Part shown: in pieces, positions 1-64,000 of the stretch
Layout of the letters: every line of letters starts with the position of its first letter
How positions within the stretch are numbered: the stretch's first letter is position 1
NCBI RefSeq assembly: GCF_003762835.1
Contig: NZ_RJWA01000006.1
Span: 1-64,000 of the forward strand
Source of the DNA: Micromonospora sp. HM5-17
GTDB lineage: Bacteria; Actinomycetota; Actinomycetes; Mycobacteriales; Micromonosporaceae
Length of the DNA: 64,000 bases
Reading direction: 5' to 3'
Position numbers and translations under genes: made by a program
The notes under the pieces: model-generated
Databases searched by the model: none
Told to the model about the DNA's origin: nothing
What the model saw: only the letters and a program-made list of their open reading frames with translations

Positions 1-60
1 TCGCCTCAGGGCACCCAACACCCGACCGCGTCGGCTGGCCGCCGGCCATGCCGCGCCGGC

Positions 61-720
61 TCAGCGTGGCCAGGCGGCCAACCTGGCCCGGATCTGTCGG
101 ACCCGGGCGTCGTCGCAACCGTAGCGGGCGAACCGCTGGTCGGGGAGGCGATCCAGGTAGCGGCCGACGGCGACCACATCCTCCGGCTCGATCGCCGGGT
201 CGTACTCCCGGGCGAGCCGGAGCAGCTCGTCGATCGGGTACCGCTCGAGCGCGGCGGCGATGTCGATGTAGTCGCGCACCTCGCGGCGGTTGATCAGCGC
301 CGCGGTCTTGCTGGCCACCAGATCCCGGACGTGCATGACCGGACCGAGGTCCATCACCACCGGGCTGTGGTGCCGGTCCAGCCGGCCCAGGCTGAGCCGC
401 AGCTGCCGGCCGCCCCGACTCACCAGGAAGTCCTTCATGTCCAGGGCGAACCCGTCGAAGAGATCCGCGAGGTCGGCGGAGGGGTCCTCGTCGACGACGG
501 TGAAGCCGGCCGCCTCCAGCGCGGCCCGGACCTCCGTCGCCGCGGTGGCCGCCGCCCCGTCCACGTCGGCGAAGAGGTCGACGTCCTCGGTGGGCCGGGT
601 GATCAGGCCGTGGGCCGCCCAGGCGATCCCGCCGCCCAGCACGAACCCGTGTTTGTCGGCGACGGAGAGCGCGACCCGGGCGACCTGCCGGTAGAAGTCG
701 TCGAGATGGCCGGTGGTCAT
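61..720 (-). CDS. AbiEii/MNT-like nucleotidyltransferase
   Basis: A 219-residue protein of the nucleotidyltransferase superfamily that includes AbiEii toxins and MNT domains. A GGGIAWAAHG segment near the N-terminus is followed by the acidic pair in DVDLFAD, the glycine-rich plus DxD metal-site pattern of the family. A later RREVRDYIDIAAALER helix resembles the conserved helix after the core in AbiEii proteins. I chose ATG 720 because it overlaps the stop of the upstream gene by four bases; longer readings would run back through that gene. The two genes are therefore probably translated together. Family membership is fairly secure. A toxin role is only inference: many chromosomal copies in actinomycetes are untested, and the partner here is not a recognisable AbiEi antitoxin. 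Confidence 0.8.
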   Translation of the reverse strand: MTTGHLDDFYRQVARVALSVADKHGFVLGGGIAWAAHGLITRPTEDVDLFADVDGAAATAATEVRAALEAAGFTVVDEDPSADLADLFDGFALDMKDFLVSRGGRQLRLSLGRLDRHHSPVVMDLGPVMHVRDLVASKTAALINRREVRDYIDIAAALERYPIDELLRLAREYDPAIEPEDVVAVGRYLDRLPDQRFARYGCDDARVRQIRARLAAWPR

Positions 721-1127
721 GCCGCCCGGCGGTCGAGTGCCGGACGGTCGCCGACGGACCCGGACGACAGCGTCGCCGTCGACGAGGCGGGCGCGCGGAG
801 CACCGGGTGGTGCCGCTCCCAGGCGGCCCGGACGGCGCGCGGCAGGTTGAGCGCCGGCCACACCCGGCAGAGGAGCCGGCCGTTGAGGTAGCGGCGCAAA
901 TCGTCGGAGCGGGTGGTCTCCCGCAGTACGTTCTCGTACATCCACAGCAGCTGGTCCGGATCGGCCAGGTCGAAGACCCGGTCCGGACCCCACATCAGCC
1001 GCAGCGGCAGGGTCACCCGGCCGTGGGTCGGACCGGCCAGCTCGGTCAGGGTCCGGGACACCACGGCGGGTCGGCCCGGTCGGGCCAGTGGGGTCACCCC
1101 GGACGGGGCCGCTCCGGCGGGTCGCAT
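717..1127 (-). CDS. Hypothetical protein coupled to the nucleotidyltransferase
   Basis: A 136-residue protein that I do not recognise. Its stop overlaps the start of the nucleotidyltransferase (ATGA at 717-720), so it is the first gene of a two-gene unit. After a proline-rich start, the centre has a tidy helical look (LADPDQLLWMYENVLRE, then RRYLNGRLLCRVWPALNLP), which suggests a small helical domain rather than a chance reading frame. There is no signal peptide, membrane segment or evident DNA-binding helix-turn-helix. The order and overlap are what one would expect of an antitoxin or adaptor placed before a toxin-like enzyme, but nothing in the protein itself shows this. The start at 1127 has a weak ribosome binding site, so the N-terminus is uncertain. 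Confidence 0.65.
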   Translation of the reverse strand: MRPAGAAPSGVTPLARPGRPAVVSRTLTELAGPTHGRVTLPLRLMWGPDRVFDLADPDQLLWMYENVLRETTRSDDLRRYLNGRLLCRVWPALNLPRAVRAAWERHHPVLRAPASSTATLSSGSVGDRPALDRRAA

Positions 1128-1358
1128 GGGCTCAGGGTAACCCCAGCCGGGCCGCCCGGACGATCAGTACCCGATTCTGCGCGCCTGTCCGGCTCACCAG
1201 ATCGGCGGACCATATCCGGAATGCCGGACCCGCCGCCTCGGTTATGCCTCCCGGTACGCCCGCGAGCCCCGCCCCCTGGACCGCGGGCGTACCTCTTTGC
1301 GCTGGGACGTCGGCTCGGCGCCTCTCCCCGGTATCGAGATCGAAAGGGCAACCATCAG

Positions 1359-2204
1359 ATGAACCCGATCTTCGGGCGATGGCTCCCCGCCATCGCGGAG
1401 ACCACCGTCACGCGGTGGCTGCCGGCCATCGCACAGAACCGGGCGGTACGGCGCATCCCTGCCGTCGCGGAGACCGTCACCGCACGGTGGCTGCCCGCCC
1501 TCACACAGAGCCGGGCGGTACGCCACCTGCCCGCCCTCGCCGAGACGCCGCTCGTCCGGCGCAGCGCGCTCGCCGTCGCGGGACTCACCTGCGCGGCCGC
1601 CTGCTCGGCCGTCGCCGGTGGGCCACCCGGCACCGTCGCGGCCGTTCCCGGCCACCTCGCGCCGGAGTCGGCGGCGTACACCCAGCAGCTGCGGGCCGAC
1701 GGGTCGGCGCAGGACCGCGGGTCGGACGCGCAGCAGAACCAGAACGACACGCCGAGCCGGGAGACGCTGGTCCCGTACGGCGTGCAGGGCGCCCAGTCGC
1801 ACATCGCCCTCGACGGCGACCAGTGGGACAACGCCAGGGAGATCGTCCGGGTCGCCCGCGACGAGGGCGTGGGTCCACGCGGTGCCGTGATCGGCGTGGC
1901 GACGTCGCTGCAGGAGTCGAAGCTGCGCAACCTGGGTCACCTGGGCGCGTACAACGACCACGACTCGCTGGGGCTGTTCCAACAGCGGCCGTCGTCCGGC
2001 TGGGGCGCGCCTGACCAGCTCACCGACCGGGACTATTCGGCGAGGGCGTTCTTCGAGGGGCTGAAGCGGGTCGACGGGTGGCGGGACATGCCGCTGACCG
2101 ACGCCGCTCAGGCCGTGCAGGTCTCGGCGTACCCCTTCGCGTACGCGCAGTGGGAGGACCAGGCCGCGGACATCGTCCAGCAGGTGTGGTCGGACGCGCA
2201 CTGA
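1359..2204 (+). CDS. Lysozyme-fold-like secreted/anchored protein with 12-residue repeats
   Basis: A 281-residue protein starting at ATG 1359 behind GAAAGGG. Residues 7-66 are five consecutive 12-residue repeats of the form RWLPAIAxxxxV, each starting with Arg. A hydrophobic segment follows (about residues 69-90, LAVAGLTCAAACSAVAG), probably a signal-anchor. The C-terminal half, from about residue 150, has the pattern VIGVATSLQESKLRNLGH then DHDSLGLFQQRPSSGWG, typical of actinobacterial proteins with a transglycosylase/lysozyme-like fold in which the Glu of QESK is the candidate catalytic acid. A cell-wall role outside the membrane is inferred. If the hydrophobic segment is an anchor, the repeats lie on the cytoplasmic side. 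The repeats differ in sequence but not in length, so they are an old tandem expansion. Confidence 0.8.
   Translation: MNPIFGRWLPAIAETTVTRWLPAIAQNRAVRRIPAVAETVTARWLPALTQSRAVRHLPALAETPLVRRSALAVAGLTCAAACSAVAGGPPGTVAAVPGHLAPESAAYTQQLRADGSAQDRGSDAQQNQNDTPSRETLVPYGVQGAQSHIALDGDQWDNAREIVRVARDEGVGPRGAVIGVATSLQESKLRNLGHLGAYNDHDSLGLFQQRPSSGWGAPDQLTDRDYSARAFFEGLKRVDGWRDMPLTDAAQAVQVSAYPFAYAQWEDQAADIVQQVWSDAH
1377..1556 (+). repeat. Five tandem 36-bp coding repeats
   Basis: Five in-frame 36-base units encode RWLPAIAETTVT, RWLPAIAQNRAV, RRIPAVAETVTA, RWLPALTQSRAV and RHLPALAETPLV. The units alternate between an ET-containing and a Q(N/S)RAV-containing second half, which suggests that a 24-residue pair was duplicated. 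Confidence 0.85.
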
Positions 2205-2454
2205 TCCGGAACGGTCCGGACGTGCCCGCCCAGACCCTGGCCGAAACACCCGCGCCGTCACGGCGTACCGGCTAGGGTCTGGGTAACGTCCGCGCTGCGT
2301 CCTCGTCCCTGGTCGCCGCCGGTTCCCATGCTCCGGCGGGGGTCCGCGCGGCCGTCGCCGGGTGTCGTCATGCGCCGGACCGGAAACGGAAGGAGAGCGT
2401 CCACGTGGACCAGCCGGTCGGGTCGCCGGCGCTGGTCGGTCAGGAGGTGCCGGG

Positions 2455-5400
2455 ATGGGGATCCGCACCTGGATCGAGGGCTGGCCGGTGTACCGGCAGC
2501 TCACCGGCACCGACCCGCTCGGTCGCGGCGCCGCGGCCCGGTCGCCCCGGTCCGCCAGGCTGACGCCGCGCACCGACACCGCGGACGCGGTGTTCCGGTC
2601 CATCTGCCCGTACTGTGCGGTCGGCTGCGGCCAGCGTGTCTACGTCTCCGAGGGCCGGGTGACCCAGATCGAGGGCGACCCGGACAGCCCGATCTCCCGC
2701 GGGCGGCTCTGTCCCAAGGGCGCGGCCAGCAAGAGCCTGGTGACCAGCCCCCTACGTCAGCAGCGGGTGCTCTACCGCCGTCCGTACGCCACCGAATGGG
2801 AAGAGCTGGACCTGGCGACCGCCATGGACATGATCGCCGACCGGGTCATCGCCGCCCGGGACGCGACCTGGGAGGACGTCGACGACCAGGGACGTCCGCT
2901 GCACCGCACCCTCGGCATCGCCGCGCTCGGCGGCGCGACCCTGGACAACGAGGAGAACTACCTCATCAAGAAGCTGTTCACCGCGATGGGTGCGATCCAG
3001 ATCGAGAACCAGGCCCGGATTTGACACTCCGCCACCGTCCCCGGTCTGGGGGCCAGCTTCGGTCGCGGTGGCGCGACGACATTCCAGCAGGATCTGATCA
3101 ACAGCGACTGCGTCATCATCCAGGGCTCGAACATGGCCGAGGCCCACCCGGTCGGGTTCCAGTGGGTGATGGAGGCGAAGCAGCGCGGCGCGAAGGTCAT
3201 CCACATCGACCCGCGGTTCACCCGGACGAGCGCGCTGGCCACCACCTACGTGCCGATCCGGGCCGGCACCGACGTCGCCTTCCTCGGCGGCATCGTGCGC
3301 TACATCCTCGAGAACGAGCTCGACTTCCGGGAGTACGTCCTCGCCTACACCAACGCGGCGACCATCGTGAGCGACGACTTCCGGGACACCGAGGACCTGG
3401 ACGGGCTCTTCTCCGGGTACGACCCGACGACCGGCACCTACGACCGCACGAGCTGGCAGTACCGGGGCCACGAGGAGGAGAGCGGCGGACACCAGACCGT
3501 CACCGAGCGGAACAGCGCGGCCGGACTGCGCCACGAGTCGCACGGTGCGCCGATCTCCGGGCGCGTGATGCGGGACGAGACGCTCCAGCATCCGAACTGC
3601 GTCTACCAGATCCTCAGGCGGCACTACGCCCGCTACACGCCGGAGATGGTCGAGCGGATCTGCGGCGTGCCGCGCGAGAGGTTCGAGGAGGTGGCACGGG
3701 CCTGGACGGAGAACTCGCGCCGGGACCGCACCACCATGCTGGTCTACTCGGTGGGCTGGACCCAGCACACGGTCGGGGTGCAGTACATCCGCACCGGGGC
3801 GATCATCCAACTGCTGCTCGGCAACATCGGCCGGCCCGGCGGAGGCATCCTCGCCCTGCGCGGACACGCCAGCATCCAGGGCTCGACCGACATCCCGACC
3901 CTGTTCAACCTGCTGCCGGGCTACCTGCCGATGCCGCATCACGCCCAGCACGCGACGTTCCGCGACTGGTACACCAGCATCCAGAACCCCGGGCAGAAGG
4001 GGTTCTGGGCCAACGCCCGGGCCTTCGCGGTGAACCTGCTGAAGGCGTACTGGGGCGCGGCGGCGCGACCGGAGAACGACTTCTGCTACGACTACCTGCC
4101 CCGGATGACCGGCGACCACGGTACCTACCAGACCGTCTTCAACATGATCGACGGCAAGGTCAAGGGCTACTTCCTGTTCGGGCAGAACCCGGCGGTGGGC
4201 TCCGCGCACGGCCGGGCGCAGCGGCTGGGCATGGCCAACCTGGACTGGCTGGTGGTCCGGGACTTCTTCCTGACCGAGAGCGCCACGTTCTGGAAGCACA
4301 GCCGCGAGGTGGAGACCGGCGAGATCGTGCCGGAACGCTGCCGTACCGAGGTGTTCTTCCTGCCGGCCGCCACACACGTCGAGAAGGAGGGGAGCTTCAC
4401 CCAGACCCAGCGGCTGTTGCAGTGGCGGGAGAAGGCCGTCGATGCGCCCGGCGACGCCCGCTCGGAGCTGTGGTTCACCTACCACCTTGGCCGGATCATC
4501 CGCGACAGGCTGATGGGCTCCACCCGGCCCCGCGACCGGGCCCTGCTCGAGCTGGTCTGGGACTATCCCACGCACGGTCCGCACGCCGAACCGAGCGCCG
4601 AGGCGGTGCTGCGGGAGATCAACGGGTACGACATCGCCACGCGCCGGCCGTTGGCCAGCTTCACCGAGATGAAGGACGACGGTTCGACGCTCGGCGGCTG
4701 CTGGATCTACACCGGGGTGTTCGCGGACGGGGTCAACCAGGCCGCGCGGCGCAAACCCGGCCGGGAGCAGAGCTGGGTCGCCCCCGAGTGGGGCTGGGCC
4801 TGGCCGGCGAACCGGCGCCTGCTCTACAACCGCGCCTCCGCCGACCCGCAGGGACGGCCGTGGAGCGACCGCAAGCGGTACATCTGGTGGGACGAGGAGT
4901 CCGGGCAGTGGGTCGGCGAGGACGTCCCGGACTTCGAGAAGACGAAGCCGCCGGGGTACCGCGCGCCGCACGACGCGACCGGTGTCGCCGCCATCGACGG
5001 CATCGACCCGTTCATCATGCAGGGTGACGGGAAGGGCTGGCTGTACGCCCCGGCCGGTGCGGTGGACGGCCCGCTGCCGACCCACTACGAGCCGGCCGAG
5101 TCGCCGATCCGCAACCCGCTGTACGGGCAGCAGGCCAACCCGGTTCGCAAGCTGTACCCCCGGCCGGACAACCCGACGAACCCGGGCCCGCCGGAGTCGC
5201 ACGCCGAGGTCTTCCCGTACATCGTCACCGTCAGCCGGCTCACCGAGCACCACACGGCGGGCGGGATGAGCCGCACCGTGCGGTACCTCGCGGAGTTGCA
5301 GCCGGAGATGTTCGTGGAGGTCTCGCCGGAACTGGCGGTCGAGCGGGGGTTGACCCACCTGGGCTGGGCACACGTGGTGACCAGCCGCTCCGTGATCGAG

Positions 5401-5733
5401 GCACGGGTCGTGGTCACCGACCGGGTGGCCCCGCTCCGGCTGGAGGGCCGGGTCGTCCACCAGATCTGGCTGCCGTACCACTTCGGCTACGAGGGACTGG
5501 TGCGGGGCGAGCCGGCCAACGACCTCTTTGGCGTCACCCTGGACCCGAACGTCCTGATCCAGGAGAGCAAGGTCGGCACCTGTGACGTCCGGCCCGGACG
5601 GCGGCCGACCGGCCCCGCCCTGGCCGACCTCGTCGCCGACTACCGGCGGCGGGCCGGACTCGACGGCCACGGGCCACCGGTGGCCACCGCCGACGCTGCC
5701 CGACCCGGCGACGACCCCGACCCCGAGGAGTGA
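2455..5733 (+). CDS. fdhA: Selenocysteine formate dehydrogenase, catalytic subunit
   Basis: A molybdenum/tungsten bis-MGD formate dehydrogenase alpha subunit of 1092 residues that oxidises formate to CO2. ATG 2455 lies seven bases after AGGAGG. An N-terminal [4Fe-4S] site is formed by Cys51, Cys54, Cys58 and Cys86 (CPYCAVGCG...RLCPKG). The in-frame TGA at 3022-3024 falls exactly at the active-site position (NQARI-Sec-HSATVPGLG, residue 190), and the reading frame then continues unbroken to 5733 with normal oxidoreductase sequence, so this is selenocysteine and not a truncation. The SECIS hairpin follows at once. There is no twin-arginine signal at the N-terminus, so the subunit probably faces the cytoplasm, unlike E. 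coli FdnG. It heads an operon with the iron-sulfur and NrfD-type subunits, and selA, selB and selD lie 7-14 kb downstream. An ordinary gene caller would split it in two. Confidence 0.96.
3022..3073 (+). promoter_or_regulatory. Bacterial SECIS element at the UGA-Sec codon of fdhA
   Basis: Immediately after the UGA, CCCC at 3039-3042 pairs with GGGG at 3048-3051 around the loop GGTCT (3043-3047). In E. coli fdhF the SelB-binding loop GGUCU begins at nucleotide 22 counted from the U of UGA, and here it begins at exactly the same position. An outer 8-bp stem (CGCCACCG 3030-3037 with CGGTGGCG 3066-3073) could extend the structure. The comparison with fdhF is from memory of that well-known element. 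Confidence 0.92.
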
Positions 5734-5735
5734 GG

Positions 5736-6779
5736 ATGGCCGAGAGCTGGACGGCCGCGCCGGCGAATCCCGCCGAGCGCGCCGGGTACGTCGCACCGCC
5801 GCCCCGGATGGGGTTCTTCACCGACACCAGCCTCTGCATCGGCTGCAAGGCCTGTGAGGTGGCGTGCAAGGAGTGGAACCTCATTCCCGGCAGCGGGCTG
5901 GACCTGCTCGGCATGTCGTACGACAACACCGGGGCGCTGACCGCGAACTCGTGGCGACACGTCGCCTTCGTCGAGCAGTCCCGAACGGCCGGCTGGCAGG
6001 CCGTGCCGCCGCTGGCCGGCGCCCCGACCGGAGCGGCGGCCAGCCCGACCACGGCCGAGGCGGGTGGCGCGGCATCCCCGGAGCAGGGGACGCTACCGGG
6101 GGTGGCGCCGGCGCCGGATCCGGCACCCGCGGCCCGGATGGCCGGTGGGGGCACGTCCCTCGGCATGCCCGGCGCGGACCTGCCCGGCCGGGGCGACCGG
6201 GGCGGGCGCGGCGACCTGCGCTGGCTGATGATGTCGGACGTCTGCAAGCACTGCACCGACGCGGCCTGCCTGGACGTCTGCCCGACGGGTGCGCTGTTCC
6301 GTACCGAGTTCGGCACGGTGGTGGTGCAGGAGGACATCTGCAACGGCTGCGGCTACTGCATTCCGGCCTGCCCGTACGGGGTGATCGACCAGCGCCGGGG
6401 CGACGGCCGCGCCTGGAAGTGCACGCTCTGCTACGACCGGCTCAGGGCGGGCCGGATCCCGGCCTGCGCCCAGGCCTGCCCCACCGATTCGATCCAGTAC
6501 GGCGAACTCGACGAGCTGCGGGAACGGGCCCGGGTGCGGGTGGAACGCCTGCACGCCGAGGGGGTGACCGAGGCCCGCCTCTACGGGCACGACCCGGGCG
6601 ACGGGGTCGGGGGCGACGGAGCCTTCTTCCTGCTCCTCGACGAGCCCGAGGTGTACGGGCTGCCGCCCGACCCGGTGGTGACCACTCGCGACCTGCCCCG
6701 GATGTGGCGCCGGGCGGGGATCGCCGCGCTCGCCGTGGCGGCGGCCACCGTGGCCGCGTTCGTCGGGGGTTCCCGGTGA
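5736..6779 (+). CDS. fdhB: Formate dehydrogenase iron-sulfur subunit
   Basis: The electron-transfer subunit, 347 residues, with four clusters of cysteines for four [4Fe-4S] centres: CIGCKACEVACKEWN, CKHCTDAACLDVCPTGA, CNGCGYCIPACPYG and CTLCYDRLRAGRIPACAQACP. It carries electrons from the selenoenzyme to the membrane subunit. The C-terminus ends in one hydrophobic helix (AGIAALAVAAATVAAFVGG), the FdnH-type anchor. ATG 5736 is placed just after the fdhA stop with GAGGAG upstream; a GTG at 5730 overlapping that stop is the alternative. Odd feature: about residues 84-158 are a Pro/Ala/Gly-rich stretch without predicted fold, inserted between the first and second cysteine groups. Confidence 0.95.
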   Translation: MAESWTAAPANPAERAGYVAPPPRMGFFTDTSLCIGCKACEVACKEWNLIPGSGLDLLGMSYDNTGALTANSWRHVAFVEQSRTAGWQAVPPLAGAPTGAAASPTTAEAGGAASPEQGTLPGVAPAPDPAPAARMAGGGTSLGMPGADLPGRGDRGGRGDLRWLMMSDVCKHCTDAACLDVCPTGALFRTEFGTVVVQEDICNGCGYCIPACPYGVIDQRRGDGRAWKCTLCYDRLRAGRIPACAQACPTDSIQYGELDELRERARVRVERLHAEGVTEARLYGHDPGDGVGGDGAFFLLLDEPEVYGLPPDPVVTTRDLPRMWRRAGIAALAVAAATVAAFVGGSR

Positions 6780-7873
6780 CCGCGCCGGGTCGGGGCCTGC
6801 CCGGCGAGCCGGCGGGGGAGCGCTTCCGGCGGCTCCGGGACCGACTCGACCATCCGAACGGCGGCGGGCTGCGCCGCGGCGTCCGCCGGGGCGGGGGACC
6901 GGGGCCGGGCCTGGTGGACGGCGAGCCGCTGCCGGTGCCGCCGGCCGCGTTCGCCTCCTACTACGGCCGGCCCATCCTGAAGGCACCGGTGTGGCGGCAC
7001 GACATTCCCGCGTATCTCTTCTGCGGGGGGCTCGCCGCCGGGACGGCGCTGCTGGCCGCCGGGGGCGACCTGACCGGTCGGGTCGTGTTGCGCCGGGCCA
7101 ACCGGCTGGTCGCGCTCGGCGCGGTCGGGGCGGGCGTGTACTTCCTCATCAATGATCTCGGCCGTCCCGCCCGGTTCCACCACATGCTGCGGATGGTGAA
7201 GCCGACGTCGCCGTTGTCGATCGGCACCTGGATCCTCGCCGGATTCGGCCCGGCCGCCGGTGTGGCGGCGGTGTCCGAACTCGCCCCGGTGCTGCCTCGC
7301 CACGGGATACCGGGCCTGGTCGGCCGGCTCATGCCGCCGGTCGGCCGCGCCGCCGGGCTCGTCTCCGCGGCGGCGGCACCGGCCCTGGCCACGTACACCG
7401 GGGTGCTGTTGGCCAACACCGCCGTGCCGAGCTGGCATGACGCGTACCCCCACCTGCCCGCCATGTTCGCGGGCAGCGCGTTGGTCGCCGGGGGTGGTGC
7501 CGCGTTGCTCACCGCGCCGACCGGGCAGGCCGATCCGGCCCGGCGACTGGTCGTGGCCGGTGCCGTCCTGGAGCGGCTTGCCGAGTACCGGGTCAGACGG
7601 ATGGGGCTGACCGCCGAGCCGTACCGGCGGGGACCCGGGGGCCGGCTGCTCGCCGCCGGCCGGTTGCTGCTCGCCGCCGGAACCGCCGGGGCACTGCTCG
7701 GCCGGCGTAGCCGGACGGTCTCGGCACTCTCCGGGGTGGCGCTGCTCGCCGCGTCGGTGCTGACCCGGTTCGGAGTCTTCGAGGCGGGGATCGCCTCCGC
7801 CCGCGACCCGCGGTACACGGTGCTGCCACAGCGGCAGCGGTTGGCGAACCGAGGGCGTGGCGCCGGCGCCTGA
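6776..7873 (+). CDS. nrfD: NrfD/PsrC-family membrane subunit of formate dehydrogenase
   Basis: A 365-residue polytopic membrane protein of the NrfD/polysulfide-reductase C family, expected to pass electrons from FdhB to the quinone pool without heme. It starts at GTG 6776, overlapping the fdhB stop (GTGA). After a charged cytoplasmic stretch of about 60 residues come the conserved YYGRPILKAPVWRHDIPAYL entry segment, a run of hydrophobic helices, and LINDLGRPARFHHMLR, the usual loop of this family. The E. coli complexes use the cytochrome FdnI or FdoI here, so this organism has the NrfD variant common in actinobacteria. This is the last gene of the fdh operon; no fdhD or fdhE was found in the window. 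Confidence 0.9.
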   Translation: MTAPGRGLPGEPAGERFRRLRDRLDHPNGGGLRRGVRRGGGPGPGLVDGEPLPVPPAAFASYYGRPILKAPVWRHDIPAYLFCGGLAAGTALLAAGGDLTGRVVLRRANRLVALGAVGAGVYFLINDLGRPARFHHMLRMVKPTSPLSIGTWILAGFGPAAGVAAVSELAPVLPRHGIPGLVGRLMPPVGRAAGLVSAAAAPALATYTGVLLANTAVPSWHDAYPHLPAMFAGSALVAGGGAALLTAPTGQADPARRLVVAGAVLERLAEYRVRRMGLTAEPYRRGPGGRLLAAGRLLLAAGTAGALLGRRSRTVSALSGVALLAASVLTRFGVFEAGIASARDPRYTVLPQRQRLANRGRGAGA

Positions 7874-8578
7874 GCCGCAGGCGGTGGCCGTCCGTGGCCG
7901 GGCCGGCGCGGCGGGTGGGGAGCGCCCGGCCGACCGTGGACCCGGCGGGCCGGTCCTCGCGTTCCACCGGTGCCCGGGGTGACCCCGCGGTGAGCTGCTG
8001 CGAGACCACCCGATATGGTCCGGGGCAGCCGTCGCCGCTGGTGGCGGCGGGTGAGTGGACCGGCGGCACCGGCGCGCGGGTCGTGCGCGATCGGGTCCGG
8101 ACCGTCCCGGTTGTGTCGTTGCTCTCGCCCACCGCCCCGAGGATCACCTCGGGGGACTCACTGGTATGCACCCATCCCACTACTTACCGTAGTTTCGGGT
8201 TGCCTCGGGCTCGTGCCCCCGATTAACGAGCCGGACATGGCCCCGACATCTTGCGAATCATCCTCGCCTCCAATAAGTTTCACGCGGCAACAAAACTGAG
8301 TCGGCGATGACGAGCTGCCCGGAGGCAACGATGATGTTGGTGACGTGGCGCGGCCATCGGCCGCCGGACGCGTCCGGACCCCTCCGGCGCCGCGGTGACC
8401 GGGACCACACGGTTCCGGCCGTCCCGCGCCCCCGCTGGGCACCGAACCCCGGTCGACCACCGCGTGCGGTCCGGCGGACCGCACGGTCGGACGCGTGGCG
8501 TGAGCGCCGCGCGGTTCAGGTGGCCAACGGCTCACCGACCGGCCGTCCGGTGCCGCGGCGGAGCGGGGAGCGCGTGTC
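7874..8578. other. 705-bp non-coding region between fdh and the sugar ABC operon
   Basis: No credible gene was seen on either strand. The left half is ordinary GC-rich sequence. A perfect hairpin at 8135-8154 probably ends fdh transcription. From about 8160 to 8300 the base composition drops (ATTAACGAGCC, CCAATAAGTTTCAC, AACAAAACTGAG), which fits a promoter and operator region for mmsA. A 7-bp inverted repeat pairs GGCTCGT (8208-8214) with ACGAGCC (8226-8232). I looked here for selC (tRNA-Sec) and did not find it. Confidence 0.6.
8135..8154 (+). terminator. Hairpin downstream of the fdh operon
   Basis: A perfect 8-bp stem CCCCGAGG/CCTCGGGG with the 4-base loop ATCA. No T-run follows, as is common for actinomycete terminators. 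It lies 260 bp past nrfD, so a role as a leader-RNA structure for the sugar operon is also possible. Confidence 0.45.
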
Positions 8579-10117
<1,539 letters not shown>

Positions 10118-10121
10118 CGCC

Positions 10122-11420
10122 ATGAGCCGCGTGAAAGAACTCCAGAAGTCCCTGTTCGCGGGGACGACCTCCAACGCCCGGCAGTTCGGGATGATCTTCA
10201 CGCTGGTGGCGATCGTCCTGCTGTTCCAGATCCTCACCGACGGTCTGACGCTGAACTCCAGCAACCTGATCTCGCTGGTGAGCCAGTACTCGTACATCCT
10301 GATCCTGGCCATCGGGATGCTGATGGTGATCGTCGCCGGCCACATCGACCTCTCGGTCGGCTCGGTCGCCGCCGTCGTCGGCATCATCGTCGCCAAGGTG
10401 ATGCAGGAGTACGACCTGGCCTGGCCGCTGGCCATCGTCCTCGGCCTGCTGGTCGGTGCCGTGATCGGCGCCTGGCAGGGCTTCTGGGTGGCGTACGTCG
10501 GAGTGCCCGCGTTCATCGTCACCCTGGCCGGCATGCTGCTGTTCCGTGGCATGAACCAGTACATCGGCAGCGCCAACACCATCCCGGTGCCGGAGGGCTT
10601 CCGGGAGATCGGCGCCGGCTTCCTGCCCGAGGTGGGCCCGGACACCGGGTACAACAACCCCACCCTGCTGCTCGGCCTCCTGGTCTGTGTCGCCGTCGTG
10701 ATCCGTGAGTGGCGGGCCCGGCGGACCCGCCGGGAGATGGCGGCCGAGGTGTGGCCGATGTGGATCTCCGTGATCCGGGTCGTCGTCCCGCTCATCGTGA
10801 TCGTCTTCGCGACCCTGCGGTTCGCCGGCGGACGGGTCGGTACCAGCTTCCCGATCTCCGGCATCATCCTCGGCGTCCTGGTGGTGATCTACTCGTTCAT
10901 CACCCGGAACACCGCGGGCGGCCGACACATCTACGCGGTCGGTGGCAACGCCCGGGCCGCCGAGCTCTCCGGCGTGAAGCTCAAGCGGGTCAACTTCCTG
11001 GTGATGCTGAACATGTCGGTCCTGGCCGCGCTGGCCGGCATGATCTTCGTCGCGCGGTCCGCAGCCTCCGGTCCGCAGGACGGCCTCAACTGGGAGCTCG
11101 ACGCGATCGCCGCGGTCTTCATCGGTGGCGCCGCGGTCTCCGGCGGTCTCGGCACGATCAGCGGCTCGATCGTCGGCGGCCTGGTGATGGCCGTCCTCAA
11201 CAACGGCCTGCAGCTGATGGGCGTCGGCATCGACCGGGTGCAGATGATCAAGGGTCTGGTCCTGCTGCTGGCCGTCGCGCTCGACGTCTACAACAAGAAC
11301 CGCGGACACTTCTCGATCATCGGAAGCCTGATGCGGCCGTTCCGCCGGGCGGCACCCGCCGCCACGACGACCCCGATCGAGTCGGGCCAGGAGCCAGCCA
11401 AGACCCCGGTGGCCGGCTGA
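10122..11420 (+). CDS. mmsB: Multiple-sugar ABC transporter permease (MmsB/GguB type)
   Basis: A 432-residue CUT2 permease with about ten hydrophobic helices, longer than RbsC because of an inserted cytoplasmic/charged stretch (VVIREWRARRTRREMAAEV, about residues 190-210), as is typical of the GguB/MmsB subtype. The conserved segments IVAGHIDLSVGSVAA and ISGSIVGGLVMAVLNNGLQL are present. It forms the membrane channel served by MmsA, and the operon continues with the binding protein 68 bp downstream. The start ATG lies only 4 bases after the mmsA stop, so translation is likely coupled. Confidence 0.93.
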   Translation: MSRVKELQKSLFAGTTSNARQFGMIFTLVAIVLLFQILTDGLTLNSSNLISLVSQYSYILILAIGMLMVIVAGHIDLSVGSVAAVVGIIVAKVMQEYDLAWPLAIVLGLLVGAVIGAWQGFWVAYVGVPAFIVTLAGMLLFRGMNQYIGSANTIPVPEGFREIGAGFLPEVGPDTGYNNPTLLLGLLVCVAVVIREWRARRTRREMAAEVWPMWISVIRVVVPLIVIVFATLRFAGGRVGTSFPISGIILGVLVVIYSFITRNTAGGRHIYAVGGNARAAELSGVKLKRVNFLVMLNMSVLAALAGMIFVARSAASGPQDGLNWELDAIAAVFIGGAAVSGGLGTISGSIVGGLVMAVLNNGLQLMGVGIDRVQMIKGLVLLLAVALDVYNKNRGHFSIIGSLMRPFRRAAPAATTTPIESGQEPAKTPVAG

Positions 11421-11488
11421 CGGCCCCCTCGCCATCCGGGACGGACACCCTGTCCGGACCGCTCACCGTGAAAGAAGGGCTACCTGAG

Positions 11489-12592
11489 ATGCGTAAGTAC
11501 CTCGCCAGGGGTGTGGCCGCCGGTGCCATCGCCCTCCTGGCCCTGACCGCCTGCTCCGAGCGCTCGGGCTCCTCGGGCGGCGACTCGGCCGACTCCGGCA
11601 AGGGCTTCCCCGCCGACGCCCTGATCGGCGTCGCGCTGCCCGCGAAGACCTCGGAGAACTGGGTCCTCGCCGGTGACCTGTTCGTCAACGGTCTGAAGGA
11701 GGCCGGCTTCCAGTCCGACGTCCAGTACGCCGGCGCCTCCAGCACCGTCTCCGACCAGCAGAACCAGATCCAGGCGATGGTCACGAAGGGCGCCAAGGTC
11801 ATCGTGATCGGCGCCACCGACGCCTCGCAGCTGAGCACCCAGGTCAAGGCCGCGAAGGACGCCGGCGCCTACGTCATCGCGTACGACCGGCTGATCAAGA
11901 ACACCCCGGACGTCGACTACTACGTCGCGTACGACAACTTCAAGGTCGGTCAGCTCCAGGGCCAGGCCCTGCTGGACGGTATGAAGGCGAAGAAGCCGAA
12001 CGGTCCCTACACCATCGAGCTCTTCTCCGGCTCGCCGGACGACAACAACTCGGCGGTCTTCTTCGACGGCGCGATGAGCGTCCTCAAGCCCGAGATCGAC
12101 AAGGGCACCGTGGTCGTCGGCTCCGGCCAGACCGACATCAAGCAGACCGCGATCGAGGGCTGGAAGGCCGAGAACGCCCAGCGGCGGATGGACTCGCTGC
12201 TGACCTCGACCTACAGCACCGGCAAGACCCTGGACGGCGTGCTGTCGCCGAACGACACCCTCGCCCGGGCGATCATCACCTCGGTGAAGGGGGCCGGCAA
12301 GCCGCTGCCGGTGGTGACCGGCCAGGACTCCGAGGTCGAGTCGGTGAAGTCGATCATGGCGGGTGAGCAGTACTCCACCATCAACAAGGACACCCGCAAC
12401 CTGGTCAAGCAGACCATCCAGATGATCAAGGACCTTCAGCAGGGCAAGGAGCCCGAGGTCAACGACACCACCTCCTACAACAACGGGGTGAAGGTCGTCC
12501 CGGCGTACCTGCTGCCGCCGCAGATCGTCACGAAGGCGAACGCGGCCGAGGCGTACGCCAACGACCCGATCCTGGCGCCGCTGACGAAGTGA
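11489..12592 (+). CDS. chvE: Sugar ABC transporter substrate-binding lipoprotein (ChvE-like)
   Basis: A 367-residue periplasmic-binding-protein-type-1 protein that captures the sugar outside the cell and delivers it to MmsB. The N-terminus is a lipoprotein signal (MRKYLARG, hydrophobic core, lipobox LLALTAC), followed by a Ser/Gly-rich linker. The mature part follows the ChvE/XylF pattern (ALPAKTSENWVLAGDLFVNG, the Asp-containing AYDRLIKNTPDVDYYVAYDN, and LSPNDTLARAI). It is the last gene of the operon, followed at once by a strong terminator. As in many such operons it is likely the most abundant product, though nothing here measures that. Confidence 0.93.
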   Translation: MRKYLARGVAAGAIALLALTACSERSGSSGGDSADSGKGFPADALIGVALPAKTSENWVLAGDLFVNGLKEAGFQSDVQYAGASSTVSDQQNQIQAMVTKGAKVIVIGATDASQLSTQVKAAKDAGAYVIAYDRLIKNTPDVDYYVAYDNFKVGQLQGQALLDGMKAKKPNGPYTIELFSGSPDDNNSAVFFDGAMSVLKPEIDKGTVVVGSGQTDIKQTAIEGWKAENAQRRMDSLLTSTYSTGKTLDGVLSPNDTLARAIITSVKGAGKPLPVVTGQDSEVESVKSIMAGEQYSTINKDTRNLVKQTIQMIKDLQQGKEPEVNDTTSYNNGVKVVPAYLLPPQIVTKANAAEAYANDPILAPLTK

Positions 12593-12625
12593 CCTGTCGC
12601 CCGGCGCGTGGCCGCCGGGCACGAC

Positions 12626-12658
12626 ACGGGCCCCCGGGAGACCTTCCCGGGGGCCCGT
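12626..12658 (+). terminator. Terminator of the sugar ABC operon
   Basis: A perfect 14-bp stem (12626-12639 with 12645-12658) around the 5-base loop GACCT. It is followed only by a short T-poor tail. It sits between chvE and the convergent selD and may serve both directions. Confidence 0.85.
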
Positions 12659-12682
12659 TCGGCTCTGTGGTGCCGGCGCCGC

Positions 12683-13687
12683 TCAGCCCCGGACCATCAG
12701 GGTCACCCCGTCCCCCGCCGCCGGCAGCAGCTCGCCGATCACCGGATGTCCCGGCAGCTCCCCGGCGAGCAGCAGCCCTCCCGAGGTCTGCGCGTCGGCG
12801 AGGAGCAGCAGCTCCTCCTCGGCCACCCCGGACGCCACCAGATGCGGCCGGACCCAGGCCAGGTTCCGCCGGGTGCCGCCGCTGACGAAACCGGCGGCCA
12901 GCGCCGCCCGGGCGCCCTCCAGGTACGGCACCGCGGCGGCGTCGACCCGGGCGGTCAGCCCCGAGGCTCGAGCCAGTTTGTGCAGGTGACCGAGGAGACC
13001 GAACCCGGTGATGTCGGTACCGCAGCGGATCCCCGCCGCCACCGCCGCGGTCGCCGCGGCCCGGTTCAGCTCCGTCATCGCCGCCACCGCCTGCGGAAAG
13101 ACCTCCCCGGTCTGCTTGTGCCGGCTGTTGAGCACGCCGACACCGAGCGGCTTGGTGAGCGTCAGCGGCAGCCCGGGACGGCCGGCGTCGTTGCGGATCA
13201 GCCGCTCCGGGTCGGCGAACCCGGTGACCGCCATGCCGTACTTCGGCTCCGGGTCGTCGACGCTGTGCCCGCCGGCCACGTGCGTGCCGGCCTCCCGTGC
13301 GACGTCCAGGCCGCCGCGGAGCACCTCGGCGGCGAGCTCCAGCGGCAGCACCTCGCGCGGCCAGGCGAGAAGATTCACCCCCACCACCGGGGTGCCACCC
13401 ATCGCGTACACGTCGGAGAGGGCGTTGGCGACGGCGATCCGGCCCCAGTCGTACGGGTCGTCGACCACCGGCGTGAAGAAGTCGGCGGTCGCCACCACCG
13501 CCGTACCGGACTCGAGCCGCACCACCGCGGCGTCGTCGCCGTCGTCGAGGCCGACCAGCAGCTCACCGGGACCGGCCGGAACGACACCGCCGAGCAACCC
13601 GGCCACCATCGACTCCAGCTCACCAGGGGGGATCTTGCACGCGCAGCCGCCGCCGTGCGCGTACCGGGTGAGGCGGTACCGCTCCAT
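12683..13687 (-). CDS. selD: Selenide, water dikinase (selenophosphate synthetase)
   Basis: A 334-residue enzyme that makes selenophosphate from selenide and ATP, the selenium donor for Sec-tRNA synthesis. The N-terminal active-site motif is GGGCACKIPP, with the catalytic Cys and the Lys three residues later, as in E. coli SelD. The active-site residue is Cys, so SelD itself is not a selenoprotein. The glycine-rich GLDDGDDAAVVRL and the GGHSVDDPEPKYGMAVTGFA segments are typical. I use ATG 13687; GTG 13696, three codons upstream, is equally possible because neither has a strong ribosome binding site. It is divergent from selA, separated by about 140 bp. Confidence 0.95.
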   Translation of the reverse strand: MERYRLTRYAHGGGCACKIPPGELESMVAGLLGGVVPAGPGELLVGLDDGDDAAVVRLESGTAVVATADFFTPVVDDPYDWGRIAVANALSDVYAMGGTPVVGVNLLAWPREVLPLELAAEVLRGGLDVAREAGTHVAGGHSVDDPEPKYGMAVTGFADPERLIRNDAGRPGLPLTLTKPLGVGVLNSRHKQTGEVFPQAVAAMTELNRAAATAAVAAGIRCGTDITGFGLLGHLHKLARASGLTARVDAAAVPYLEGARAALAAGFVSGGTRRNLAWVRPHLVASGVAEEELLLLADAQTSGGLLLAGELPGHPVIGELLPAAGDGVTLMVRG

Positions 13688-13828
13688 CGTGGTCACCCGA
13701 CCACTGTCCCATCGCACACGGCGAGATCGCAGCTCCCGCGCCACCGGCGGTCGGAAGTGCGGCTTTCGCCCGGCATGTGGTGATCAGGTGTGGTTTAGTG
13801 CCGAGGTGAGGGGTACGAGGTGGTGGCG

Positions 13829-15187
13829 ATGAACGGGGCGGTGGACCCTCGGCGGCGAGTGCCGCGCACCGACGTACTGCTCGCCGACCCCCGGCTGGCC
13901 GCCGCCGCGGCCACCGTCGGGCGCGCGCGGCTCAAGGCGGTGGTCTGCGGCGCACAGGACCGCGCCCGGCGGGGCGAGATCCCGCCCGACGAGGTGCTCG
14001 CGACCGCCCTGGCCGAACTTCCCGACACCGCCGCCGGGCTCCGCCCGGTGCTCAACGCCACCGGCGTGGTCCTACACACCAACCTCGGCCGGGCCCCACT
14101 CTCGCCGGCGGCCGTCGCGGCGGTGGTGGCGGCGGCCGGGTACACCGACGTGGAACTCGACCTGCGGACCGGGCGGCGGGCGCGTCGGGGCCGCGGGGCC
14201 CTCGCCGCCCTCGCCGCCGCGGTTCCGGCGGCCGGAGCGGTGCACGTGGTCAACAACGGCGCCGCCGCGCTCGCGCTCGTCGCCACCGCCCTCGCCGGCC
14301 GAGGCCGGGAGATCGTGATCAGCCGTGGCGAACTGGTGGAGATCGGCGACGGCTTCCGGCTGCCGGACCTGCTGGTCAGCACCGGAGCCCGGCTGCGCGA
14401 GGTCGGCACCACCAACCGCACCGTGCTCGCCGACTACGCGGCCGCGGTCGGCCCCCGGACCGCCCTGGTGCTCAAGGTCCATCCGGCCAACTTCGTGCTC
14501 CGGGGCTTCACCGCTGCGGTATCGGTCGAGGACCTGGCCACCCTCGGCGTGCCGGTGGTGGTGGACATCGGATCCGGGTTGCTGGCCCCGGATCCGCTGC
14601 TGCCCGCCGAACCGGACGCCACCTCGGCGCTGCGCGCCGGTGCCACCCTGGTCACCGCCAGCGGCGACAAACTGCTCGGCGGCCCGCAGGCCGGGCTGCT
14701 CCTCGGCGACGCCGACCTCGTCGAGCGGCTGCGCCGGCATCCACTCGCCCGGGCGCTGCGGGTGGACAAGCTGACCCTGGCCGCCCTGGAGGCGACCCTC
14801 ACCGGCTCCGAGACGCCGACCTGGCGGGCCCTGCGGGCCACCCCCGCCGCGCTGCGGCTGCGTACGGAGCGGCTCCGCGACCGGCTCGCCGAGCAGGGCG
14901 TCACGGCCGAGGTGGTGACCGCCGTGGCCGTGGTCGGCGGGGGCGGGGCGCCGGACGTCACCCTGGACTCGTGGGCGCTCGCCCTTCCCGAGTCGTACGC
15001 GGCACCCCTGCGTACCGGGAACCCTCCGGTCGTCGGCCGGCTCGACCGGGGCCGGCTCCTGCTGGACCTGCGGTGCGTGCCGCCCGACCAGGACGACGTC
15101 CTGCGGGCCGCGATCCTGCGGTGCCTCGACCGTGGCGGGCGGACTGAGATGTCGCCCCGGAGCTCCGCGCCCTCCCGGGAGCCGTGA
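13829..15187 (+). CDS. selA: L-seryl-tRNA(Sec) selenium transferase
   Basis: A 452-residue PLP enzyme that converts Ser-tRNA(Sec) to Sec-tRNA(Sec) with selenophosphate. The PLP-binding lysine is Lys281 in SGDKLLGGPQAG; the N-terminal NATGVVLHTNLGRAPLS and the EVGTTNRT segments are family signatures. ATG 13829 lies eight bases after ACGAGG; GTG codons at 13820 and 13823 are alternatives. The selA stop is separated from the selB start by a single base, so the two are co-expressed. Together with selD these genes supply the selenocysteine needed by the formate dehydrogenase 8 kb upstream. Confidence 0.95.
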   Translation: MNGAVDPRRRVPRTDVLLADPRLAAAAATVGRARLKAVVCGAQDRARRGEIPPDEVLATALAELPDTAAGLRPVLNATGVVLHTNLGRAPLSPAAVAAVVAAAGYTDVELDLRTGRRARRGRGALAALAAAVPAAGAVHVVNNGAAALALVATALAGRGREIVISRGELVEIGDGFRLPDLLVSTGARLREVGTTNRTVLADYAAAVGPRTALVLKVHPANFVLRGFTAAVSVEDLATLGVPVVVDIGSGLLAPDPLLPAEPDATSALRAGATLVTASGDKLLGGPQAGLLLGDADLVERLRRHPLARALRVDKLTLAALEATLTGSETPTWRALRATPAALRLRTERLRDRLAEQGVTAEVVTAVAVVGGGGAPDVTLDSWALALPESYAAPLRTGNPPVVGRLDRGRLLLDLRCVPPDQDDVLRAAILRCLDRGGRTEMSPRSSAPSREP

Positions 15188-15188
15188 C

Positions 15189-16952
15189 GTGCAGGTCATC
15201 GCCACCGCCGGACACGTCGACCACGGCAAGTCCACACTGGTCCGGGCGCTGACCGGGATGGAGCCCGACCGCTGGGCCGAGGAGCGCCGCCGTGGGATGA
15301 CGATCGACCTCGGCTTCGCCTGGACCACGCTGCCCTCCGGCGCGGTCATCGCCTTCGTCGACGTCCCCGGGCACGAGCGGTTCGTCCCGAACATGCTCGC
15401 CGGCGTCGGTCCCGCCCCGGCCGCGCTGCTGGTGGTGGCCGCGGACGAGGGCTGGATGCCGCAGTCTGCCGAGCACCTGGCCGCGCTCGACGCCCTCGGC
15501 GTCCAACACGGTCTGCTGGTGGTGACCCGCTGCGACCTGGCGGACCCGGCCGCCGCCACCGCCGAGGCCCGGGCGGAGCTCGCCGCCACCTCGCTCGGCG
15601 CGGTCGAGGCGGTCGCGGTCAGCGCCGTCACCGGCGCCGGCCTGCCCGAGCTGCGGTCCGCGCTGGACCGGCTCGTCGCCCGGATGTCGGTGCCGGACCC
15701 GGCCGCCCCGGTACGGCTCTGGCTCGACCGGGCCTTCACCGTCCGGGGCAGCGGCACCGTGGTCACCGGCACCCTCGGCGCCGGTGAGCTGCGCACCGGT
15801 GACGAACTGGAGCTGACCGGTACCGGCGAGCGGGTCCGGATCCGGGGCCTGCAGTCGCTCGGCACGCCGGTCGCCCGGGTGACCGGCGTGGCCCGGGTGG
15901 CGGTGAACCTGCGGGGAGTGCCCCGGGAGCGGGTCGGCCGGGGCGACGCGCTGCTCACCCCCGGCCGGTTCGCGCACACCGACCTCGTCGACATCCGGCT
16001 CGCCGGCGCCCCGGTGGGCGACCTGCCCACCGAGGTGATGCTCCACATCGGCGCCGCCGCGGTCGCGGCCCGGGTCCGTCCGCTCGGCCGGGACACCGCC
16101 CGACTGCGCCTGGCCCGGCCGTTGCCGCTGCGCATCGGCGACCGGGCGCTGCTGCGGGACCCGGGACGCCGGTACGTGGCGGGCGGGGTGACCGTGCTCG
16201 ACGTCGTACCGCCCCGGCTCGCCCGGCGGGGCGCGGCGGCGGTCCGGGCGTCCGTACTGGCCGAACTGGACGGCCGCCCGGACGAGCGCGGCGAGCTGCG
16301 CCGCCGGGGACTCGTCCGCCGGCGCGACCTGGAGCGGATGGGGGTCACGGTGGCGAGCGCCCCGGTCGCCGGTGACTGGCACGCCGACCCGGGACACTGG
16401 CGGGAGCTGCGGCGCCGGCTCGACGCCGAGGTGGCCCGGTGGACGCGGGCTCACCCGCTGGAGCCGGGGGTGCCGGTCGAGACCCTGCGCCAGCTGCTCG
16501 GCCTGCCGGACCGGGCGCTGGTCGAGGCCCTGGTGACGCCGCCGCTGGTCGCCCGGGGCGGTCGGATCGGGGCCGGCGGGGAGTGCGGCGGGCTGCCCGA
16601 CCCGGTCGCCCGGGCCGTCCAGCGGATCGGGGCGGAGCTGGCGGAGCGGCCGTTCGCCGCCCCGGAGGCGGCCCGGCTCGCCGAGGTCGGGCTCGGGCAC
16701 CGGGAGATCGGGGCGGCTGTTCGGGCCGGTGTCTTGCTGCGGCTGGCCGACAACGTCGTCCTGCTGCCCGACGCGCTGGACGAGGCGGTGCGGGTGTTGG
16801 CGGCCCTGCCACAGCCGTTCACCCTCAGCACCGCCCGGCAGGCGCTCGGGACGACCCGTCGGGTCGCCGTACCGCTGCTGGAGCTGCTCGACCGACGCGG
16901 CGTCACCCGCCGGCTGCCGGACGACGCCCGGATCATGGTCGCCCGCGGGTAG
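15189..16952 (+). CDS. selB: Selenocysteine-specific elongation factor SelB
   Basis: A 587-residue EF-Tu-like GTPase that brings Sec-tRNA to the ribosome at UGA codons marked by a SECIS. Domain I has G1 AGHVDHGKSTL, G3 DVPGHERF and G4 TRCD (a T-R-C-D variant of the usual TKxD). Domains II and III follow (RLWLDRAFTVRGSGTVVTGT). The C-terminal third consists of winged-helix repeats, which bind the SECIS loop. The start is GTG 15189, one base after the selA stop, with GGGAG upstream. The SECIS loop of fdhA matches the E. coli type, consistent with a SelB of standard specificity. Confidence 0.95.
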   Translation: MQVIATAGHVDHGKSTLVRALTGMEPDRWAEERRRGMTIDLGFAWTTLPSGAVIAFVDVPGHERFVPNMLAGVGPAPAALLVVAADEGWMPQSAEHLAALDALGVQHGLLVVTRCDLADPAAATAEARAELAATSLGAVEAVAVSAVTGAGLPELRSALDRLVARMSVPDPAAPVRLWLDRAFTVRGSGTVVTGTLGAGELRTGDELELTGTGERVRIRGLQSLGTPVARVTGVARVAVNLRGVPRERVGRGDALLTPGRFAHTDLVDIRLAGAPVGDLPTEVMLHIGAAAVAARVRPLGRDTARLRLARPLPLRIGDRALLRDPGRRYVAGGVTVLDVVPPRLARRGAAAVRASVLAELDGRPDERGELRRRGLVRRRDLERMGVTVASAPVAGDWHADPGHWRELRRRLDAEVARWTRAHPLEPGVPVETLRQLLGLPDRALVEALVTPPLVARGGRIGAGGECGGLPDPVARAVQRIGAELAERPFAAPEAARLAEVGLGHREIGAAVRAGVLLRLADNVVLLPDALDEAVRVLAALPQPFTLSTARQALGTTRRVAVPLLELLDRRGVTRRLPDDARIMVARG

Positions 16953-17082
16953 CCGGCGATCCGGCCGGTCGCGGTCCGGAGCCCGCCCGACCGTGCTCGC
17001 CCGACCCGGCCGGCTCGGCCCGATCCCGGCTCACCACCGGGAAGTCGACCACCGCCGGCCGGCGGCGCACTAGCGTGGGGGT

Positions 17083-17280
17083 ATGGATCCGTCCGCGGTG
17101 TGGCGGGACAAGAACCGCCGCTGGCGGATCGAGGCGTACCGGGCTCCGGACCTGCGATTCGCGATCTACGCCACCAACGGCCCCACCGAGTCGGCGCCGC
17201 TGTGGCTGTTCGGCATGCCGGCGCTGGCCCGCTGGCTGATGATCCAGCGAATCGAGCTGGGTGACCTCGAGGAGGCGTGA
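17083..17280 (+). CDS. Small conserved-looking hypothetical protein (65 aa)
   Basis: A 65-residue protein of unknown function starting at ATG 17083. It has aromatic-rich, evenly spaced sequence (VWRDKNRRWRIEAYR, then PLWLFGMPALARWLMIQR) with an acidic end. It has no signal peptide and no clear membrane helix. Normal codon use and balanced composition suggest a real small folded protein. It stands alone between selB and the muramidase gene and is probably transcribed from its own promoter in the 130-bp gap upstream. Confidence 0.6.
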   Translation: MDPSAVWRDKNRRWRIEAYRAPDLRFAIYATNGPTESAPLWLFGMPALARWLMIQRIELGDLEEA

Positions 17281-17396
17281 CCGCTGCGTCGGCGGTCGCG
17301 GGCCTCCGCTGTAGCTTTCCTTCTTGACCGGCCTGCTGATGCGTAGGTAACTTCCGAGCACCCGTCCCTGTCCCGGATTCCGCCCCGGAGGTCGCC

Positions 17397-18725
17397 GTGC
17401 ACCGCAGAAGCTTCCTCACCAGCACCGCCGCCGCGAGCGCCCTGGGCGCCACGACCACCGCGCTCGCCGCGTCCCCGGCCCTGGCCCGTCCGGACGACGG
17501 CCCCACGGCGGCCGGCGGCCGGGACCGGGGACGGCGGGTCAGCACCGGGCTCGACGTCCTGGTCGCGTCCCGCTTCGCCACGCTCCGCGGGCAGCGGGTC
17601 GGGGTGCTCTCCAATCCCACCGGCGTGGACGCGCGGTACCGGCACCTGGTCGACCTGATGTACACCTCCGGCGAGGTACGGCTGGTCGCCGCCTTCGGCC
17701 CCGAGCATGGTTTCCGGGGCTCCGCGCAGGCCGGCGGCAGCGAGGGGACCGGCATCGACGCCCGCACCGGGATCACCGTCTACGACGCGTACGGTGCCTC
17801 CCAGGCGAAGTGGGCCGAGATGATCACCCGATCCAAGATCGATACCCTGGTCTTCGACATCCAGGACGTCGGTGCCCGCTTCTACACCTACATCTGGACC
17901 ATGTACGACTCCATGGTCGCCGCCGCCCGGACCGGCCGCCGCTACGTGGTCCTCGACCGCCCCAACCCGATCGGCGGCCGGGCGTACGGCCCGATGATGA
18001 CCCCGCCGTTCACCTCCGGGGTGGGCAAGAAGGAGATCGTCCAGCAGCACGGCATGACGGTGGGCGAGCTGGCGCGGTTCTTCAACGGCGAGTTCCTGCC
18101 GGCCGAGGCCGGTCGCCCGGTCGACCTGACCGTCATCCCGTGCCGCCACTGGCGGCGGGACCAGTTCGCCGCCACGACCGGGGTGCCCTGGGTGCTGCCC
18201 AGCCCGAACATGCCCACCCCGGATACCGCGCTGGTCTATCCCGGAACCGGGATGTTCGAGGGGGTCGCCTCGATGACCGAGGGCCGGGGCACCACCCGAC
18301 CGTTCGAGCTGATCGGCGGTCTGGCCACCGACTTCGACTACCACTGGGTGGACCGGCTCTCCGCCCGGGACCTGCCGGGGGTGGAGTTCCGCGAGGCGTA
18401 CTTCACGCCGACGTCGGCCGGGCAGAAGCCGGACCTGCTCAACAAGCTCTGCGCGGGGGTCGAGGTGAAGGTCGTCGACCCGGCCCGGTTCGACCCGATC
18501 CGTACGGCGGTGGCGATGCTGGTCGAGGCCCGGAAGTATCCGGCGTTCGCCTGGCGGACCGACAGCTGGGACGCGGCTCGGCCGTACTGGATCGACAAGC
18601 TGACCGGTTCGACCCGGCTCCGGACGATGATCGACGCGGGCGCCGACGTCGACGACGTCGTGGGCGCGTGGTCGGCCGAGCTGGCGGAGTTCAACCGACG
18701 CCGCCGGCGCTACCTGCTCTACTGA
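17397..18725 (+). CDS. namZ: Exo-beta-N-acetylmuramidase NamZ family (DUF1343)
   Basis: A 442-residue exported enzyme of the DUF1343/NamZ family, which removes N-acetylmuramic acid from the non-reducing ends of peptidoglycan fragments. The N-terminus is a twin-arginine signal (HRRSFLTSTAAASALG ... ALA). Family landmarks are GVLSNPTGVD, FGPEHGFRG, DTLVFDIQDVGARFYTYIW and VLDRPNPIGG, covering the whole domain. GTG 17397 has GGAGG six bases upstream. The length fits the family. It appears to be a single gene with its own terminator at 18748-18781. A role in recycling or turnover of the own cell wall is inferred. Confidence 0.88.
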   Translation: MHRRSFLTSTAAASALGATTTALAASPALARPDDGPTAAGGRDRGRRVSTGLDVLVASRFATLRGQRVGVLSNPTGVDARYRHLVDLMYTSGEVRLVAAFGPEHGFRGSAQAGGSEGTGIDARTGITVYDAYGASQAKWAEMITRSKIDTLVFDIQDVGARFYTYIWTMYDSMVAAARTGRRYVVLDRPNPIGGRAYGPMMTPPFTSGVGKKEIVQQHGMTVGELARFFNGEFLPAEAGRPVDLTVIPCRHWRRDQFAATTGVPWVLPSPNMPTPDTALVYPGTGMFEGVASMTEGRGTTRPFELIGGLATDFDYHWVDRLSARDLPGVEFREAYFTPTSAGQKPDLLNKLCAGVEVKVVDPARFDPIRTAVAMLVEARKYPAFAWRTDSWDAARPYWIDKLTGSTRLRTMIDAGADVDDVVGAWSAELAEFNRRRRRYLLY

Positions 18726-18747
18726 GCGCCCACCCCGCCGAGCCCAC

Positions 18748-18781
18748 CCCCGGTCCGGCCTCTCGACGGGCCGGACCGGGG
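18748..18781. terminator. Hairpin between convergent namZ and the SRPBCC-CBM gene
   Basis: A perfect 13-bp stem (18748-18760 with 18769-18781) with the loop TCTCGACG, lying between two convergent genes; probably bidirectional. No T-run on either side. Confidence 0.75.
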
Positions 18782-18858
18782 CCCGGATCATCCGGCCCGG
18801 CCGTTTCGGGCCCGACGTGCGGCCGGCCGCGGCGACCCCCGCCCCGGCCGGCCGCCGT

Positions 18859-19968
18859 TCACAGGCCGGCACACGGCTCGTCCTGGACCACACAGCGCGA
18901 CGGCCGGCGCGGTCCGAGCAGGCCGTCCTGCGTCACCTCGAACCGGATCGTCACCGACCGCCCGGCGGGCAGCGGGGGGCCGGTGAAGGTCACCTCCCGC
19001 TGCTCCTGCCGGTAGTCGGCGCCCTCGGCCGCCGAGACCCGGGCAACGCCGGGCAGGGTGAGCACGACGGTCCACCCCGTGGCCGGCGCCTCGCCCTCGT
19101 TGGCGACCACCACCTCGGCCTCGTAGCCGAGCAGGCCGGGGGTGACGGTGGCGTACCGCGCGGTGAGCCGGGCCCGGCCCGGTGCGCCGGTTCGCGCGGT
19201 GGTCGTGCTCGCGTTCGGGGTGCGGGGCGGCGACGGCCGGGTCGACCTGCTCGGCTGCACCGGGGCCGCGCCCGCGACGGGGGCCCGGCCGTCGGGGGTG
19301 GTGCGGCTCGGCGTGGCCGTGGGGCTTTCGTTGGCCGCCACCGGCGCGGTGGGCGGCTGCCGGTCGTTCCGGGCGCCGACCAGACCGACCGTCACGACCA
19401 CGCCTCCGACGACGAGCGCGACGACGGCGAGCAGGACGCCCAGTCGGTACCGGGACCGCCGGGCAGCCACCGGCGTGACGACGCCGACCGACCCGGTGGC
19501 CGCGGCCGGGCCGGTACCCCGGTGCGGCTTGGACGTCGCCGGGAGGTCGACCTCGCCGAAGGCCAGCCAGTCGAGGACGGCCGGAAGCCGGGTGTCGAGG
19601 AGCTGCTGGTAGCACCGCTGCCGCCGGTCCGGGTCGGCGAGATCCCAGGGCTCCTCGCCGGCGGAGTGCGTGACGGCCAGCCGGCAGCCCTCGGCCGTCG
19701 GCGTCACCTCGCACACCAGCCGGGTGGCCCGGTCGGACTCCCGCCACCGCAGCTCCATCCGGTGGGGCGGGTCGAGGTCGACCAGTTCGACGGTGACCAG
19801 TTCGTCCAGTTCGGGCAGGTCGACGGGGCGCAGGGTGAACCGGCTGATCGACGTGGGGCGCGGCTCCACCGAGGCGAACCACTTGGCCAGCAGGTCACGG
19901 TCGGTGAGGGCCTGCCAGACCCGGTCCGCGGGGTGGCGCAGGTCGACGGCGGTCCGGATTTCGGTCAC
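18859..19968 (-). CDS. SRPBCC domain - membrane helix - CBM2-like domain fusion protein
   Basis: A 369-residue protein with three parts. Residues 1-150 form a SRPBCC/AHSA1-type domain (RTAVDLRHPADRVWQALTD ... LLAKWFASVEPRP ... VDLDPPHRMELRWRE). At about 175-200 is one strong hydrophobic helix (YRLGVLLAVVALVVGGVV) preceded by basic residues. After a Ser/Thr/Pro-rich linker of about 60 residues, the last 110 residues look like a carbohydrate-binding or CBM2-like beta sandwich (LLGYEAEVVVANEGEAPATGW ... LPAGRSVTIRFEV) with a final disulfide candidate (SRCVVQDEPC). By the positive-inside rule the SRPBCC part is cytoplasmic and the CBM-like part outside. Function unknown; the architecture suggests coupling of an outside carbohydrate signal with an inside ligand-binding domain, which is speculation. 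Confidence 0.8.
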   Translation of the reverse strand: MTEIRTAVDLRHPADRVWQALTDRDLLAKWFASVEPRPTSISRFTLRPVDLPELDELVTVELVDLDPPHRMELRWRESDRATRLVCEVTPTAEGCRLAVTHSAGEEPWDLADPDRRQRCYQQLLDTRLPAVLDWLAFGEVDLPATSKPHRGTGPAAATGSVGVVTPVAARRSRYRLGVLLAVVALVVGGVVVTVGLVGARNDRQPPTAPVAANESPTATPSRTTPDGRAPVAGAAPVQPSRSTRPSPPRTPNASTTTARTGAPGRARLTARYATVTPGLLGYEAEVVVANEGEAPATGWTVVLTLPGVARVSAAEGADYRQEQREVTFTGPPLPAGRSVTIRFEVTQDGLLGPRRPSRCVVQDEPCAGL

Positions 19969-20167
19969 CGCGAAACTGTACGACGCGCCGTGACATTTCT
20001 CGTGCCCGGTTCGACCTGTCGCCGCCCCCGACCGGGCCGACCGGCGGACGCGCCACGCGGCTCCGCCCTGCCGGCTCGGACGGGGCCGGCCGCCCGTGCG
20101 TCACCCGGACCGGGAGTGGCATCACGACCGCTCCCCGCCACGAGTTGCGGACATTAGGGTGATTCGC

Positions 20168-20347
20168 GTGAAAAATACGGGGTTACGGTACGTGTTGTCG
20201 ATCGGTGCCGCGCTGGCGGTCATCTATTTCGGCAGCAGGCCGGAGGACGGGCGCGGGGTCACCAACGGCGTTCTGCTGCTGGCGGCTCTGGTCGGGGTCG
20301 CCGTGTGGTACCTGACCCGGCCGAGCGCGGGCAAGCCGGTGAGCTAG
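20168..20347 (+). CDS. Small two-helix membrane protein (59 aa)
   Basis: A 59-residue hydrophobic protein: LRYVLSIGAALAVIYFG, a short charged loop (SRPEDGRGV), then LLLAALVGVAVWYLT and a basic tail. GTG 20168 is six bases from AGGGTG; GTG 20159 in the same frame is an alternative. Function unknown. It has two predicted membrane helices with both ends inside. No partner gene is linked, since it is convergent with the endonuclease-like gene downstream. Confidence 0.6.
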   Translation: MKNTGLRYVLSIGAALAVIYFGSRPEDGRGVTNGVLLLAALVGVAVWYLTRPSAGKPVS

Positions 20348-20366
20348 TCCCGGCGGCGTCAGCAGG

Positions 20367-21020
20367 TCACCGGCCACCTGCGGCCCGGGTCAGCGCGCCG
20401 ACCGACTCCTGCCCGAGCGAGACCCGGACCAGCGCGGAGACCAGGCGGGGAAAGTCGTTCCCGCCGACCAGCCGGGCCAGCCGGTCCGGTGCCGAGGGCA
20501 GGCCGAGCCGGTCCGCCGCCCCGGCCACCCGCCGGTCCGTGTACGGGCGCAGGTCCGGCCACACCGCCTGCGCCTCGCGCAGGAAGATGTCCGCTCCGGT
20601 CGGCCCGATGCCCGGGAACTCCGTCAGCAGGTGGCGCAGCCGCGCCCGGTCACCGTCGGCCTCGCGGTGCAGCCGGCGCAGGTCACCGCCCCAGCGTTCC
20701 CGGCACCACTCGGCCGACCTGCCCAGCATCGTCGCGGTCCGCTCGTCGTAGCGCCGGTAGTGCGCCCGGCCGAGGGCGTCCACCCGGTCCTGCCAGCTCA
20801 TCCTCGCGGTGTCCTGCGGCGTACGACAGCCGGCGGCGAAGAGCTCACGGGCGGCGGCGACCGCCACCCCGGCCCGGATCCGGGTGCTGAGCAGGGTGGT
20901 CAGCACCAGCAACTGGTACAGCGGCCCGGGCTGGTCGGCGAGCCGGATGCCCGCCTCCTCGGCGTACGTGCGGCCCTGTCGGTCGAGCAGCACCCGGGCC
21001 AGGGCGCGGTCACGGTCCAC
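20367..21020 (-). CDS. Endonuclease III-like HhH-GPD protein without iron-sulfur cluster
   Basis: A 217-residue helix-hairpin-helix-GPD protein related to base-excision DNA glycosylases. The hairpin is EFPGIGPTGADIFLREAQ and the downstream acidic position is in LRPYTDRRVAG. Compared with endonuclease III, the lysine that normally follows the hairpin glycine (GxGxKTA) is replaced by Thr, and there is no C-terminal four-cysteine cluster loop. It is therefore either a monofunctional glycosylase or a divergent member with another role. GTG 21020 is used as the start. It stands alone. Family assignment is fairly secure, substrate unknown. Confidence 0.72.
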   Translation of the reverse strand: MDRDRALARVLLDRQGRTYAEEAGIRLADQPGPLYQLLVLTTLLSTRIRAGVAVAAARELFAAGCRTPQDTARMSWQDRVDALGRAHYRRYDERTATMLGRSAEWCRERWGGDLRRLHREADGDRARLRHLLTEFPGIGPTGADIFLREAQAVWPDLRPYTDRRVAGAADRLGLPSAPDRLARLVGGNDFPRLVSALVRVSLGQESVGALTRAAGGR

Positions 21021-21265
21021 CCACTCGGGTTACCCCGCCGCCCCGGTCCTATCCCGGTCCGCCTCAGAGCGGGGCCCCGGGGCTCGACGGCCGCGCGCGG
21101 ACCGGGCACCGGGCCGGCGGCGCATGCCGCCACCGGCCTCCGGGTATCCAGACCGGTGGCGCGCCGGAGGGGCACCGCCGGGTTCCGGCCCGTGGTTCCC
21201 CGATCCGCCAGGGCGTCCCACCCACCGGGGACGCGCGGCCGGTGCGCCGGTGGAAGGGGATGACG

Positions 21266-21499
21266 ATGACGAACGTGCAGCAGCCGGAGATGCGGCGCAA
21301 CGGGTTGAACCCGACGGTGCAGGACAGCAAGGGACCACGGCCGGGCGATCCGACCCGGTCCCGGGGCGGCCGTGGCCGCCGGGTGCCGCCGGACCAGGTC
21401 TCCCCGTACGGTCCGTCGCCGCGTCCGGTGGCGGAAAACCCGAACCGCGGAGCGGCCGGCCGGAGTGCGGCGCGGCCGATAGCCCGCGGCCCCGAGTGA
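21266..21499 (+). CDS. Small disordered protein (77 aa)
   Basis: A 77-residue Arg/Pro/Gly-rich protein, basic and without a predicted fold (RNGLNPTVQDSKGPRPGDP, then GGRGRRVPPDQVSPYGPSPR). ATG 21266 lies seven bases after GAAGGG; ATG 21260 is too close to it. Function unknown. The clear ribosome binding site and sensible codon use support it as a gene. It has the look of small nucleic-acid-associated or stress-related proteins, but no motif proves this. Confidence 0.5.
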   Translation: MTNVQQPEMRRNGLNPTVQDSKGPRPGDPTRSRGGRGRRVPPDQVSPYGPSPRPVAENPNRGAAGRSAARPIARGPE

Positions 21500-21551
21500 C
21501 GTCGCGGTCCGGCCGATCGCCCGGGCCGGGGCGCCGGGCTACGGCGGTCGG

Positions 21552-22109
21552 TCACCGGCGCCGCCCGCGCCCGCGAGACGCAGCCCGGTCCGGACCACCC
21601 CGCCGGGCACCCAACTGGTGCAGGGTGGCGACGGCGGCCACCCCGTACACCAGGTGCGGTACCGCGTCGGAGATCCAGTCCGTGGGGCTCCACCGGCGGG
21701 GATCGGTCACCCCGAGCGCGGTCATCACCCCGTCGGTGGCGGCCATCAGCCCGGCGCCGAACAGCCCGGCGGCCACCGGCGCGGGCAGGCGCCGTAGCCC
21801 GACGGCGGTGAACACGGCGCCGCATAGCACCCCGGTGGCGTAACCGAGGAGGGGCCCGAGGCCGGAGCGGCGGTTCGCTGCCCGGGCCTCGGGCCCCAGA
21901 CCGACGTGTAGCGCCGCGGTGAGGCGGCGGGCGCTCTCCTCCGGTGTGCTGCTCGCCGGCCGGGCACGCACCGTCATGTCCAGGTACGTCGCCATGTTCA
22001 GCGCGGCGCTGCCGACGGCGCCCGCGATGGCACCGTCGGCCACGAGGTCCCCGAGACGGCCGTCCGCGGCGACGGCCCGGGGGAGGCGCCCCAGCGTCTC
22101 CGCGATCAC
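21552..22109 (-). CDS. Integral membrane protein of unknown function
   Basis: A 185-residue protein with about four hydrophobic segments (LVADGAIAGAVGSAALNMATYL, LLGYATGVLCGAVFTAVGL, APVAAGLFGAGLMAATDGVM, AVPHLVYGVAAVATLHQL) and a basic C-terminal tail. It overlaps the stop of the upstream 69-residue gene by four bases (22106-22109), so both are made from one message. This resembles membrane proteins of unknown function common in Micromonosporaceae. No catalytic motif seen. Confidence 0.7.
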   Translation of the reverse strand: MIAETLGRLPRAVAADGRLGDLVADGAIAGAVGSAALNMATYLDMTVRARPASSTPEESARRLTAALHVGLGPEARAANRRSGLGPLLGYATGVLCGAVFTAVGLRRLPAPVAAGLFGAGLMAATDGVMTALGVTDPRRWSPTDWISDAVPHLVYGVAAVATLHQLGARRGGPDRAASRGRGRRR

Positions 22110-22315
22110 TTCGGCTCACCCGGCCCGCGCTCGCCCTTGGGTCCCAGTCCTCGCTCACCCCGGACGAATCCCGGGCGTCCCTGCTGCTCCCGCAGGTAGC
22201 GGTTGGCCGCCCTGTCGGCCTCTCTGTCGTTGGCGCGCCCCGAGTTCTCGATGCGCTTGCGCATCCGGGCCCGCTCCACGTCGTACGCGTTGCTGCCCGG
22301 TCGTGGTCCTGGCAT
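22106..22315 (-). CDS. Small charged protein (69 aa) coupled to a membrane protein
   Basis: A 69-residue highly charged, probably helical then disordered protein (VERARMRKRIENSGRANDRE ... RPGFVRGERGLGPKGERGPGEP). It overlaps the start of the membrane protein downstream by four bases. Similar short basic proteins are frequent next to small membrane proteins in this family of organisms. Function unknown. Confidence 0.6.
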   Translation of the reverse strand: MPGPRPGSNAYDVERARMRKRIENSGRANDREADRAANRYLREQQGRPGFVRGERGLGPKGERGPGEPK

Positions 22316-22576
22316 CAGGCCGCCTCCGTCCCCGTCGTGCCGACGCCGTACCCGCTCGGTCTACCCGCCCGGCTCCGGGGCATTCGCCCGCCGCCGGTCG
22401 GGAACATATCGATCAGAATAAGTAGTCTCGACCGCGGTGCATCGGCGAGGGCTCCATGACCCGGCGAGGGGTATGGGTGTTATGGAAGCATTTGTACCGA
22501 CCGGTATCCGCGGGCGGTTTCGGGCCGGGGAAGAGAACCGGGCGACGGCGGCAGGAGGGCGGCGTGGTGAACGGTC

Positions 22577-23773
22577 ATGCGTGACGTGCTGGACGAGCTG
22601 GAGCGCTGGTGGCGGGCGGGGGAGCCGGCGGGGCTGGCGACCGTGGTCGGCACCTGGAATTCGGCGCCCCGGAGCGCCGGGGCGACGATGGCGGTCGGCC
22701 CGGACGGCACGGTGACCGGCAGCGTCTCCGGAGGTTGCGTCGAGGGCGCCGTCTACGAGCTGGCCCGGGAGGTCGCCCACAGCGGCGTGCCGACCCTCCG
22801 GCGGTACGGCGTCAGCGACGACGACGCCTTCGCCGTCGGCCTGACCTGCGGCGGAACCCTCGACGTCTACGTCGAACGCGTCGACACGGTCGCCTTCCCC
22901 GAGTTCGGCGCCGTGGCCGCGGCGATCCGCGCCGGACGGCCGACCGCGGTGGCCACCTGCGTCGCGGTCCACGGCGCCGACCCGGCCCGTCGACTCGGCC
23001 GGCGGCTGGTCGTCTGGTCCGATCGGACCGCCGGTTCGCTCGGCGACGACCGGCTGGACGCGGCGGCGACCGACGACGTTCGCGGCCTGCTCGCCGTCGG
23101 CCGCACCGGCGTGCTCCGCTACGGCTACGACGGCCAGCGCCGCGGGGACCGGCTGCACCTCTTCGTGGCGACGTACGCCGCCCCGCCCCGGATGATCGTC
23201 TTCGGGGCGATCGACTTCGCCGCCGCCGTGGCCCGGATCGGTGTGTTTCTCGGCTACCGGGTCACCGTCTGCGACGCCCGCCCGGTCTTCACCACCGCCC
23301 GCCGGTTTCCCGAGGCACACGAGGTGGTGGTCGACTGGCCGCACCGGTACCTGCGGTCCGAGGCGGAGGCGGGGCGTCTCGACGGCCGGACCGTGGTCTG
23401 CGTCCTGACCCACGAGCCGAGGTTCGACGTGCCGGTGCTCGAGGTGGCGCTGCGGCTGCCGCTGGCGTACGTCGGCGCGATGGGTTCCCGTCGGACCCAC
23501 CGGGACCGGCTCGACCGGCTGCGTGCGGCCGGGCTCACCGACGCCGAGCTGGCCCGGCTCTCCTCGCCGCTCGGTCTCGACCTGGGGGCCCGGACGCCGG
23601 AGGAGACCGCGGTCAGCATCGCCGCGGAGATCGTGGCGCGGCGGTGGGGCGGCACGGGGGACCGGCTGTCGGTGCTCGACGGCCGGATCCACCACGACAC
23701 GGCGGACGGCGACGGCGCCGTCGGGCCGAGCGTCCCGGCCGCGCCGGTCGGTCCACTTCCGTCTCCCCGCTGA
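22577..23773 (+). CDS. XdhC/CoxI-family molybdenum-enzyme maturation protein
   Basis: A 398-residue XdhC-family protein, of the type that binds and matures molybdenum cofactor for xanthine dehydrogenase-like enzymes. The N-terminal XdhC_CoxI domain shows ATVVGTWNSAPRSAGATM and SVSGGCVEGAVYELA; the C-terminal Rossmann-like XdhC_C domain contains PPRMIVFGAIDFAAAVARIG, VCDARPVF and LAYVGAMGSRRTHRDRL. No xanthine or CO dehydrogenase genes are in the window, so its client is unknown; formate dehydrogenase normally uses FdhD instead. ATG 22577 is the first possible start after an in-frame stop. A 6-codon ORF (22564-22584) with its own AGGAGG overlaps this start and may couple translation. Confidence 0.88.
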   Translation: MRDVLDELERWWRAGEPAGLATVVGTWNSAPRSAGATMAVGPDGTVTGSVSGGCVEGAVYELAREVAHSGVPTLRRYGVSDDDAFAVGLTCGGTLDVYVERVDTVAFPEFGAVAAAIRAGRPTAVATCVAVHGADPARRLGRRLVVWSDRTAGSLGDDRLDAAATDDVRGLLAVGRTGVLRYGYDGQRRGDRLHLFVATYAAPPRMIVFGAIDFAAAVARIGVFLGYRVTVCDARPVFTTARRFPEAHEVVVDWPHRYLRSEAEAGRLDGRTVVCVLTHEPRFDVPVLEVALRLPLAYVGAMGSRRTHRDRLDRLRAAGLTDAELARLSSPLGLDLGARTPEETAVSIAAEIVARRWGGTGDRLSVLDGRIHHDTADGDGAVGPSVPAAPVGPLPSPR

Positions 23774-23885
23774 CCGCCGGCACCGCGGGGCCGGCCACCC
23801 ACCCGTGCCGGACCGTCCGGCCGTTACCTGGTCGACGCCAGCGTCCGGCCCCGGCACCCGCCCCGGCGCGCGGTGCGGCCGGCGG

Positions 23886-24527
23886 TCACGCGGCGGCATC
23901 GACCAGGGTGACCAGCCCCGCCACCAGCAGCACCCCGGCCCAGAGGCGGTCGAGGTTGAACCAGGCCCGGCGAAGCACCCCGACGCCGACCACCTCGTAC
24001 ACCAGCAGCGCGCAGCCGGTGGCGACGGCGACCATCGCGGCGGTGTGCACCCCGGCGGCGGCGAGCCCGGCCAGTGCGCCGGCCGGTGCGGCGGCCAGGT
24101 GCCCACCGTGGCCCTCCACCGCCGGTGCCGGGCCGGCGAGCAGCACCGGTACCAGCATCAGTCCCGCGCCGTGCGCGGAGGAGACGAGGAACGACCAGCC
24201 GGCCAGCTGGCCCTGGGACAGCCGCATCCCCACCCACCGGAAGTGCCGCCGCGAGAGCAACCGCCACATGCCGAAGCCGACCAGCAGCATCCCGGCGGCG
24301 ACCGCGACCAGCGTGCTGGCCACCGCCGACCGGGTCGCGGCCACTAGGGCGGCGACGATCGCCACCGAGGCGGCGTGGCCGACCACGATCGGCGGCAGCG
24401 CGGCCAGCAGCGCGCGACGGCTCCCCTCCTGCAACCCCCGGCCGACCGCGAACAGCCAGCCCATCGCCGGGTTGATCCCGTGGAAGGCACCGAGCGCGAC
24501 CAGGCCCGCCAGGTGTGGCCAGTTCAC
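23886..24527 (-). CDS. Polytopic membrane protein coupled to the SBP56 gene
   Basis: A 213-residue membrane protein with about six hydrophobic segments. The N-terminus carries GAFHGINPAMGWLFAVGRGL, a pattern shared with NicO/HupE-like metal-permease relatives, and VSSAHGAGLMLVPVLLAG lies mid-protein; both place His within membrane segments, as metal transporters do. It starts at GTG 24527, overlapping the stop of the selenium-binding-protein-like gene (24524-24527), so the two are made together. A role in handling a metal (for example copper for the partner) is attractive but unproven. Confidence 0.7.
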   Translation of the reverse strand: MNWPHLAGLVALGAFHGINPAMGWLFAVGRGLQEGSRRALLAALPPIVVGHAASVAIVAALVAATRSAVASTLVAVAAGMLLVGFGMWRLLSRRHFRWVGMRLSQGQLAGWSFLVSSAHGAGLMLVPVLLAGPAPAVEGHGGHLAAAPAGALAGLAAAGVHTAAMVAVATGCALLVYEVVGVGVLRRAWFNLDRLWAGVLLVAGLVTLVDAAA

Positions 24528-25930
24528 CGGAAGCAGTACGAGTCGGACGAGGCGTCGCCGCCCTGGAGGCGGGTCTGGTGCACCCGCCGGCCCCGGAAGT
24601 CATCGCCGTGCGGGAAGAACCTCGGGTCCGGCGCGAGCCCTCCGGTCTCCGGGTCGACGTCGAGCTTCGCCATCCAGGCCCCGACCCCCTCCGGATAGAA
24701 CTGGTCGTCCCAGGCGCCGTAGAGGGAGTTGGTCAGGTAGATTCGACGCCCGTCCCGGCTCACCTCGACCATCTGCGGGCCGCCGGACAGCGGAAGGTCG
24801 GGGCGGGCCGGGTGCGCCGTCCGCCGGACGATACCGCCCAGCCGTACCGAGCCGGTCTGCACCGGGTGGAAGGGGTCGCGGACGTCGTACTGCCGGAGCT
24901 CGCCGGTGCCCCAGCAGGAGACGTAGAGGAAGCGGTCGTCGACGGAGAGGGCGATGTCGGTGACCAGCGGCGGAACCGCGCCGAAGGGCTTGAGCAGGTC
25001 GGGCAGGGCGTCCGGGTCGGCCGGCTCCGCCGGGATGTCGATGACCCGGGTGGCGGCCCACCGCTCGCCGTCGCGGTGCCAGACCCAGATCGACGCGGAG
25101 AGGTCCTCGACGCTCACCACCACCCCGACGAACCCGTACGTCTTCGCCGGATCGTGTGCCGGCCGCAGCTCCAGCGGCATCTGGTAGGCGTCGCCCAGGT
25201 CCACCGTCTGGGTGTGGCGCCGCCGCCGCAGGTCCCAGAAGTGCAGCGCGTGGCCGTACTTCCTGCCGAGCAGCAGCTCGCCGACGATGCCGTCCTCGAC
25301 CATCGACGGGGTGCCCCACTCGGAGGTGACCAGGACGTCGTGGTTCAGGTGCCACCAGAAGTCGTAGGCGAGGTACTGGGGTCCTCGGTCAGCCTCCCAC
25401 GCGCCGCGTACCTCGAAGGTGTCGTGGTCGAGCACGGCGATCCCGCCGGGTCCGTCGGCGCCGCCCGCCCCACCCAGGGCCGAGACGTAGATGCCGTCGG
25501 GTCCGCAGTGCACGGTGTGCGGGCGCGAGTAGCCCGCCACGTCGGCGAGTTCCTTCGCCTCCACCACCTTCACCAGTGTGGGCCGTCGGGGATCCGGCCC
25601 GGTGTCCAGCACGTGGATCCGCGACGAACGTAGTCCGGGGACGATCAGGTACCGCCGTTCGACGTGCGGGTGGGGTGCGGTGGGGCAGAGCGCGCTGCTG
25701 CACGCGTTCCAGCCGAAGTGGTGCAGCTCGTCGCCGAGGTTCGGCAGGTCGGTCCAGCCCACCACCGTGCCGTAGTCGGTGGAGTCCGGGTCGACGTCCA
25801 GGACGGCGATCGCGTCGGGACGGGTTGCGGTGCGGTCGAAGGCCGCGACGTAGGCGAGCTTCTCCGGCGGCGCGCCGAGGGCGTCCCGGGGTGAGGCGTA
25901 GAAGCTGGGGTCGGGGGTCCACCGGGTCAT
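24524..25930 (-). CDS. Selenium-binding protein 56 / methanethiol oxidase family
   Basis: A 468-residue protein of the SBP56 family. Bacterial members (MtoX) oxidise methanethiol to formaldehyde, H2S and H2O2 and depend on copper; the animal homologue binds selenium. It keeps the family landmarks: DELHHFGWNACSSALC with the Cys equivalent to the selenium-binding one, RPHTVHCGPDGIYVSALG, LTSEWGTP as VTSEWGTPS, and QMVEVSRDGRRIYLTNSLY. ATG 25930 follows AGGAGGAG closely. No signal peptide, so it is cytoplasmic unless exported otherwise. The downstream membrane gene overlaps it. The nearness to a full selenocysteine system may be chance, since SBP56 does not contain selenocysteine. Confidence 0.88.
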   Translation of the reverse strand: MTRWTPDPSFYASPRDALGAPPEKLAYVAAFDRTATRPDAIAVLDVDPDSTDYGTVVGWTDLPNLGDELHHFGWNACSSALCPTAPHPHVERRYLIVPGLRSSRIHVLDTGPDPRRPTLVKVVEAKELADVAGYSRPHTVHCGPDGIYVSALGGAGGADGPGGIAVLDHDTFEVRGAWEADRGPQYLAYDFWWHLNHDVLVTSEWGTPSMVEDGIVGELLLGRKYGHALHFWDLRRRRHTQTVDLGDAYQMPLELRPAHDPAKTYGFVGVVVSVEDLSASIWVWHRDGERWAATRVIDIPAEPADPDALPDLLKPFGAVPPLVTDIALSVDDRFLYVSCWGTGELRQYDVRDPFHPVQTGSVRLGGIVRRTAHPARPDLPLSGGPQMVEVSRDGRRIYLTNSLYGAWDDQFYPEGVGAWMAKLDVDPETGGLAPDPRFFPHGDDFRGRRVHQTRLQGGDASSDSYCFR

Positions 25931-26096
25931 CTCTCCTCCTGTCCGCCACCCTCGCGCGACCGTCCCCGGTGGTCGGGTCGGGCCGCGAACCACTTGCCCA
26001 ACCTATCGACATGGTCGGATGTCTGACAGTGTGGTCCCGACCGGCGGACAGCCGCATGGGCGAGGGCGCTCTAGCGGCCGGTGTCGATGGTCTGGT

Positions 26097-26141
26097 AAGA
26101 ATTCCTTCATCGCTCCCCGGTCGTAGCAAAGAATCCTTCAT
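26097..26141 (+). repeat. Pair of AAGAAT(T)CCTTCAT direct repeats upstream of the amidase
   Basis: AAGAATTCCTTCAT at 26097-26110 and AAGAATCCTTCAT at 26129-26141, starting 32 bp apart (about three helix turns), end 17 bp before the start codon. Paired repeats at a promoter suggest a regulator site; the regulator is not known. Confidence 0.5.
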
Positions 26142-26158
26142 ACCCCCTGGAGGTCTCC

Positions 26159-27271
26159 GTGACCGGCACACCCCTGTCCCGCCGCACCGTCGTCCGCGGC
26201 GCGATCCTGCTCGGCGTCGGTGCCGCCACCGGCGGTCTGTCGCTCGCCCGGGGCAACCCAGCCCTGGCGGCGCCGACCGACGTCACGACGTTCGCGGTCG
26301 ATCCCCCGACCATCGCCAGCTGCGCCACCTGGGGAGCCCGCACCCCCGGCTCGCTCAGCGTGATCTCCTCGAACCCTGACAAGATCCTGATCCACCACAC
26401 GGCCGGGGCCAACAGCACCGACTACAGCCAGGCGCACGCGTACGCGCTGGCGCGCAGCATCCAGAACTCCCACATGGACGGCAACGGCTGGTCCGACTCC
26501 GGGCAGCACTTCACGATCAGCCGCGGCGGCTACATCATGGAGGGCCGACACCACAGCCTCTCGCGGCTGCAGGCCGGCAGTGGCATGGTGGTCGGCGCAC
26601 ACTGCCCCGGTCAGAACGACAAGGCGATCGGCATCGAGAACGAGGGCACCTACACCTCCGCGACCCCGCCGGCGGCCCTCTACGACCGGCTCGTGCAGCT
26701 CTGCGCGTACATCTGCGACCAGTACGGCATCGCCCCGACCCGGATCTACGGCCACCGGGACTACTACGCCACCGCCTGCCCCGGCAACGTCCTCTACGGG
26801 ATGCTCCCGCAGCTGCGTGCCGACGTGGCGGACGCGCTCGACGGAGGCAGCACCCCGCCGGCGTTCAGCACCATCATCGACAACGCCACCCCCGGGCGAT
26901 TCACCGCCAGCGAGAACTGGCTGACCTCGTCGTACTCCAGCGAGCGGTACGGCGCCGACTACCGCTACGCGAACCCCGCGGCAGTCAGCGACGTCGCGTA
27001 CTTCAAGGCCGACATCCCGGCCGAGGGGAACTACCGGATCGACGCCTGGTACCCCGGTATCGCCGGCTACAACACCGCCACGCCGTACCTCATCCTCGCC
27101 AAGAGCGGCATGCAGACCGTCGTCGTGGACCAGAGCACCGGCGGCGGCACGTGGCGGTCGCTCGGGACCTTCACCCTCACCGCCGGGGACAAGAACGTGG
27201 TCGGGGTGAGCCGGTGGAGCGGCGCCAGCGGGTACGTCATCGCCGACGCCATCCGGATCACCCGGGTCTGA
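26159..27271 (+). CDS. Exported PGRP-type N-acetylmuramoyl-L-alanine amidase with golvesin/CBD-like domain
   Basis: A 370-residue secreted zinc amidase that cuts the bond between muramic acid and the stem peptide. The twin-arginine signal is SRRTVVRGAILLG followed by a hydrophobic stretch and ALA. The amidase/PGRP domain (about residues 50-230) has the zinc ligands in ILIHHTAG and in YGHRDYYATACPG, and a conserved ENEGTYT segment. The last 130 residues are a beta-rich golvesin/Xly-type domain (FTASENWLTSSYSSERYGAD ... VIADAIRITRV) that likely binds the wall or a polysaccharide. GTG 26159 has GGAGG seven bases upstream. It may act in own-wall turnover or on foreign walls. Confidence 0.9.
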   Translation: MTGTPLSRRTVVRGAILLGVGAATGGLSLARGNPALAAPTDVTTFAVDPPTIASCATWGARTPGSLSVISSNPDKILIHHTAGANSTDYSQAHAYALARSIQNSHMDGNGWSDSGQHFTISRGGYIMEGRHHSLSRLQAGSGMVVGAHCPGQNDKAIGIENEGTYTSATPPAALYDRLVQLCAYICDQYGIAPTRIYGHRDYYATACPGNVLYGMLPQLRADVADALDGGSTPPAFSTIIDNATPGRFTASENWLTSSYSSERYGADYRYANPAAVSDVAYFKADIPAEGNYRIDAWYPGIAGYNTATPYLILAKSGMQTVVVDQSTGGGTWRSLGTFTLTAGDKNVVGVSRWSGASGYVIADAIRITRV

Positions 27272-27377
27272 CGCCTCCGCCCCGCCTCCGGGGTGCCGCG
27301 CGCATCATCGCCCGCTGCGCGGGTAACGCGTTGCGGTAGGCGGTGAGCCCGGTTCCCCGGAGGACGGAGGTGGGGGA

Positions 27378-27767
27378 GTGCGGTACGACGAGTTTCTGGC
27401 CAGGGTGCGGGAGCGCGGCGAGTACGCGGATCCCGCCGAGGCGGAGCGGGTGACCCACCTGGTCCTCGGCATCCTGGCCCAGCGGCTGGACCCGGACGAG
27501 GCGGAGGACCTGGCCGCCCAGCTCCCGGGACCGCTGGCCGCGACCCTGATCTCGGCCGGCCAGGGTGCGCCGGGCAGCTTCGGGGTCCAGGAGTTTCTGG
27601 GGCGGGTGGCGACCGGCGCCGGCGCGACGGCGCGGACCGCCGAGTGGGACGCCAGCGCGGTGCTGTGCACGGTCGCGGAGGCGATCTCGGGCGGAGAGCT
27701 GAACGACGTCCTGACCCAGCTACCCTCCGGGTACGCCCCGTTGTTTGGCCGCGCCAACCTGGGCTGA
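27378..27767 (+). CDS. DUF2267 protein
   Basis: A 129-residue DUF2267 protein: RYDEFLARVRERGEY, then HLVLGILAQRLDPDEAEDLA, then the LPGPLAATLIS and a second related half. The two halves are similar, as is normal for the family. It is cytoplasmic and helical. The family is widespread and often found near stress-response genes; no biochemical function is established. GTG 27378 is used with GGAGG upstream. No operon partner. Confidence 0.8.
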   Translation: MRYDEFLARVRERGEYADPAEAERVTHLVLGILAQRLDPDEAEDLAAQLPGPLAATLISAGQGAPGSFGVQEFLGRVATGAGATARTAEWDASAVLCTVAEAISGGELNDVLTQLPSGYAPLFGRANLG

Positions 27768-28194
27768 CCGGTATCCGGGCGGCCCACCACGTCCGCCGAC
27801 ACTCACACCGGCGCCTTCCGACGCGGGCCCGCCCCGCGTTTGTCTCTCTCCCATCCGTTGACGGCGCTGACTCGGCGCCGAACCAGCCGGTCCTGCCCGG
27901 GCGATCCATAACCTGACACCAGTGGGCTAGCTCCTAGCATCCTAGGATGCACTACGGGATGTGCACCCGGTCACCAACCGAGAACAACACCCACACCGAC
28001 ACCTCACGCACCCAGCGAACAAGACCAAGAAGCCGGCTATAGTGGCTCAGCGTTGAGCGGCCACGGACCTCCCGTCGTCCGGCAACCGACCGGCGCCGGG
28101 CAGACGGCGCACCGGATCGGCCCGCCGTCGGGGAGCCCGGCCGAAGCGGGCACCGGTCCGGTGGTCGTCGGACCGTGGCACGGAGGGAGGTTCG
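27768..28194. other. 427-bp non-coding region ahead of the pgsA-garA block
   Basis: No gene seen. It holds the three CTAG sites and palindrome described at 27927-27950, a possible -10 box TATAGT at 28038-28043, and an inverted repeat GCTCA-N4-TGAGC at 28045-28058 around the presumed transcription start. This is the control region of the conserved block. Confidence 0.55.
27927..27950. promoter_or_regulatory. CTAG-rich palindromic operator candidate
   Basis: CTAG occurs at 27927, 27934 and 27942, and the last copy is the centre of the perfect 14-bp palindrome GCATCCTAGGATGC (27937-27950). CTAG is otherwise very rare in this window (roughly one per several kb), so the clustering points to a protein-binding site, for example for a GntR- or TetR-type dimer. 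Confidence 0.55.
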
Positions 28195-28845
28195 GTGACG
28201 CGTCGGCCGGCGCGGGCGGCAGCGGCCCGACCCACCGGTGACCGCGGCGCCGGGACCACCGAGACGACCGGCCGGATCCTCACCGTCCCCAACCTGATCA
28301 GCTTCGTCCGGCTGCTCGGAGTCCCGCTCTTCCTTTATCTGTTCCTGGTGGTCCGGGCCGATGTCGCCGCGGTCGTCGTCCTCGCGGTGGGTGGCCTCAG
28401 CGACTGGGTCGACGGCTACGTCGCCCGCCGCCTGCGGCAGGTCAGCCGGCTGGGGGAGCTCCTCGACCCGGTTGCCGACCGCCTCTACATCCTGGCCACG
28501 CTGGTCGCGCTGACCGCCCGGGAGGTCGTGCCCTGGCAGTTCACCGTCGCGTTGCTGGCCCGTGAGCTGGTGCTGAGCGGCAACCTCGCGGTCCTGCGGC
28601 GGTACGGCTACCGGCCACCCCCGGTGCACTACCTGGGCAAGACCGCCACCTTCGTGCTACTGACCGCCTTCCCGGTGCTGCTCCTGGCCCACGCGGTGCC
28701 GGCCGCCGCCGCGGCGTCCGGGGCGATCGGCTGGGGACTCGCCTGGTGGGGCCTGGGCCTCTACTGGCTGGCGGGCCTGCTGTACCTGAGGCAGGGAGCC
28801 GGGTTGGTCCGGGTGGCACGGTCGGTTCGGGTGGGGGCCGGATGA
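28195..28845 (+). CDS. pgsA: CDP-alcohol phosphatidyltransferase (PgsA family)
   Basis: A 216-residue membrane enzyme of the CDP-alcohol phosphatidyltransferase family, which joins CDP-diacylglycerol with an alcohol such as glycerol 3-phosphate or a polyol phosphate. The signature D-x2-DG-x2-AR-x8-G-x3-D-x3-D is complete in SDWVDGYVARRLRQ followed by GELLDPVADR. There are about five hydrophobic helices. GTG 28195 follows GGAGG. It is the first gene of the block corresponding to M. tuberculosis Rv1822 onward, and its stop overlaps the next start (ATGA). The exact alcohol is uncertain because actinobacteria carry several paralogues. Confidence 0.88.
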   Translation: MTRRPARAAAARPTGDRGAGTTETTGRILTVPNLISFVRLLGVPLFLYLFLVVRADVAAVVVLAVGGLSDWVDGYVARRLRQVSRLGELLDPVADRLYILATLVALTAREVVPWQFTVALLARELVLSGNLAVLRRYGYRPPPVHYLGKTATFVLLTAFPVLLLAHAVPAAAAASGAIGWGLAWWGLGLYWLAGLLYLRQGAGLVRVARSVRVGAG

Positions 28846-29756
28846 CCGAGCGAGGCGGGCGGCCGTACGCTCCGGACTTCCTTACGGAGCTGTTCCGCAA
28901 CCCGCTCGATCCCGGTTACGCGGCCGCGGCCGAGCGGCGCCGCCGCGCGGGGTCGCCGGCCGGGTGGCGTCGGTCGGCGATGCGCGGGGTCAGCCTGGTG
29001 ACGCTGGTCGCGCTCGGTTTCCTGTTGGCCGTGGCCTATCGCCAGACGCTGGCGGCGGAGCCGAGCCGGAGCAAGGCGCGCGCCGGGCTGGTGTCCCAGA
29101 TCAAACAGCGGGAGGCGGAGAACGCGGCGCTGGCGGCCCGGGCGGAGCGGCTGCGGGCCGAGGTGACCCGGCAGCGGGACGCCGCGCTGTCCCAGAGCGC
29201 GGTGGCCGAGTTGCGGGAGCTGGAGGCGGCGACGGGACTGGGCCGGGTCCGGGGGGACGGTCTGGTGGTGCGGGTCGCGGACGCGCCGTCGGACAAGGAC
29301 GCCGTGACGGGCGCCGGGGAGACCAACCTGGGTCGGGTGCTCGACCGCGACCTGCAGGACATCGCGAACGCGTTGTGGAGCGCCGGCGCGGAGGCGATCG
29401 CGATCAACGGGCAACGGCTCACCGCGACGTCGACGATCCGGGCCGCGGGCGAGGCGATCCTGGTGGATTTCAAACCGGTCGTGGGGCCGTACGAGGTGTC
29501 GGCGATCGGTCCGAGGCAGCTGGAGCGCCGGTTCAGGGAGAGTGCCGCGGCACGGTTGTTGCGGAGTGTGTCCGAGGAGTACGGAATGTCGTTCGACTTC
29601 CGTGAGGTCGATGACCTGACGTTGCCGGCCGCGACGGAGCCGCAGTTGCGCTTTGCCACGCCCGCTGTCGATCCCACGCCCGGATCGTCCGGGCCGTCCT
29701 CGTCCCCGTCGACGGCCGGCGGGGCGTCCCCGAGTCCGTCCGGAGGCGGCCGATGA
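28842..29756 (+). CDS. DUF881 membrane-anchored coiled-coil protein (first copy)
   Basis: A 304-residue DUF881 protein (Rv1823 type). A short cytoplasmic start leads into one membrane helix (VSLVTLVALGFLLAVAYRQT, about residues 52-71), then a coiled coil (SQIKQREAENAALAARAERL), then the DUF881 domain outside the membrane (RGDGLVVRVADAPS ... IAINGQRLTATSTIRAAGE) and a Ser/Pro-rich tail. ATG 28842 overlaps the pgsA stop, and its own stop overlaps the next start. The domain resembles the YlxW family near division genes; its function is unknown. Confidence 0.88.
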   Translation: MTERGGRPYAPDFLTELFRNPLDPGYAAAAERRRRAGSPAGWRRSAMRGVSLVTLVALGFLLAVAYRQTLAAEPSRSKARAGLVSQIKQREAENAALAARAERLRAEVTRQRDAALSQSAVAELRELEAATGLGRVRGDGLVVRVADAPSDKDAVTGAGETNLGRVLDRDLQDIANALWSAGAEAIAINGQRLTATSTIRAAGEAILVDFKPVVGPYEVSAIGPRQLERRFRESAAARLLRSVSEEYGMSFDFREVDDLTLPAATEPQLRFATPAVDPTPGSSGPSSSPSTAGGASPSPSGGGR

Positions 29757-30085
29757 TCGCTGTGCTCGCGTTGTTCGCCGGGGTGCTCCTCGGTGTCTGG
29801 TTGGATCCGACGGTGCCGTCGGCGCTTCAGCCGTACCTGCCGATCGCGGTGGTGGCGGCGTTGGACGCGGTGTTCGGCGGGGTACGGGCGAAGCTGGACG
29901 GGATCTTCGACGACAAGCAGTTCGTGGTGTCGTTCATCTCGAATGTGTTGGTGGCGGGGATCATCGTCTATCTCGGGGATCAGCTCGGGGTGGGTGGACA
30001 GTTGTCGACGGGGGTCGTGGTGGTGCTGGGGGTGCGGATCTTCGGCAATGTGGCGGCGATCCGGCGGCACCTGTTCCGGGCGTAG
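29753..30085 (+). CDS. Small basic family membrane protein (DUF1290)
   Basis: A 110-residue membrane protein of the small basic protein family (Rv1824 type, DUF1290), almost entirely hydrophobic with about three to four helices (MIAVLALFAGVLLGVWL, VVAALDAVFGGVRAKLDGIF, VSFISNVLVAGIIVYLGDQL, GVVVVLGVRIFGNVAAI). It is always found next to DUF881 genes, so a joint membrane complex is likely. Its ATGA overlap with the upstream gene fits that. Function not established. Confidence 0.9.
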   Translation: MIAVLALFAGVLLGVWLDPTVPSALQPYLPIAVVAALDAVFGGVRAKLDGIFDDKQFVVSFISNVLVAGIIVYLGDQLGVGGQLSTGVVVVLGVRIFGNVAAIRRHLFRA

Positions 30086-30094
30086 GTGGGGGCG

Positions 30095-31099
30095 ATGGCA
30101 GGCACGGCGGAGGAGGACGGCACCGGCGTACCGGTGCCGGGGAGTGCCGGCGGTCCGGGTGACGGGCGGTCGGTGGAGCGCGCGTCGGGGAATTCGGCGC
30201 GGGCCGAGGCCACCGGCGCGGCGGCGGTGCGTGGCGGGGCGGGATCGGGTCGCGCCCCTCGGCCGACGCCGGAAGCGACGTCGGTGGAGTCCGGCCCGAG
30301 CCCGGACGGTGAGCCGACGGTGCCGGTCGGCTCGGACGAGCCGACCGTGCCGATCGGGTCGGATCGCGCCGGGGTCGGGGAGACGTCGCCCAGGGGCGGT
30401 GGCCGGTCCCGGTTCACGGCGGCGAACGCGATGATCGCGGTGCTGCTGGCGTTGCTGGGCTTCACGCTCGTGGTGCAGCTGCGGACGAATTCGAGCGACG
30501 CGTCGCTGGAGTCGGCCCGGCAGGAGGATTTGGTGCGGATCCTGTCGGACCTGGACGCGCAGGAGGAGCGGGTCCGACAGGACATCGCCGGGTTGGAGGA
30601 GAGTCAGCGTCAGCTGAGTTCGGGGGCCGAGGGCCGGCAGGCGGCGTTGGAGGAGGCACGGCGCCGGGCTGACGAGCTGGGCATCCTGGCGGGGAGTCTG
30701 CCGGCGCGCGGCCCGGGTCTGACGGTGACGTTCACGGCGGTGAGCAAGCCGGTGGCGGCGTCGCGGGTGCTCGACGCGGTGCAGGAGCTGCGGGGCGCGG
30801 GCGCGGAGGCGATGCAGATCATGGGCGGCAACGGTGTGGCGGTGCGGATCGTGGCGTCGACGTACTTTCTTGATGCCGACCAGGACATCTCGGTGGATGG
30901 GCGGCGGCTGACCGGGCCGTACACGATCACGGTGATCGGCGATCCGAAGACCATGCGGACCGCGTTGAACATCCCGGGCGGGGTGGTGGCGTCGGTCAGC
31001 GGCGACGGCGGTAACGTGGCGATCCAGGAGCGGGACGTGGTCGAGGTGACGGCCGTGAGCCCGCGGAGGGACCTGCAGTATGCGCGGCCGGTGTCGTGA
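30095..31099 (+). CDS. DUF881 membrane-anchored coiled-coil protein (second copy)
   Basis: A 334-residue DUF881 protein (Rv1825 type). It begins with about 110 residues of disordered Gly/Ser/Pro/Thr-rich sequence containing a repeated PTVP(V/I)GSDE-like segment, followed by one membrane helix (NAMIAVLLALLGFTLVVQL), a coiled coil (LEESQRQLSSGAEGRQAALE) and the DUF881 domain (GPGLTVTFTAVSKPVAASR ... IVASTYFLDADQDISVDGRR). Start ATG 30095 has AGGTGGGG ahead; GTG 30086 is the alternative. The long disordered cytoplasmic arm is the main difference from the first copy and could be where kinases or division proteins dock. Confidence 0.87.
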   Translation: MAGTAEEDGTGVPVPGSAGGPGDGRSVERASGNSARAEATGAAAVRGGAGSGRAPRPTPEATSVESGPSPDGEPTVPVGSDEPTVPIGSDRAGVGETSPRGGGRSRFTAANAMIAVLLALLGFTLVVQLRTNSSDASLESARQEDLVRILSDLDAQEERVRQDIAGLEESQRQLSSGAEGRQAALEEARRRADELGILAGSLPARGPGLTVTFTAVSKPVAASRVLDAVQELRGAGAEAMQIMGGNGVAVRIVASTYFLDADQDISVDGRRLTGPYTITVIGDPKTMRTALNIPGGVVASVSGDGGNVAIQERDVVEVTAVSPRRDLQYARPVS

Positions 31100-31149
31100 C
31101 TGGTGCCGCGGGCCGGGTCGGGTGGTCCGACCAGGCGAGGATCGGTGTG

Positions 31150-31548
31150 ATGGAGAGGGACGCCCTGGTGATTCCTGACGACCTGCGGTATACCGCCGAG
31201 CACGAGTGGGTGGCGGGTGACGGCAGCGGGCCGGTGCGGGTGGGTATCACCCACTTCGCGCAGGACGCATTGGGTGACATCGTGTATGTCCAGCTGCCCG
31301 AGGTGGGCGCGGCTGTCGAGGCCGGGGAGTCGTTCGGCGAGGTCGAGTCGACGAAGAGTGTGTCGGAGATCTACGCGCCGGTGGGCGGCACGGTGGTGGC
31401 GCGGAATGATCAGCTGGTTGATACTCCTGAGATAATCAACACGGACCCGTACGGGGCGGGTTGGTTGGTGGAGATTGCGCCCAGTGATCCGGCCGCGGTG
31501 GCCGGACTGTTGACCGCGGAGGCTTATCGGGAGCTGACCGGCAGTTGA
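31150..31548 (+). CDS. gcvH: Glycine cleavage system H protein
   Basis: The 132-residue lipoyl carrier of the glycine cleavage system, which shuttles the aminomethyl group between GcvP, GcvT and Lpd. The lipoylated residue is Lys69 in EVESTKSVSEIYAP. The rest fits the family: LRYTAEHEWV at the start, and DALGDIVYVQLPEVG. ATG 31150 is nine bases from GAGG; a GTG at 31096 overlapping the previous stop would add 18 unrelated residues. GcvP is 8 kb downstream; GcvT is not in the window. Confidence 0.95.
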   Translation: MERDALVIPDDLRYTAEHEWVAGDGSGPVRVGITHFAQDALGDIVYVQLPEVGAAVEAGESFGEVESTKSVSEIYAPVGGTVVARNDQLVDTPEIINTDPYGAGWLVEIAPSDPAAVAGLLTAEAYRELTGS

Positions 31549-31587
31549 TGGTGGTGAGGCCGGCGGGTGGTGTGTCCGCGCGTCCGG

Positions 31588-31616
31588 TTGCCCTGTTTTT
31601 CGGCGCTGGCTAGGCT
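31588..31616 (+). promoter_or_regulatory. Candidate housekeeping-type promoter for garA
   Basis: TTGCCC (31588-31593), a 17-bp spacer, and TAGGCT (31611-31616) match the usual actinomycete HrdB/SigA pattern. It would give a leader of about 140 nt before garA and explains the 214-bp gap inside the block. Confidence 0.55.
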
Positions 31617-31762
31617 CGCTCAGTCGACCGAGAACCAAATAGTTGCGCGTTGCGGAAATGCCTTCCCGGGCACGGGGGAGCCAGCCGCTGGGCCAGGAGA
31701 CGGCTCGGCGGCAAGACCCGTCACACCCGACGCCGACCGAACAGATCCGTGAGGTGGTCCTA

Positions 31763-32215
31763 ATGACGCGCCCAGACGACGAGTTCCCCCCACTCGACGT
31801 CACTTCGACGCTCAATCTTGGCTCGCTCGACGAGATGCTGGAGGGCCCGGACGCCGATGTGGTGCCGAGCCGGATGTCGGGTTCGCTGCCACCGGGTATG
31901 GCGCTGCTGGTGGTGCGGCGGGGGCCGAACGCGGGTGCCCGGTTCCTGTTGGACCACGACGTGACGACGAGTGGCCGGCACCCGGACAGCGACATCTTCC
32001 TGGACGACGTGACGGTGTCGCGCCGGCATGCCGAGTTTCACCGGGACAGCGGCACGTTCACGGTGCGTGACGTGGGGAGTCTGAACGGCACGTACGTGAA
32101 TCGGGAGCGGGTCGAGGCGGCGACGCTCAGCAACGGTGACGAGGTGCAGATCGGGAAGTTCCGGCTGGTGTTCATCGCCGGGCCGCGTGCGGAGGAGGGG
32201 ACCTTTCGGGGGTGA
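31763..32215 (+). CDS. garA: FHA-domain regulator GarA/OdhI
   Basis: A 150-residue FHA protein that, in mycobacteria and corynebacteria, binds and inhibits 2-oxoglutarate dehydrogenase and adjusts glutamate metabolism when unphosphorylated. The FHA core is nearly identical in pattern to GarA: RRGPNAGARFLLDHDVTTSG, GRHPDSDIFLDDVTVSRRH and GSLNGTYVNRE. The N-terminal phospho-threonine site, ETTS in GarA, reads DVTSTLNL here, keeping the two threonines in the right area for kinase PknG/PknB-type control. ATG 31763 is used. The stop overlaps the start of ftsR. Function is by strong homology. Confidence 0.93.
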   Translation: MTRPDDEFPPLDVTSTLNLGSLDEMLEGPDADVVPSRMSGSLPPGMALLVVRRGPNAGARFLLDHDVTTSGRHPDSDIFLDDVTVSRRHAEFHRDSGTFTVRDVGSLNGTYVNRERVEAATLSNGDEVQIGKFRLVFIAGPRAEEGTFRG

Positions 32216-32973
32216 GTGAGCGCGCGGTGGCGGCGGTTCCCGGGGCGGGGACGGCCGCCCGGGGTCAGCCGTTGATGAGCATCGGTGAGGTGCTGGCGCA
32301 GCTACGGGTGGAGTTTCCCGACACGACGATTTCGAAGCTGCGTTTTCTCGAGTCCGAGGGACTGGTTCGGCCGCAGCGTACGCCGGCGGGTTACCGGAAG
32401 TACAGCTGGGATGACGTGGCGCGGTTGCGATACGTGCTGACCGCGCAGCGTGACCAGTATCTTCCGCTGCGGGTGATTCGGGAGCAGTTGGCGCAGGCGG
32501 ACCGGGAGGCGGCGGCGGGCCCGGAGCGCCCGCGTCCGTCGTTGGTGGCGGTTGGTCCGGATGGTGAGGTTCCGGGCCGGAAGACGCCGGTCGAGTCGGT
32601 GGAGACCCGGCTCGGCCGGGCGGAGTTGGTGTCGCGGAGCGGCATCGACGAGGGCTTGTTGGCGGAGCTGGAGCGGATGGGGCTGGTGGTGTCCCGTCCG
32701 CCGGGGTGGTATGACACGGACGCGTTGGTGATCGCGCAGGCGGTGGCGGGTTTGGCGGCGTACGGCCTGGAGCCGCGTCACCTGCGGGGCTTTCGAACGG
32801 CTGCGGACCGGGAGGTGGGGTTGTTCGCCCAGTTGCTGGCGCCGTTGGCCCGGCAGAATGATCCGGCGGCGCAGGCGCGGGCGGCGGAGGCAGCCCGGGA
32901 GCTGGCCGGACTGTCGCAGCAGTTGCACGCGGCGCTGGTACGGGTGGGGCTGCGCGGGACGCTGGGTCGCTGA
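32212..32973 (+). CDS. ftsR: MerR-family regulator FtsR
   Basis: A 253-residue MerR-type regulator corresponding to Rv1828 / corynebacterial FtsR, an activator of ftsZ. The winged helix is MSIGEVLAQLRVEFPDTT then ISKLRFLESEGLVRPQRTPA and GYRKYSWDDVARLRYVL, a very high match to the family pattern. The C-terminal region (about 130-250) is the conserved all-helical part (LLAELERMGLVVSRPPGWYD ... LEPRHLRGFRTAADREVG). GTG 32212 overlaps the garA stop, so metabolic and division regulators are translated together. A division role is inferred from homologues. Confidence 0.9.
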   Translation: MSERAVAAVPGAGTAARGQPLMSIGEVLAQLRVEFPDTTISKLRFLESEGLVRPQRTPAGYRKYSWDDVARLRYVLTAQRDQYLPLRVIREQLAQADREAAAGPERPRPSLVAVGPDGEVPGRKTPVESVETRLGRAELVSRSGIDEGLLAELERMGLVVSRPPGWYDTDALVIAQAVAGLAAYGLEPRHLRGFRTAADREVGLFAQLLAPLARQNDPAAQARAAEAARELAGLSQQLHAALVRVGLRGTLGR

Positions 32974-33190
32974 TCTGCCGGGTCCGGGCACGGCGGGAAA
33001 GATCTGCGGTGGTGGGCGTGGCGTAGGCTTCCCGGGGTAACCCTTGTCGGGTGCGGCGGGTGTGGGCGGCGCGCGTGGGGCGTCGTTATCCGGGTCCGTG
33101 TACCGTGCAGGCAGGGGCATGCCGGCGGACGGTGGTGAACTGTCGCCGTATCGTCGGTGGTGGGAAGAAGACGACGACACGGAGGCGGCG

Positions 33191-33655
33191 GTGCGCGAGC
33201 TGAGCGTGGTCGGGGTTCGGGTGGAGCTGCCCACCAACCAGCCGATCGTGTTGCTCAGAGAGGTCGAGGGCGAGCGTTACCTGCCGATTTGGATCGGCGC
33301 GGTGGAGGCTACCGCGATCGCGTACGAGCAGCAGGGGGTCAAGCCGGCCCGCCCGTTGACGCATGATCTGCTGCGGGACATTCTCGCCGCCCTGCGGGCA
33401 CCGTTGCGGGCGGTGGAGATTGTCGAGCTGAAGGAGAACGTCTTCTACGCGGATCTGTTGATCGGCGACGGGGTGCGGGTGTCGGCCCGGCCGAGTGATT
33501 CGATTGCCCTGGCGTTGCGGGTGGGTGCGCCGATCCGTTGTTCGGAGCAGGTGTTGTCGGAGGCCGGCATCATCATTCCGGACGAGCAGGAGGACGAGGT
33601 GGAGAAGTTCCGGGAGTTCCTGGAACAGGTCCGTCCGGAGGACTTCGCCGGGTAA
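33191..33655 (+). CDS. DUF151 / bifunctional-nuclease-family protein
   Basis: A 154-residue DUF151 protein (Rv1829 type). GTG 33191 is chosen because GGAGG lies five bases upstream and the conserved start VRELSVVGVRVELPTNQPIV begins there; longer readings add 49 poorly conserved residues. Other landmarks are LPIWIGAVEATAIAYEQQG, RPLTHDLL and RPSDSIALALR. Plant relatives have nuclease activity, but no activity is known for the bacterial ones. Confidence 0.9.
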   Translation: MRELSVVGVRVELPTNQPIVLLREVEGERYLPIWIGAVEATAIAYEQQGVKPARPLTHDLLRDILAALRAPLRAVEIVELKENVFYADLLIGDGVRVSARPSDSIALALRVGAPIRCSEQVLSEAGIIIPDEQEDEVEKFREFLEQVRPEDFAG

Positions 33656-33774
33656 CGGGTGATCGCCCGCGGGGGCGGGGCGGTTGTCGGGCCGGCCGTG
33701 ACGGTGGTGCGATGCGCCGCCGGTGCGCGGGGTGACGGCCGGGGTGCGGCGTGTCGCGGCTTTTTCTGCGAGGT

Positions 33775-33799
33775 AACCCTCCAGCTGGGCTATAGGGTT
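33775..33799 (+). promoter_or_regulatory. AACCCT-N13-AGGGTT dyad upstream of the second merR gene
   Basis: A perfect 6-bp inverted repeat, AACCCT at 33775-33780 and AGGGTT at 33794-33799, overlapping a TATAGG-like -10 box (33791-33796). MerR regulators usually bind dyads inside a long promoter spacer, so autoregulation is plausible. Confidence 0.4.
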
Positions 33800-33862
33800 G
33801 GCCCTGTCGAGGGGTGCACGTCCCGGAAACGATGTGGCACCCACGGGCGGGGAGGTTGTCCG

Positions 33863-34489
33863 ATGCATGAGTCGCAGGCCCCTGATCCGGGTACATCCGA
33901 TCATCAGCGTCAGGTCGAGAGCCTCCGCGGGGCGGCGGGGGAGGAGGTCGCCGCCGGGTCGGCGGACGATGGTGGGGTCGGCTATCGGGGTGTGACGGCC
34001 TGTCACGCCGTGGGCATCAGTTACCGGCAGCTGGACTACTGGGCGCGTACCGGGTTGGTGGTGCCGAGTGTCCGGGACGCCTCGGGTTCGGGGACGCAGC
34101 GGCTGTACTCGTTCCGGGACCTGGTGGTGCTCAAGGTCGTGAAGCGGCTTCTCGACGCGGGCGTGTCGTTACAGAACATCCGGCGGGCGATCGAGACGCT
34201 GCGGTCCCGGGGGGTGGGGGATCTGGCCGGGATCACGCTGATCTCCGACGGTACGACGGTGTACGAGTGCCGTTCGCCGGAGGAGGTGGTCGACCTTCTG
34301 CAGGGCGGGCAGGGGGTGTTCGGGATCGCGATCGGCGGGGCGTTCAAGGAGATCGAGGGATCGTTGTCGCATCTGCCGGCGGAACCGGCCGGGGCGTCAC
34401 CGGCGGGTGAGCCGGCGGCGGTGCCGGTGGCCGGGGTGGACCCGCAGGACGAGTTGGCGGCGCGTCGGGCGCGCCGTCGGGCAGGCTGA
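33863..34489 (+). CDS. Second MerR-family regulator of the block
   Basis: A 208-residue MerR-type regulator corresponding to Rv1830. The DNA-binding part is TACHAVGISYRQLDYWARTG followed by GSGTQRLYSFRDLVVLKVVK and LLDAGVSLQNIRRAIETLR. The C-terminal region is Pro/Ala/Val-rich with a basic end. ATG 33863 lies nine bases after GGGGAGG; upstream in-frame codons lack a ribosome binding site. The two MerR genes flank the DUF151 gene as in mycobacteria. Effector unknown. Confidence 0.9.
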   Translation: MHESQAPDPGTSDHQRQVESLRGAAGEEVAAGSADDGGVGYRGVTACHAVGISYRQLDYWARTGLVVPSVRDASGSGTQRLYSFRDLVVLKVVKRLLDAGVSLQNIRRAIETLRSRGVGDLAGITLISDGTTVYECRSPEEVVDLLQGGQGVFGIAIGGAFKEIEGSLSHLPAEPAGASPAGEPAAVPVAGVDPQDELAARRARRRAG

Positions 34490-34852
34490 CGTGGGCGGGT
34501 GGCCCGGTTCGTGATCGTTGAGGTGTGACGGGCGTACGCCCGGACGACGCGGTTTCGGGTGGCGGCTCGATCGGGGTGTGGTGCCGCCGTTGGTGGCGGT
34601 CTACCACCGCCGCGTTGGGGGTCGAGGGTCAACACGGTGGGTCGGGGACGACGGTGTTCGCGGGCCCGGTAACGCACCACTGTGGATCTTGGATGGTGCG
34701 GAAGACCCGATTCGGGTTGGGATGACACAGAACGGGTGGGCGCGGTAGTGTCCCGACGCGGTGCCGCCCGACGGTGACTGCCGTCCGGCCGGACACCTGT
34801 ACCACGCCCCCCGACGCCGCGCGACCTGCCCCCTCGCGCCGGAAGGAAGACC
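34490..34852. other. 363-bp non-coding region before the globin operon
   Basis: No gene is supported here. It contains a GC-rich imperfect hairpin near 34585-34615 (TGGCGGT against ACCGCCG) and a less GC-rich stretch at 34680-34760 (TTGGATGGTGCGGAAGACC, GATGACACAG, TAGTGT at 34746-34751) that may hold the promoter of the downstream operon. No good -35/-10 spacing could be fixed. Confidence 0.5.
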
Positions 34853-35017
34853 GTGACGGAACCACAGGACCATGCCGTGTCGTACCCCGCGACCGGCGTC
34901 CCCTCTCCCCGCGGCGGTGTCGCCCCCCGACCGTTCGTGGCCGAGGTCGGTGCGCGCCGGATGCTGCTGCCCGAGAAGGGCCGGAAACTGCCGGCCCGGA
35001 GCCAGGCGGGCGGGTGA
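34853..35017 (+). CDS. Small protein (54 aa) translationally coupled to the globin-reductase
   Basis: A 54-residue ORF from GTG 34853, with GGAAGGA five bases upstream, to TGA 35015-35017. Its stop overlaps the GTG start of the next gene in the arrangement GTGA. The sequence begins VTEPQDHAVSYPATGVPS and ends RRMLLPEKGRKLPARSQAGG; it is Pro/Arg-rich without a membrane segment. The good ribosome binding site and the overlap argue that it is translated, and that much of the ribosome loading onto the globin gene passes through it. Function unknown; it may be a small subunit or a coupling leader. Confidence 0.6.
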   Translation: MTEPQDHAVSYPATGVPSPRGGVAPRPFVAEVGARRMLLPEKGRKLPARSQAGG

Positions 35018-36195
35018 CGGTGGACGCGGCACGGCTGAAGCACAGTTGGCAGGTGGTGGCCGGATACGGCGACCAGGTGCCGCTCTACTTCTACTCGACG
35101 CTCTTTCTCGCCTATCCGGAGACCCGCCAGATGTTCCCGACGAACATGGCGGGTCAGCGGGACCGGCTGCTGACCGCGTTGGGCCACATCGTGTCGCACG
35201 TGGACCAGGCGGAGCAGCTGGTCGGCTTCCTGCAGTCGCTCGGTGCCGACCACCGCAAGTTCGCGGTCCGGCCGGAGCACTATCCGGCGGTCGGTGAGGC
35301 GCTGCTGGCGACGTTGCGGCACTTCCTCGGCGAACAGTGGACCGAGGAGCTGGCGCAGGACTGGTCGGCGGCGTACGGGCTGATCGCGAAGGTGATGATG
35401 GACGGCGCCACGGCCGCGGAGAACGTCAGTCCGCCGTGGTGGGTCGGCGAGGTGGTGGCGCACGAGCCGCGGACGTTCGACGTGGCGGTGCTGACGCTAC
35501 GTCCGCAGTACCTGCTGCCGTTCGAGGCGGGCCAGTCGATCGGGGTGTCGAGTCCGGCGACCCGGACGTGGCGGTACTACTCGCCGGCGAACGCGCCGCG
35601 CACGGACGGCACGATCGAGCTGCACGTGCGGGCGGTTCCGGGTGGGACGGTGAGTTCCCGGCTGGTGTACGGCACGAGCGTCGGCGACTACGTGCATCTG
35701 GCGGCCCCGGTGGGGGAGCGGTTGACGCTGCGGCAGGCCGGCGGCGGTGACCTGCTCCTGATCGCCGGTGGGACGGGTTGGGCGCCGATCAAGGCGCTGG
35801 TGGAGCAGGTGGCGACGGAGGGTGGCGGGCGGCGTGTCGACCTGTTCGTCGGGGCCCGGTCCCGGACCGAGTTCTACGACGTCGACGCGATCGAGAAGTT
35901 GGCGGCGTCGTACCCGTGGCTGCGGGTGACGTACGTGGTGACGACGGATCCGGCGCGGCCGGGTGAGGTCATGCCGGTGGTCGACCGGGTGCTGGCCGAG
36001 GGTGACTGGCGGGGCCGGCACGTGTTCCTCTGCGGGTCGGATCCGATGGTGTCGAGCGCGGTCAGCGGGTTGGTGCGGGCGGGCTACCACGCCGGTCAGT
36101 TGCACTACGAGGCCCCGGGTGGGCAGTGGTACGCGTCCGGGCGGCGGGTTGGTGCCGTGCCGGAGCAGTGGACGGCAGACGGAGGTGCGCGGTGA
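35014..36195 (+). CDS. Globin-FAD/NAD reductase (flavohemoglobin-like)
   Basis: A 393-residue protein with an N-terminal globin domain (about residues 1-140; proximal His in AVRPEHYPAVGEALL) and a C-terminal ferredoxin-NADP-reductase-type module. FAD contacts are seen in RTWRYYSPANAP, NAD contacts in LLIAGGTGWAPIKALVEQ, and the C-terminal FLCGSDPMV is typical. This is the Hmp-type layout used for nitric oxide dioxygenation or oxygen sensing; which reaction it performs is not evident. GTG 35014 overlaps the small ORF, and its stop overlaps the DivIVA-like gene (36192-36195), so the operon is tightly coupled. Confidence 0.88.
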   Translation: MTVDAARLKHSWQVVAGYGDQVPLYFYSTLFLAYPETRQMFPTNMAGQRDRLLTALGHIVSHVDQAEQLVGFLQSLGADHRKFAVRPEHYPAVGEALLATLRHFLGEQWTEELAQDWSAAYGLIAKVMMDGATAAENVSPPWWVGEVVAHEPRTFDVAVLTLRPQYLLPFEAGQSIGVSSPATRTWRYYSPANAPRTDGTIELHVRAVPGGTVSSRLVYGTSVGDYVHLAAPVGERLTLRQAGGGDLLLIAGGTGWAPIKALVEQVATEGGGRRVDLFVGARSRTEFYDVDAIEKLAASYPWLRVTYVVTTDPARPGEVMPVVDRVLAEGDWRGRHVFLCGSDPMVSSAVSGLVRAGYHAGQLHYEAPGGQWYASGRRVGAVPEQWTADGGAR

Positions 36196-36893
36196 GCGCC
36201 AGCCCGATCAGCAAGTACGACCGTGCGACCGCGGCCTCCGGTGCCGGCCCGCGGGTCCGGTTGACCGCCGACCGGGTACGGCGGTGGGAGTTCGCGTCGT
36301 CATCGTTCACCCGTCGGGGTTTCGACGAGCGGGACGTGGATCGATTCCGGCACCAGGTGGCCGAGGAGCTGGACCTGCTGGCGTCGCAGTTGGCGGATCT
36401 GCGGGCGGAGAACCAACGGCTGCAGGACCGGGTCGAGCTGCACCGGCACGGGGTGTTGCCGAGCGCCAGCGGGGTGGCGCAGCTGCCGGGGCCGAAGGAG
36501 GTCAACCTGCTGTCGGCGGCGCAGCGGGAGGCGGAGCAGATCATCGCCCAGGCGCACGACTACGCGCGACGGGTGGCGGAGTATGCCCGGGCGCAGTACG
36601 AGCACTACCTGCGGGCCGCCGCGGAGGACGCCCGCAGGGAGGCCGAGCGGGTGGTGCAGGAGTACCGGGCGTCGGCAGGGGCGGGTTTCGACGACACGGT
36701 GGCGACCCGGGAGGCGCTGCGGATCTTCGGCGAGATGATGATCTCGCACATGCAGGCGGCGGCCCGGCATCTGAACGAGGGAAGCGAGCAGTTGGCCCGG
36801 ACGATGGACCGGATCGCGCGGGAGACGGGTCCGGGGGTCGCGGCGGGGGCGGGACGGCCGGCGCTGACGCCGCGTCCGGACGACGCGCGGTGA
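36192..36893 (+). CDS. DivIVA-domain coiled-coil protein
   Basis: A 233-residue protein with a DivIVA-like N-terminal part (VRRWEFASSSFTRRGFDERD then VDRFRHQVAEELDLLASQL) and a long coiled coil (EVNLLSAAQREAEQIIAQAH ... YARAQYEHYLRAAAEDARRE). The GTG start 36192 has GGAGG nine bases upstream and overlaps the stop of the globin-reductase. DivIVA proteins mark curved membrane at poles and septa; this one is shorter than Wag31 and may be an adaptor. Its coupling to a globin-reductase is unusual. A terminator follows immediately. Confidence 0.85.
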   Translation: MSASPISKYDRATAASGAGPRVRLTADRVRRWEFASSSFTRRGFDERDVDRFRHQVAEELDLLASQLADLRAENQRLQDRVELHRHGVLPSASGVAQLPGPKEVNLLSAAQREAEQIIAQAHDYARRVAEYARAQYEHYLRAAAEDARREAERVVQEYRASAGAGFDDTVATREALRIFGEMMISHMQAAARHLNEGSEQLARTMDRIARETGPGVAAGAGRPALTPRPDDAR

Positions 36894-36898
36894 GGGTG

Positions 36899-36927
36899 CC
36901 GTGGGGCGGCCTGGGACCGCCCCACGG
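36899..36927 (+). terminator. Terminator of the globin-DivIVA operon
   Basis: A perfect 11-bp stem (CCGTGGGGCGG with CCGCCCCACGG) around a 7-base loop, 5 bp after the DivIVA-like stop. No T-run follows. Confidence 0.8.
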
Positions 36928-37098
36928 CGGTGGTCAGCGCCGTTTCCGCGCGATGCCACCCCGGCCGCGGTGGCGGAAGGTAGCCGCGCAGGCCGGTGCC
37001 GCGCCCGGCCCGCGGGTCGACGGTGCGGTCGCCGTCCGGGGTGGCGTCCAGCCCGGCGCGAGGCCCGCCGCCGGCTCGGCCGCGGGCCCGGTCAACCA

Positions 37099-37137
37099 CC
37101 CGGCCCGACCGGCGTGTCGCGGTTCGGTCGGGCCGGG
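37099..37137 (-). terminator. Terminator of the aldo-keto reductase gene
   Basis: A perfect 12-bp stem, CCCGGCCCGACC (37099-37110) with GGTCGGGCCGGG (37126-37137), loop 15 nt, 15 bp beyond the stop of the minus-strand gene. Confidence 0.65.
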
Positions 37138-37151
37138 GCCGCGGGGGAGCC

Positions 37152-38147
37152 TCAGGCCGCGGCCAGGTGGCGCTCGATCTCGGCGAGTTCGGCGTCGTCG
37201 AGGGTCAGGTTCTGCAGGGCGGCGACGTTGGCCTCCAGTTGGGCGACGCTGCTGGCCCCGATGATCAGGCTGGTCATCCGGGTGTCCCGGAGCGCCCAGG
37301 CCAACGCCAGCTGGGCCAGCGACTGGCCGCGGCGGGCGGCGACGCCGTGCAGGGCCCGTACCTTCGTCATCGTGGCCTCGTCAAGCGCGCTCTCGTCGAG
37401 GAAGACGCTGGTCCGGATCCGGGAGTCGGCGGGGATGCCGTTGAGGTAGCGGCCGGTGAGCAGCCCCTGGGCGAGCGGGCTGTAGGCGATGCAGCCGGCG
37501 CCGACCCGCTCCAGGGTGTCGAGGAGCCCGTCGGACTCGATCCAGCGGTTGAGCATCGAGTACGACGGCTGGTGGATCAGCAGGGGGGTGCCGAGGTCGG
37601 CGAGGATCGCGGCGGCCCGCGCGGTCTGTTCCGAGTTGTAGTTGGAGAGGCCGACGTAGAGGGCCTTGCCGGACCGGACGGCGGTGTCGAGGGCGCTCAT
37701 GGTCTCCTCGAGCGGCGTGTCCGGGTCTGGCCGGTGGTGGTAGAAGATGTCGACGTAGTCCAGACCCATCCGGCGCAGCGACTGGTCGAGCGAGGCGATC
37801 AGGTACTTCCGCGATCCCCATTCGCCGTAGGGGCCGGGCCACATCCGGTGGCCGGCCTTGGTCGAGATGATCAGCTCGTCGCGGTAGGGGGCGAGGTCGG
37901 CGGCGAGGATGCGACCGAAGTTCGACTCGGCGGAGCCGTGCGGCGGGCCGTAGTTGTTGGCCAGGTCGAAGTGGGTGACGCCGAGGTCGAAGGCGCGGCG
38001 GCAGATCTCCCGCTGGGTATGCCACGGGCGCTCGTCGCCGAAGTTGTGCCACAGGCCGAGCGAGATCGCGGGCAGGTGCAGCCCGCTGCGGCCGGCCCGG
38101 CGGTAGGTCATCGTGTCGTAGCGGTCGTCCGCGGCAACGTAGGTCAC
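37152..38147 (-). CDS. Aldo/keto reductase (YghZ / L-glyceraldehyde-3-phosphate reductase type)
   Basis: A 331-residue NADPH-dependent aldo/keto reductase of the YghZ/Kv-beta branch. The start VTYVAADDRYDTMTYRRAGR and SGLHLPAISLGLWHNFGDE match the YghZ pattern closely, so GTG 38147 is preferred over ATG 38111. The catalytic tetrad is present: Asp in FDLANNYG with Tyr, Lys in ISTKAGHRMW and His in DIFYHHRPD. YghZ-type enzymes reduce methylglyoxal and L-glyceraldehyde 3-phosphate. Single gene, divergent from the carbonic anhydrase. Confidence 0.92.
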   Translation of the reverse strand: MTYVAADDRYDTMTYRRAGRSGLHLPAISLGLWHNFGDERPWHTQREICRRAFDLGVTHFDLANNYGPPHGSAESNFGRILAADLAPYRDELIISTKAGHRMWPGPYGEWGSRKYLIASLDQSLRRMGLDYVDIFYHHRPDPDTPLEETMSALDTAVRSGKALYVGLSNYNSEQTARAAAILADLGTPLLIHQPSYSMLNRWIESDGLLDTLERVGAGCIAYSPLAQGLLTGRYLNGIPADSRIRTSVFLDESALDEATMTKVRALHGVAARRGQSLAQLALAWALRDTRMTSLIIGASSVAQLEANVAALQNLTLDDAELAEIERHLAAA

Positions 38148-38345
38148 GATCCACAGACTATGCCGGTGACGCCGGTCGACCCGCGGGGACCGCGGGACGC
38201 GCCGGGGTGACGGGGTGGGATGCGGTGTCGTGGGGCTCGCCGACCGGCCCGGCGTTCCCGGGCCCGGCCGTGATCTGATCGGGGGGCGCAGCAGGTCGCC
38301 GACGCCGTCGACCCCCACCGCCACCTCGCCGCGAGAAGGGACGTC

Positions 38346-38975
38346 ATGGCATATCTCGACGATCGACCCACCACTCCGGCCGACGCGCTCGCCACGCTGC
38401 TCGCCGGCAACGAGCGGTTCGTCACCGGCACCCGGATCCACCCACACCAGGATGCCGAGCACCGCGCAGCGGTCGCCGCCGCGCAACGACCGTTCGCGGT
38501 CATCTTCGGCTGTTCCGACTCCCGGCTCGCTGCCGAGATCATCTTCGACCGGGGGCTCGGCGACCTGTTCGTGGTCCGGACCGCGGGGCACATCATCGGC
38601 GTGGAGGTGACCGCGAGCATCGAGTACGGCGTCGCCGTGCTCGGCGCGCCGCTGGTCGTCGTCCTCGGCCACGACTCCTGCGGGGCGATCCAGGCCACCC
38701 ACGCCGCCATGGGCGGCGCCCGGCCGCCGGGTCGGGAACTCGGGACGATCGCCGAGCGGGTGGCGCCGAGCATCTGGCGGGCGAACGCCGAGCAGGTCAC
38801 CGACGAGGACGAGGTCGGCCGGATCCACGTCCGGCGGACGGTCGAGACGCTGACCCGGCCCGGCACCGGGCTGGGTGAGGCGGTGGCCGCCGGCCGCTGC
38901 GACGTCGTCGGCATGGTCTACCGGCTGGCCGAGGGCCGGGTCAGCGTCCTGGCCGCCGAGGCCGTCCGGGAGTAG
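38346..38975 (+). CDS. Beta-class carbonic anhydrase
   Basis: A 209-residue beta-carbonic anhydrase that interconverts CO2 and bicarbonate. Zinc ligands are the Cys in [11 protein letters not shown] and the His and Cys in [10 protein letters not shown]; the Asp/Arg pair of CSDSR is intact, so it should be active. ATG 38346 has GAAGGG upstream. No signal peptide. It lies next to gcvP, whose reaction releases CO2; the link may be chance. Confidence 0.93.
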
Positions 38976-39083
38976 CCGGGCGGCCGGTCGGCGAGCCGCC
39001 TCCGGCCCCCGGCCGGCCGACACCGACGATCACCGCCTGCCGGGCGGAACCCGGTCACTGGTACCGTTGCCAGCGCCGACAAC

Positions 39084-39173
39084 CTCGCGAGCGAGAGACC
39101 GCCGGGTGCACACCGGGCGGCGCCGAAGGGGCAAACCCTCCCCGGAACCTCTCAGGCAAAAGGAGCTCGCGAG
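39084..39173 (+). promoter_or_regulatory. Glycine riboswitch upstream of gcvP
   Basis: A 9-bp closing stem (CTCGCGAGC 39084-39092 with GCTCGCGAG 39165-39173) encloses the conserved glycine-aptamer parts GAGAGACCG, GCCGAAGGGGCAA (39122-39134) and CTCTCAGGCAAAAGGA (from 39149). This is the glycine-binding leader usual for gcv genes, where glycine switches expression on. The following 39174-39230 segment (CTGTGGAGCGCC ... GACAGAGG) looks like the degenerate remains of the second aptamer of a tandem riboswitch. Confidence 0.93.
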
Positions 39174-39261
39174 CTGGCGACTGTGGAGCGCCCTGCGACG
39201 CCGCACGGGCGCGACAGAGGGGGAGGTTGTGCCCCGCCGACCTCGCCCGGGAGTGTCACCC

Positions 39262-42090
<2,829 letters not shown>

Positions 42091-42091
42091 C

Positions 42092-42132
42092 CGGTGCCTG
42101 CCCGCCGGTGTTCGGCCGGCGGGCAGGCACCG
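42092..42132. terminator. Bidirectional terminator between gcvP and the DUF5999 gene
   Basis: A perfect 17-bp stem (42092-42108 with 42116-42132) around a 7-base loop, starting 2 bp after the gcvP stop and ending 7 bp before the end of the convergent gene. It is the longest perfect hairpin found in the window. Confidence 0.9.
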
Positions 42133-42138
42133 CAACGC

Positions 42139-42339
42139 CTAGCCGACCAGAGCGTGCCGGGCCGGACCGCGGTGCGGCGCGATCGTGCTCCCGTCGGGCA
42201 GCAGCTCGCCGGTGTCGTCGAAGACGATGACGCCATTGCAGAGCAGGCTCCACCCCTGCTCACGGAAGCTGGCGACGACCCGGGCGGCTTCCCGGTCGGG
42301 GGCCTCGGCAGGAGGGCAGGTGGGCTCGTGCTGACACAT
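42139..42339 (-). CDS. DUF5999 small protein
   Basis: A 66-residue protein of the actinobacterial DUF5999 family: MCQHEPTCPPAEAPDREAAR, VVASFREQGWSLLCNGVIVF and DDTGELLPDG. The CxHxPxCP start could bind a metal but no function is known. ATG 42339 has CGGAGA six bases upstream; longer readings lack support. It is divergent from the chorismate enzyme gene. Confidence 0.85.
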   Translation of the reverse strand: MCQHEPTCPPAEAPDREAARVVASFREQGWSLLCNGVIVFDDTGELLPDGSTIAPHRGPARHALVG

Positions 42340-42460
42340 CGAGTTCTCCGGGGACTGAGGCACTGTGCCATGGTTCACATGACCAGTGACGGACGGTACC
42401 AACGCGTTCGTCGCGATGACGAGCAGGTTTCAGACCATCGGGGGAGAATCCACTTTTCGG

Positions 42461-43690
42461 ATGAGGCAGATCGAACCAGTCGTCGTGGGACCGCTCCCAA
42501 CCGGGTCGTCCCCGCACATCCCGGGCATGCCGGCCCGGTGCCGCGCCGCCACCGTCGCACACGCCCGCCTGCAGTGGTGGCACGCCGACAGCGGTGACCC
42601 CGCCCAACTGCTGGAGGACTTCCTGGCCCGCCACGGACTACCGGTCCGAGACCTCGCCCGGCCGCCAGCCCGCGACGCCGACCAGCACCGCCCCGGCAGC
42701 GTCTGCGGAGCCGCCCTGTTCGTCTCCGCCGCCGCCGGCGCCGCCATGATCGGGGCACCCACCGGCGCCCCCAGCCCAGCCCTCGCCGTACCGGACCTGG
42801 CCGCCGTCGTGTACCGGCACACCGACCCGGTCGAGACCGTCGACCCCGACCCGGACGGTGGCACCCCGGGATGGTCCCTCGGACCCTGGCGGGACAGCTG
42901 GAGCACCGCCGCGCACGCCGCCGCCGTCGACCACGCCCGCGCCGCCATCGGCCGCGGCGACGTCTACCAGGTCAACGTCGTCGGCCACGCCTCGGCCCGT
43001 TACACCGGCGACCCCCGACCCGCCCTCGCCCGGATCGCCCGGCTCCCCGGCGCCCGCTACGGCGGCGTACTGGCCGGGCCGGGCTGGGCCATCGGCTGCG
43101 CCTCCCCGGAGACACTGGTCGCGGTCGCCGGCGGCCGGGTGACCACCCGCCCCATCAAGGGCACCCGCCCGGCCACCCCCGACGGCCGGCGCGACCTGCT
43201 CGCCTCGCCGAAGGAACGGGCCGAACACGTGATGATCGTCGACCTGGCGCGCAACGACCTCGCCCGGATCGCCCGCACCGGCTCGGTCCGGGTCGACGAC
43301 CTCTACGCCATCCGCCGCTGGTCCGGCCTGTGGCAGGCCGAGTCGACGGTCTCCGCCCAGATCGCCGCCGGATGCGGACTCGCCGACCTGCTCCGGGCGG
43401 TCTGCCCCGGTGGCTCGGTAACCGGGGCGCCGAAGCTCGCCGCGCTGGCCCAGATCGCCGCCCTCGAACCCGTCGGCCGGGGCGCCGCCATGGGCGGATT
43501 CGGCTGGCTCGACGCCGCAGGCCTGGACCTGGGGCTGACGATCCGCACCGTCGCCGTGGACGCCGAGCGGGTGCACCTGTGGGCCGGCGGCGGCATCACC
43601 TGGGACAGCGACCCGGCGGCGGAGGTCGCCGAGGCCGCCGCCAAGGCCGCACCGCTGCGCGCCGCCCTCGCGCCCCGCCCGGACCGGTAG
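42461..43690 (+). CDS. Chorismate-binding enzyme, aminodeoxychorismate synthase component I type
   Basis: A 409-residue member of the chorismate-utilising TrpE/PabB family, most like PabB, which makes 4-amino-4-deoxychorismate for folate together with a glutamine amidotransferase. Signature parts are AAIGRGDVYQVNVVGHAS, RPIKGTRPAT, AEHVMIVDLARNDLARIA and PGGSVTGAPKLAALAQI. The PIKGT sequence (not PIAGT) is typical of PabB and differs from most MST enzymes. No amidotransferase domain is fused. Start uncertain: ATG 42461 has GGGGAGA 13 bases upstream; ATG 42416 is possible. Confidence 0.85.
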   Translation: MRQIEPVVVGPLPTGSSPHIPGMPARCRAATVAHARLQWWHADSGDPAQLLEDFLARHGLPVRDLARPPARDADQHRPGSVCGAALFVSAAAGAAMIGAPTGAPSPALAVPDLAAVVYRHTDPVETVDPDPDGGTPGWSLGPWRDSWSTAAHAAAVDHARAAIGRGDVYQVNVVGHASARYTGDPRPALARIARLPGARYGGVLAGPGWAIGCASPETLVAVAGGRVTTRPIKGTRPATPDGRRDLLASPKERAEHVMIVDLARNDLARIARTGSVRVDDLYAIRRWSGLWQAESTVSAQIAAGCGLADLLRAVCPGGSVTGAPKLAALAQIAALEPVGRGAAMGGFGWLDAAGLDLGLTIRTVAVDAERVHLWAGGGITWDSDPAAEVAEAAAKAAPLRAALAPRPDR

Positions 43691-43756
43691 CCCACACCAC
43701 CCACCGCGGCACCGGACCCCGACCGGAGCAGGTAACGATCCGATAGGGTTCCGGTC

Positions 43757-44260
43757 ATGACAATGCGGCCCATCCGGATCATCGGCGACCCCGTACTCCG
43801 CACCCCGTGCGAACCCGTCACCAGCTTCGACGCCGAACTCCGGGCCCTCGTCACCGACCTCATGGACACCCTGCTCGGCGCCCCTGGACGCGCCGGCGTC
43901 GCCGCACCCCAGATCGGCATCAGCGCCCAGGTCTTCGTCTACGACGCCGACGGCCACCGCGGTCACCTCGTCAACCCCACCCTCGAACTCTCCACCGAGA
44001 CCCAGCTCGACGACGAAGGCTGCCTCTCCATCCCGGGCCTCTACTTCCCAACCCCCCGCGCCCTCCACGTCACCGCCCACGGCTTCGACCAGTACGGCGA
44101 ACCCCGCACCATCACCGGCAGCGGCTTCCTCGCCCGCGCGCTCCAACACGAGACCGACCACCTGGCCGGCCGCCTCTACGTCGACACCCTCCGCGGCGAC
44201 ACCCGCCGGCAAGCCCTCCGCGAGATCCGCGCCGGCCGCTTCGCCACCCCCAACCGGTAA
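43757..44260 (+). CDS. def: Peptide deformylase
   Basis: A 167-residue metalloenzyme that removes the formyl group from new proteins. The three motifs are intact: GVAAPQIG (GxGxAAxQ type), EGCLSIPG with the metal-ligand Cys, and QHETDHLAG with the HExDH metal site. ATG 43757 is used; MRPIRIIGDPVLRTPCEPV at the start is typical. The length fits type 1 or the actinobacterial form. Probably one of two copies in the genome, as is usual in actinomycetes. Confidence 0.95.
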   Translation: MTMRPIRIIGDPVLRTPCEPVTSFDAELRALVTDLMDTLLGAPGRAGVAAPQIGISAQVFVYDADGHRGHLVNPTLELSTETQLDDEGCLSIPGLYFPTPRALHVTAHGFDQYGEPRTITGSGFLARALQHETDHLAGRLYVDTLRGDTRRQALREIRAGRFATPNR

Positions 44261-44269
44261 CCGCGCCCA

Positions 44270-44377
44270 TCACCGCCCCCGCCACCGTCGCAACCCCAGA
44301 CCCACCGTCGCCAGCAGGACGAACAACACCGCCGAACACAGCAGCGCTTTGACAAGCACCCGGAAACCATCCCACAT
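44270..44377 (-). CDS. Possible 35-residue single-helix membrane peptide
   Basis: A short minus-strand ORF (ATG 44377 to TGA 44270-44272) encodes MWDGFRVLVKALL, then a clean hydrophobic stretch (CSAVLFVLLATVGLGL) and the basic tail RRWRGR. This is a convincing single membrane helix with positive-inside ends, in a gap of 136 bp between two plus-strand genes. The ribosome binding site is weak, so it may be chance; sequences this hydrophobic do arise on the strand opposite GC-rich DNA. Confidence 0.3.
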   Translation of the reverse strand: MWDGFRVLVKALLCSAVLFVLLATVGLGLRRWRGR

Positions 44378-44396
44378 CACGCCGTAAGGTGCAGAG

Positions 44397-45176
44397 GTGC
44401 GCCTGGCAACCTTCAACCTGCTCCACGGCAGGTCACCACAGGACGGCCTCGTCGACGAGACCCGCCTCGCCACCACCGTCGCCGCCATCGACGCCGACAT
44501 CCTCGCCCTGCAGGAGGTCGACCGCGACCAGTCCCGCAGCAACCACCTCGACCTCACCACCATCGCCGCCCGGGCGATGAACGCCCCCCACCACCGGTTC
44601 GCCGCCGCCGTCGTCGGCACCCCCGGCGAACGCTTCCGCCCCCTCACCCACGACGACGACGGACACGGCGAACCCCTCTACGGCATCGGACTCATCAGCC
44701 GATACCCCGTCCGATCCTGGCAGGTCACCCGACTCACCGCCCTCCCGGTTCGCTCCCCGGTCCTCGTCTCCGGCCCCGACGGCGGCATCACCCTGCTCCG
44801 CGACGAACCCCGCGTCGTCCTCGTCGCCACCCTCGACACCCCCTACGGCCCCATCACCGCCGCCGCCACCCACCTCTCCTTCGTCCCCGGCTGGAACATC
44901 CGTCAACTCCGCCAGGTCGTCCGCGCCCTGCGCGCCCTGCCCCCACCCCGCATCCTCCTCGGCGACCTGAACCTCCCCGCGCGCCTGGCCACCCTCGTCT
45001 CCGGCTGGCGATCCCTCGCCCACCGCCCGACCTACCCCGCCACCCACCCCCGCGTCCAACTCGACCACATCCTCGCCGACCCCCGCGGCAGCCACCCCCT
45101 GCCCGCCGTCACCGCCGTCGCCACCCCCGCCGCCACCATCTCCGACCACCGCCCACTCGTCGTCGACCTCGCCTGA
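44397..45176 (+). CDS. Endonuclease/exonuclease/phosphatase family hydrolase
   Basis: A 259-residue member of the DNase I-like EEP family. It has the usual metal and catalytic motifs: MRLATFNLLHGR (Asn), ADILALQEVDRD (Glu), AATHLSFVPG (His), ILLGDLNLPA (Asp, Asn) and ISDHRPLVVDL at the end (Asp-His). No signal peptide or membrane helix. Substrate may be a nucleic acid, a phospholipid or an inositol phosphate; the sequence does not decide. GTG 44397 is the start. Very C-rich third positions on the plus strand. Confidence 0.88.
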   Translation: MRLATFNLLHGRSPQDGLVDETRLATTVAAIDADILALQEVDRDQSRSNHLDLTTIAARAMNAPHHRFAAAVVGTPGERFRPLTHDDDGHGEPLYGIGLISRYPVRSWQVTRLTALPVRSPVLVSGPDGGITLLRDEPRVVLVATLDTPYGPITAAATHLSFVPGWNIRQLRQVVRALRALPPPRILLGDLNLPARLATLVSGWRSLAHRPTYPATHPRVQLDHILADPRGSHPLPAVTAVATPAATISDHRPLVVDLA

Positions 45177-45276
45177 CCCGCCCCACACCCCATCCACCGA
45201 CCGACGCACCTGACGACCGTCCGGTACGCGGGACCACGACGGGACCGGCCCGCGGGGGAGCCCGCCTCGGCGCCGG

Positions 45277-46272
45277 TCAGCCGAGGCCGACCAGCCGTCC
45301 CAACACCCGGTTCGTACGGTTCGCCCGCACCGCCGCCCGCTGCTGCGCCGCCGTCACCTCGATGTAGTGCTGACTCGTCGCCAGACTCGCATGCCCCAAC
45401 AGCCGCATGATCTCCGACGCGCTCGCCCCGTCCTCGGCCAGCCGCGTCGCGAACGTGTGCCGCAACGCGTGCAACTGCGCGCCCCGCGGCACCCGATCGG
45501 TGATCCCGGCCCGCCGGTAGCACGACCACACCAGATACTGCAGGCCGCCGCGACGCAGCGGAGCGCCGGATCGGTCCACCAGCAGCGGCGAGTCCGGCCC
45601 GACCGTCCGCGCCCCGAACCGGCGCCGCCGGCTCTCCAGGTACGCCTCGAGGACCGCGTCGAGTTCCGGCTCGATCGGGATCGTCCGGGCCCGACCTCCC
45701 TTGCCCGCCACGTCCACCCGGCGCTCGCCCGCCCGGCCCGCCAGCGAACCCACCCGCAACGCCAGGAGCTCGGACAGTCGCAGGCCGGCACAGAGCCCCA
45801 ACGCCAGTACCGCCAGGTCGCGCTCCGGCCACGGATCACGCTGGCGCCGGTCCACCCGGGACACCGCCTCCAGCAGTTCCTCCGGCGTCCGCTCGCCCCG
45901 CAGCGGCTTCGGCGGCGGCGTGGGCACGACCGGCTTGTCGACCGCGGACATCGGGTTGCCGGCCACGACGCCGTCCGCGACGAGGAAGGTGAAGAAGCTG
46001 TTCCAGGTGGACCAGGCCCGGTGGATGGAGGCCGGGGCGCGGCCGGCCGCGAACCGGGCGAAGGCGGACCGCAGCGTACGGGGGGTCAGGGCGCTGAGCG
46101 GCAGGTCGGCGAGGGGGAGGGGAGTGGCCGGATCCTCGGCGACCAGGCGTGCCACGGCCAGGAGGTCTCGCCGGTAGGCGGCCAGGGTGTGGGGGGAGGG
46201 TTTGCGGGTCGCCCGAGCGGTCAGGAACTCCTCGACGAGGGAGAGAAGCAGATGATCCGATTTGTCCTGCAT
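45277..46272 (-). CDS. Tyrosine recombinase (XerC/XerD-like)
   Basis: A 331-residue tyrosine site-specific recombinase. An N-terminal SAM-like core-binding domain (SPHTLAAYRRDLLAVARLVA ... SIHRAWSTWNSFFTFLVADG) is followed by the catalytic domain with the first Arg in CAGLRLSELLAL, HALRHTFATRLAEDG (His-x-x-Arg) and the final LGHASLATSQHYIEV with the nucleophile Tyr. It is slightly longer than XerC/XerD and lacks phage-integrase N-terminal arms. ATG 46272 is the start. A dif-like 28-bp site lies 364 bp upstream of it. Base composition changes within the gene: the plus strand is C-rich up to about 45.9 kb and G-rich after it. Confidence 0.92.
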   Translation of the reverse strand: MQDKSDHLLLSLVEEFLTARATRKPSPHTLAAYRRDLLAVARLVAEDPATPLPLADLPLSALTPRTLRSAFARFAAGRAPASIHRAWSTWNSFFTFLVADGVVAGNPMSAVDKPVVPTPPPKPLRGERTPEELLEAVSRVDRRQRDPWPERDLAVLALGLCAGLRLSELLALRVGSLAGRAGERRVDVAGKGGRARTIPIEPELDAVLEAYLESRRRRFGARTVGPDSPLLVDRSGAPLRRGGLQYLVWSCYRRAGITDRVPRGAQLHALRHTFATRLAEDGASASEIMRLLGHASLATSQHYIEVTAAQQRAAVRANRTNRVLGRLVGLG

Positions 46273-46877
46273 AACGAATATTATTCATGAATGGGACTCG
46301 CGTTCAATATCTGACCAACTTCCATATCCGCCGGGAGCCCGGCAGGCGTCGACCGCCAGCCCGGCCGGGCGGGCCCGAAACCCGCGATACGCCGCCCGCC
46401 CGGCCGGACGCCGGCACCGGGCCGCCGACCGGCGGAGAGGGGCGGATCGACCGCGCCAGGACGAATACCGACCGCGCCGACCGCGGCAGGTCGTACGGTC
46501 CGCGCCGTCCACGTCGGTCGGGGTACGCGGCGGTGCGGCCGGCGGACCGCGGGCGCGGCAGCGGGGACCGGAGCGTCGGATCCGGGTTGGTGAACAGGCC
46601 CCTTGAGGGCGGGACCGCCCACCGGACGACCGGCAACTTTACATAATGTCAATTATCGACTCGACGGAAGCCCGGCGGACGCCGGAGCGGACTCGTCGCG
46701 CGGGGTGTCCACCCGGGATGCCGAGGTCCGGTCATCCGGGAGTAACGGTGCAGCGAGACGCCACCAGCGCGCGGGCGGGTTCGGGCCCGCGGCGGTCCGG
46801 GCGCCGGCGTGGCGGAGAAGAACGATGGTCACCCGCGTGAAAGGCGCCGCGGCCGGGCCCGGTACGGCGGCGCCGGG
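46273..46877. other. 605-bp non-coding region between recombinase and SDR genes
   Basis: No credible gene on either strand; the open frames here are Arg/Pro-rich products of GC-rich sequence. It starts with an AT-rich stretch (46270-46330) that is likely the recombinase promoter, then GC-rich sequence, then a local AT-rich patch at 46634-46660 holding the dif-like site. Confidence 0.6.
46636..46663 (-). other. dif-like XerCD recombination site
   Basis: Read on the minus strand, an 11-bp arm CGAGTCGATAA, a 6-bp centre TTGACA and an 11-bp arm TTATGTAAAGT. The right arm differs from the E. coli XerD arm (TTATGTTAAAT) at only two positions, and the inner ATAA/TTAT ends and the 6-bp spacing are those of dif. 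The left arm is less conserved, as is usual for XerC arms. It is an AT-rich island in a non-coding gap next to a Xer-like recombinase gene. Confidence 0.6.
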
Positions 46878-47606
46878 TCAGAGGCCGCCGGAGACCCGAA
46901 GCACGGCCCCGGTGGTGTAGGCGGCGGCGGGGCTGAGCAACCAGACGATGGCGGCCGCGACCTCGGCCGGCTGGCCGGCCCGGCCCAGCGGGATCCGCCC
47001 GGCGGCCCGCCGTGCCCGGTCCGGTACGCCGGAGACGGTGTGGATCTCCGTGTCGATGATCCCGGGCGCGACCGCGTTGACCCGGATGCCGCGGGGGCCG
47101 AGTTCCTTGGCGAGGCCGAGGGTGAGCGTGTCGGTGGCGGCCTTGACGGCGGCGTAGTGCACGTACTCGCCGGGACTGCCGAGGGTGGCGGCGGCCGAGG
47201 AGACGTTGACGATCGCACCGCCGGTGGTGAACCGGCGGGCGGCCTGCTGGGCGCAGAGGACGTAGCCGACGAGGTTGACGTCGACGACGTGTCGCAGGTC
47301 GTCGACGGTCAGCTCGGTGAAGGGTCCGATCCGGCTGGTGGTGCCGGCGTTGTTGACCAGGCCGGTGGGTTGTCCCAGGTCGGCGGCGGCGTCGAAGAGG
47401 CGCGCGACCTGGTCGGGGTCGGTGGTGTCGGCACGGACGGCGATGCCGCGCCGGCCGGTGGCGTGGACGTCGCGGAGCACGTCGGCCGCGGCGGCGGCGT
47501 CGCGCCGGTAGCAGAAGACGACGTCGTGTCCGGCGGCGGCGAGCTGGCGTACGGTCGCGGCGCCGATTCCCCGGCTGCCGCCGGTCACCACGGTGAGCGG
47601 GTGCAT
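46878..47606 (-). CDS. Short-chain dehydrogenase/reductase
   Basis: A 242-residue classical SDR, close in pattern to FabG/glucose dehydrogenase-like enzymes. It has the cofactor motif VTGGSRGIGAATV, the NNAGTT structural motif, the catalytic Ser in IVNVSSAAAT and the YAAVK catalytic pair; the PGIIDTEIH segment follows. Arg residues after the first strand (CYRRDA) suggest NADP(H). Substrate unknown. ATG 47606; divergent from the DUF6319-like gene. Confidence 0.93.
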   Translation of the reverse strand: MHPLTVVTGGSRGIGAATVRQLAAAGHDVVFCYRRDAAAAADVLRDVHATGRRGIAVRADTTDPDQVARLFDAAADLGQPTGLVNNAGTTSRIGPFTELTVDDLRHVVDVNLVGYVLCAQQAARRFTTGGAIVNVSSAAATLGSPGEYVHYAAVKAATDTLTLGLAKELGPRGIRVNAVAPGIIDTEIHTVSGVPDRARRAAGRIPLGRAGQPAEVAAAIVWLLSPAAAYTTGAVLRVSGGL

Positions 47607-47775
47607 GCCCCTCCCCTTCGCGCCGCCTCTTCCCTCTGGTGCGGAGATCCTGCCAGGGGCGGGTCGGATCGGCCAGCGGCGATGGTGTGATCTTCGTCGG
47701 TGTGTCCGTCTCGACGTTGTCGGGTGGGACTGGTAGTAAGGCAGGAATCAAACAGGTGTACGGAAGAGGGATCCG

Positions 47776-48492
47776 ATGGCTGCCGCGCGTACCGATGAAC
47801 AGGGGTTGTCAACCGAGGAGTTGGAGCAGATCCGGGACGCGTTGGCGAACGGTCGCCGGCCGAAGGTGGTGTTCACCGAGGCGGCGGGACAGATCGCCGG
47901 TCAACTCGGCCAGGTGGTCGAGCTGACCGATCCGGCGGTGTCCGACGAGTGGGTGGTGGTCCGGTTTGGTCGGGACGAGCTGCCCTTCTCCCCCGCCGAT
48001 CTGGCGGTGGCGCCGAAGGGCGCGGCGGCACGGCGGGCGAAGGCGGAGCCGGAGCCCTCGGTGGAGCCTGTTCCGGAGCCGGAGTTCAAAGTGGTGCGGG
48101 AGCCGGTTCCGGCTCCGCGCGAGGAGGCGAGAGTGACCGCAGTGGAGACTACCCCGGCGAGCGCGGCCGAGGCGGGGCCCAAGCCGGCGAAGCGGGCGGC
48201 AAAGGCAGCCCGGCCGAAGGGGCCGGCGGGGTTGACGGTGACGTTGTCGTACGCGGACGGTGAGTGGACGCTGGCGGCGACGCAGGGGACGAAGGCGCTG
48301 GCGAAGCCGTACGTGATCAAGCCGGCGGAGGCGTTGAAGATGGTGGCGCTGGTCGACGTGCCGGGCGTGCAGGAGGCGGTGGAGCAGATCCTGGAGGCGG
48401 AGCGCCGGGAGGCCGAGCAGCAGGCGGAGCGGTTGCGCGCGGAGTTGGCGGAGGTCGAGGCGCGGCTGGCGGAGCTGCGCGACGCGGGCTGA
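47776..48492 (+). CDS. Conserved actinobacterial protein, DUF6319-like
   Basis: A 238-residue protein with an N-terminal conserved part (LSTEELEQIRDALANGRRPK ... DEWVVVRFGRDELPFSPADL), a Pro/Ala/Glu/Lys-rich flexible middle, and a C-terminal part (GLTVTLSYADGEWTLAATQG) ending in a helix rich in Glu/Arg (AERREAEQQAERLRAELAEV). It resembles what is annotated as DUF6319 in streptomycetes; I am not certain of the family number. No membrane segment. Function unknown. ATG 47776; a hairpin terminator follows at 48556. Confidence 0.7.
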   Translation: MAAARTDEQGLSTEELEQIRDALANGRRPKVVFTEAAGQIAGQLGQVVELTDPAVSDEWVVVRFGRDELPFSPADLAVAPKGAAARRAKAEPEPSVEPVPEPEFKVVREPVPAPREEARVTAVETTPASAAEAGPKPAKRAAKAARPKGPAGLTVTLSYADGEWTLAATQGTKALAKPYVIKPAEALKMVALVDVPGVQEAVEQILEAERREAEQQAERLRAELAEVEARLAELRDAG

Positions 48493-48555
48493 GCCGGTCG
48501 GTGCGGCGCACCGGGCGTGCGGACGCGGTCGGTGCGGTGGGACGTGAGCGATGGT

Positions 48556-48585
48556 CGGGGCCGGGTCGGGTTGGACCCGGCCCCG
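48556..48585. terminator. Terminator between the DUF6319-like gene and cydB
   Basis: A perfect 12-bp stem (CGGGGCCGGGTC with GACCCGGCCCCG) and the 6-base loop GGGTTG. It lies between two convergent genes and is probably bidirectional. Confidence 0.8.
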
Positions 48586-48751
48586 GGTCGTGATGGGGAT
48601 GGGCCCACCGTCGGGCGGCGGCCTCGTCGGGTGACGTGTGCCGGGTGTGGATGGTCGCGGCCGGCGGTGGGCGGCCGGGCCAGGTCGGCCCCCGCGTCCG
48701 CCGGCTCGCGCTGCGGGCAGCCGACCCCACCGCCGGCGGCCGCCGGGTGGT

Positions 48752-49750
48752 TCAGTCCGGCGGGATGTGGGCCACGCTGATCCGCTTGCGGAACACCCAG
48801 TAGGTCCAGCCCTGGTAGAGGAGGACGACCGGGGTGAAGAAGGCGGCCACCCAGGTCATGATCGTGAGGGTGTAGGGGGCGGAGGCGGCGTTGCTGACGG
48901 TGAGGGTGCCGGCGGGGTCGGCGGTGGAGGGCAGCACGGTCGGGAAGAGGGCGGCGAACAGGGTCGCCACGGTGAGCCCGATGGCGGCGGCGGTGCCGGC
49001 GAAGGCCCAGCCCTCCCGGCGTACCCGGGCGGCGGCGATGGCGACGGCGAGCGTGGCCGCGGCGGCGATGGCGAGCCCGACGGCGGCCGGGGTGCGCCGG
49101 ATCGCGAGGGTGCTGGCGAGGAAGGCCACGGTGAGCGCGGCGGTGGCGGCGGCGGTGTGGATGGCGAGCCGGCCGGCGCGGGCCCGGATGTCGCCGGCGG
49201 TCTTGAGGGCGAGGAAGACGGCGCCGTGGGTGATGAAGAGCGCCGTCGTGGTCAGGCCGCCGAGGAGGGCGTACGGGTTGAGCAGGTCCGCGAGTCCGCC
49301 GGTGTAGTCGTGGTCGGCGGCCAGGGGTACGCCGCGGAGGATGTTGGCGAAGACGATTCCCCATCCGACGGCGGGCAGGAGGGAGCCGGCGACGATGGCG
49401 GTGTCCCAGCGGGCCTTCCACGCGGCGTCGGGGCGCTTGTGCCGGTACTCGAACGCGACGCCGCGGAAGATCAGGGCGAGCAGGATCAGCAGCATCGGCA
49501 GGTAGAAGCCGGAGAAGAGACTGGCGTACCAGCCGGGGAAGGCGGCGAAGAGGGCGCCGGCGGCGGTGATGAGCCAGACCTCGTTGCCGTCCCAGACCGG
49601 GCCGATGGTGTTGATCAGGACGCGTCGCTCGCGGTCGTCGCGGCCGAGGACGGGGAGCAGGATGCCGACGCCGAAGTCGAAGCCTTCCAGGATGAAGTAG
49701 CCGGTGAAGAGGACGGCGATGAGCAGGAACCAGAGGGTGGTCAGTTCCAT
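48752..49750 (-). CDS. cydB: Cytochrome bd ubiquinol oxidase subunit II
   Basis: A 332-residue membrane subunit of cytochrome bd oxidase with about eight to nine helices. It begins MELTTLWFLLIAVLFTGYFI and LEGFDFGVGILLPVLGRDD, the family signature, and has IGPVWDGNEVWLITAAGALF. It works with CydA to reduce oxygen with quinol at low oxygen or under nitric oxide/H2S stress. It is the second gene of the cyd operon, 100 bp after cydA. No cydCD assembly genes follow, so they must be elsewhere or be fused at another locus. Confidence 0.95.
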   Translation of the reverse strand: MELTTLWFLLIAVLFTGYFILEGFDFGVGILLPVLGRDDRERRVLINTIGPVWDGNEVWLITAAGALFAAFPGWYASLFSGFYLPMLLILLALIFRGVAFEYRHKRPDAAWKARWDTAIVAGSLLPAVGWGIVFANILRGVPLAADHDYTGGLADLLNPYALLGGLTTTALFITHGAVFLALKTAGDIRARAGRLAIHTAAATAALTVAFLASTLAIRRTPAAVGLAIAAAATLAVAIAAARVRREGWAFAGTAAAIGLTVATLFAALFPTVLPSTADPAGTLTVSNAASAPYTLTIMTWVAAFFTPVVLLYQGWTYWVFRKRISVAHIPPD

Positions 49751-49850
49751 GGTGGGCTCCGTGGGTTGGTGACGGCGTCGGGTCGGTGGTGGTCGTTGCT
49801 GGTGGTGGGTGGCCGGGGCTGGTGCGCCGGGCCGGGTCGGTGGGCGAGGG

Positions 49851-51302
49851 TCAGTAGGCGAAGGCGAGCGGTCGGTCCTCGTCGTCGGCGGTCGGGTCGG
49901 TGCGGGTGGGGGTCGGGTCGAGTCGGGGAAGTCCGGCGCGGGCGTACCGGATGAGGAGCCGGACCTCGACGACGGCGAGGATGGCGTAGACGAGGGTGAA
50001 GGCGGTGAAGGAGGTGAGGACCTCGGTCAGGGAGACGCTGCGGGAGACGCCGTCGCGGGTGAGCATCTCGCCGAAGACGACCCAGGGTTGCCGGCCCATC
50101 TCGGTGAAGATCCAGCCGAAGCAGTTGGCGGCGAGCGGCAGGATGGGCATGATCAGGCCGGCGCGGACGAGCCAACGGGAGTTCGGGGTACGACCACGCC
50201 GGTGGGTCCAGAGGACGAGGGCGGCGATGGCGGCGGCGACCAGGCCGAAGCCGATCATGAAGCGGAAGCTCCAGTAGGTGACCGGGATGATCGGGGTGTA
50301 GCCGCCGGGACCGTACTGGGCGACGTACTGGGCCTGGAGGTCGTTGATGCCCTGGACCTGTCCGTTCGGGTCGCCGGTGCCGAGAAACGAGAGCAGGTAC
50401 GGGATCTTGATGGCGAACAGTTCCCGGCTGCCGTCGAGGCTGCCGACGGTGAGGACGGAGAACGCGGCGGGCTGTTCGGTCTGGTAGAGGGCTTCGGCGG
50501 CGGCCATCTTCATCGGCTGCACCTGAGTCATGATCTTGCCTTGGAAGTCACCGCTGATCACGACGGCGACGGCGGCGGCGAGGGCGACCCAGGATCCGAA
50601 GCGGGCGGCGTACCGGAAGGCCGCGCGGTCGTCGGCGGCCCGGGCGGCGGCCTCGGGGTCGGCGTGGTCGGGGGTCGGTCGGTGGAGGTGCCAGAGCGCG
50701 ATGGCGACGATCAGGGCACCGGCGACGAGGAGGCAGCCGGCGATGGTGTGGGGGAAGGTGGCGAGGGTGACCTTGTTGGTGAGGACGGCGACGATGTCGG
50801 TGAGTTCGGCGCGGCCGGTGTCGGGGTTGATCCGGTAGCCGACGGGGTTCTGCATCCACGAGTTGGCGGCCAGGATGAAGTAGGCGCTGAGGGTGGAGCC
50901 GAGGGCGGCGGCCCAGATGGCGGCGAGGTGGACGCGTTTCGGCAGCCGGTCCCATCCGAAGATCCACAGGCCGATGAAGGTGGATTCGAGGAAGAAGGCG
51001 AGCAGCGCCTCGAGTGCCAGTGGCGCGCCGAAGACGTCGCCGACGAAGCGGGAGTAGTCACTCCAGTTCATTCCGAACTGGAACTCCTGAACGATGCCGG
51101 TGACCACGCCCATGGCGAAGTTGATCAGAAAGATCTTGCCGTAGAACTTGGTCAGGCGTAGGTATCGGGGGTCGCCGGTGCGGTGCCAGCGGGTCTGGAG
51201 GATGGCGACGAGCAGGGACAGCCCGATGGTGAGGGGCACGAAGAGGAAGTGGTAGACGGTGGTGACCCCGAACTGCCAGCGGGCGACGTCGAGCGCGTCC
51301 AC
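49851..51302 (-). CDS. cydA: Cytochrome bd ubiquinol oxidase subunit I
   Basis: A 483-residue heme-bearing subunit. Heme ligand regions are in VARWQFGVTTVYHFLFVPLT (His), TFPHTIAGCLL (His) and the Met within MGRQPWVV; GWDRLPKRVHLAAIWAAALG and the short Q-loop GDFQGKIMTQVQPMKMAAAE are typical of the short-Q-loop class found in actinobacteria. GTG 51302 is the start, behind the TACTAC operator. Expression is probably controlled there. The oxidase provides a high-affinity oxygen sink, next to formate dehydrogenase as another quinone-linked enzyme in the window. Confidence 0.95.
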   Translation of the reverse strand: MDALDVARWQFGVTTVYHFLFVPLTIGLSLLVAILQTRWHRTGDPRYLRLTKFYGKIFLINFAMGVVTGIVQEFQFGMNWSDYSRFVGDVFGAPLALEALLAFFLESTFIGLWIFGWDRLPKRVHLAAIWAAALGSTLSAYFILAANSWMQNPVGYRINPDTGRAELTDIVAVLTNKVTLATFPHTIAGCLLVAGALIVAIALWHLHRPTPDHADPEAAARAADDRAAFRYAARFGSWVALAAAVAVVISGDFQGKIMTQVQPMKMAAAEALYQTEQPAAFSVLTVGSLDGSRELFAIKIPYLLSFLGTGDPNGQVQGINDLQAQYVAQYGPGGYTPIIPVTYWSFRFMIGFGLVAAAIAALVLWTHRRGRTPNSRWLVRAGLIMPILPLAANCFGWIFTEMGRQPWVVFGEMLTRDGVSRSVSLTEVLTSFTAFTLVYAILAVVEVRLLIRYARAGLPRLDPTPTRTDPTADDEDRPLAFAY

Positions 51303-51320
51303 ACGAACCCCCTAGATCTG

Positions 51321-51356
51321 TACTACGAGACGTAGTAAATACTACTCGTCGTCGTA
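51321..51356. promoter_or_regulatory. TACTAC/GTAGTA operator in the cydA-acyltransferase gap
   Basis: TACTAC (51321-51326), N5, GTAGTA (51332-51337), AA, TACTAC (51340-51345) and a partial GTAG (51353-51356): at least three half-sites in alternating orientation. The first pair is extended to TACTACG-AGA-CGTAGTA. Dyads of this type are typical of BlaI/MecI-family repressors; no Rex-like box (TGTGAN8TCACA) is seen. The 71-bp gap serves both cydA and the divergent acyltransferase. Confidence 0.65.
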
Positions 51357-51373
51357 GGAGGTGGGGTGGAGGG

Positions 51374-52225
51374 ATGCGTCACTCCCCGGCGCGGCGGATT
51401 CCCCGCTCCCCCTGGGCCATCGCGCCGTGCGACGATCGGGCGCTGATGGACACCACCACCACGCCGTGGCGCCCCCCGCGCTTCTGGCTCCTCCTGCAGG
51501 TTCTCGCCCGGGGCGTCGTTGGGCTGGTCGCCCGGCTGCGGGTCACCGGCGACGTACCGGACGGGCTGCGGAACGGGCCGCTGATCCTGGCCGCCAACCA
51601 CGTCAACCCGTTCGACCCGATCGTGCTGACCGCCGCCTGCCGGGTACGCCGGATCGCGCCTCGGATCATGGCCACCGGCGGGGTGTTCCGGGCCCCGGTT
51701 GTCGGCGCCGCCATGCGGGCCAGCGGACACATCCGGGTCGACCGGCGCAGCCCCACCGTCGGTCTGGCCCTGGAACACGCGACGGCGGCCGTCGCGCAGG
51801 GCTCCGTCGTGCTGGTCTACCCGGAGGGGCGGATGGGGCTCGACCCCGGGATGTGGCCCGAGCGGGGCAAGACCGGCACCGCTCGGCTCGCCTTCGCCAG
51901 CGGCGCCACCGTCGTGCCGGTGGCGCAGTGGGGCGCGCACGAGATCCTGCCGTACGCCGCGCCACGCGGAATGATCTCGGCGCTGGGGCGGGCCCTGCTG
52001 CGCCGCCCCGTGGTCCGGGTGCACTTCGGTCCGCCGGTCGACCTGGGCGGCATCGACCCCGCCGGGCCTGGCGCCGCCATCCGGGCCACCGACGCCATCA
52101 TCGACGCGATCACCGCCGCCCTCGCGCCGCTGCGTCCCGACGAACCGGACCGGCCCCGGCACGTCGACCCGACCCGGCCGACCGAGACCCGCCGCCAGCA
52201 CCGGCGCCGCCCCGCCTCCGGCTGA
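51374..52225 (+). CDS. Lysophospholipid/1-acylglycerol-3-phosphate acyltransferase (PlsC-like)
   Basis: A 283-residue acyltransferase of the PlsC family, which attaches a fatty acid to lysophosphatidic acid or a similar acceptor. Motif I is NHVNPFD (NHx4D), motif III is VYPEGRMG. A hydrophobic start (RFWLLLQVLARGVVGLVARL) tethers it to the membrane, and a disordered Arg/Pro-rich tail ends the protein. ATG 51374 is preferred with GGAGG 12 bases upstream; ATG 51446 would drop 24 residues before the membrane segment. It shares the cyd operator region. Confidence 0.88.
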   Translation: MRHSPARRIPRSPWAIAPCDDRALMDTTTTPWRPPRFWLLLQVLARGVVGLVARLRVTGDVPDGLRNGPLILAANHVNPFDPIVLTAACRVRRIAPRIMATGGVFRAPVVGAAMRASGHIRVDRRSPTVGLALEHATAAVAQGSVVLVYPEGRMGLDPGMWPERGKTGTARLAFASGATVVPVAQWGAHEILPYAAPRGMISALGRALLRRPVVRVHFGPPVDLGGIDPAGPGAAIRATDAIIDAITAALAPLRPDEPDRPRHVDPTRPTETRRQHRRRPASG

Positions 52226-52261
52226 TCCCCTCGGGTACGGCGACCGACCGGGCGCCGAGCG

Positions 52262-53606
52262 TCACGGCGGCACCGGCAGCCCGCCACCGGGTGCCCACTC
52301 GACGGTGGTACCGGGCAGGCCGTCCGTCCACCCCTGCACCGCCCGGGCGAGCCCCGCCGCGTCCGGTGGCGTCTGACCGAGCCCGACCGCGTACCGCAGC
52401 AGCCCGGGGCCGGTCTGAAGCGGGTGAGGCCAGGCGTGCCCGTCCGGTACCCCGGCGCGCTCCAGGGCGGTGAGCAGGGCACGGACCCGCCCCCCGTACC
52501 CGGCCGGCCGTCGTGGCGAACGCCTCACCCGGCACCGCCCGGATGGTCAGCACCGCCCACGCGGCGTGCCGGCGGTGCAGCGGCGGCGGGGCCAGCAGCG
52601 CCGGCCACGGGTCGCCGCCGGACGTGGTCGCCGCCTCGACGACCTCCCACGCGGTGTAGAGCTCCTCGGTCAGCAGATCCTGTCCCCCGACGCTGACCTG
52701 GCCGCTGCAGCAGCGGACCGGGGCGGTCGGGGTCAGGATCCGCACCGGCGCGGCCTCGTCGACGTCACCGGCCACACCGGTGCCCGGCACACCCGCGGCC
52801 CCGGTGGTGCCGGTCCCATCCACCGACCGCGGGTCCAGCGCGACCGGCCGGCGCCAGTCCCAGGCCGCCCAGTCGGCGAAGAAGCTTCCGAGCAACGCCA
52901 TCGGTGCCGATCCGCCCCTGGGCGTGGGCGCTGCGGGCCTCGGCCCAGCACCGGTCGGCGGCGTCCCGGTCGAGCCCCGCCAACGCCGACCGCAGGCCGG
53001 CCCGCAGCGGTTCCAGCGGCGCCTCGCCGAGCACGTCGGTCCGGACGTGGTCGCGGCGGACCCACTTCGCGACCCGGTACGGGAACTCGGCGCGGGTGAA
53101 CCCGGCGACGGTCCGGACGACGTACCCCTCCTGGCGGGACAGGTCCAGCCGCAGCCGGCGTAGGGCGCGCGGGTCGAAGGTTCCCCGCCACAGCACCGGC
53201 GGGACCGGAACCCCCAGCCGCCGGGTGAACCGTACGGTGGCGTCCCAGTCCGGGCAGCGGTCGCCAGCCCACACCGAGAACGCGTAGTACCAGCTCTCCA
53301 GATCCGAGCAGGCGATCGAGTGTCGGGCGTGGAGGGGTTCTCCCCGCACACCCGCCAGCCGGCCGGGATCGCGTCGCCGATCCGGCCGTGCAGCGCCTTC
53401 ACCCAGGCGCGGGACGGGTGGTGGCCCGAGTCCGCTGAGCGGGCGTGCAGCCCGTCCCGGTACAGGGTGGTGTTCTCCCCGTCGAGCTTCCCGGTGACCA
53501 CCACAGCGCGGCCCTCCAGCCCGGACAGTCCGGTGATCCGCACGTCGTCCGGCCCCGCGCCGGGCGACCAGGGCAGGTGCGGGGTGCGGGGATAGCGGAT
53601 ACGCAT
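52262..53606 (-). pseudogene. Frameshifted Rnl2-type RNA ligase
   Basis: A disrupted ATP-dependent RNA ligase family gene. The pieces, in order, lie in three reading frames. From ATG 53606: residues with ligase motif I VVTGKLDGENTT in frame A; a shift near 53325-53335 within an AACCCCTCC stretch; then frame B with LESWYYAFSVWAGDRC (motif III), EGYVVRTV (IV) and RVAKWVRRD (V); a shift near 52905; then back in frame A (APMALLGSFFADWAAW ... RRHAAWAVLTIR); a third shift near 52495-52505 in a G-rich run; then frame C (GRVRALLTALERAG ... PGLLRYAVGLGQTPPDAA) to the stop 52262. All core motifs survive, so decay is recent, or the sequence has errors in homopolymer runs. Confidence 0.8.
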
Positions 53607-53750
53607 GGTCCGTTCGGGAAGCGGGCGACGAGGCGGCGATCGACGACGGTACGCAGCACACCCGTGCCGGGCCAGCCAATTTCCCGTGCCCCTCGACCAG
53701 CGGTGCGGGGCGACCGCGTGCCCGTACCCGGCGGTGGGGCGCACCGCCGG

Positions 53751-54284
53751 TCACTCCGCGCGGCGTCGCTGCCGCAGGTAGGCCAGGACCGCCTCCCGGG
53801 TGGTACGGACCCCGAGCGCCTGGCGGGCCTGGGCGATGCGGCGGTTGGCGGTCCGCAGGGACAGGAACTCGGCGGCCGCCGCGGAGGCGATCGTCTCGCC
53901 GTCGGCGAGCCGCTCCAGCAGGGCGCGCTGTTCGGGGACGAGCCGAGCCAGCACCGACTCGGGATCCGGCTCGGGTTCCCGGTCCGGGTCCTGGCGCACC
54001 GGCCCGAGCCGGGCCAGGTCGTCGACCAGGGCCCGGCCGACGTCGCCGGTCGGGTCGACGATCGCCACCACCCCGGCTCCCCGGGCCGCGGCGAGCACCG
54101 CCAGCCGCACCGTCTCCGCGTCCGGTACCCGGCCGAACAGGACGAGCCGGGCGTCCATCAGGTCCCAGCCGGGCTCGGTGACGGCGAACCCCTCCCGGGT
54201 TCGCCACCCGGCGCGAGCCAGTCGGCGCAGCACGGCGGCCGCGTCCGTCATGGACGGCAGGACGTAGCGGGGCGGGTCACTCAT
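53751..54284 (-). CDS. LuxR-type HTH protein
   Basis: A 177-residue protein with a C-terminal LuxR-like helix-turn-helix (LERLADGETIASAAAAEFLS then LRTANRRIAQARQALGVRTT). The N-terminal 100 residues have a mixed alpha/beta look (WDLMDARLVLFGRVPDAETV ... VVAIVDPTGDVG) but the receiver-type phospho-site is not clear. ATG 54284 has GGAGGT seven bases upstream. It follows the large LAL regulator by 18 bp in the same direction and is probably co-transcribed with it. Confidence 0.82.
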   Translation of the reverse strand: MSDPPRYVLPSMTDAAAVLRRLARAGWRTREGFAVTEPGWDLMDARLVLFGRVPDAETVRLAVLAAARGAGVVAIVDPTGDVGRALVDDLARLGPVRQDPDREPEPDPESVLARLVPEQRALLERLADGETIASAAAAEFLSLRTANRRIAQARQALGVRTTREAVLAYLRQRRRAE

Positions 54285-54302
54285 GGCGGCACCTCCGGTC
54301 GG

Positions 54303-56864
54303 TCACAGCGTCTCCAGGGCGCGCGCCGCCGCTTCGGTGCGGGTCCGGGCGCCGAGCTTGCGCATTCCCGAGCGGACGTGGGTCTCCACCGTCTCGCCGG
54401 AGATGCCCAGCCGTCCGGCGATGCGGCGGGTCGGCTCCCCGGCCGCGACCAGCCGGAGCACCTCGCGTTCCCGGTCGGTGAGCTCCCCGTCGGCCCGGCC
54501 GCCGCGCCGGTCGCGGCGGACCGCGTGTCGGCGTAGCGCCCGCCGGGTCCGGCCGAGCAGCACGACCAGGCCGGCCTCCTCGGCCCGCTGCTCGGCGGCG
54601 AGCAGCGTCGCGACGCCGCGGGTCGGGTCCGGCTCGTGCAAGCCGGCCGCGAGCAGGCACCGGACCTCCTCCCGCACGGCCAGGTCACGCCAGTCGGCGG
54701 CGGCCTGGGTGAAGCCGGCCGGGTCGCCGCCGGGGGTGTCCCAGGCGGCCAGCGTCCGCGACACGGGTGGCGGCCGGCCGGTGGCCCCGCCCGGCGCCGC
54801 CGCGGTCCCGTCCGTGCGGCCGTTGGCCGCGGCATCCCGCCCGGCGTCGTACGCCGCCCACCGGGCGGTGATCTGGCGCAGCCCGTCGACCAGGGTCGGC
54901 CCCGCCGGCGGCGGCGCGATGGCCCGCTCGGGTTGGCCGTCGAGCCAGGCCGCCTCCCGGTCCACCCAGTCCAGCACCGGGTCGGCGGTGGCCTCCGGGG
55001 TCCGGGCCAGTCGGGCCCGGGCCGGGCCGAGCAGCCCGCCGTCGGCCTCGACGAGGCTCGCGGCGGCCACGGCGTAGCCGCGGGCCGGTCTCGGCACCGT
55101 GCGGTCGAGGAGGTCGTTGGCCCGGCGTACGGCCTCGTCGGGCGGGAGCGCCGGCAGCCCGCCGCGCAGGGCCGCGCACCACAGCCGGGCCGCGAGGAAG
55201 CGGGTCTGCCAGCTGTAGGCGAGGTCGGCGGCGCAGGTCCGCTCGGCCGCCTCGGCGGCCTGCCCGGCCTCGACCAGCCGTCCGTCGGCGATCAGGGACT
55301 CGACCAGCAGCCAGGCGCTCCACCGGGCGGTCAGCGGGTCGCCGGCCGTCCCGGCGGTCGCGGCGGCGGAGGCCAGCGCGGCCTCCCAGCCCGGCTCGCG
55401 GTCGGCGGCGCGGACCGCGGCCAGCGCGGCCCGTAGCCCCGGGTGCGCGGGCTCCGGGCCGTACCGGGCGGCGAGCCGGGCCGCCATCCCGCTCGCGGCA
55501 GCGGGGTCGGTGCCGAGCTGGGCGAGGAGCAGGATCCGGTCCCGGGTGGCGAGCTGCTCCGCGTCCGCCGCGTCCGGGACCCGGACCGCCACGGCGCGGG
55601 CGGCGGCGAGGTCGCCGAGTTGGAGCAGTGCCTCGGCACGCAGCAGGTCCGGCTCGATTCCGAGTGGCTCGGGGGTGGTCAGTACCCGGACCGCCGCACC
55701 AGGACGACCGCAGGCCAGCGCGGCGCGGGCGGCGGCGACGCGGACCGCCGGCTCCGGCTCGACGCCGGGTAGCGCGCAGGCGGTGAGCAGCAGGTCGGCG
55801 CGGGCGCCGGTGGACCCGGCGGCCGGGGCGGCGGCCAGGGCCCGCCGGTACGCCGCCGGCGCGTCGCCGGCCGCGGCGAGGTGCCGGACCGCCTCGGTGT
55901 GCGGGACGAGGTCGGCCAGCCGCCGGTGCAGCGCCCGTCGGCCGGCGTCATCGAGCAGGCCGGCGGCGATCTCGGCGACGTACGGCGAGACCGGCGCGAC
56001 GACCGGCTCGTCGGTGGCGACGGTCACCAGGCCGGCGTCGACGAGCTCGTCGACGCCGGTGCCGAGGACGGCGGCGGGGGCGGGACGGCCGAGCAGCCCC
56101 AGTGCGGCCATCGCGGTCCGGGCCGGCCGGGTCAGGTCGGCGAGCGCGGTCGCGACGGCGTACCCGACCTGCTCGGCGTCCCGGCCCGGTGGCGCCGGCG
56201 GGTCAGACCCGACCCGCCGGCCGGCCGCGGCCTGACGGGCCAGGGTCACCACCGCCAGCGGCGCTCCGCCGGCACGCCGGACCACGTCGGCCAGCGCCGC
56301 CGGCGGCAGTCCCGGGGCGACCCGACCGGCCAGCGCCGCCGCGGCGTCGGCGTCCAGCGGCGGCACCGCGAGCCATCCGGCCGCGGCCGACCGCAGCGCG
56401 GCGACGGCCGGGGCCGGCAGCCGGTGCGGGGTGCGCAGTGCGACCGCCACCCGGCAGTGCGCCGCCAGCGGCACCAGGGCGGCGAGGGTGGCCGGATCGG
56501 CCCACTGGAGGTCGTCCAGTAGCAGCAGGCCGGCCCGGACCCGGGAGCGGACCGCCTCGGCGAGCAGCGCCGGGTCGTGGGCGGGCAGCCGTACCCGGAC
56601 CGCCCGGGCCAGGGCGAACCCGGGCTCGGCCGGAAGGCTGGCCAGCCCGCCGCCGGCGAAGACCGGCCCCCGGAACGCCGCGCCGAGCCGGGCCAGGGCG
56701 GTGCTGCGTCCGCCGCCCGGCCCGCTGTGCAGGACGACCAGTCCCGGGGACGCCAGCAGGGCCGACGCGGCCGCGACGACGTCGCGGGGCGCGTCGGCCG
56801 CGGCCTCGGGTTCGTCGTGGGGCCGGTACTGGTCGGGCAGGTCGCCGACCGAGGCGTGCCGCAC
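54303..56864 (-). CDS. Large ATP-binding LuxR-family (LAL/MalT-type) regulator
   Basis: An 853-residue signal-transducing ATPase regulator. The NTPase part near the N-terminus has Walker A VVLHSGPGGGRSTALARLG and Walker B AGLLLLDDLQWADPATLA. The long Ala/Arg-rich middle forms helical repeats (LLLTACALPGVEPEPAVRV ... LTTPEPLGIEPDLLRAEALL). The C-terminal LuxR HTH is LTDREREVLRLVAAGEPTRR then IAGRLGISGETVETHVRSG. GTG 56864 is chosen for GGGAGGA in front of VRHASVGDLPDQ. It is divergent from the dynamin-like pair, separated by 207 bp, and could regulate it. Confidence 0.88.
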   Translation of the reverse strand: MRHASVGDLPDQYRPHDEPEAAADAPRDVVAAASALLASPGLVVLHSGPGGGRSTALARLGAAFRGPVFAGGGLASLPAEPGFALARAVRVRLPAHDPALLAEAVRSRVRAGLLLLDDLQWADPATLAALVPLAAHCRVAVALRTPHRLPAPAVAALRSAAAGWLAVPPLDADAAAALAGRVAPGLPPAALADVVRRAGGAPLAVVTLARQAAAGRRVGSDPPAPPGRDAEQVGYAVATALADLTRPARTAMAALGLLGRPAPAAVLGTGVDELVDAGLVTVATDEPVVAPVSPYVAEIAAGLLDDAGRRALHRRLADLVPHTEAVRHLAAAGDAPAAYRRALAAAPAAGSTGARADLLLTACALPGVEPEPAVRVAAARAALACGRPGAAVRVLTTPEPLGIEPDLLRAEALLQLGDLAAARAVAVRVPDAADAEQLATRDRILLLAQLGTDPAAASGMAARLAARYGPEPAHPGLRAALAAVRAADREPGWEAALASAAATAGTAGDPLTARWSAWLLVESLIADGRLVEAGQAAEAAERTCAADLAYSWQTRFLAARLWCAALRGGLPALPPDEAVRRANDLLDRTVPRPARGYAVAAASLVEADGGLLGPARARLARTPEATADPVLDWVDREAAWLDGQPERAIAPPPAGPTLVDGLRQITARWAAYDAGRDAAANGRTDGTAAAPGGATGRPPPVSRTLAAWDTPGGDPAGFTQAAADWRDLAVREEVRCLLAAGLHEPDPTRGVATLLAAEQRAEEAGLVVLLGRTRRALRRHAVRRDRRGGRADGELTDREREVLRLVAAGEPTRRIAGRLGISGETVETHVRSGMRKLGARTRTEAAARALETL

Positions 56865-57071
56865 TGGTCCTCCCCGCCGGGAAGCGACGCCACCGCCGGG
56901 ATGGACGGTGGCACGAACATGGGATCCTGCGCCGGCAGGATATTCGTAGTGTGGTTCCGGCAGGGGCGGCCCGCCCCTGCCGTCGTGTTGCGGAAGGACA
57001 GCAGACGAGATGAGCGCACGCCACCACCGAGTACCTCCCATTCTCGCTGACGGCACCGCCGGCTGACGAGC

Positions 57072-58589
57072 ATGAGCGCAGGTCCGCTCAGTGTCCGGGT
57101 CGCCCGACTCTGTGACGAGGTGGGTCCCCGGCTCGACACCGGTACCGCCGGCCAGGTGCGGGAGATCCGGCGCCGGCTCGACGAGCCGCTGCGGGTGGCG
57201 ATCGCGGGCCGGCTCAAGGCCGGCAAGTCGACGCTGGTGAACGCGTTGATCGGCCGGCGGGTCGCGCCGACCGAGGTCGGCGAGTGCACCCGGATCGTCA
57301 CCCAGTTCCGCTACGGCACGGTGGACCGGGTCGACGTGGTCCGTCGCGACGGCAGCCGGGTCAGCCTGCCCCTGGACGACGCCGGCATGATCCCGCAACG
57401 GCTCGGGGTGCCGCGCCCCGAGATCGGGTACGTCGACGTGACGTTGACCAGCGACCACCTGCGGGACCTGACCGTGCTGGACACGCCCGGGCTGGCGTCG
57501 ACGAACACCTCGGTCAGCGCCGGCGCCCGCCGGTTCCTGTTCGAGTCGGCGGGCGCGCCGTTCGACGACAACATCGACGACGACTCGGCCGGGGCGATCG
57601 CCGGCGCCGAGGCGATCATCTACGTCTTCACCCAGTCGGTCCGGGACGACGACGTGGCGGCGCTGGAGGCGTTCCGGTCGGTCTCGGCCCGGCTGGCCAG
57701 CAACCCGATCAACTCCCTGGGGCTGTTCAACAAGGTGGACAAGCTGGTCGGCGGGGCGGCCGACCCGTGGCCGGTGGCGGGTCCGCTCGCCGCCGACCAG
57801 AGCGCGGTGCTGCGCCGGGTGGTGTCCGAGGTGGTGCCGGTGGTGGGGCTGCTCGCCGAGACCACCGAGGCCGGCCGGCTGACCGCCGCCGACTGCGAGG
57901 CGCTGCGGACCCTCGCCCGGCTCCCGGAGCACGAACGGCTGGTGCTGCTCGCCTCGGTCGACCTGTTCACCTCCCGGGACTGCCCGGTGCCACGGGAGCA
58001 GCGGGAACGGCTGCTGCGGCTGCTGGACCTGTACGGCATCGGGTTCTCCATCGCCCAGTTCGCCGCCCAGCCGCAGCTGTCCAGCGGCGACCTGGTCCGG
58101 TTGCTGTTCCAGGCGTCCGGGTTCCCCCGGCTGCGTCACACTTTGGACCAGGCGTTCCGGTGGCGGACCGACGCGATCAAGGCGGGGTGGGCGTTGTCGG
58201 CGCTGGAGAAGCTGGCCAGCCACGCGCCGCAGCAGCAGGACCGGGAACTGCTGCGAGACGCGATCGAGCAGGTGCTGCAGCAGCCGGAGTACCACCGGCT
58301 GCGGCTGCTGGAGGTCGCCCAGCTGGTCAGCAGCGGCTCGGTGGAACTGCCGGAGCCGATGGAGCAGGAGCTGACCCGACTGGCGCTCTCCACCGACCCA
58401 CGGTGGATCCTCAGCCTGCCCAGCGCCACCCCGGAACAGCTGGCCCGGGCGGCGTTGGACGCCGCCACCCGGTGGCGGGTCTACGCGGTGGCCGGGGCGA
58501 ACCCGGCGCAGTCCCGGGTGGCGCAGGTGGCGCACCGCGGCTTCTTCCTGCTGTCGCAGCGGGTCCGGGCCGAGGGGAGCGTACGGTGA
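57072..58589 (+). CDS. Dynamin-like GTPase, first of a pair
   Basis: A 505-residue dynamin-superfamily GTPase. P-loop VAIAGRLKAGKSTLVNALIG, a conserved Thr in APTEVGECTRIV, the DxxG motif in TVLDTPGLASTNTS, and the base-recognition segment NKVDKLVG. A helical C-terminal half follows with no obvious membrane helix. ATG 57072 is used. Its stop overlaps the next start (58586-58589). Streptomyces DynA/DynB form a similar neighbouring pair at sporulation septa; mycobacterial IniA/IniC are also related. Membrane remodelling in this organism is inferred. Confidence 0.85.
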   Translation: MSAGPLSVRVARLCDEVGPRLDTGTAGQVREIRRRLDEPLRVAIAGRLKAGKSTLVNALIGRRVAPTEVGECTRIVTQFRYGTVDRVDVVRRDGSRVSLPLDDAGMIPQRLGVPRPEIGYVDVTLTSDHLRDLTVLDTPGLASTNTSVSAGARRFLFESAGAPFDDNIDDDSAGAIAGAEAIIYVFTQSVRDDDVAALEAFRSVSARLASNPINSLGLFNKVDKLVGGAADPWPVAGPLAADQSAVLRRVVSEVVPVVGLLAETTEAGRLTAADCEALRTLARLPEHERLVLLASVDLFTSRDCPVPREQRERLLRLLDLYGIGFSIAQFAAQPQLSSGDLVRLLFQASGFPRLRHTLDQAFRWRTDAIKAGWALSALEKLASHAPQQQDRELLRDAIEQVLQQPEYHRLRLLEVAQLVSSGSVELPEPMEQELTRLALSTDPRWILSLPSATPEQLARAALDAATRWRVYAVAGANPAQSRVAQVAHRGFFLLSQRVRAEGSVR

Positions 58590-60496
58590 GCACGACCACC
58601 GGTGGTCCGGCGGCGTCGGCCACCCGCACCGGCGGGGGCGACCCGGACGCGGCGCTGGGTGCCGCCCTCCGCACGGCGATCGACACCGGCCTGGCGTACC
58701 TGCGGAAGGTGGCCCCGGACGCGGCGGCCGAGGTCGACCAGCTGCGGCGCCGGGTCGTCACCCGCCCGTCGATCGTGGTGGTCGGTGAGACGAAACGGGG
58801 CAAGAGCTCCCTGGTCAACGCCCTGATCGGGGTGCCGAATCTCTCCCCGGTCGACGTCGCGGTCGCCACCGCCTGCTACCTGGAGTTCGTGCCCGGTGCG
58901 CAGGTTGGGGCGAAGGCCTGGCTGCCGGGCCGCGCCGAGCCGGTACCGCTGGAGGTGTCGCAGCTGCGGGACTGGGCCACCCCGCTGGGCCGGCTCCCCG
59001 ACGACCAGCGGCCGCCCCGGCACATCGAGGTCACCCATCCGGCGCCGCTGCTGCAGTACCTGAGTCTGGTCGACACCCCGGGCACCGGGGGCCTCGACCC
59101 GGCCCACGCCCAGATCGCGCTCGAGGCGGCGGCCCAGGCCACCGCGCTGCTCTTCGTCGTCGACGCGGCGGCCCCGTTCACGCAGCCGGAACTGGAGTTC
59201 CTGATCGAGGCGAGCAAGCGGGTCAACCTGGTGGTGTTCGCGCTGACCAAGACGGACGCCTACCCTGGGTGGCGGACCATCCTGGCCGACAACCGGGGGC
59301 AGTTGCAGGCGCACGCGCCCCGCTTCGGGTCCGCGCCGTGGTTCCCGGTCTCGGCCCGGCTGGCCGAACTGGCGCGGACGATGCCCGCGGAGGTGGCCGG
59401 CGAGCTGGTCCGCGAGTCCCGCGTCACGGCGCTGCAGCACGCCCTGGTGGGGCTCGCCGGCCGTGGGCACCTGCTGCGGCAGGCGAATGTGCTGCGGACG
59501 GTCCGCAGCGAGCTGGTCAGCGTCGACCTGGAGCTCGGCGAGCGGCTGCGGGCGACCGACCCCGATCCGGCCGACCTGGCCCGGGTCAAGCAGGAGCGGG
59601 CGGCGGTGGCGGCGCGTAAACGGACCGAGTCGCGGCAGTGGTCGCTGGCGTTGAACACCGAGACCCAGCGGGCGCGGGTGGAGGCGACCGGGCTGCTGCG
59701 CAGCTACGTCGGCGCCCTGCAGGAGGACTTCCTGAACCGGATCGACTTCGCGCGCGGTGACGACCTGCGCACGCTGCCGCAGCAGGTCGACGAGGCGTTG
59801 CACGCGCTGTCGGTCCGGCTGTCGGCGGACCTTGAGGTGCGGTTCCGGCAGGTCGGGGAACGGGTGCTGGCCGAGGTCTTCCAGCCCGACGAGCTGCAGT
59901 TCGTGCTGGGCCGGCTGAACGCGACGCTGCGGCACGCGCTGGCCAGCAAGCCGCGCCGCGACGCCGGGACGGACAACATGATGATCGCCCTGTCGGCGGG
60001 CGGGATGGCGTTCATGGCCGGTCGGGGCGCGATGGCCGGTGCCTCCGCGCTCGGTGCCGGGGCGCTGGTCGGCGGTGGCCTGCTGATCCCGTTCGCCGGC
60101 CTCGGGCTGGGACTGGCCGCCGGCGGGTTCATCCTGTACCGGCGGCGGGTGCAGAGCGACCGGCAGCAGGCCCGGACCTGGCTGCGGGAGGTGGTCGCCG
60201 ACGCCCGGGCCGCGCTGTCGGACGAGATCACGCACCGGTTCACCGACCTGCAGTACGCGTTGACGCTCGCCCTGGACGACGCGATCGAACGACGGCTGCG
60301 CCAGCTCGACGCCCGGATCGCCGAGATCGACGCGGCGGTGGCGGAGGACCAGGCCAGCCGGGCTCGACGGCGGGCCGCGACCCAGGCCGAGCGGGACGCC
60401 GTCCGGGCCAGGATCAAGCAGGTCGACGAGGTGCTGCAGCGGGCTCGGGCACTCGCCCCGAGGCCGGCGGCCACCGAGGGACGGGCCGGGACGTGA
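58586..60496 (+). CDS. Dynamin-like GTPase, second of a pair, with membrane segment
   Basis: A 636-residue dynamin-like GTPase. P-loop VVVGETKRGKSSLVNALIG, DxxG in SLVDTPGTGGLDP and TKTDAYPG for guanine recognition. A pair of hydrophobic segments lies at about residues 468-520 (MMIALSAGGMAFMAGRGAM ... LIPFAGLGLGLAAGGFIL), followed by a coiled-coil stalk part (RQLDARIAEIDAAVAEDQAS). So this copy inserts into the membrane and the first probably binds it as a partner. The start GTG 58586 overlaps the first gene's stop. An acidic protein gene follows. Confidence 0.87.
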   Translation: MSTTTGGPAASATRTGGGDPDAALGAALRTAIDTGLAYLRKVAPDAAAEVDQLRRRVVTRPSIVVVGETKRGKSSLVNALIGVPNLSPVDVAVATACYLEFVPGAQVGAKAWLPGRAEPVPLEVSQLRDWATPLGRLPDDQRPPRHIEVTHPAPLLQYLSLVDTPGTGGLDPAHAQIALEAAAQATALLFVVDAAAPFTQPELEFLIEASKRVNLVVFALTKTDAYPGWRTILADNRGQLQAHAPRFGSAPWFPVSARLAELARTMPAEVAGELVRESRVTALQHALVGLAGRGHLLRQANVLRTVRSELVSVDLELGERLRATDPDPADLARVKQERAAVAARKRTESRQWSLALNTETQRARVEATGLLRSYVGALQEDFLNRIDFARGDDLRTLPQQVDEALHALSVRLSADLEVRFRQVGERVLAEVFQPDELQFVLGRLNATLRHALASKPRRDAGTDNMMIALSAGGMAFMAGRGAMAGASALGAGALVGGGLLIPFAGLGLGLAAGGFILYRRRVQSDRQQARTWLREVVADARAALSDEITHRFTDLQYALTLALDDAIERRLRQLDARIAEIDAAVAEDQASRARRRAATQAERDAVRARIKQVDEVLQRARALAPRPAATEGRAGT

Positions 60497-60569
60497 CCGG
60501 GCAGAGCCGGGCCCCTGACCGGGGCGGGCGTCCGGACCGGCACGGCGGCGTACGCGGCGGGGAGGCACG

Positions 60570-61271
60570 ATGACGGAACACTGGGGCGGCTGGCCGCAGG
60601 ACCAGCCGGACTTCGAGGGACCGGATGCCGGCGACCCGGTCGACGACGGCCTCCACCACCCGGACGACGCCACGGTCGACCCGGCGGGGACGGGTGCCGA
60701 CTATCCCGTCGAGGGATTCGGCGACGCCGACCTCGACCCGTACGGCGAGGATCCGGCCGGCTACCCGCCGGCGGACGGCGTCGGTGACGACCCCTACGCC
60801 GGGGTCGACCCGTGGGTCGCGGACGCCCCGTGGGGCGAGGAGGCGCTTCCCGACGGCGAGGTCGGCTTCGGGCCGGCGGACGGCCTGCCGGAGTCGGGGA
60901 CGGAGGTGCCCGCCGAGGTCGGCTTCGGCCCAGCGGACCCGCCGGTCGGCGCCGACCCCGACCTCGACCCGTACGGCGACCCGGCGCAGTGGCCCCCGAC
61001 CGACCCCGGACCGGTCGAGGGGTTCGGGCCCGCGCCCGAGCCCGTTGACGGGTTCCCCTGGGCCGACCCGGACCTGCTCGGACCGCCCGGCGACGGTCCG
61101 GCGCCGGACCCGTCGGTGGTGACCGGGGGCACACCGCGGCCGGACGAGCTCGCCGAGTACGCCGCGGCGGACCTGCCGGACGACGGTGACCCCTGGTCGG
61201 CGCTGGCGGCCTCGGACGACCCGGCGACCAGCGCCCTGGCCCGCTTCTGGGGGCCGGCCGAGGACCGGTAG
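60570..61271 (+). CDS. Acidic Asp/Pro/Gly-rich disordered protein after the dynamin pair
   Basis: A 233-residue, strongly acidic, low-complexity protein. It contains repeated short motifs: DLDPYG(E/D)DPA (two copies), EVGFGPADG/P (two copies) and EGFGPAPEP-like segments, all separated by Pro/Asp spacers. No membrane or signal segment. ATG 60570 has GGGGAGG upstream. It directly follows the two GTPases, 73 bp after them, so it is likely part of the same operon; the repeats with regular aromatic spacing (YG, FG, WP) suggest a flexible binding scaffold. The last 30 residues (DPWSALAASDDPATSALARF) look better ordered. Function unknown. Confidence 0.7.
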   Translation: MTEHWGGWPQDQPDFEGPDAGDPVDDGLHHPDDATVDPAGTGADYPVEGFGDADLDPYGEDPAGYPPADGVGDDPYAGVDPWVADAPWGEEALPDGEVGFGPADGLPESGTEVPAEVGFGPADPPVGADPDLDPYGDPAQWPPTDPGPVEGFGPAPEPVDGFPWADPDLLGPPGDGPAPDPSVVTGGTPRPDELAEYAAADLPDDGDPWSALAASDDPATSALARFWGPAEDR

Positions 61272-61339
61272 GCCGGCGAGGCGCGGGAGTCACCGGCTGG
61301 TGTGCCGCGGACAGCGGTGCCCCCGCCCGCGTCGACCAT

Positions 61340-61367
61340 CAGGTGGCCCGGTCATCCAGGCCACCTG
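61340..61367 (+). terminator. Hairpin after the dynamin operon
   Basis: A 9-bp perfect stem CAGGTGGCC (61340-61348) and GGCCACCTG (61359-61367) with a 10-base loop, followed by a short T-rich patch (GCTGTTTGCC). It is about 70 bp past the acidic-protein stop. Confidence 0.55.
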
Positions 61368-61521
61368 CGGTGCTGTTTGCCCGACGGGTCCCGGAACCGA
61401 CCCGGATACTGGAGTCCGGCCCCCATTCCGGCGGCCGGTCGCGGCGGCGATCCGCCAACGGAGGTACCCGTTGGTCCGGGTCGACCAGCGCGACATCCGC
61501 GGCGGAGACGGACGTGAGCTG

Positions 61522-62988
61522 ATGACGGAGACGACACGCGACCGCCCGGCGGCAACGGCCCAGATCGGGGTGACCGGGCTGGCGGTGATGGGTCGCAACC
61601 TCGCCCGCAACCTTGCCCGACACGGGTTCCGGGTGGCCGTGCACAACCGGTCGCCGGAGCGGACCCGCAGTCTCGTCGCCGAGCACGGCCACGAGGGGAC
61701 CTTCGTGCCGAGCGAGTCGATGGCCGACTTCGTGGCGTCGCTGACGCGGCCCCGGGCCGTCATCGTGATGGTGAAGGCGGGTGGGCCCACCGATGCCGTC
61801 ATCGACGAGCTCGTCCCGCTGCTGGAGCCCGGCGACATCGTCGTCGACTGCGGCAACGCGCACTTCGCCGACACGCAGCGGCGCGAGGCCGCGCTCCGCG
61901 CGCACGGGCTGCACTTCGTCGGCACCGGCGTCTCTGGCGGCGAGGAGGGGGCGCTGCGCGGGCCGAGCATCATGCCCGGCGGCTCGGCCGAGGCGTACCG
62001 CACGCTCGGGCCGATCCTCGAGTCGATCGCGGCCCGGGTCGACGACGTACCCTGCTGCGTCCACATCGGCCCGGGCGGCGCCGGCCACTTCGTCAAGATG
62101 GTCCACAACGGGATCGAGTACGCCGACATGCAGCTCATCGCCGAGGCGTACGACCTGCTGCGGGAGCGGCTCGGCGCCACCCCGGCCGAGATCGGCGACA
62201 TCTTCGCCGACTGGAACACCGGCGACCTGGAGTCCTTCCTCATCGAGATCACCGCCGACGTGCTGCGGCACGTCGACGCCCGTACCGGACGCCCGTTCGT
62301 CGACGTGGTGCTCGACCAGGCCGGGCAGAAGGGCACCGGCCGGTGGACGGTGCAGAGCGCGCTCGACCTCGGCGTACCGATCACCGCGATCGCCGAGGCG
62401 ACCTTCGCCCGCTCCCTCTCCGGACACCCGGGGCAGCGGGCCGCGGCGGCCCGCGCCTACCGCGACGCGGCCGGGACGGCCCCGGGCGGAGCCGTGGACC
62501 GGGACGCCTTCGTCGAGGACGTCCGGCGGGCCCTCTACGCATCCAAGATCGTCGCGTACGCCCAGGGCTTCGACCAGATCCGGGCCGGCAGCGAGGAGTA
62601 CGGCTGGGGTATCAACCTGGCCGCCCTGGCAACGATCTGGCGCGGCGGCTGCATCATCCGGGCCCGCTTCCTCAACCGGATCCGTGAGGCGTACGAGGCC
62701 GATCCCGACCTGCCGACGCTGCTGGTGGCGCCGTACTTCGTGCCGCGGGTCGCCGAGAGCGTCGCCAGTTGGCGCCGGGTCGTCGGGTACGCGGCACAGG
62801 CCGGCGTCCCGGCTCCCGCCTTCGCCTCCTCGCTCGCCTACGTCGACGGGCTGCGCCGCGACCGGCTGCCCGCCGCGCTGATCCAGGGCCTGCGGGACAA
62901 CTTCGGCGCCCACACCTACCGCCGGGTCGACGCCGAGGGCAGCTTCCACACCCGGTGGTCCGGCGACCGGACCGAGATACCCGCCTGA
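61522..62988 (+). CDS. gndA: 6-phosphogluconate dehydrogenase, decarboxylating
   Basis: A 488-residue enzyme of the pentose phosphate pathway that converts 6-phosphogluconate to ribulose 5-phosphate, CO2 and NADPH. The cofactor motif is GVTGLAVMGRNLARNLARHG, with Arg in HNRSPERT fitting NADP. Signature GTGVSGGEEGALRGPSIMPG, catalytic GGAGHFVKMVHNGIEYADMQ, and C-terminal WRGGCIIRARFLNRI are intact. ATG 61522 has GGACGTGAG upstream. The length fits the long homodimeric type (E. coli Gnd), not the short type seen in many actinobacteria. Confidence 0.96.
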   Translation: MTETTRDRPAATAQIGVTGLAVMGRNLARNLARHGFRVAVHNRSPERTRSLVAEHGHEGTFVPSESMADFVASLTRPRAVIVMVKAGGPTDAVIDELVPLLEPGDIVVDCGNAHFADTQRREAALRAHGLHFVGTGVSGGEEGALRGPSIMPGGSAEAYRTLGPILESIAARVDDVPCCVHIGPGGAGHFVKMVHNGIEYADMQLIAEAYDLLRERLGATPAEIGDIFADWNTGDLESFLIEITADVLRHVDARTGRPFVDVVLDQAGQKGTGRWTVQSALDLGVPITAIAEATFARSLSGHPGQRAAAARAYRDAAGTAPGGAVDRDAFVEDVRRALYASKIVAYAQGFDQIRAGSEEYGWGINLAALATIWRGGCIIRARFLNRIREAYEADPDLPTLLVAPYFVPRVAESVASWRRVVGYAAQAGVPAPAFASSLAYVDGLRRDRLPAALIQGLRDNFGAHTYRRVDAEGSFHTRWSGDRTEIPA

Positions 62989-63133
62989 CCCGGCCCGACC
63001 GGGTGGCCGTCCACCCGCATGTGGGCGGGGGCACCCGGGGTCCGGCCAACCCGCCGCGGCGGCCGGCGGAGCGGATCGGGCAAGTCCCGCACCGGTCGAC
63101 GGCGCACGACCGACCACCGGCCATACTCGCCGG

Positions 63134-63907
63134 GTGCTCCGGGACTTCGCCTACCTCGACGCGCCGACCCCGCTGGCCTTCGCGCACCGGGGCGGCGCCG
63201 CCCGCGGCGACGAGAACACGGTCGAGGCGTTCGCCCGCGCGGTCGCGCTCGGCTACCGGTACGTCGAGACCGACGTACACGCCACCGCCGACGGCGTACC
63301 GGTGGTCTTCCACGACGCGACCCTGACGCGGATGACCGGCGCACGGGGCCGGATCGCCCAGCTACGCTGGGCCGACCTGCGGAGCATCCGGGTCGGCGGG
63401 GCCGCCGCGATCCCCCGACTCGACGATATCCTCGCGGCCTGGCCGCAGATCCGGTTCAACGTCGACGTCAAGGCCGACGACGCGGTCGACCCGACGGTGG
63501 CGACGATCGAGCGGTGCGGCGCCGGCGAGCGGGTCCTGCTCGCGTCGTTCAGTGACGCCCGGCTGGCCCGGCTACGCCGCGCCGCCGGGCCGAAGGTGGC
63601 CACCTCGCTCGGCCTGCGCGGGGTCGCCCGGCTCCGGCTGGCATCGCTGGCGGGCCGTCGTCTGGCGCTGCCGCCGTCGGTGGTCGCCGCCCAGGTGCCG
63701 GTCCGCTACCGCGGGGTCCGCGTCGTCGACCGGCGCTTCGTCGACCACGTGCACCGGCTCGGCCTGCAGGTGCACGTCTGGACCATCGACGATCCTGCCG
63801 AGATGCACGAGTTACTGGATCTGGGTGTGGATGGCATCATGACCGATCACGTCGACGTGCTGCGCGCGGCGTACCTCAGCCGCGGCCACTGGCCCACCGA
63901 CCGGTAG
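63134..63907 (+). CDS. Glycerophosphodiester phosphodiesterase
   Basis: A 257-residue GDPD family enzyme that hydrolyses glycerophosphodiesters to glycerol 3-phosphate and an alcohol. Catalytic His and metal site residues appear in FAHRGGAARGDENTVEAFAR and the Glu-x-Asp in YVETDVHATADGVPVVFHD, with a second conserved His. No signal peptide, so a cytoplasmic enzyme. GTG 63134. It ends DGIMTDHVDVLRAAY as typical for the family. Confidence 0.93.
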   Translation: MLRDFAYLDAPTPLAFAHRGGAARGDENTVEAFARAVALGYRYVETDVHATADGVPVVFHDATLTRMTGARGRIAQLRWADLRSIRVGGAAAIPRLDDILAAWPQIRFNVDVKADDAVDPTVATIERCGAGERVLLASFSDARLARLRRAAGPKVATSLGLRGVARLRLASLAGRRLALPPSVVAAQVPVRYRGVRVVDRRFVDHVHRLGLQVHVWTIDDPAEMHELLDLGVDGIMTDHVDVLRAAYLSRGHWPTDR

Positions 63908-63951
63908 GTCGGCCTGGGACCGGGCCGCCCGAGCCTTGCCGAAGGACGACC

Positions 63952-64000
63952 ATGGCCGAGACCATTCCCGCGACGGCGGCCGAGAGCACGCCGCCGAGCA
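63952..64000 (+). CDS. Start of a gene cut by the window end
   Basis: ATG 63952 follows GAAGGA by five bases and opens a frame reading MAETIPATAAESTPPS up to the window end. The Ala/Thr/Pro/Glu-rich start is disordered, as before a membrane or enzyme domain. The gene lies 44 bp after the glycerophosphodiesterase and may share its message. The product cannot be told. Confidence 0.5.
   Translation, partial: MAETIPATAAESTPPS

Follow-up and report, generated by a model that had tools for sequence, protein, structure and literature searches.

A 28-bp sequence resembling a chromosomal dif site and a gene for a Xer-like tyrosine recombinase lie next to each other on contig NZ_RJWA01000006.1 of Micromonospora sp. 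HM5-17, in the stretch of 64,000 nt analysed here (the window), and the question raised by this locus is whether site and enzyme belong together. The preliminary description saw in them a possible self-contained unit in the manner of XerH or XerS; its reading of the sequence as two arms around a 6-bp centre was reproduced from the letters, and the noncoding gap of 605 bp (46273–46877) and the 364 bp between the site and the recombinase start are correct as given there. However, the site is not the lone AT-rich patch it was taken for, since another palindrome of dif-like form extends over the start of the recombinase gene (Table 1), and the genome encodes both XerC and XerD, which speaks against a unit made of dif and the adjacent enzyme. 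A self-contained unit does seem to exist, but with the palindrome as its site: judging from the sequence, a second, plasmid-type resolution module with a single recombinase (Cre/lox- or XerS-like) has probably been kept beside dif.

Table 1. Features of the window discussed in the text, with positions counted from its first letter
Feature	Position	Strand	Details
Third Xer-like tyrosine recombinase, 331 aa	45277..46272	minus	PF00589 84 bits, PF02899 26 bits
Second Xer-type site (candidate), imperfect palindrome over the recombinase start	46262..46293	minus	identified from sequence
Candidate -10 hexamer	46280..46285	minus	AATAAT, in the left arm of the palindrome, 7 nt before the ATG (46272-46270); read from sequence
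Chromosomal dif (almost certain)	46636..46663	minus	CGAGTCGATAA-TTGACA-TTATGTAAAGT (left arm, 6-bp centre, right arm)

The 28-bp site, which reads CGAGTCGATAATTGACATTATGTAAAGT as a whole on the minus strand, is almost certainly a chromosomal dif of the ordinary XerC/XerD type; it has the 11-bp arms, the 6-bp centre and the family consensus of this class, and XerC and XerD, which would be its users judging by sequence and position, are both encoded in the genome. The left arm is presumed to be the XerC arm and the right arm the XerD arm; the latter differs at two positions from what we take to be the XerD arm of E. coli. As the preliminary description had expected of a dif, the site is unique and conserved. 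A 181-bp query around it matches only itself in the draft genome of the strain (51 contigs), and the pattern TCGATAATNNACATTATGTMAA, with up to two mismatches allowed, has a single match in each of 108 family genomes out of the 150 scanned, while the reversed pattern used as a control has no match in any of them. In all of the 80 Micromonosporaceae loci that were retrieved via the recombinase, the best match is on the strand of that gene and upstream of it. Over 24 aligned positions it has at most five mismatches in 77 loci and six to eight in the other three (L013, L026 and L030, from Actinoplanes/Paractinoplanes); 11 of these positions are invariant in all 80 loci, and 19 are identical in at least 76. 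The dif-like site of genome G007 is divergent and was missed by the pattern, and that of G040 is also more divergent.

A location at the replication terminus had been foreseen as well and is borne out by the relatives, from which it is read; the strain itself is represented by the 51-contig draft. Among 34 relatives whose dif-bearing genomes are complete or nearly so, with no more than two contigs (and with sizes that are rounded to 0.1 Mb in about half of the cases), 33 have dif opposite dnaA, at a distance of 0.470–0.498 of the chromosome; for the remaining genome, G032, the value is 0.384. Five genomes of the family labelled f19 have dif at about 0.46–0.48 of the chromosome. The cumulative GC skew of G122, a noisy curve from twenty 20-kb samples, peaks in the 3.95-Mb sample, next to dif at 3.61 Mb; FtsK-guide-like octamers are very few in these samples. 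The gene order around dif is conserved across the family anyway (cyd genes, an acyltransferase), so that finding recombinase and dif close together within the family carries little weight on its own; the neighbourhood comparison used a codon-composition filter, which may miss genes.

Some further observations concern this region. A gene at 47776–48492 on the plus strand encodes a 238-aa protein with weak likeness to DUF6319 (E 0.016, below the cut-off), and 22 of the 41 regions compared have a homolog of it no more than 10 kb from dif, including regions of genera without the recombinase. At five loci (L165, L166, L167, L168 and L182) the orientation of dif to the recombinase is opposite to that in the main group; at L166 the flanking cyd genes stay on their recombinase side, as if only dif had been flipped. 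Neither dif nor recombinase was found in 40 of the 150 family genomes. Four genomes of the window's family (G011, G013, G016 and G049) have no dif at up to two mismatches, and their best Xer matches, of 114–141 bits, are below canonical strength; these lineages possibly have linear chromosomes.

Whether the recombinase is an ortholog of XerC, of XerD or of neither had been left to phylogeny, and the answer is neither: the enzyme is placed as a third, well-separated Xer type, because in a tree of 56 hand-picked rows it falls into a clade of its own (37 rows at 100/100), apart from XerC (7 rows) and XerD (12 rows). The rows omitted were split pieces of XerC (L272–L274, L279, L288, L289), a partial XerD (L286) and L270; the deeper branching within the 37-row clade is resolved in part, with a program warning that long branches come together. 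The scores against the equivalog cut-offs agree with this placement (165 against 335 bits for XerC, 142 against 330 for XerD, 73 against 267 for XerS), the tree weighing more, as the XerC cut-off was passed by no genome in a separate comparison of canonical Xer proteins either. An assignment as XerS with difSL was rejected on the XerS score and on the 6-bp instead of 11-bp centre of the palindrome. The genome of the strain has eight PF00589 matches in total, among them one XerC and one XerD, both placed by the tree. R165, K191, H268, R271, H294 and Y303, presumed to be catalytic on the basis of the family's known motifs, are invariant in 18 aligned orthologs (L035, whose reference has a stop codon, and L053 were left out of this alignment), and the identity is 72–83% over the loci of 80 species; together, these values point to selection on the enzyme. 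Its AlphaFold model is mediocre (mean pLDDT 70.7, pTM 0.44). A phage origin was considered and rejected, no relative being found in phage records at E 1e-15; two PHROG integrase profiles match with 124–144 bits, as expected for the superfamily.

The site that overlaps the start of this gene has, in relatives, the core TGCATAA-N6-TTATGCA, and the longer consensus of the Micromonosporaceae loci is TCATGCATAA-TATCCC-TTATGCATGA. In the window the core (46268–46287) reads TGAATAA-TATTCG-TTATGCA, with one base changed, and the exact core is absent from the draft genome of the strain. The palindrome lies over the recombinase start in 80/80 loci, and each of its seven inner arm positions is symmetric in 75–80 of them; the 6-bp spacer is self-complementary in none of 98 cases. 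Thus two equal arms enclose an asymmetric spacer of Xer size, as in single-recombinase modules, imperfectly so in the window and in genus g13. At the varying arm positions (−8 and −9), symmetry was counted 43 times in one family, against a mean of 36 and a maximum of 47 in shuffles, and 14 times in the other, against a mean of 10.1 and a maximum of 14; covariation of the arms within families was dropped as evidence, being not clearly above the shuffles, and the argument from symmetry therefore rests on invariance and on the changes between subfamilies.

The ATG of the recombinase falls in the right arm of the palindrome, and the -10-like hexamer in the left arm, so close upstream of the ATG, makes it likely that the transcript is leaderless and that the palindrome overlaps its promoter. 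This is a natural position for a repressor in the Micromonosporaceae, and the palindrome might be an autoregulatory operator and nothing else, with the recombinase acting elsewhere or nowhere; we regard this as unlikely, in view of the 6-bp spacing and the ATAA/TTAT ends, which match an Xer core site, and of the places where the palindrome is found in other lineages. Of the 26 recombinase-positive f19 genomes, 19 have dif in the neighbourhood of the recombinase, and all 19 have the exact palindrome; in each of the 15 measured, its distance from dif is 293–958 bp, the recombinase being about 2–8.5 kb away. In genus g5, 241–289 bp separate the palindrome from dif and the recombinase lies at distances of up to 9.7 kb; in g13 an imperfect version is 0.8–1.8 kb from dif. 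Overall, the distance in these three groups is 0.7–9 kb to the recombinase start and 0.24–1.8 kb to dif, which is hard to reconcile with an operator. The palindrome follows dif, and not only the start of the recombinase gene, because f19 and g5 keep it near dif with the recombinase kilobases away. Two contigs (G516 C70 and G299 C4) have an exact palindrome several kb from the recombinase and only a degenerate copy at its start, again unlike a simple operator; these genomes perhaps have separate operator and recombination sites. In G066 the assembly breaks at the palindrome, the same site being present on both ends (contigs C12 and C141, loci L295 and L296).

The recombinase is linked to this site across genomes. 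A single copy of the exact core is present in each of 63 family genomes out of 150, and its reversed control is absent from all 150. In 61 of the 63 it is located 272–2331 bp (median 449) from dif, always on the same side; the exceptions are G009, where the distance is 5.4 kb, and G004, where the exact match is 1.7 Mb from dif. All but one of the 63 belong to the 76 recombinase-positive family genomes, and in the remaining one (G116) the contig stops just past the palindrome; in the 14 recombinase-positive genomes that have no exact core, G062 among them, imperfect versions appear when the thresholds are relaxed. An independent, class-wide set comprises 394 genomes, of which 33 have the recombinase (26 of f19, three each of f1 and f2, and one of f3); the exact palindrome is present in 28 of these 33 as opposed to one of the 361 others (G186), where it again lies on a short contig. 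Recombinase-positive means E 1e-50 in the family set and 1e-62 in the class-wide set, and the counts depend on these thresholds; Fisher tests of co-occurrence treat related genomes as independent.

It is improbable that the recombinase has dif as its own site, given the separate XerC and XerD, the clade of the recombinase and the palindrome tracking it. The view of dif and recombinase as one unit is not supported by 34 of the 150 family genomes, which have dif without the recombinase, and the enzyme is dispensable for this reason; what accompanies the recombinase is the palindrome. The third recombinase could also act at dif itself, either as a helper of XerC and XerD or as an alternative partner to them, as may be suspected from the dif-like site present in 76/76 recombinase-positive family genomes (74 at up to two mismatches), from the 40 genomes that lack both, and from dif and recombinase adjoining each other. 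This role is very improbable, however, with a dif that looks unchanged in the 34 genomes without the enzyme, seven f19 genomes that keep the enzyme without a detectable dif, and the palindrome tracking the recombinase class-wide.

These seven genomes, among the 26 recombinase-positive ones of f19, have no dif at up to three mismatches. Each has one canonical Xer match (226–272 bits), whereas the dif-bearing genomes compared have two, and the lone canonical Xer of G299 and of G470 groups with XerD in the tree; the exact palindrome is present in six of the seven. Their lack of dif may be only apparent, because the same pattern missed the divergent dif-like site of G007, and they may have linear chromosomes without need of dimer resolution. 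It is possible, and we put it forward tentatively, that two dimer-resolution systems work independently at one terminus in Micromonosporaceae and in a second actinobacterial family, and that the plasmid-derived one took over in a lineage where dif and one canonical Xer were lost.

A connection with plasmids is apparent from the tree, whose 37-row clade includes rows from seven named plasmids and one from a plasmid-like contig; the plasmid rows form a clade at 99/96 inside it. Relatives of the recombinase occur in 58 of 72,556 plasmid records, each with less than 60% identity (38–42% among the 40 matches listed), from Mycobacterium, Rhodococcus, Mycolicibacterium, Prescottella and Dietzia; we know of no functional test of these plasmid versions. 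Upstream of the gene, a clear ATAA-N6-TTAT palindrome is present in four of the seven named plasmids and an imperfect one, with an inner mismatch, in L238; none was seen in L239 and L243. All three plasmid-like contigs, from G152, G361 and G492, have such a palindrome. The arms on plasmids change jointly, as in TGGATAA/TTATCCA, TAGATAA/TTATCTA and TACATAA/TTATGTA. The contig from G492 (C2, locus L294), plasmid-like and 216,348 bases in length, carries two palindromes, separated by about 10 kb, of which one adjoins the recombinase.

Since the nearest non-chromosomal relatives are plasmid-borne, and insertion of integrative elements (IMEX) at dif is known (PMC5357621, in the part available), the locus might be the remnant of a plasmid or of a dif-integrating element, with gene and site kept for another reason or by inertia. 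This is quite unlikely: the genome has a single dif and not the pair that would flank an IMEX, no phage relative is found at E 1e-15, and the invariant catalytic residues and the identity among the 80 species' loci argue for selection. It is possible, though, that an event of this kind gave rise to the module and that resolution is its present-day role, and such an origin is part of the preferred reading of a second resolution module kept beside dif.

The observed gene and sites, their co-occurrence and positions, and the phylogeny suggest how this module might work. Two site-specific recombination systems would be neighbours at the replication terminus. The third recombinase would recognise its own near-palindromic site, with equal arms ending in ATAA/TTAT and an asymmetric 6-bp spacer, one and the same protein binding both arms; on a dimeric chromosome it would synapse the two palindromes and recombine them within the 6-bp spacer, in the way of Cre/lox or XerS/difSL. 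In Micromonosporaceae, its binding at the start codon would in addition repress its own gene. The module probably descends from a plasmid module for multimer resolution or shares an ancestor with one. Binding, cleavage, dimer resolution and autoregulation are inferred.

To our knowledge, descriptions of bacteria usually assign them either XerCD/dif or a single recombinase in its place. The findings suggest that a second resolution system is maintained at the terminus in some actinobacteria; a conserved XerCD/dif with a second module at its side would, if true, show how one system replaces another, and the arrangement would also show why some lineages need two resolution systems. Small pairs of recombinase and site whose arms differ between chromosomes and plasmids are possible tools in actinomycetes, which are rich in natural products. 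In the open papers searched, no description of the second module was found, a prior description elsewhere being possible, and these papers likewise yielded no dif/Xer literature for Micromonospora, Salinispora or the terminus.

Among known systems, Cre/loxP is a plasmid-type recombinase with its own site, in which one protein acts on symmetric arms around an asymmetric spacer. The module of the window is alike in plan and has direct homologs on plasmids of Mycobacterium and Rhodococcus, but is chromosomal, adjoins dif and is widely conserved. The dif itself is closest to the actinobacterial XerCD/dif described for Frankia alni: with the F. alni dif, as printed in the accessible text of PMC3025954, it shares 22 of 28 letters (by letter count), the 6-bp centre and the single copy, and the position at the terminus (in relatives) and the presence of XerC and XerD are also alike; nothing essential differs, and the unusual feature of the window is the neighbouring recombinase. 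In XerS/difSL and XerH/difH, as far as the available parts of PMC5357621 and PMC2731167 describe them, one recombinase is likewise linked to its own terminus site, but the genome studied here additionally carries the canonical XerC, XerD and dif, and its palindrome consists of nearly equal arms around a 6-bp centre, in contrast to the 11-bp centre given for difSL (PMC5357621). The XerL/dif system of Legionellales (PMC9765430, as far as accessible) again comprises a single divergent recombinase and has a plasmid-borne member beside its own site; there, XerL is described as the host's chromosome resolution system, with a dif-like site, whereas the recombinase of the window accompanies XerCD/dif.
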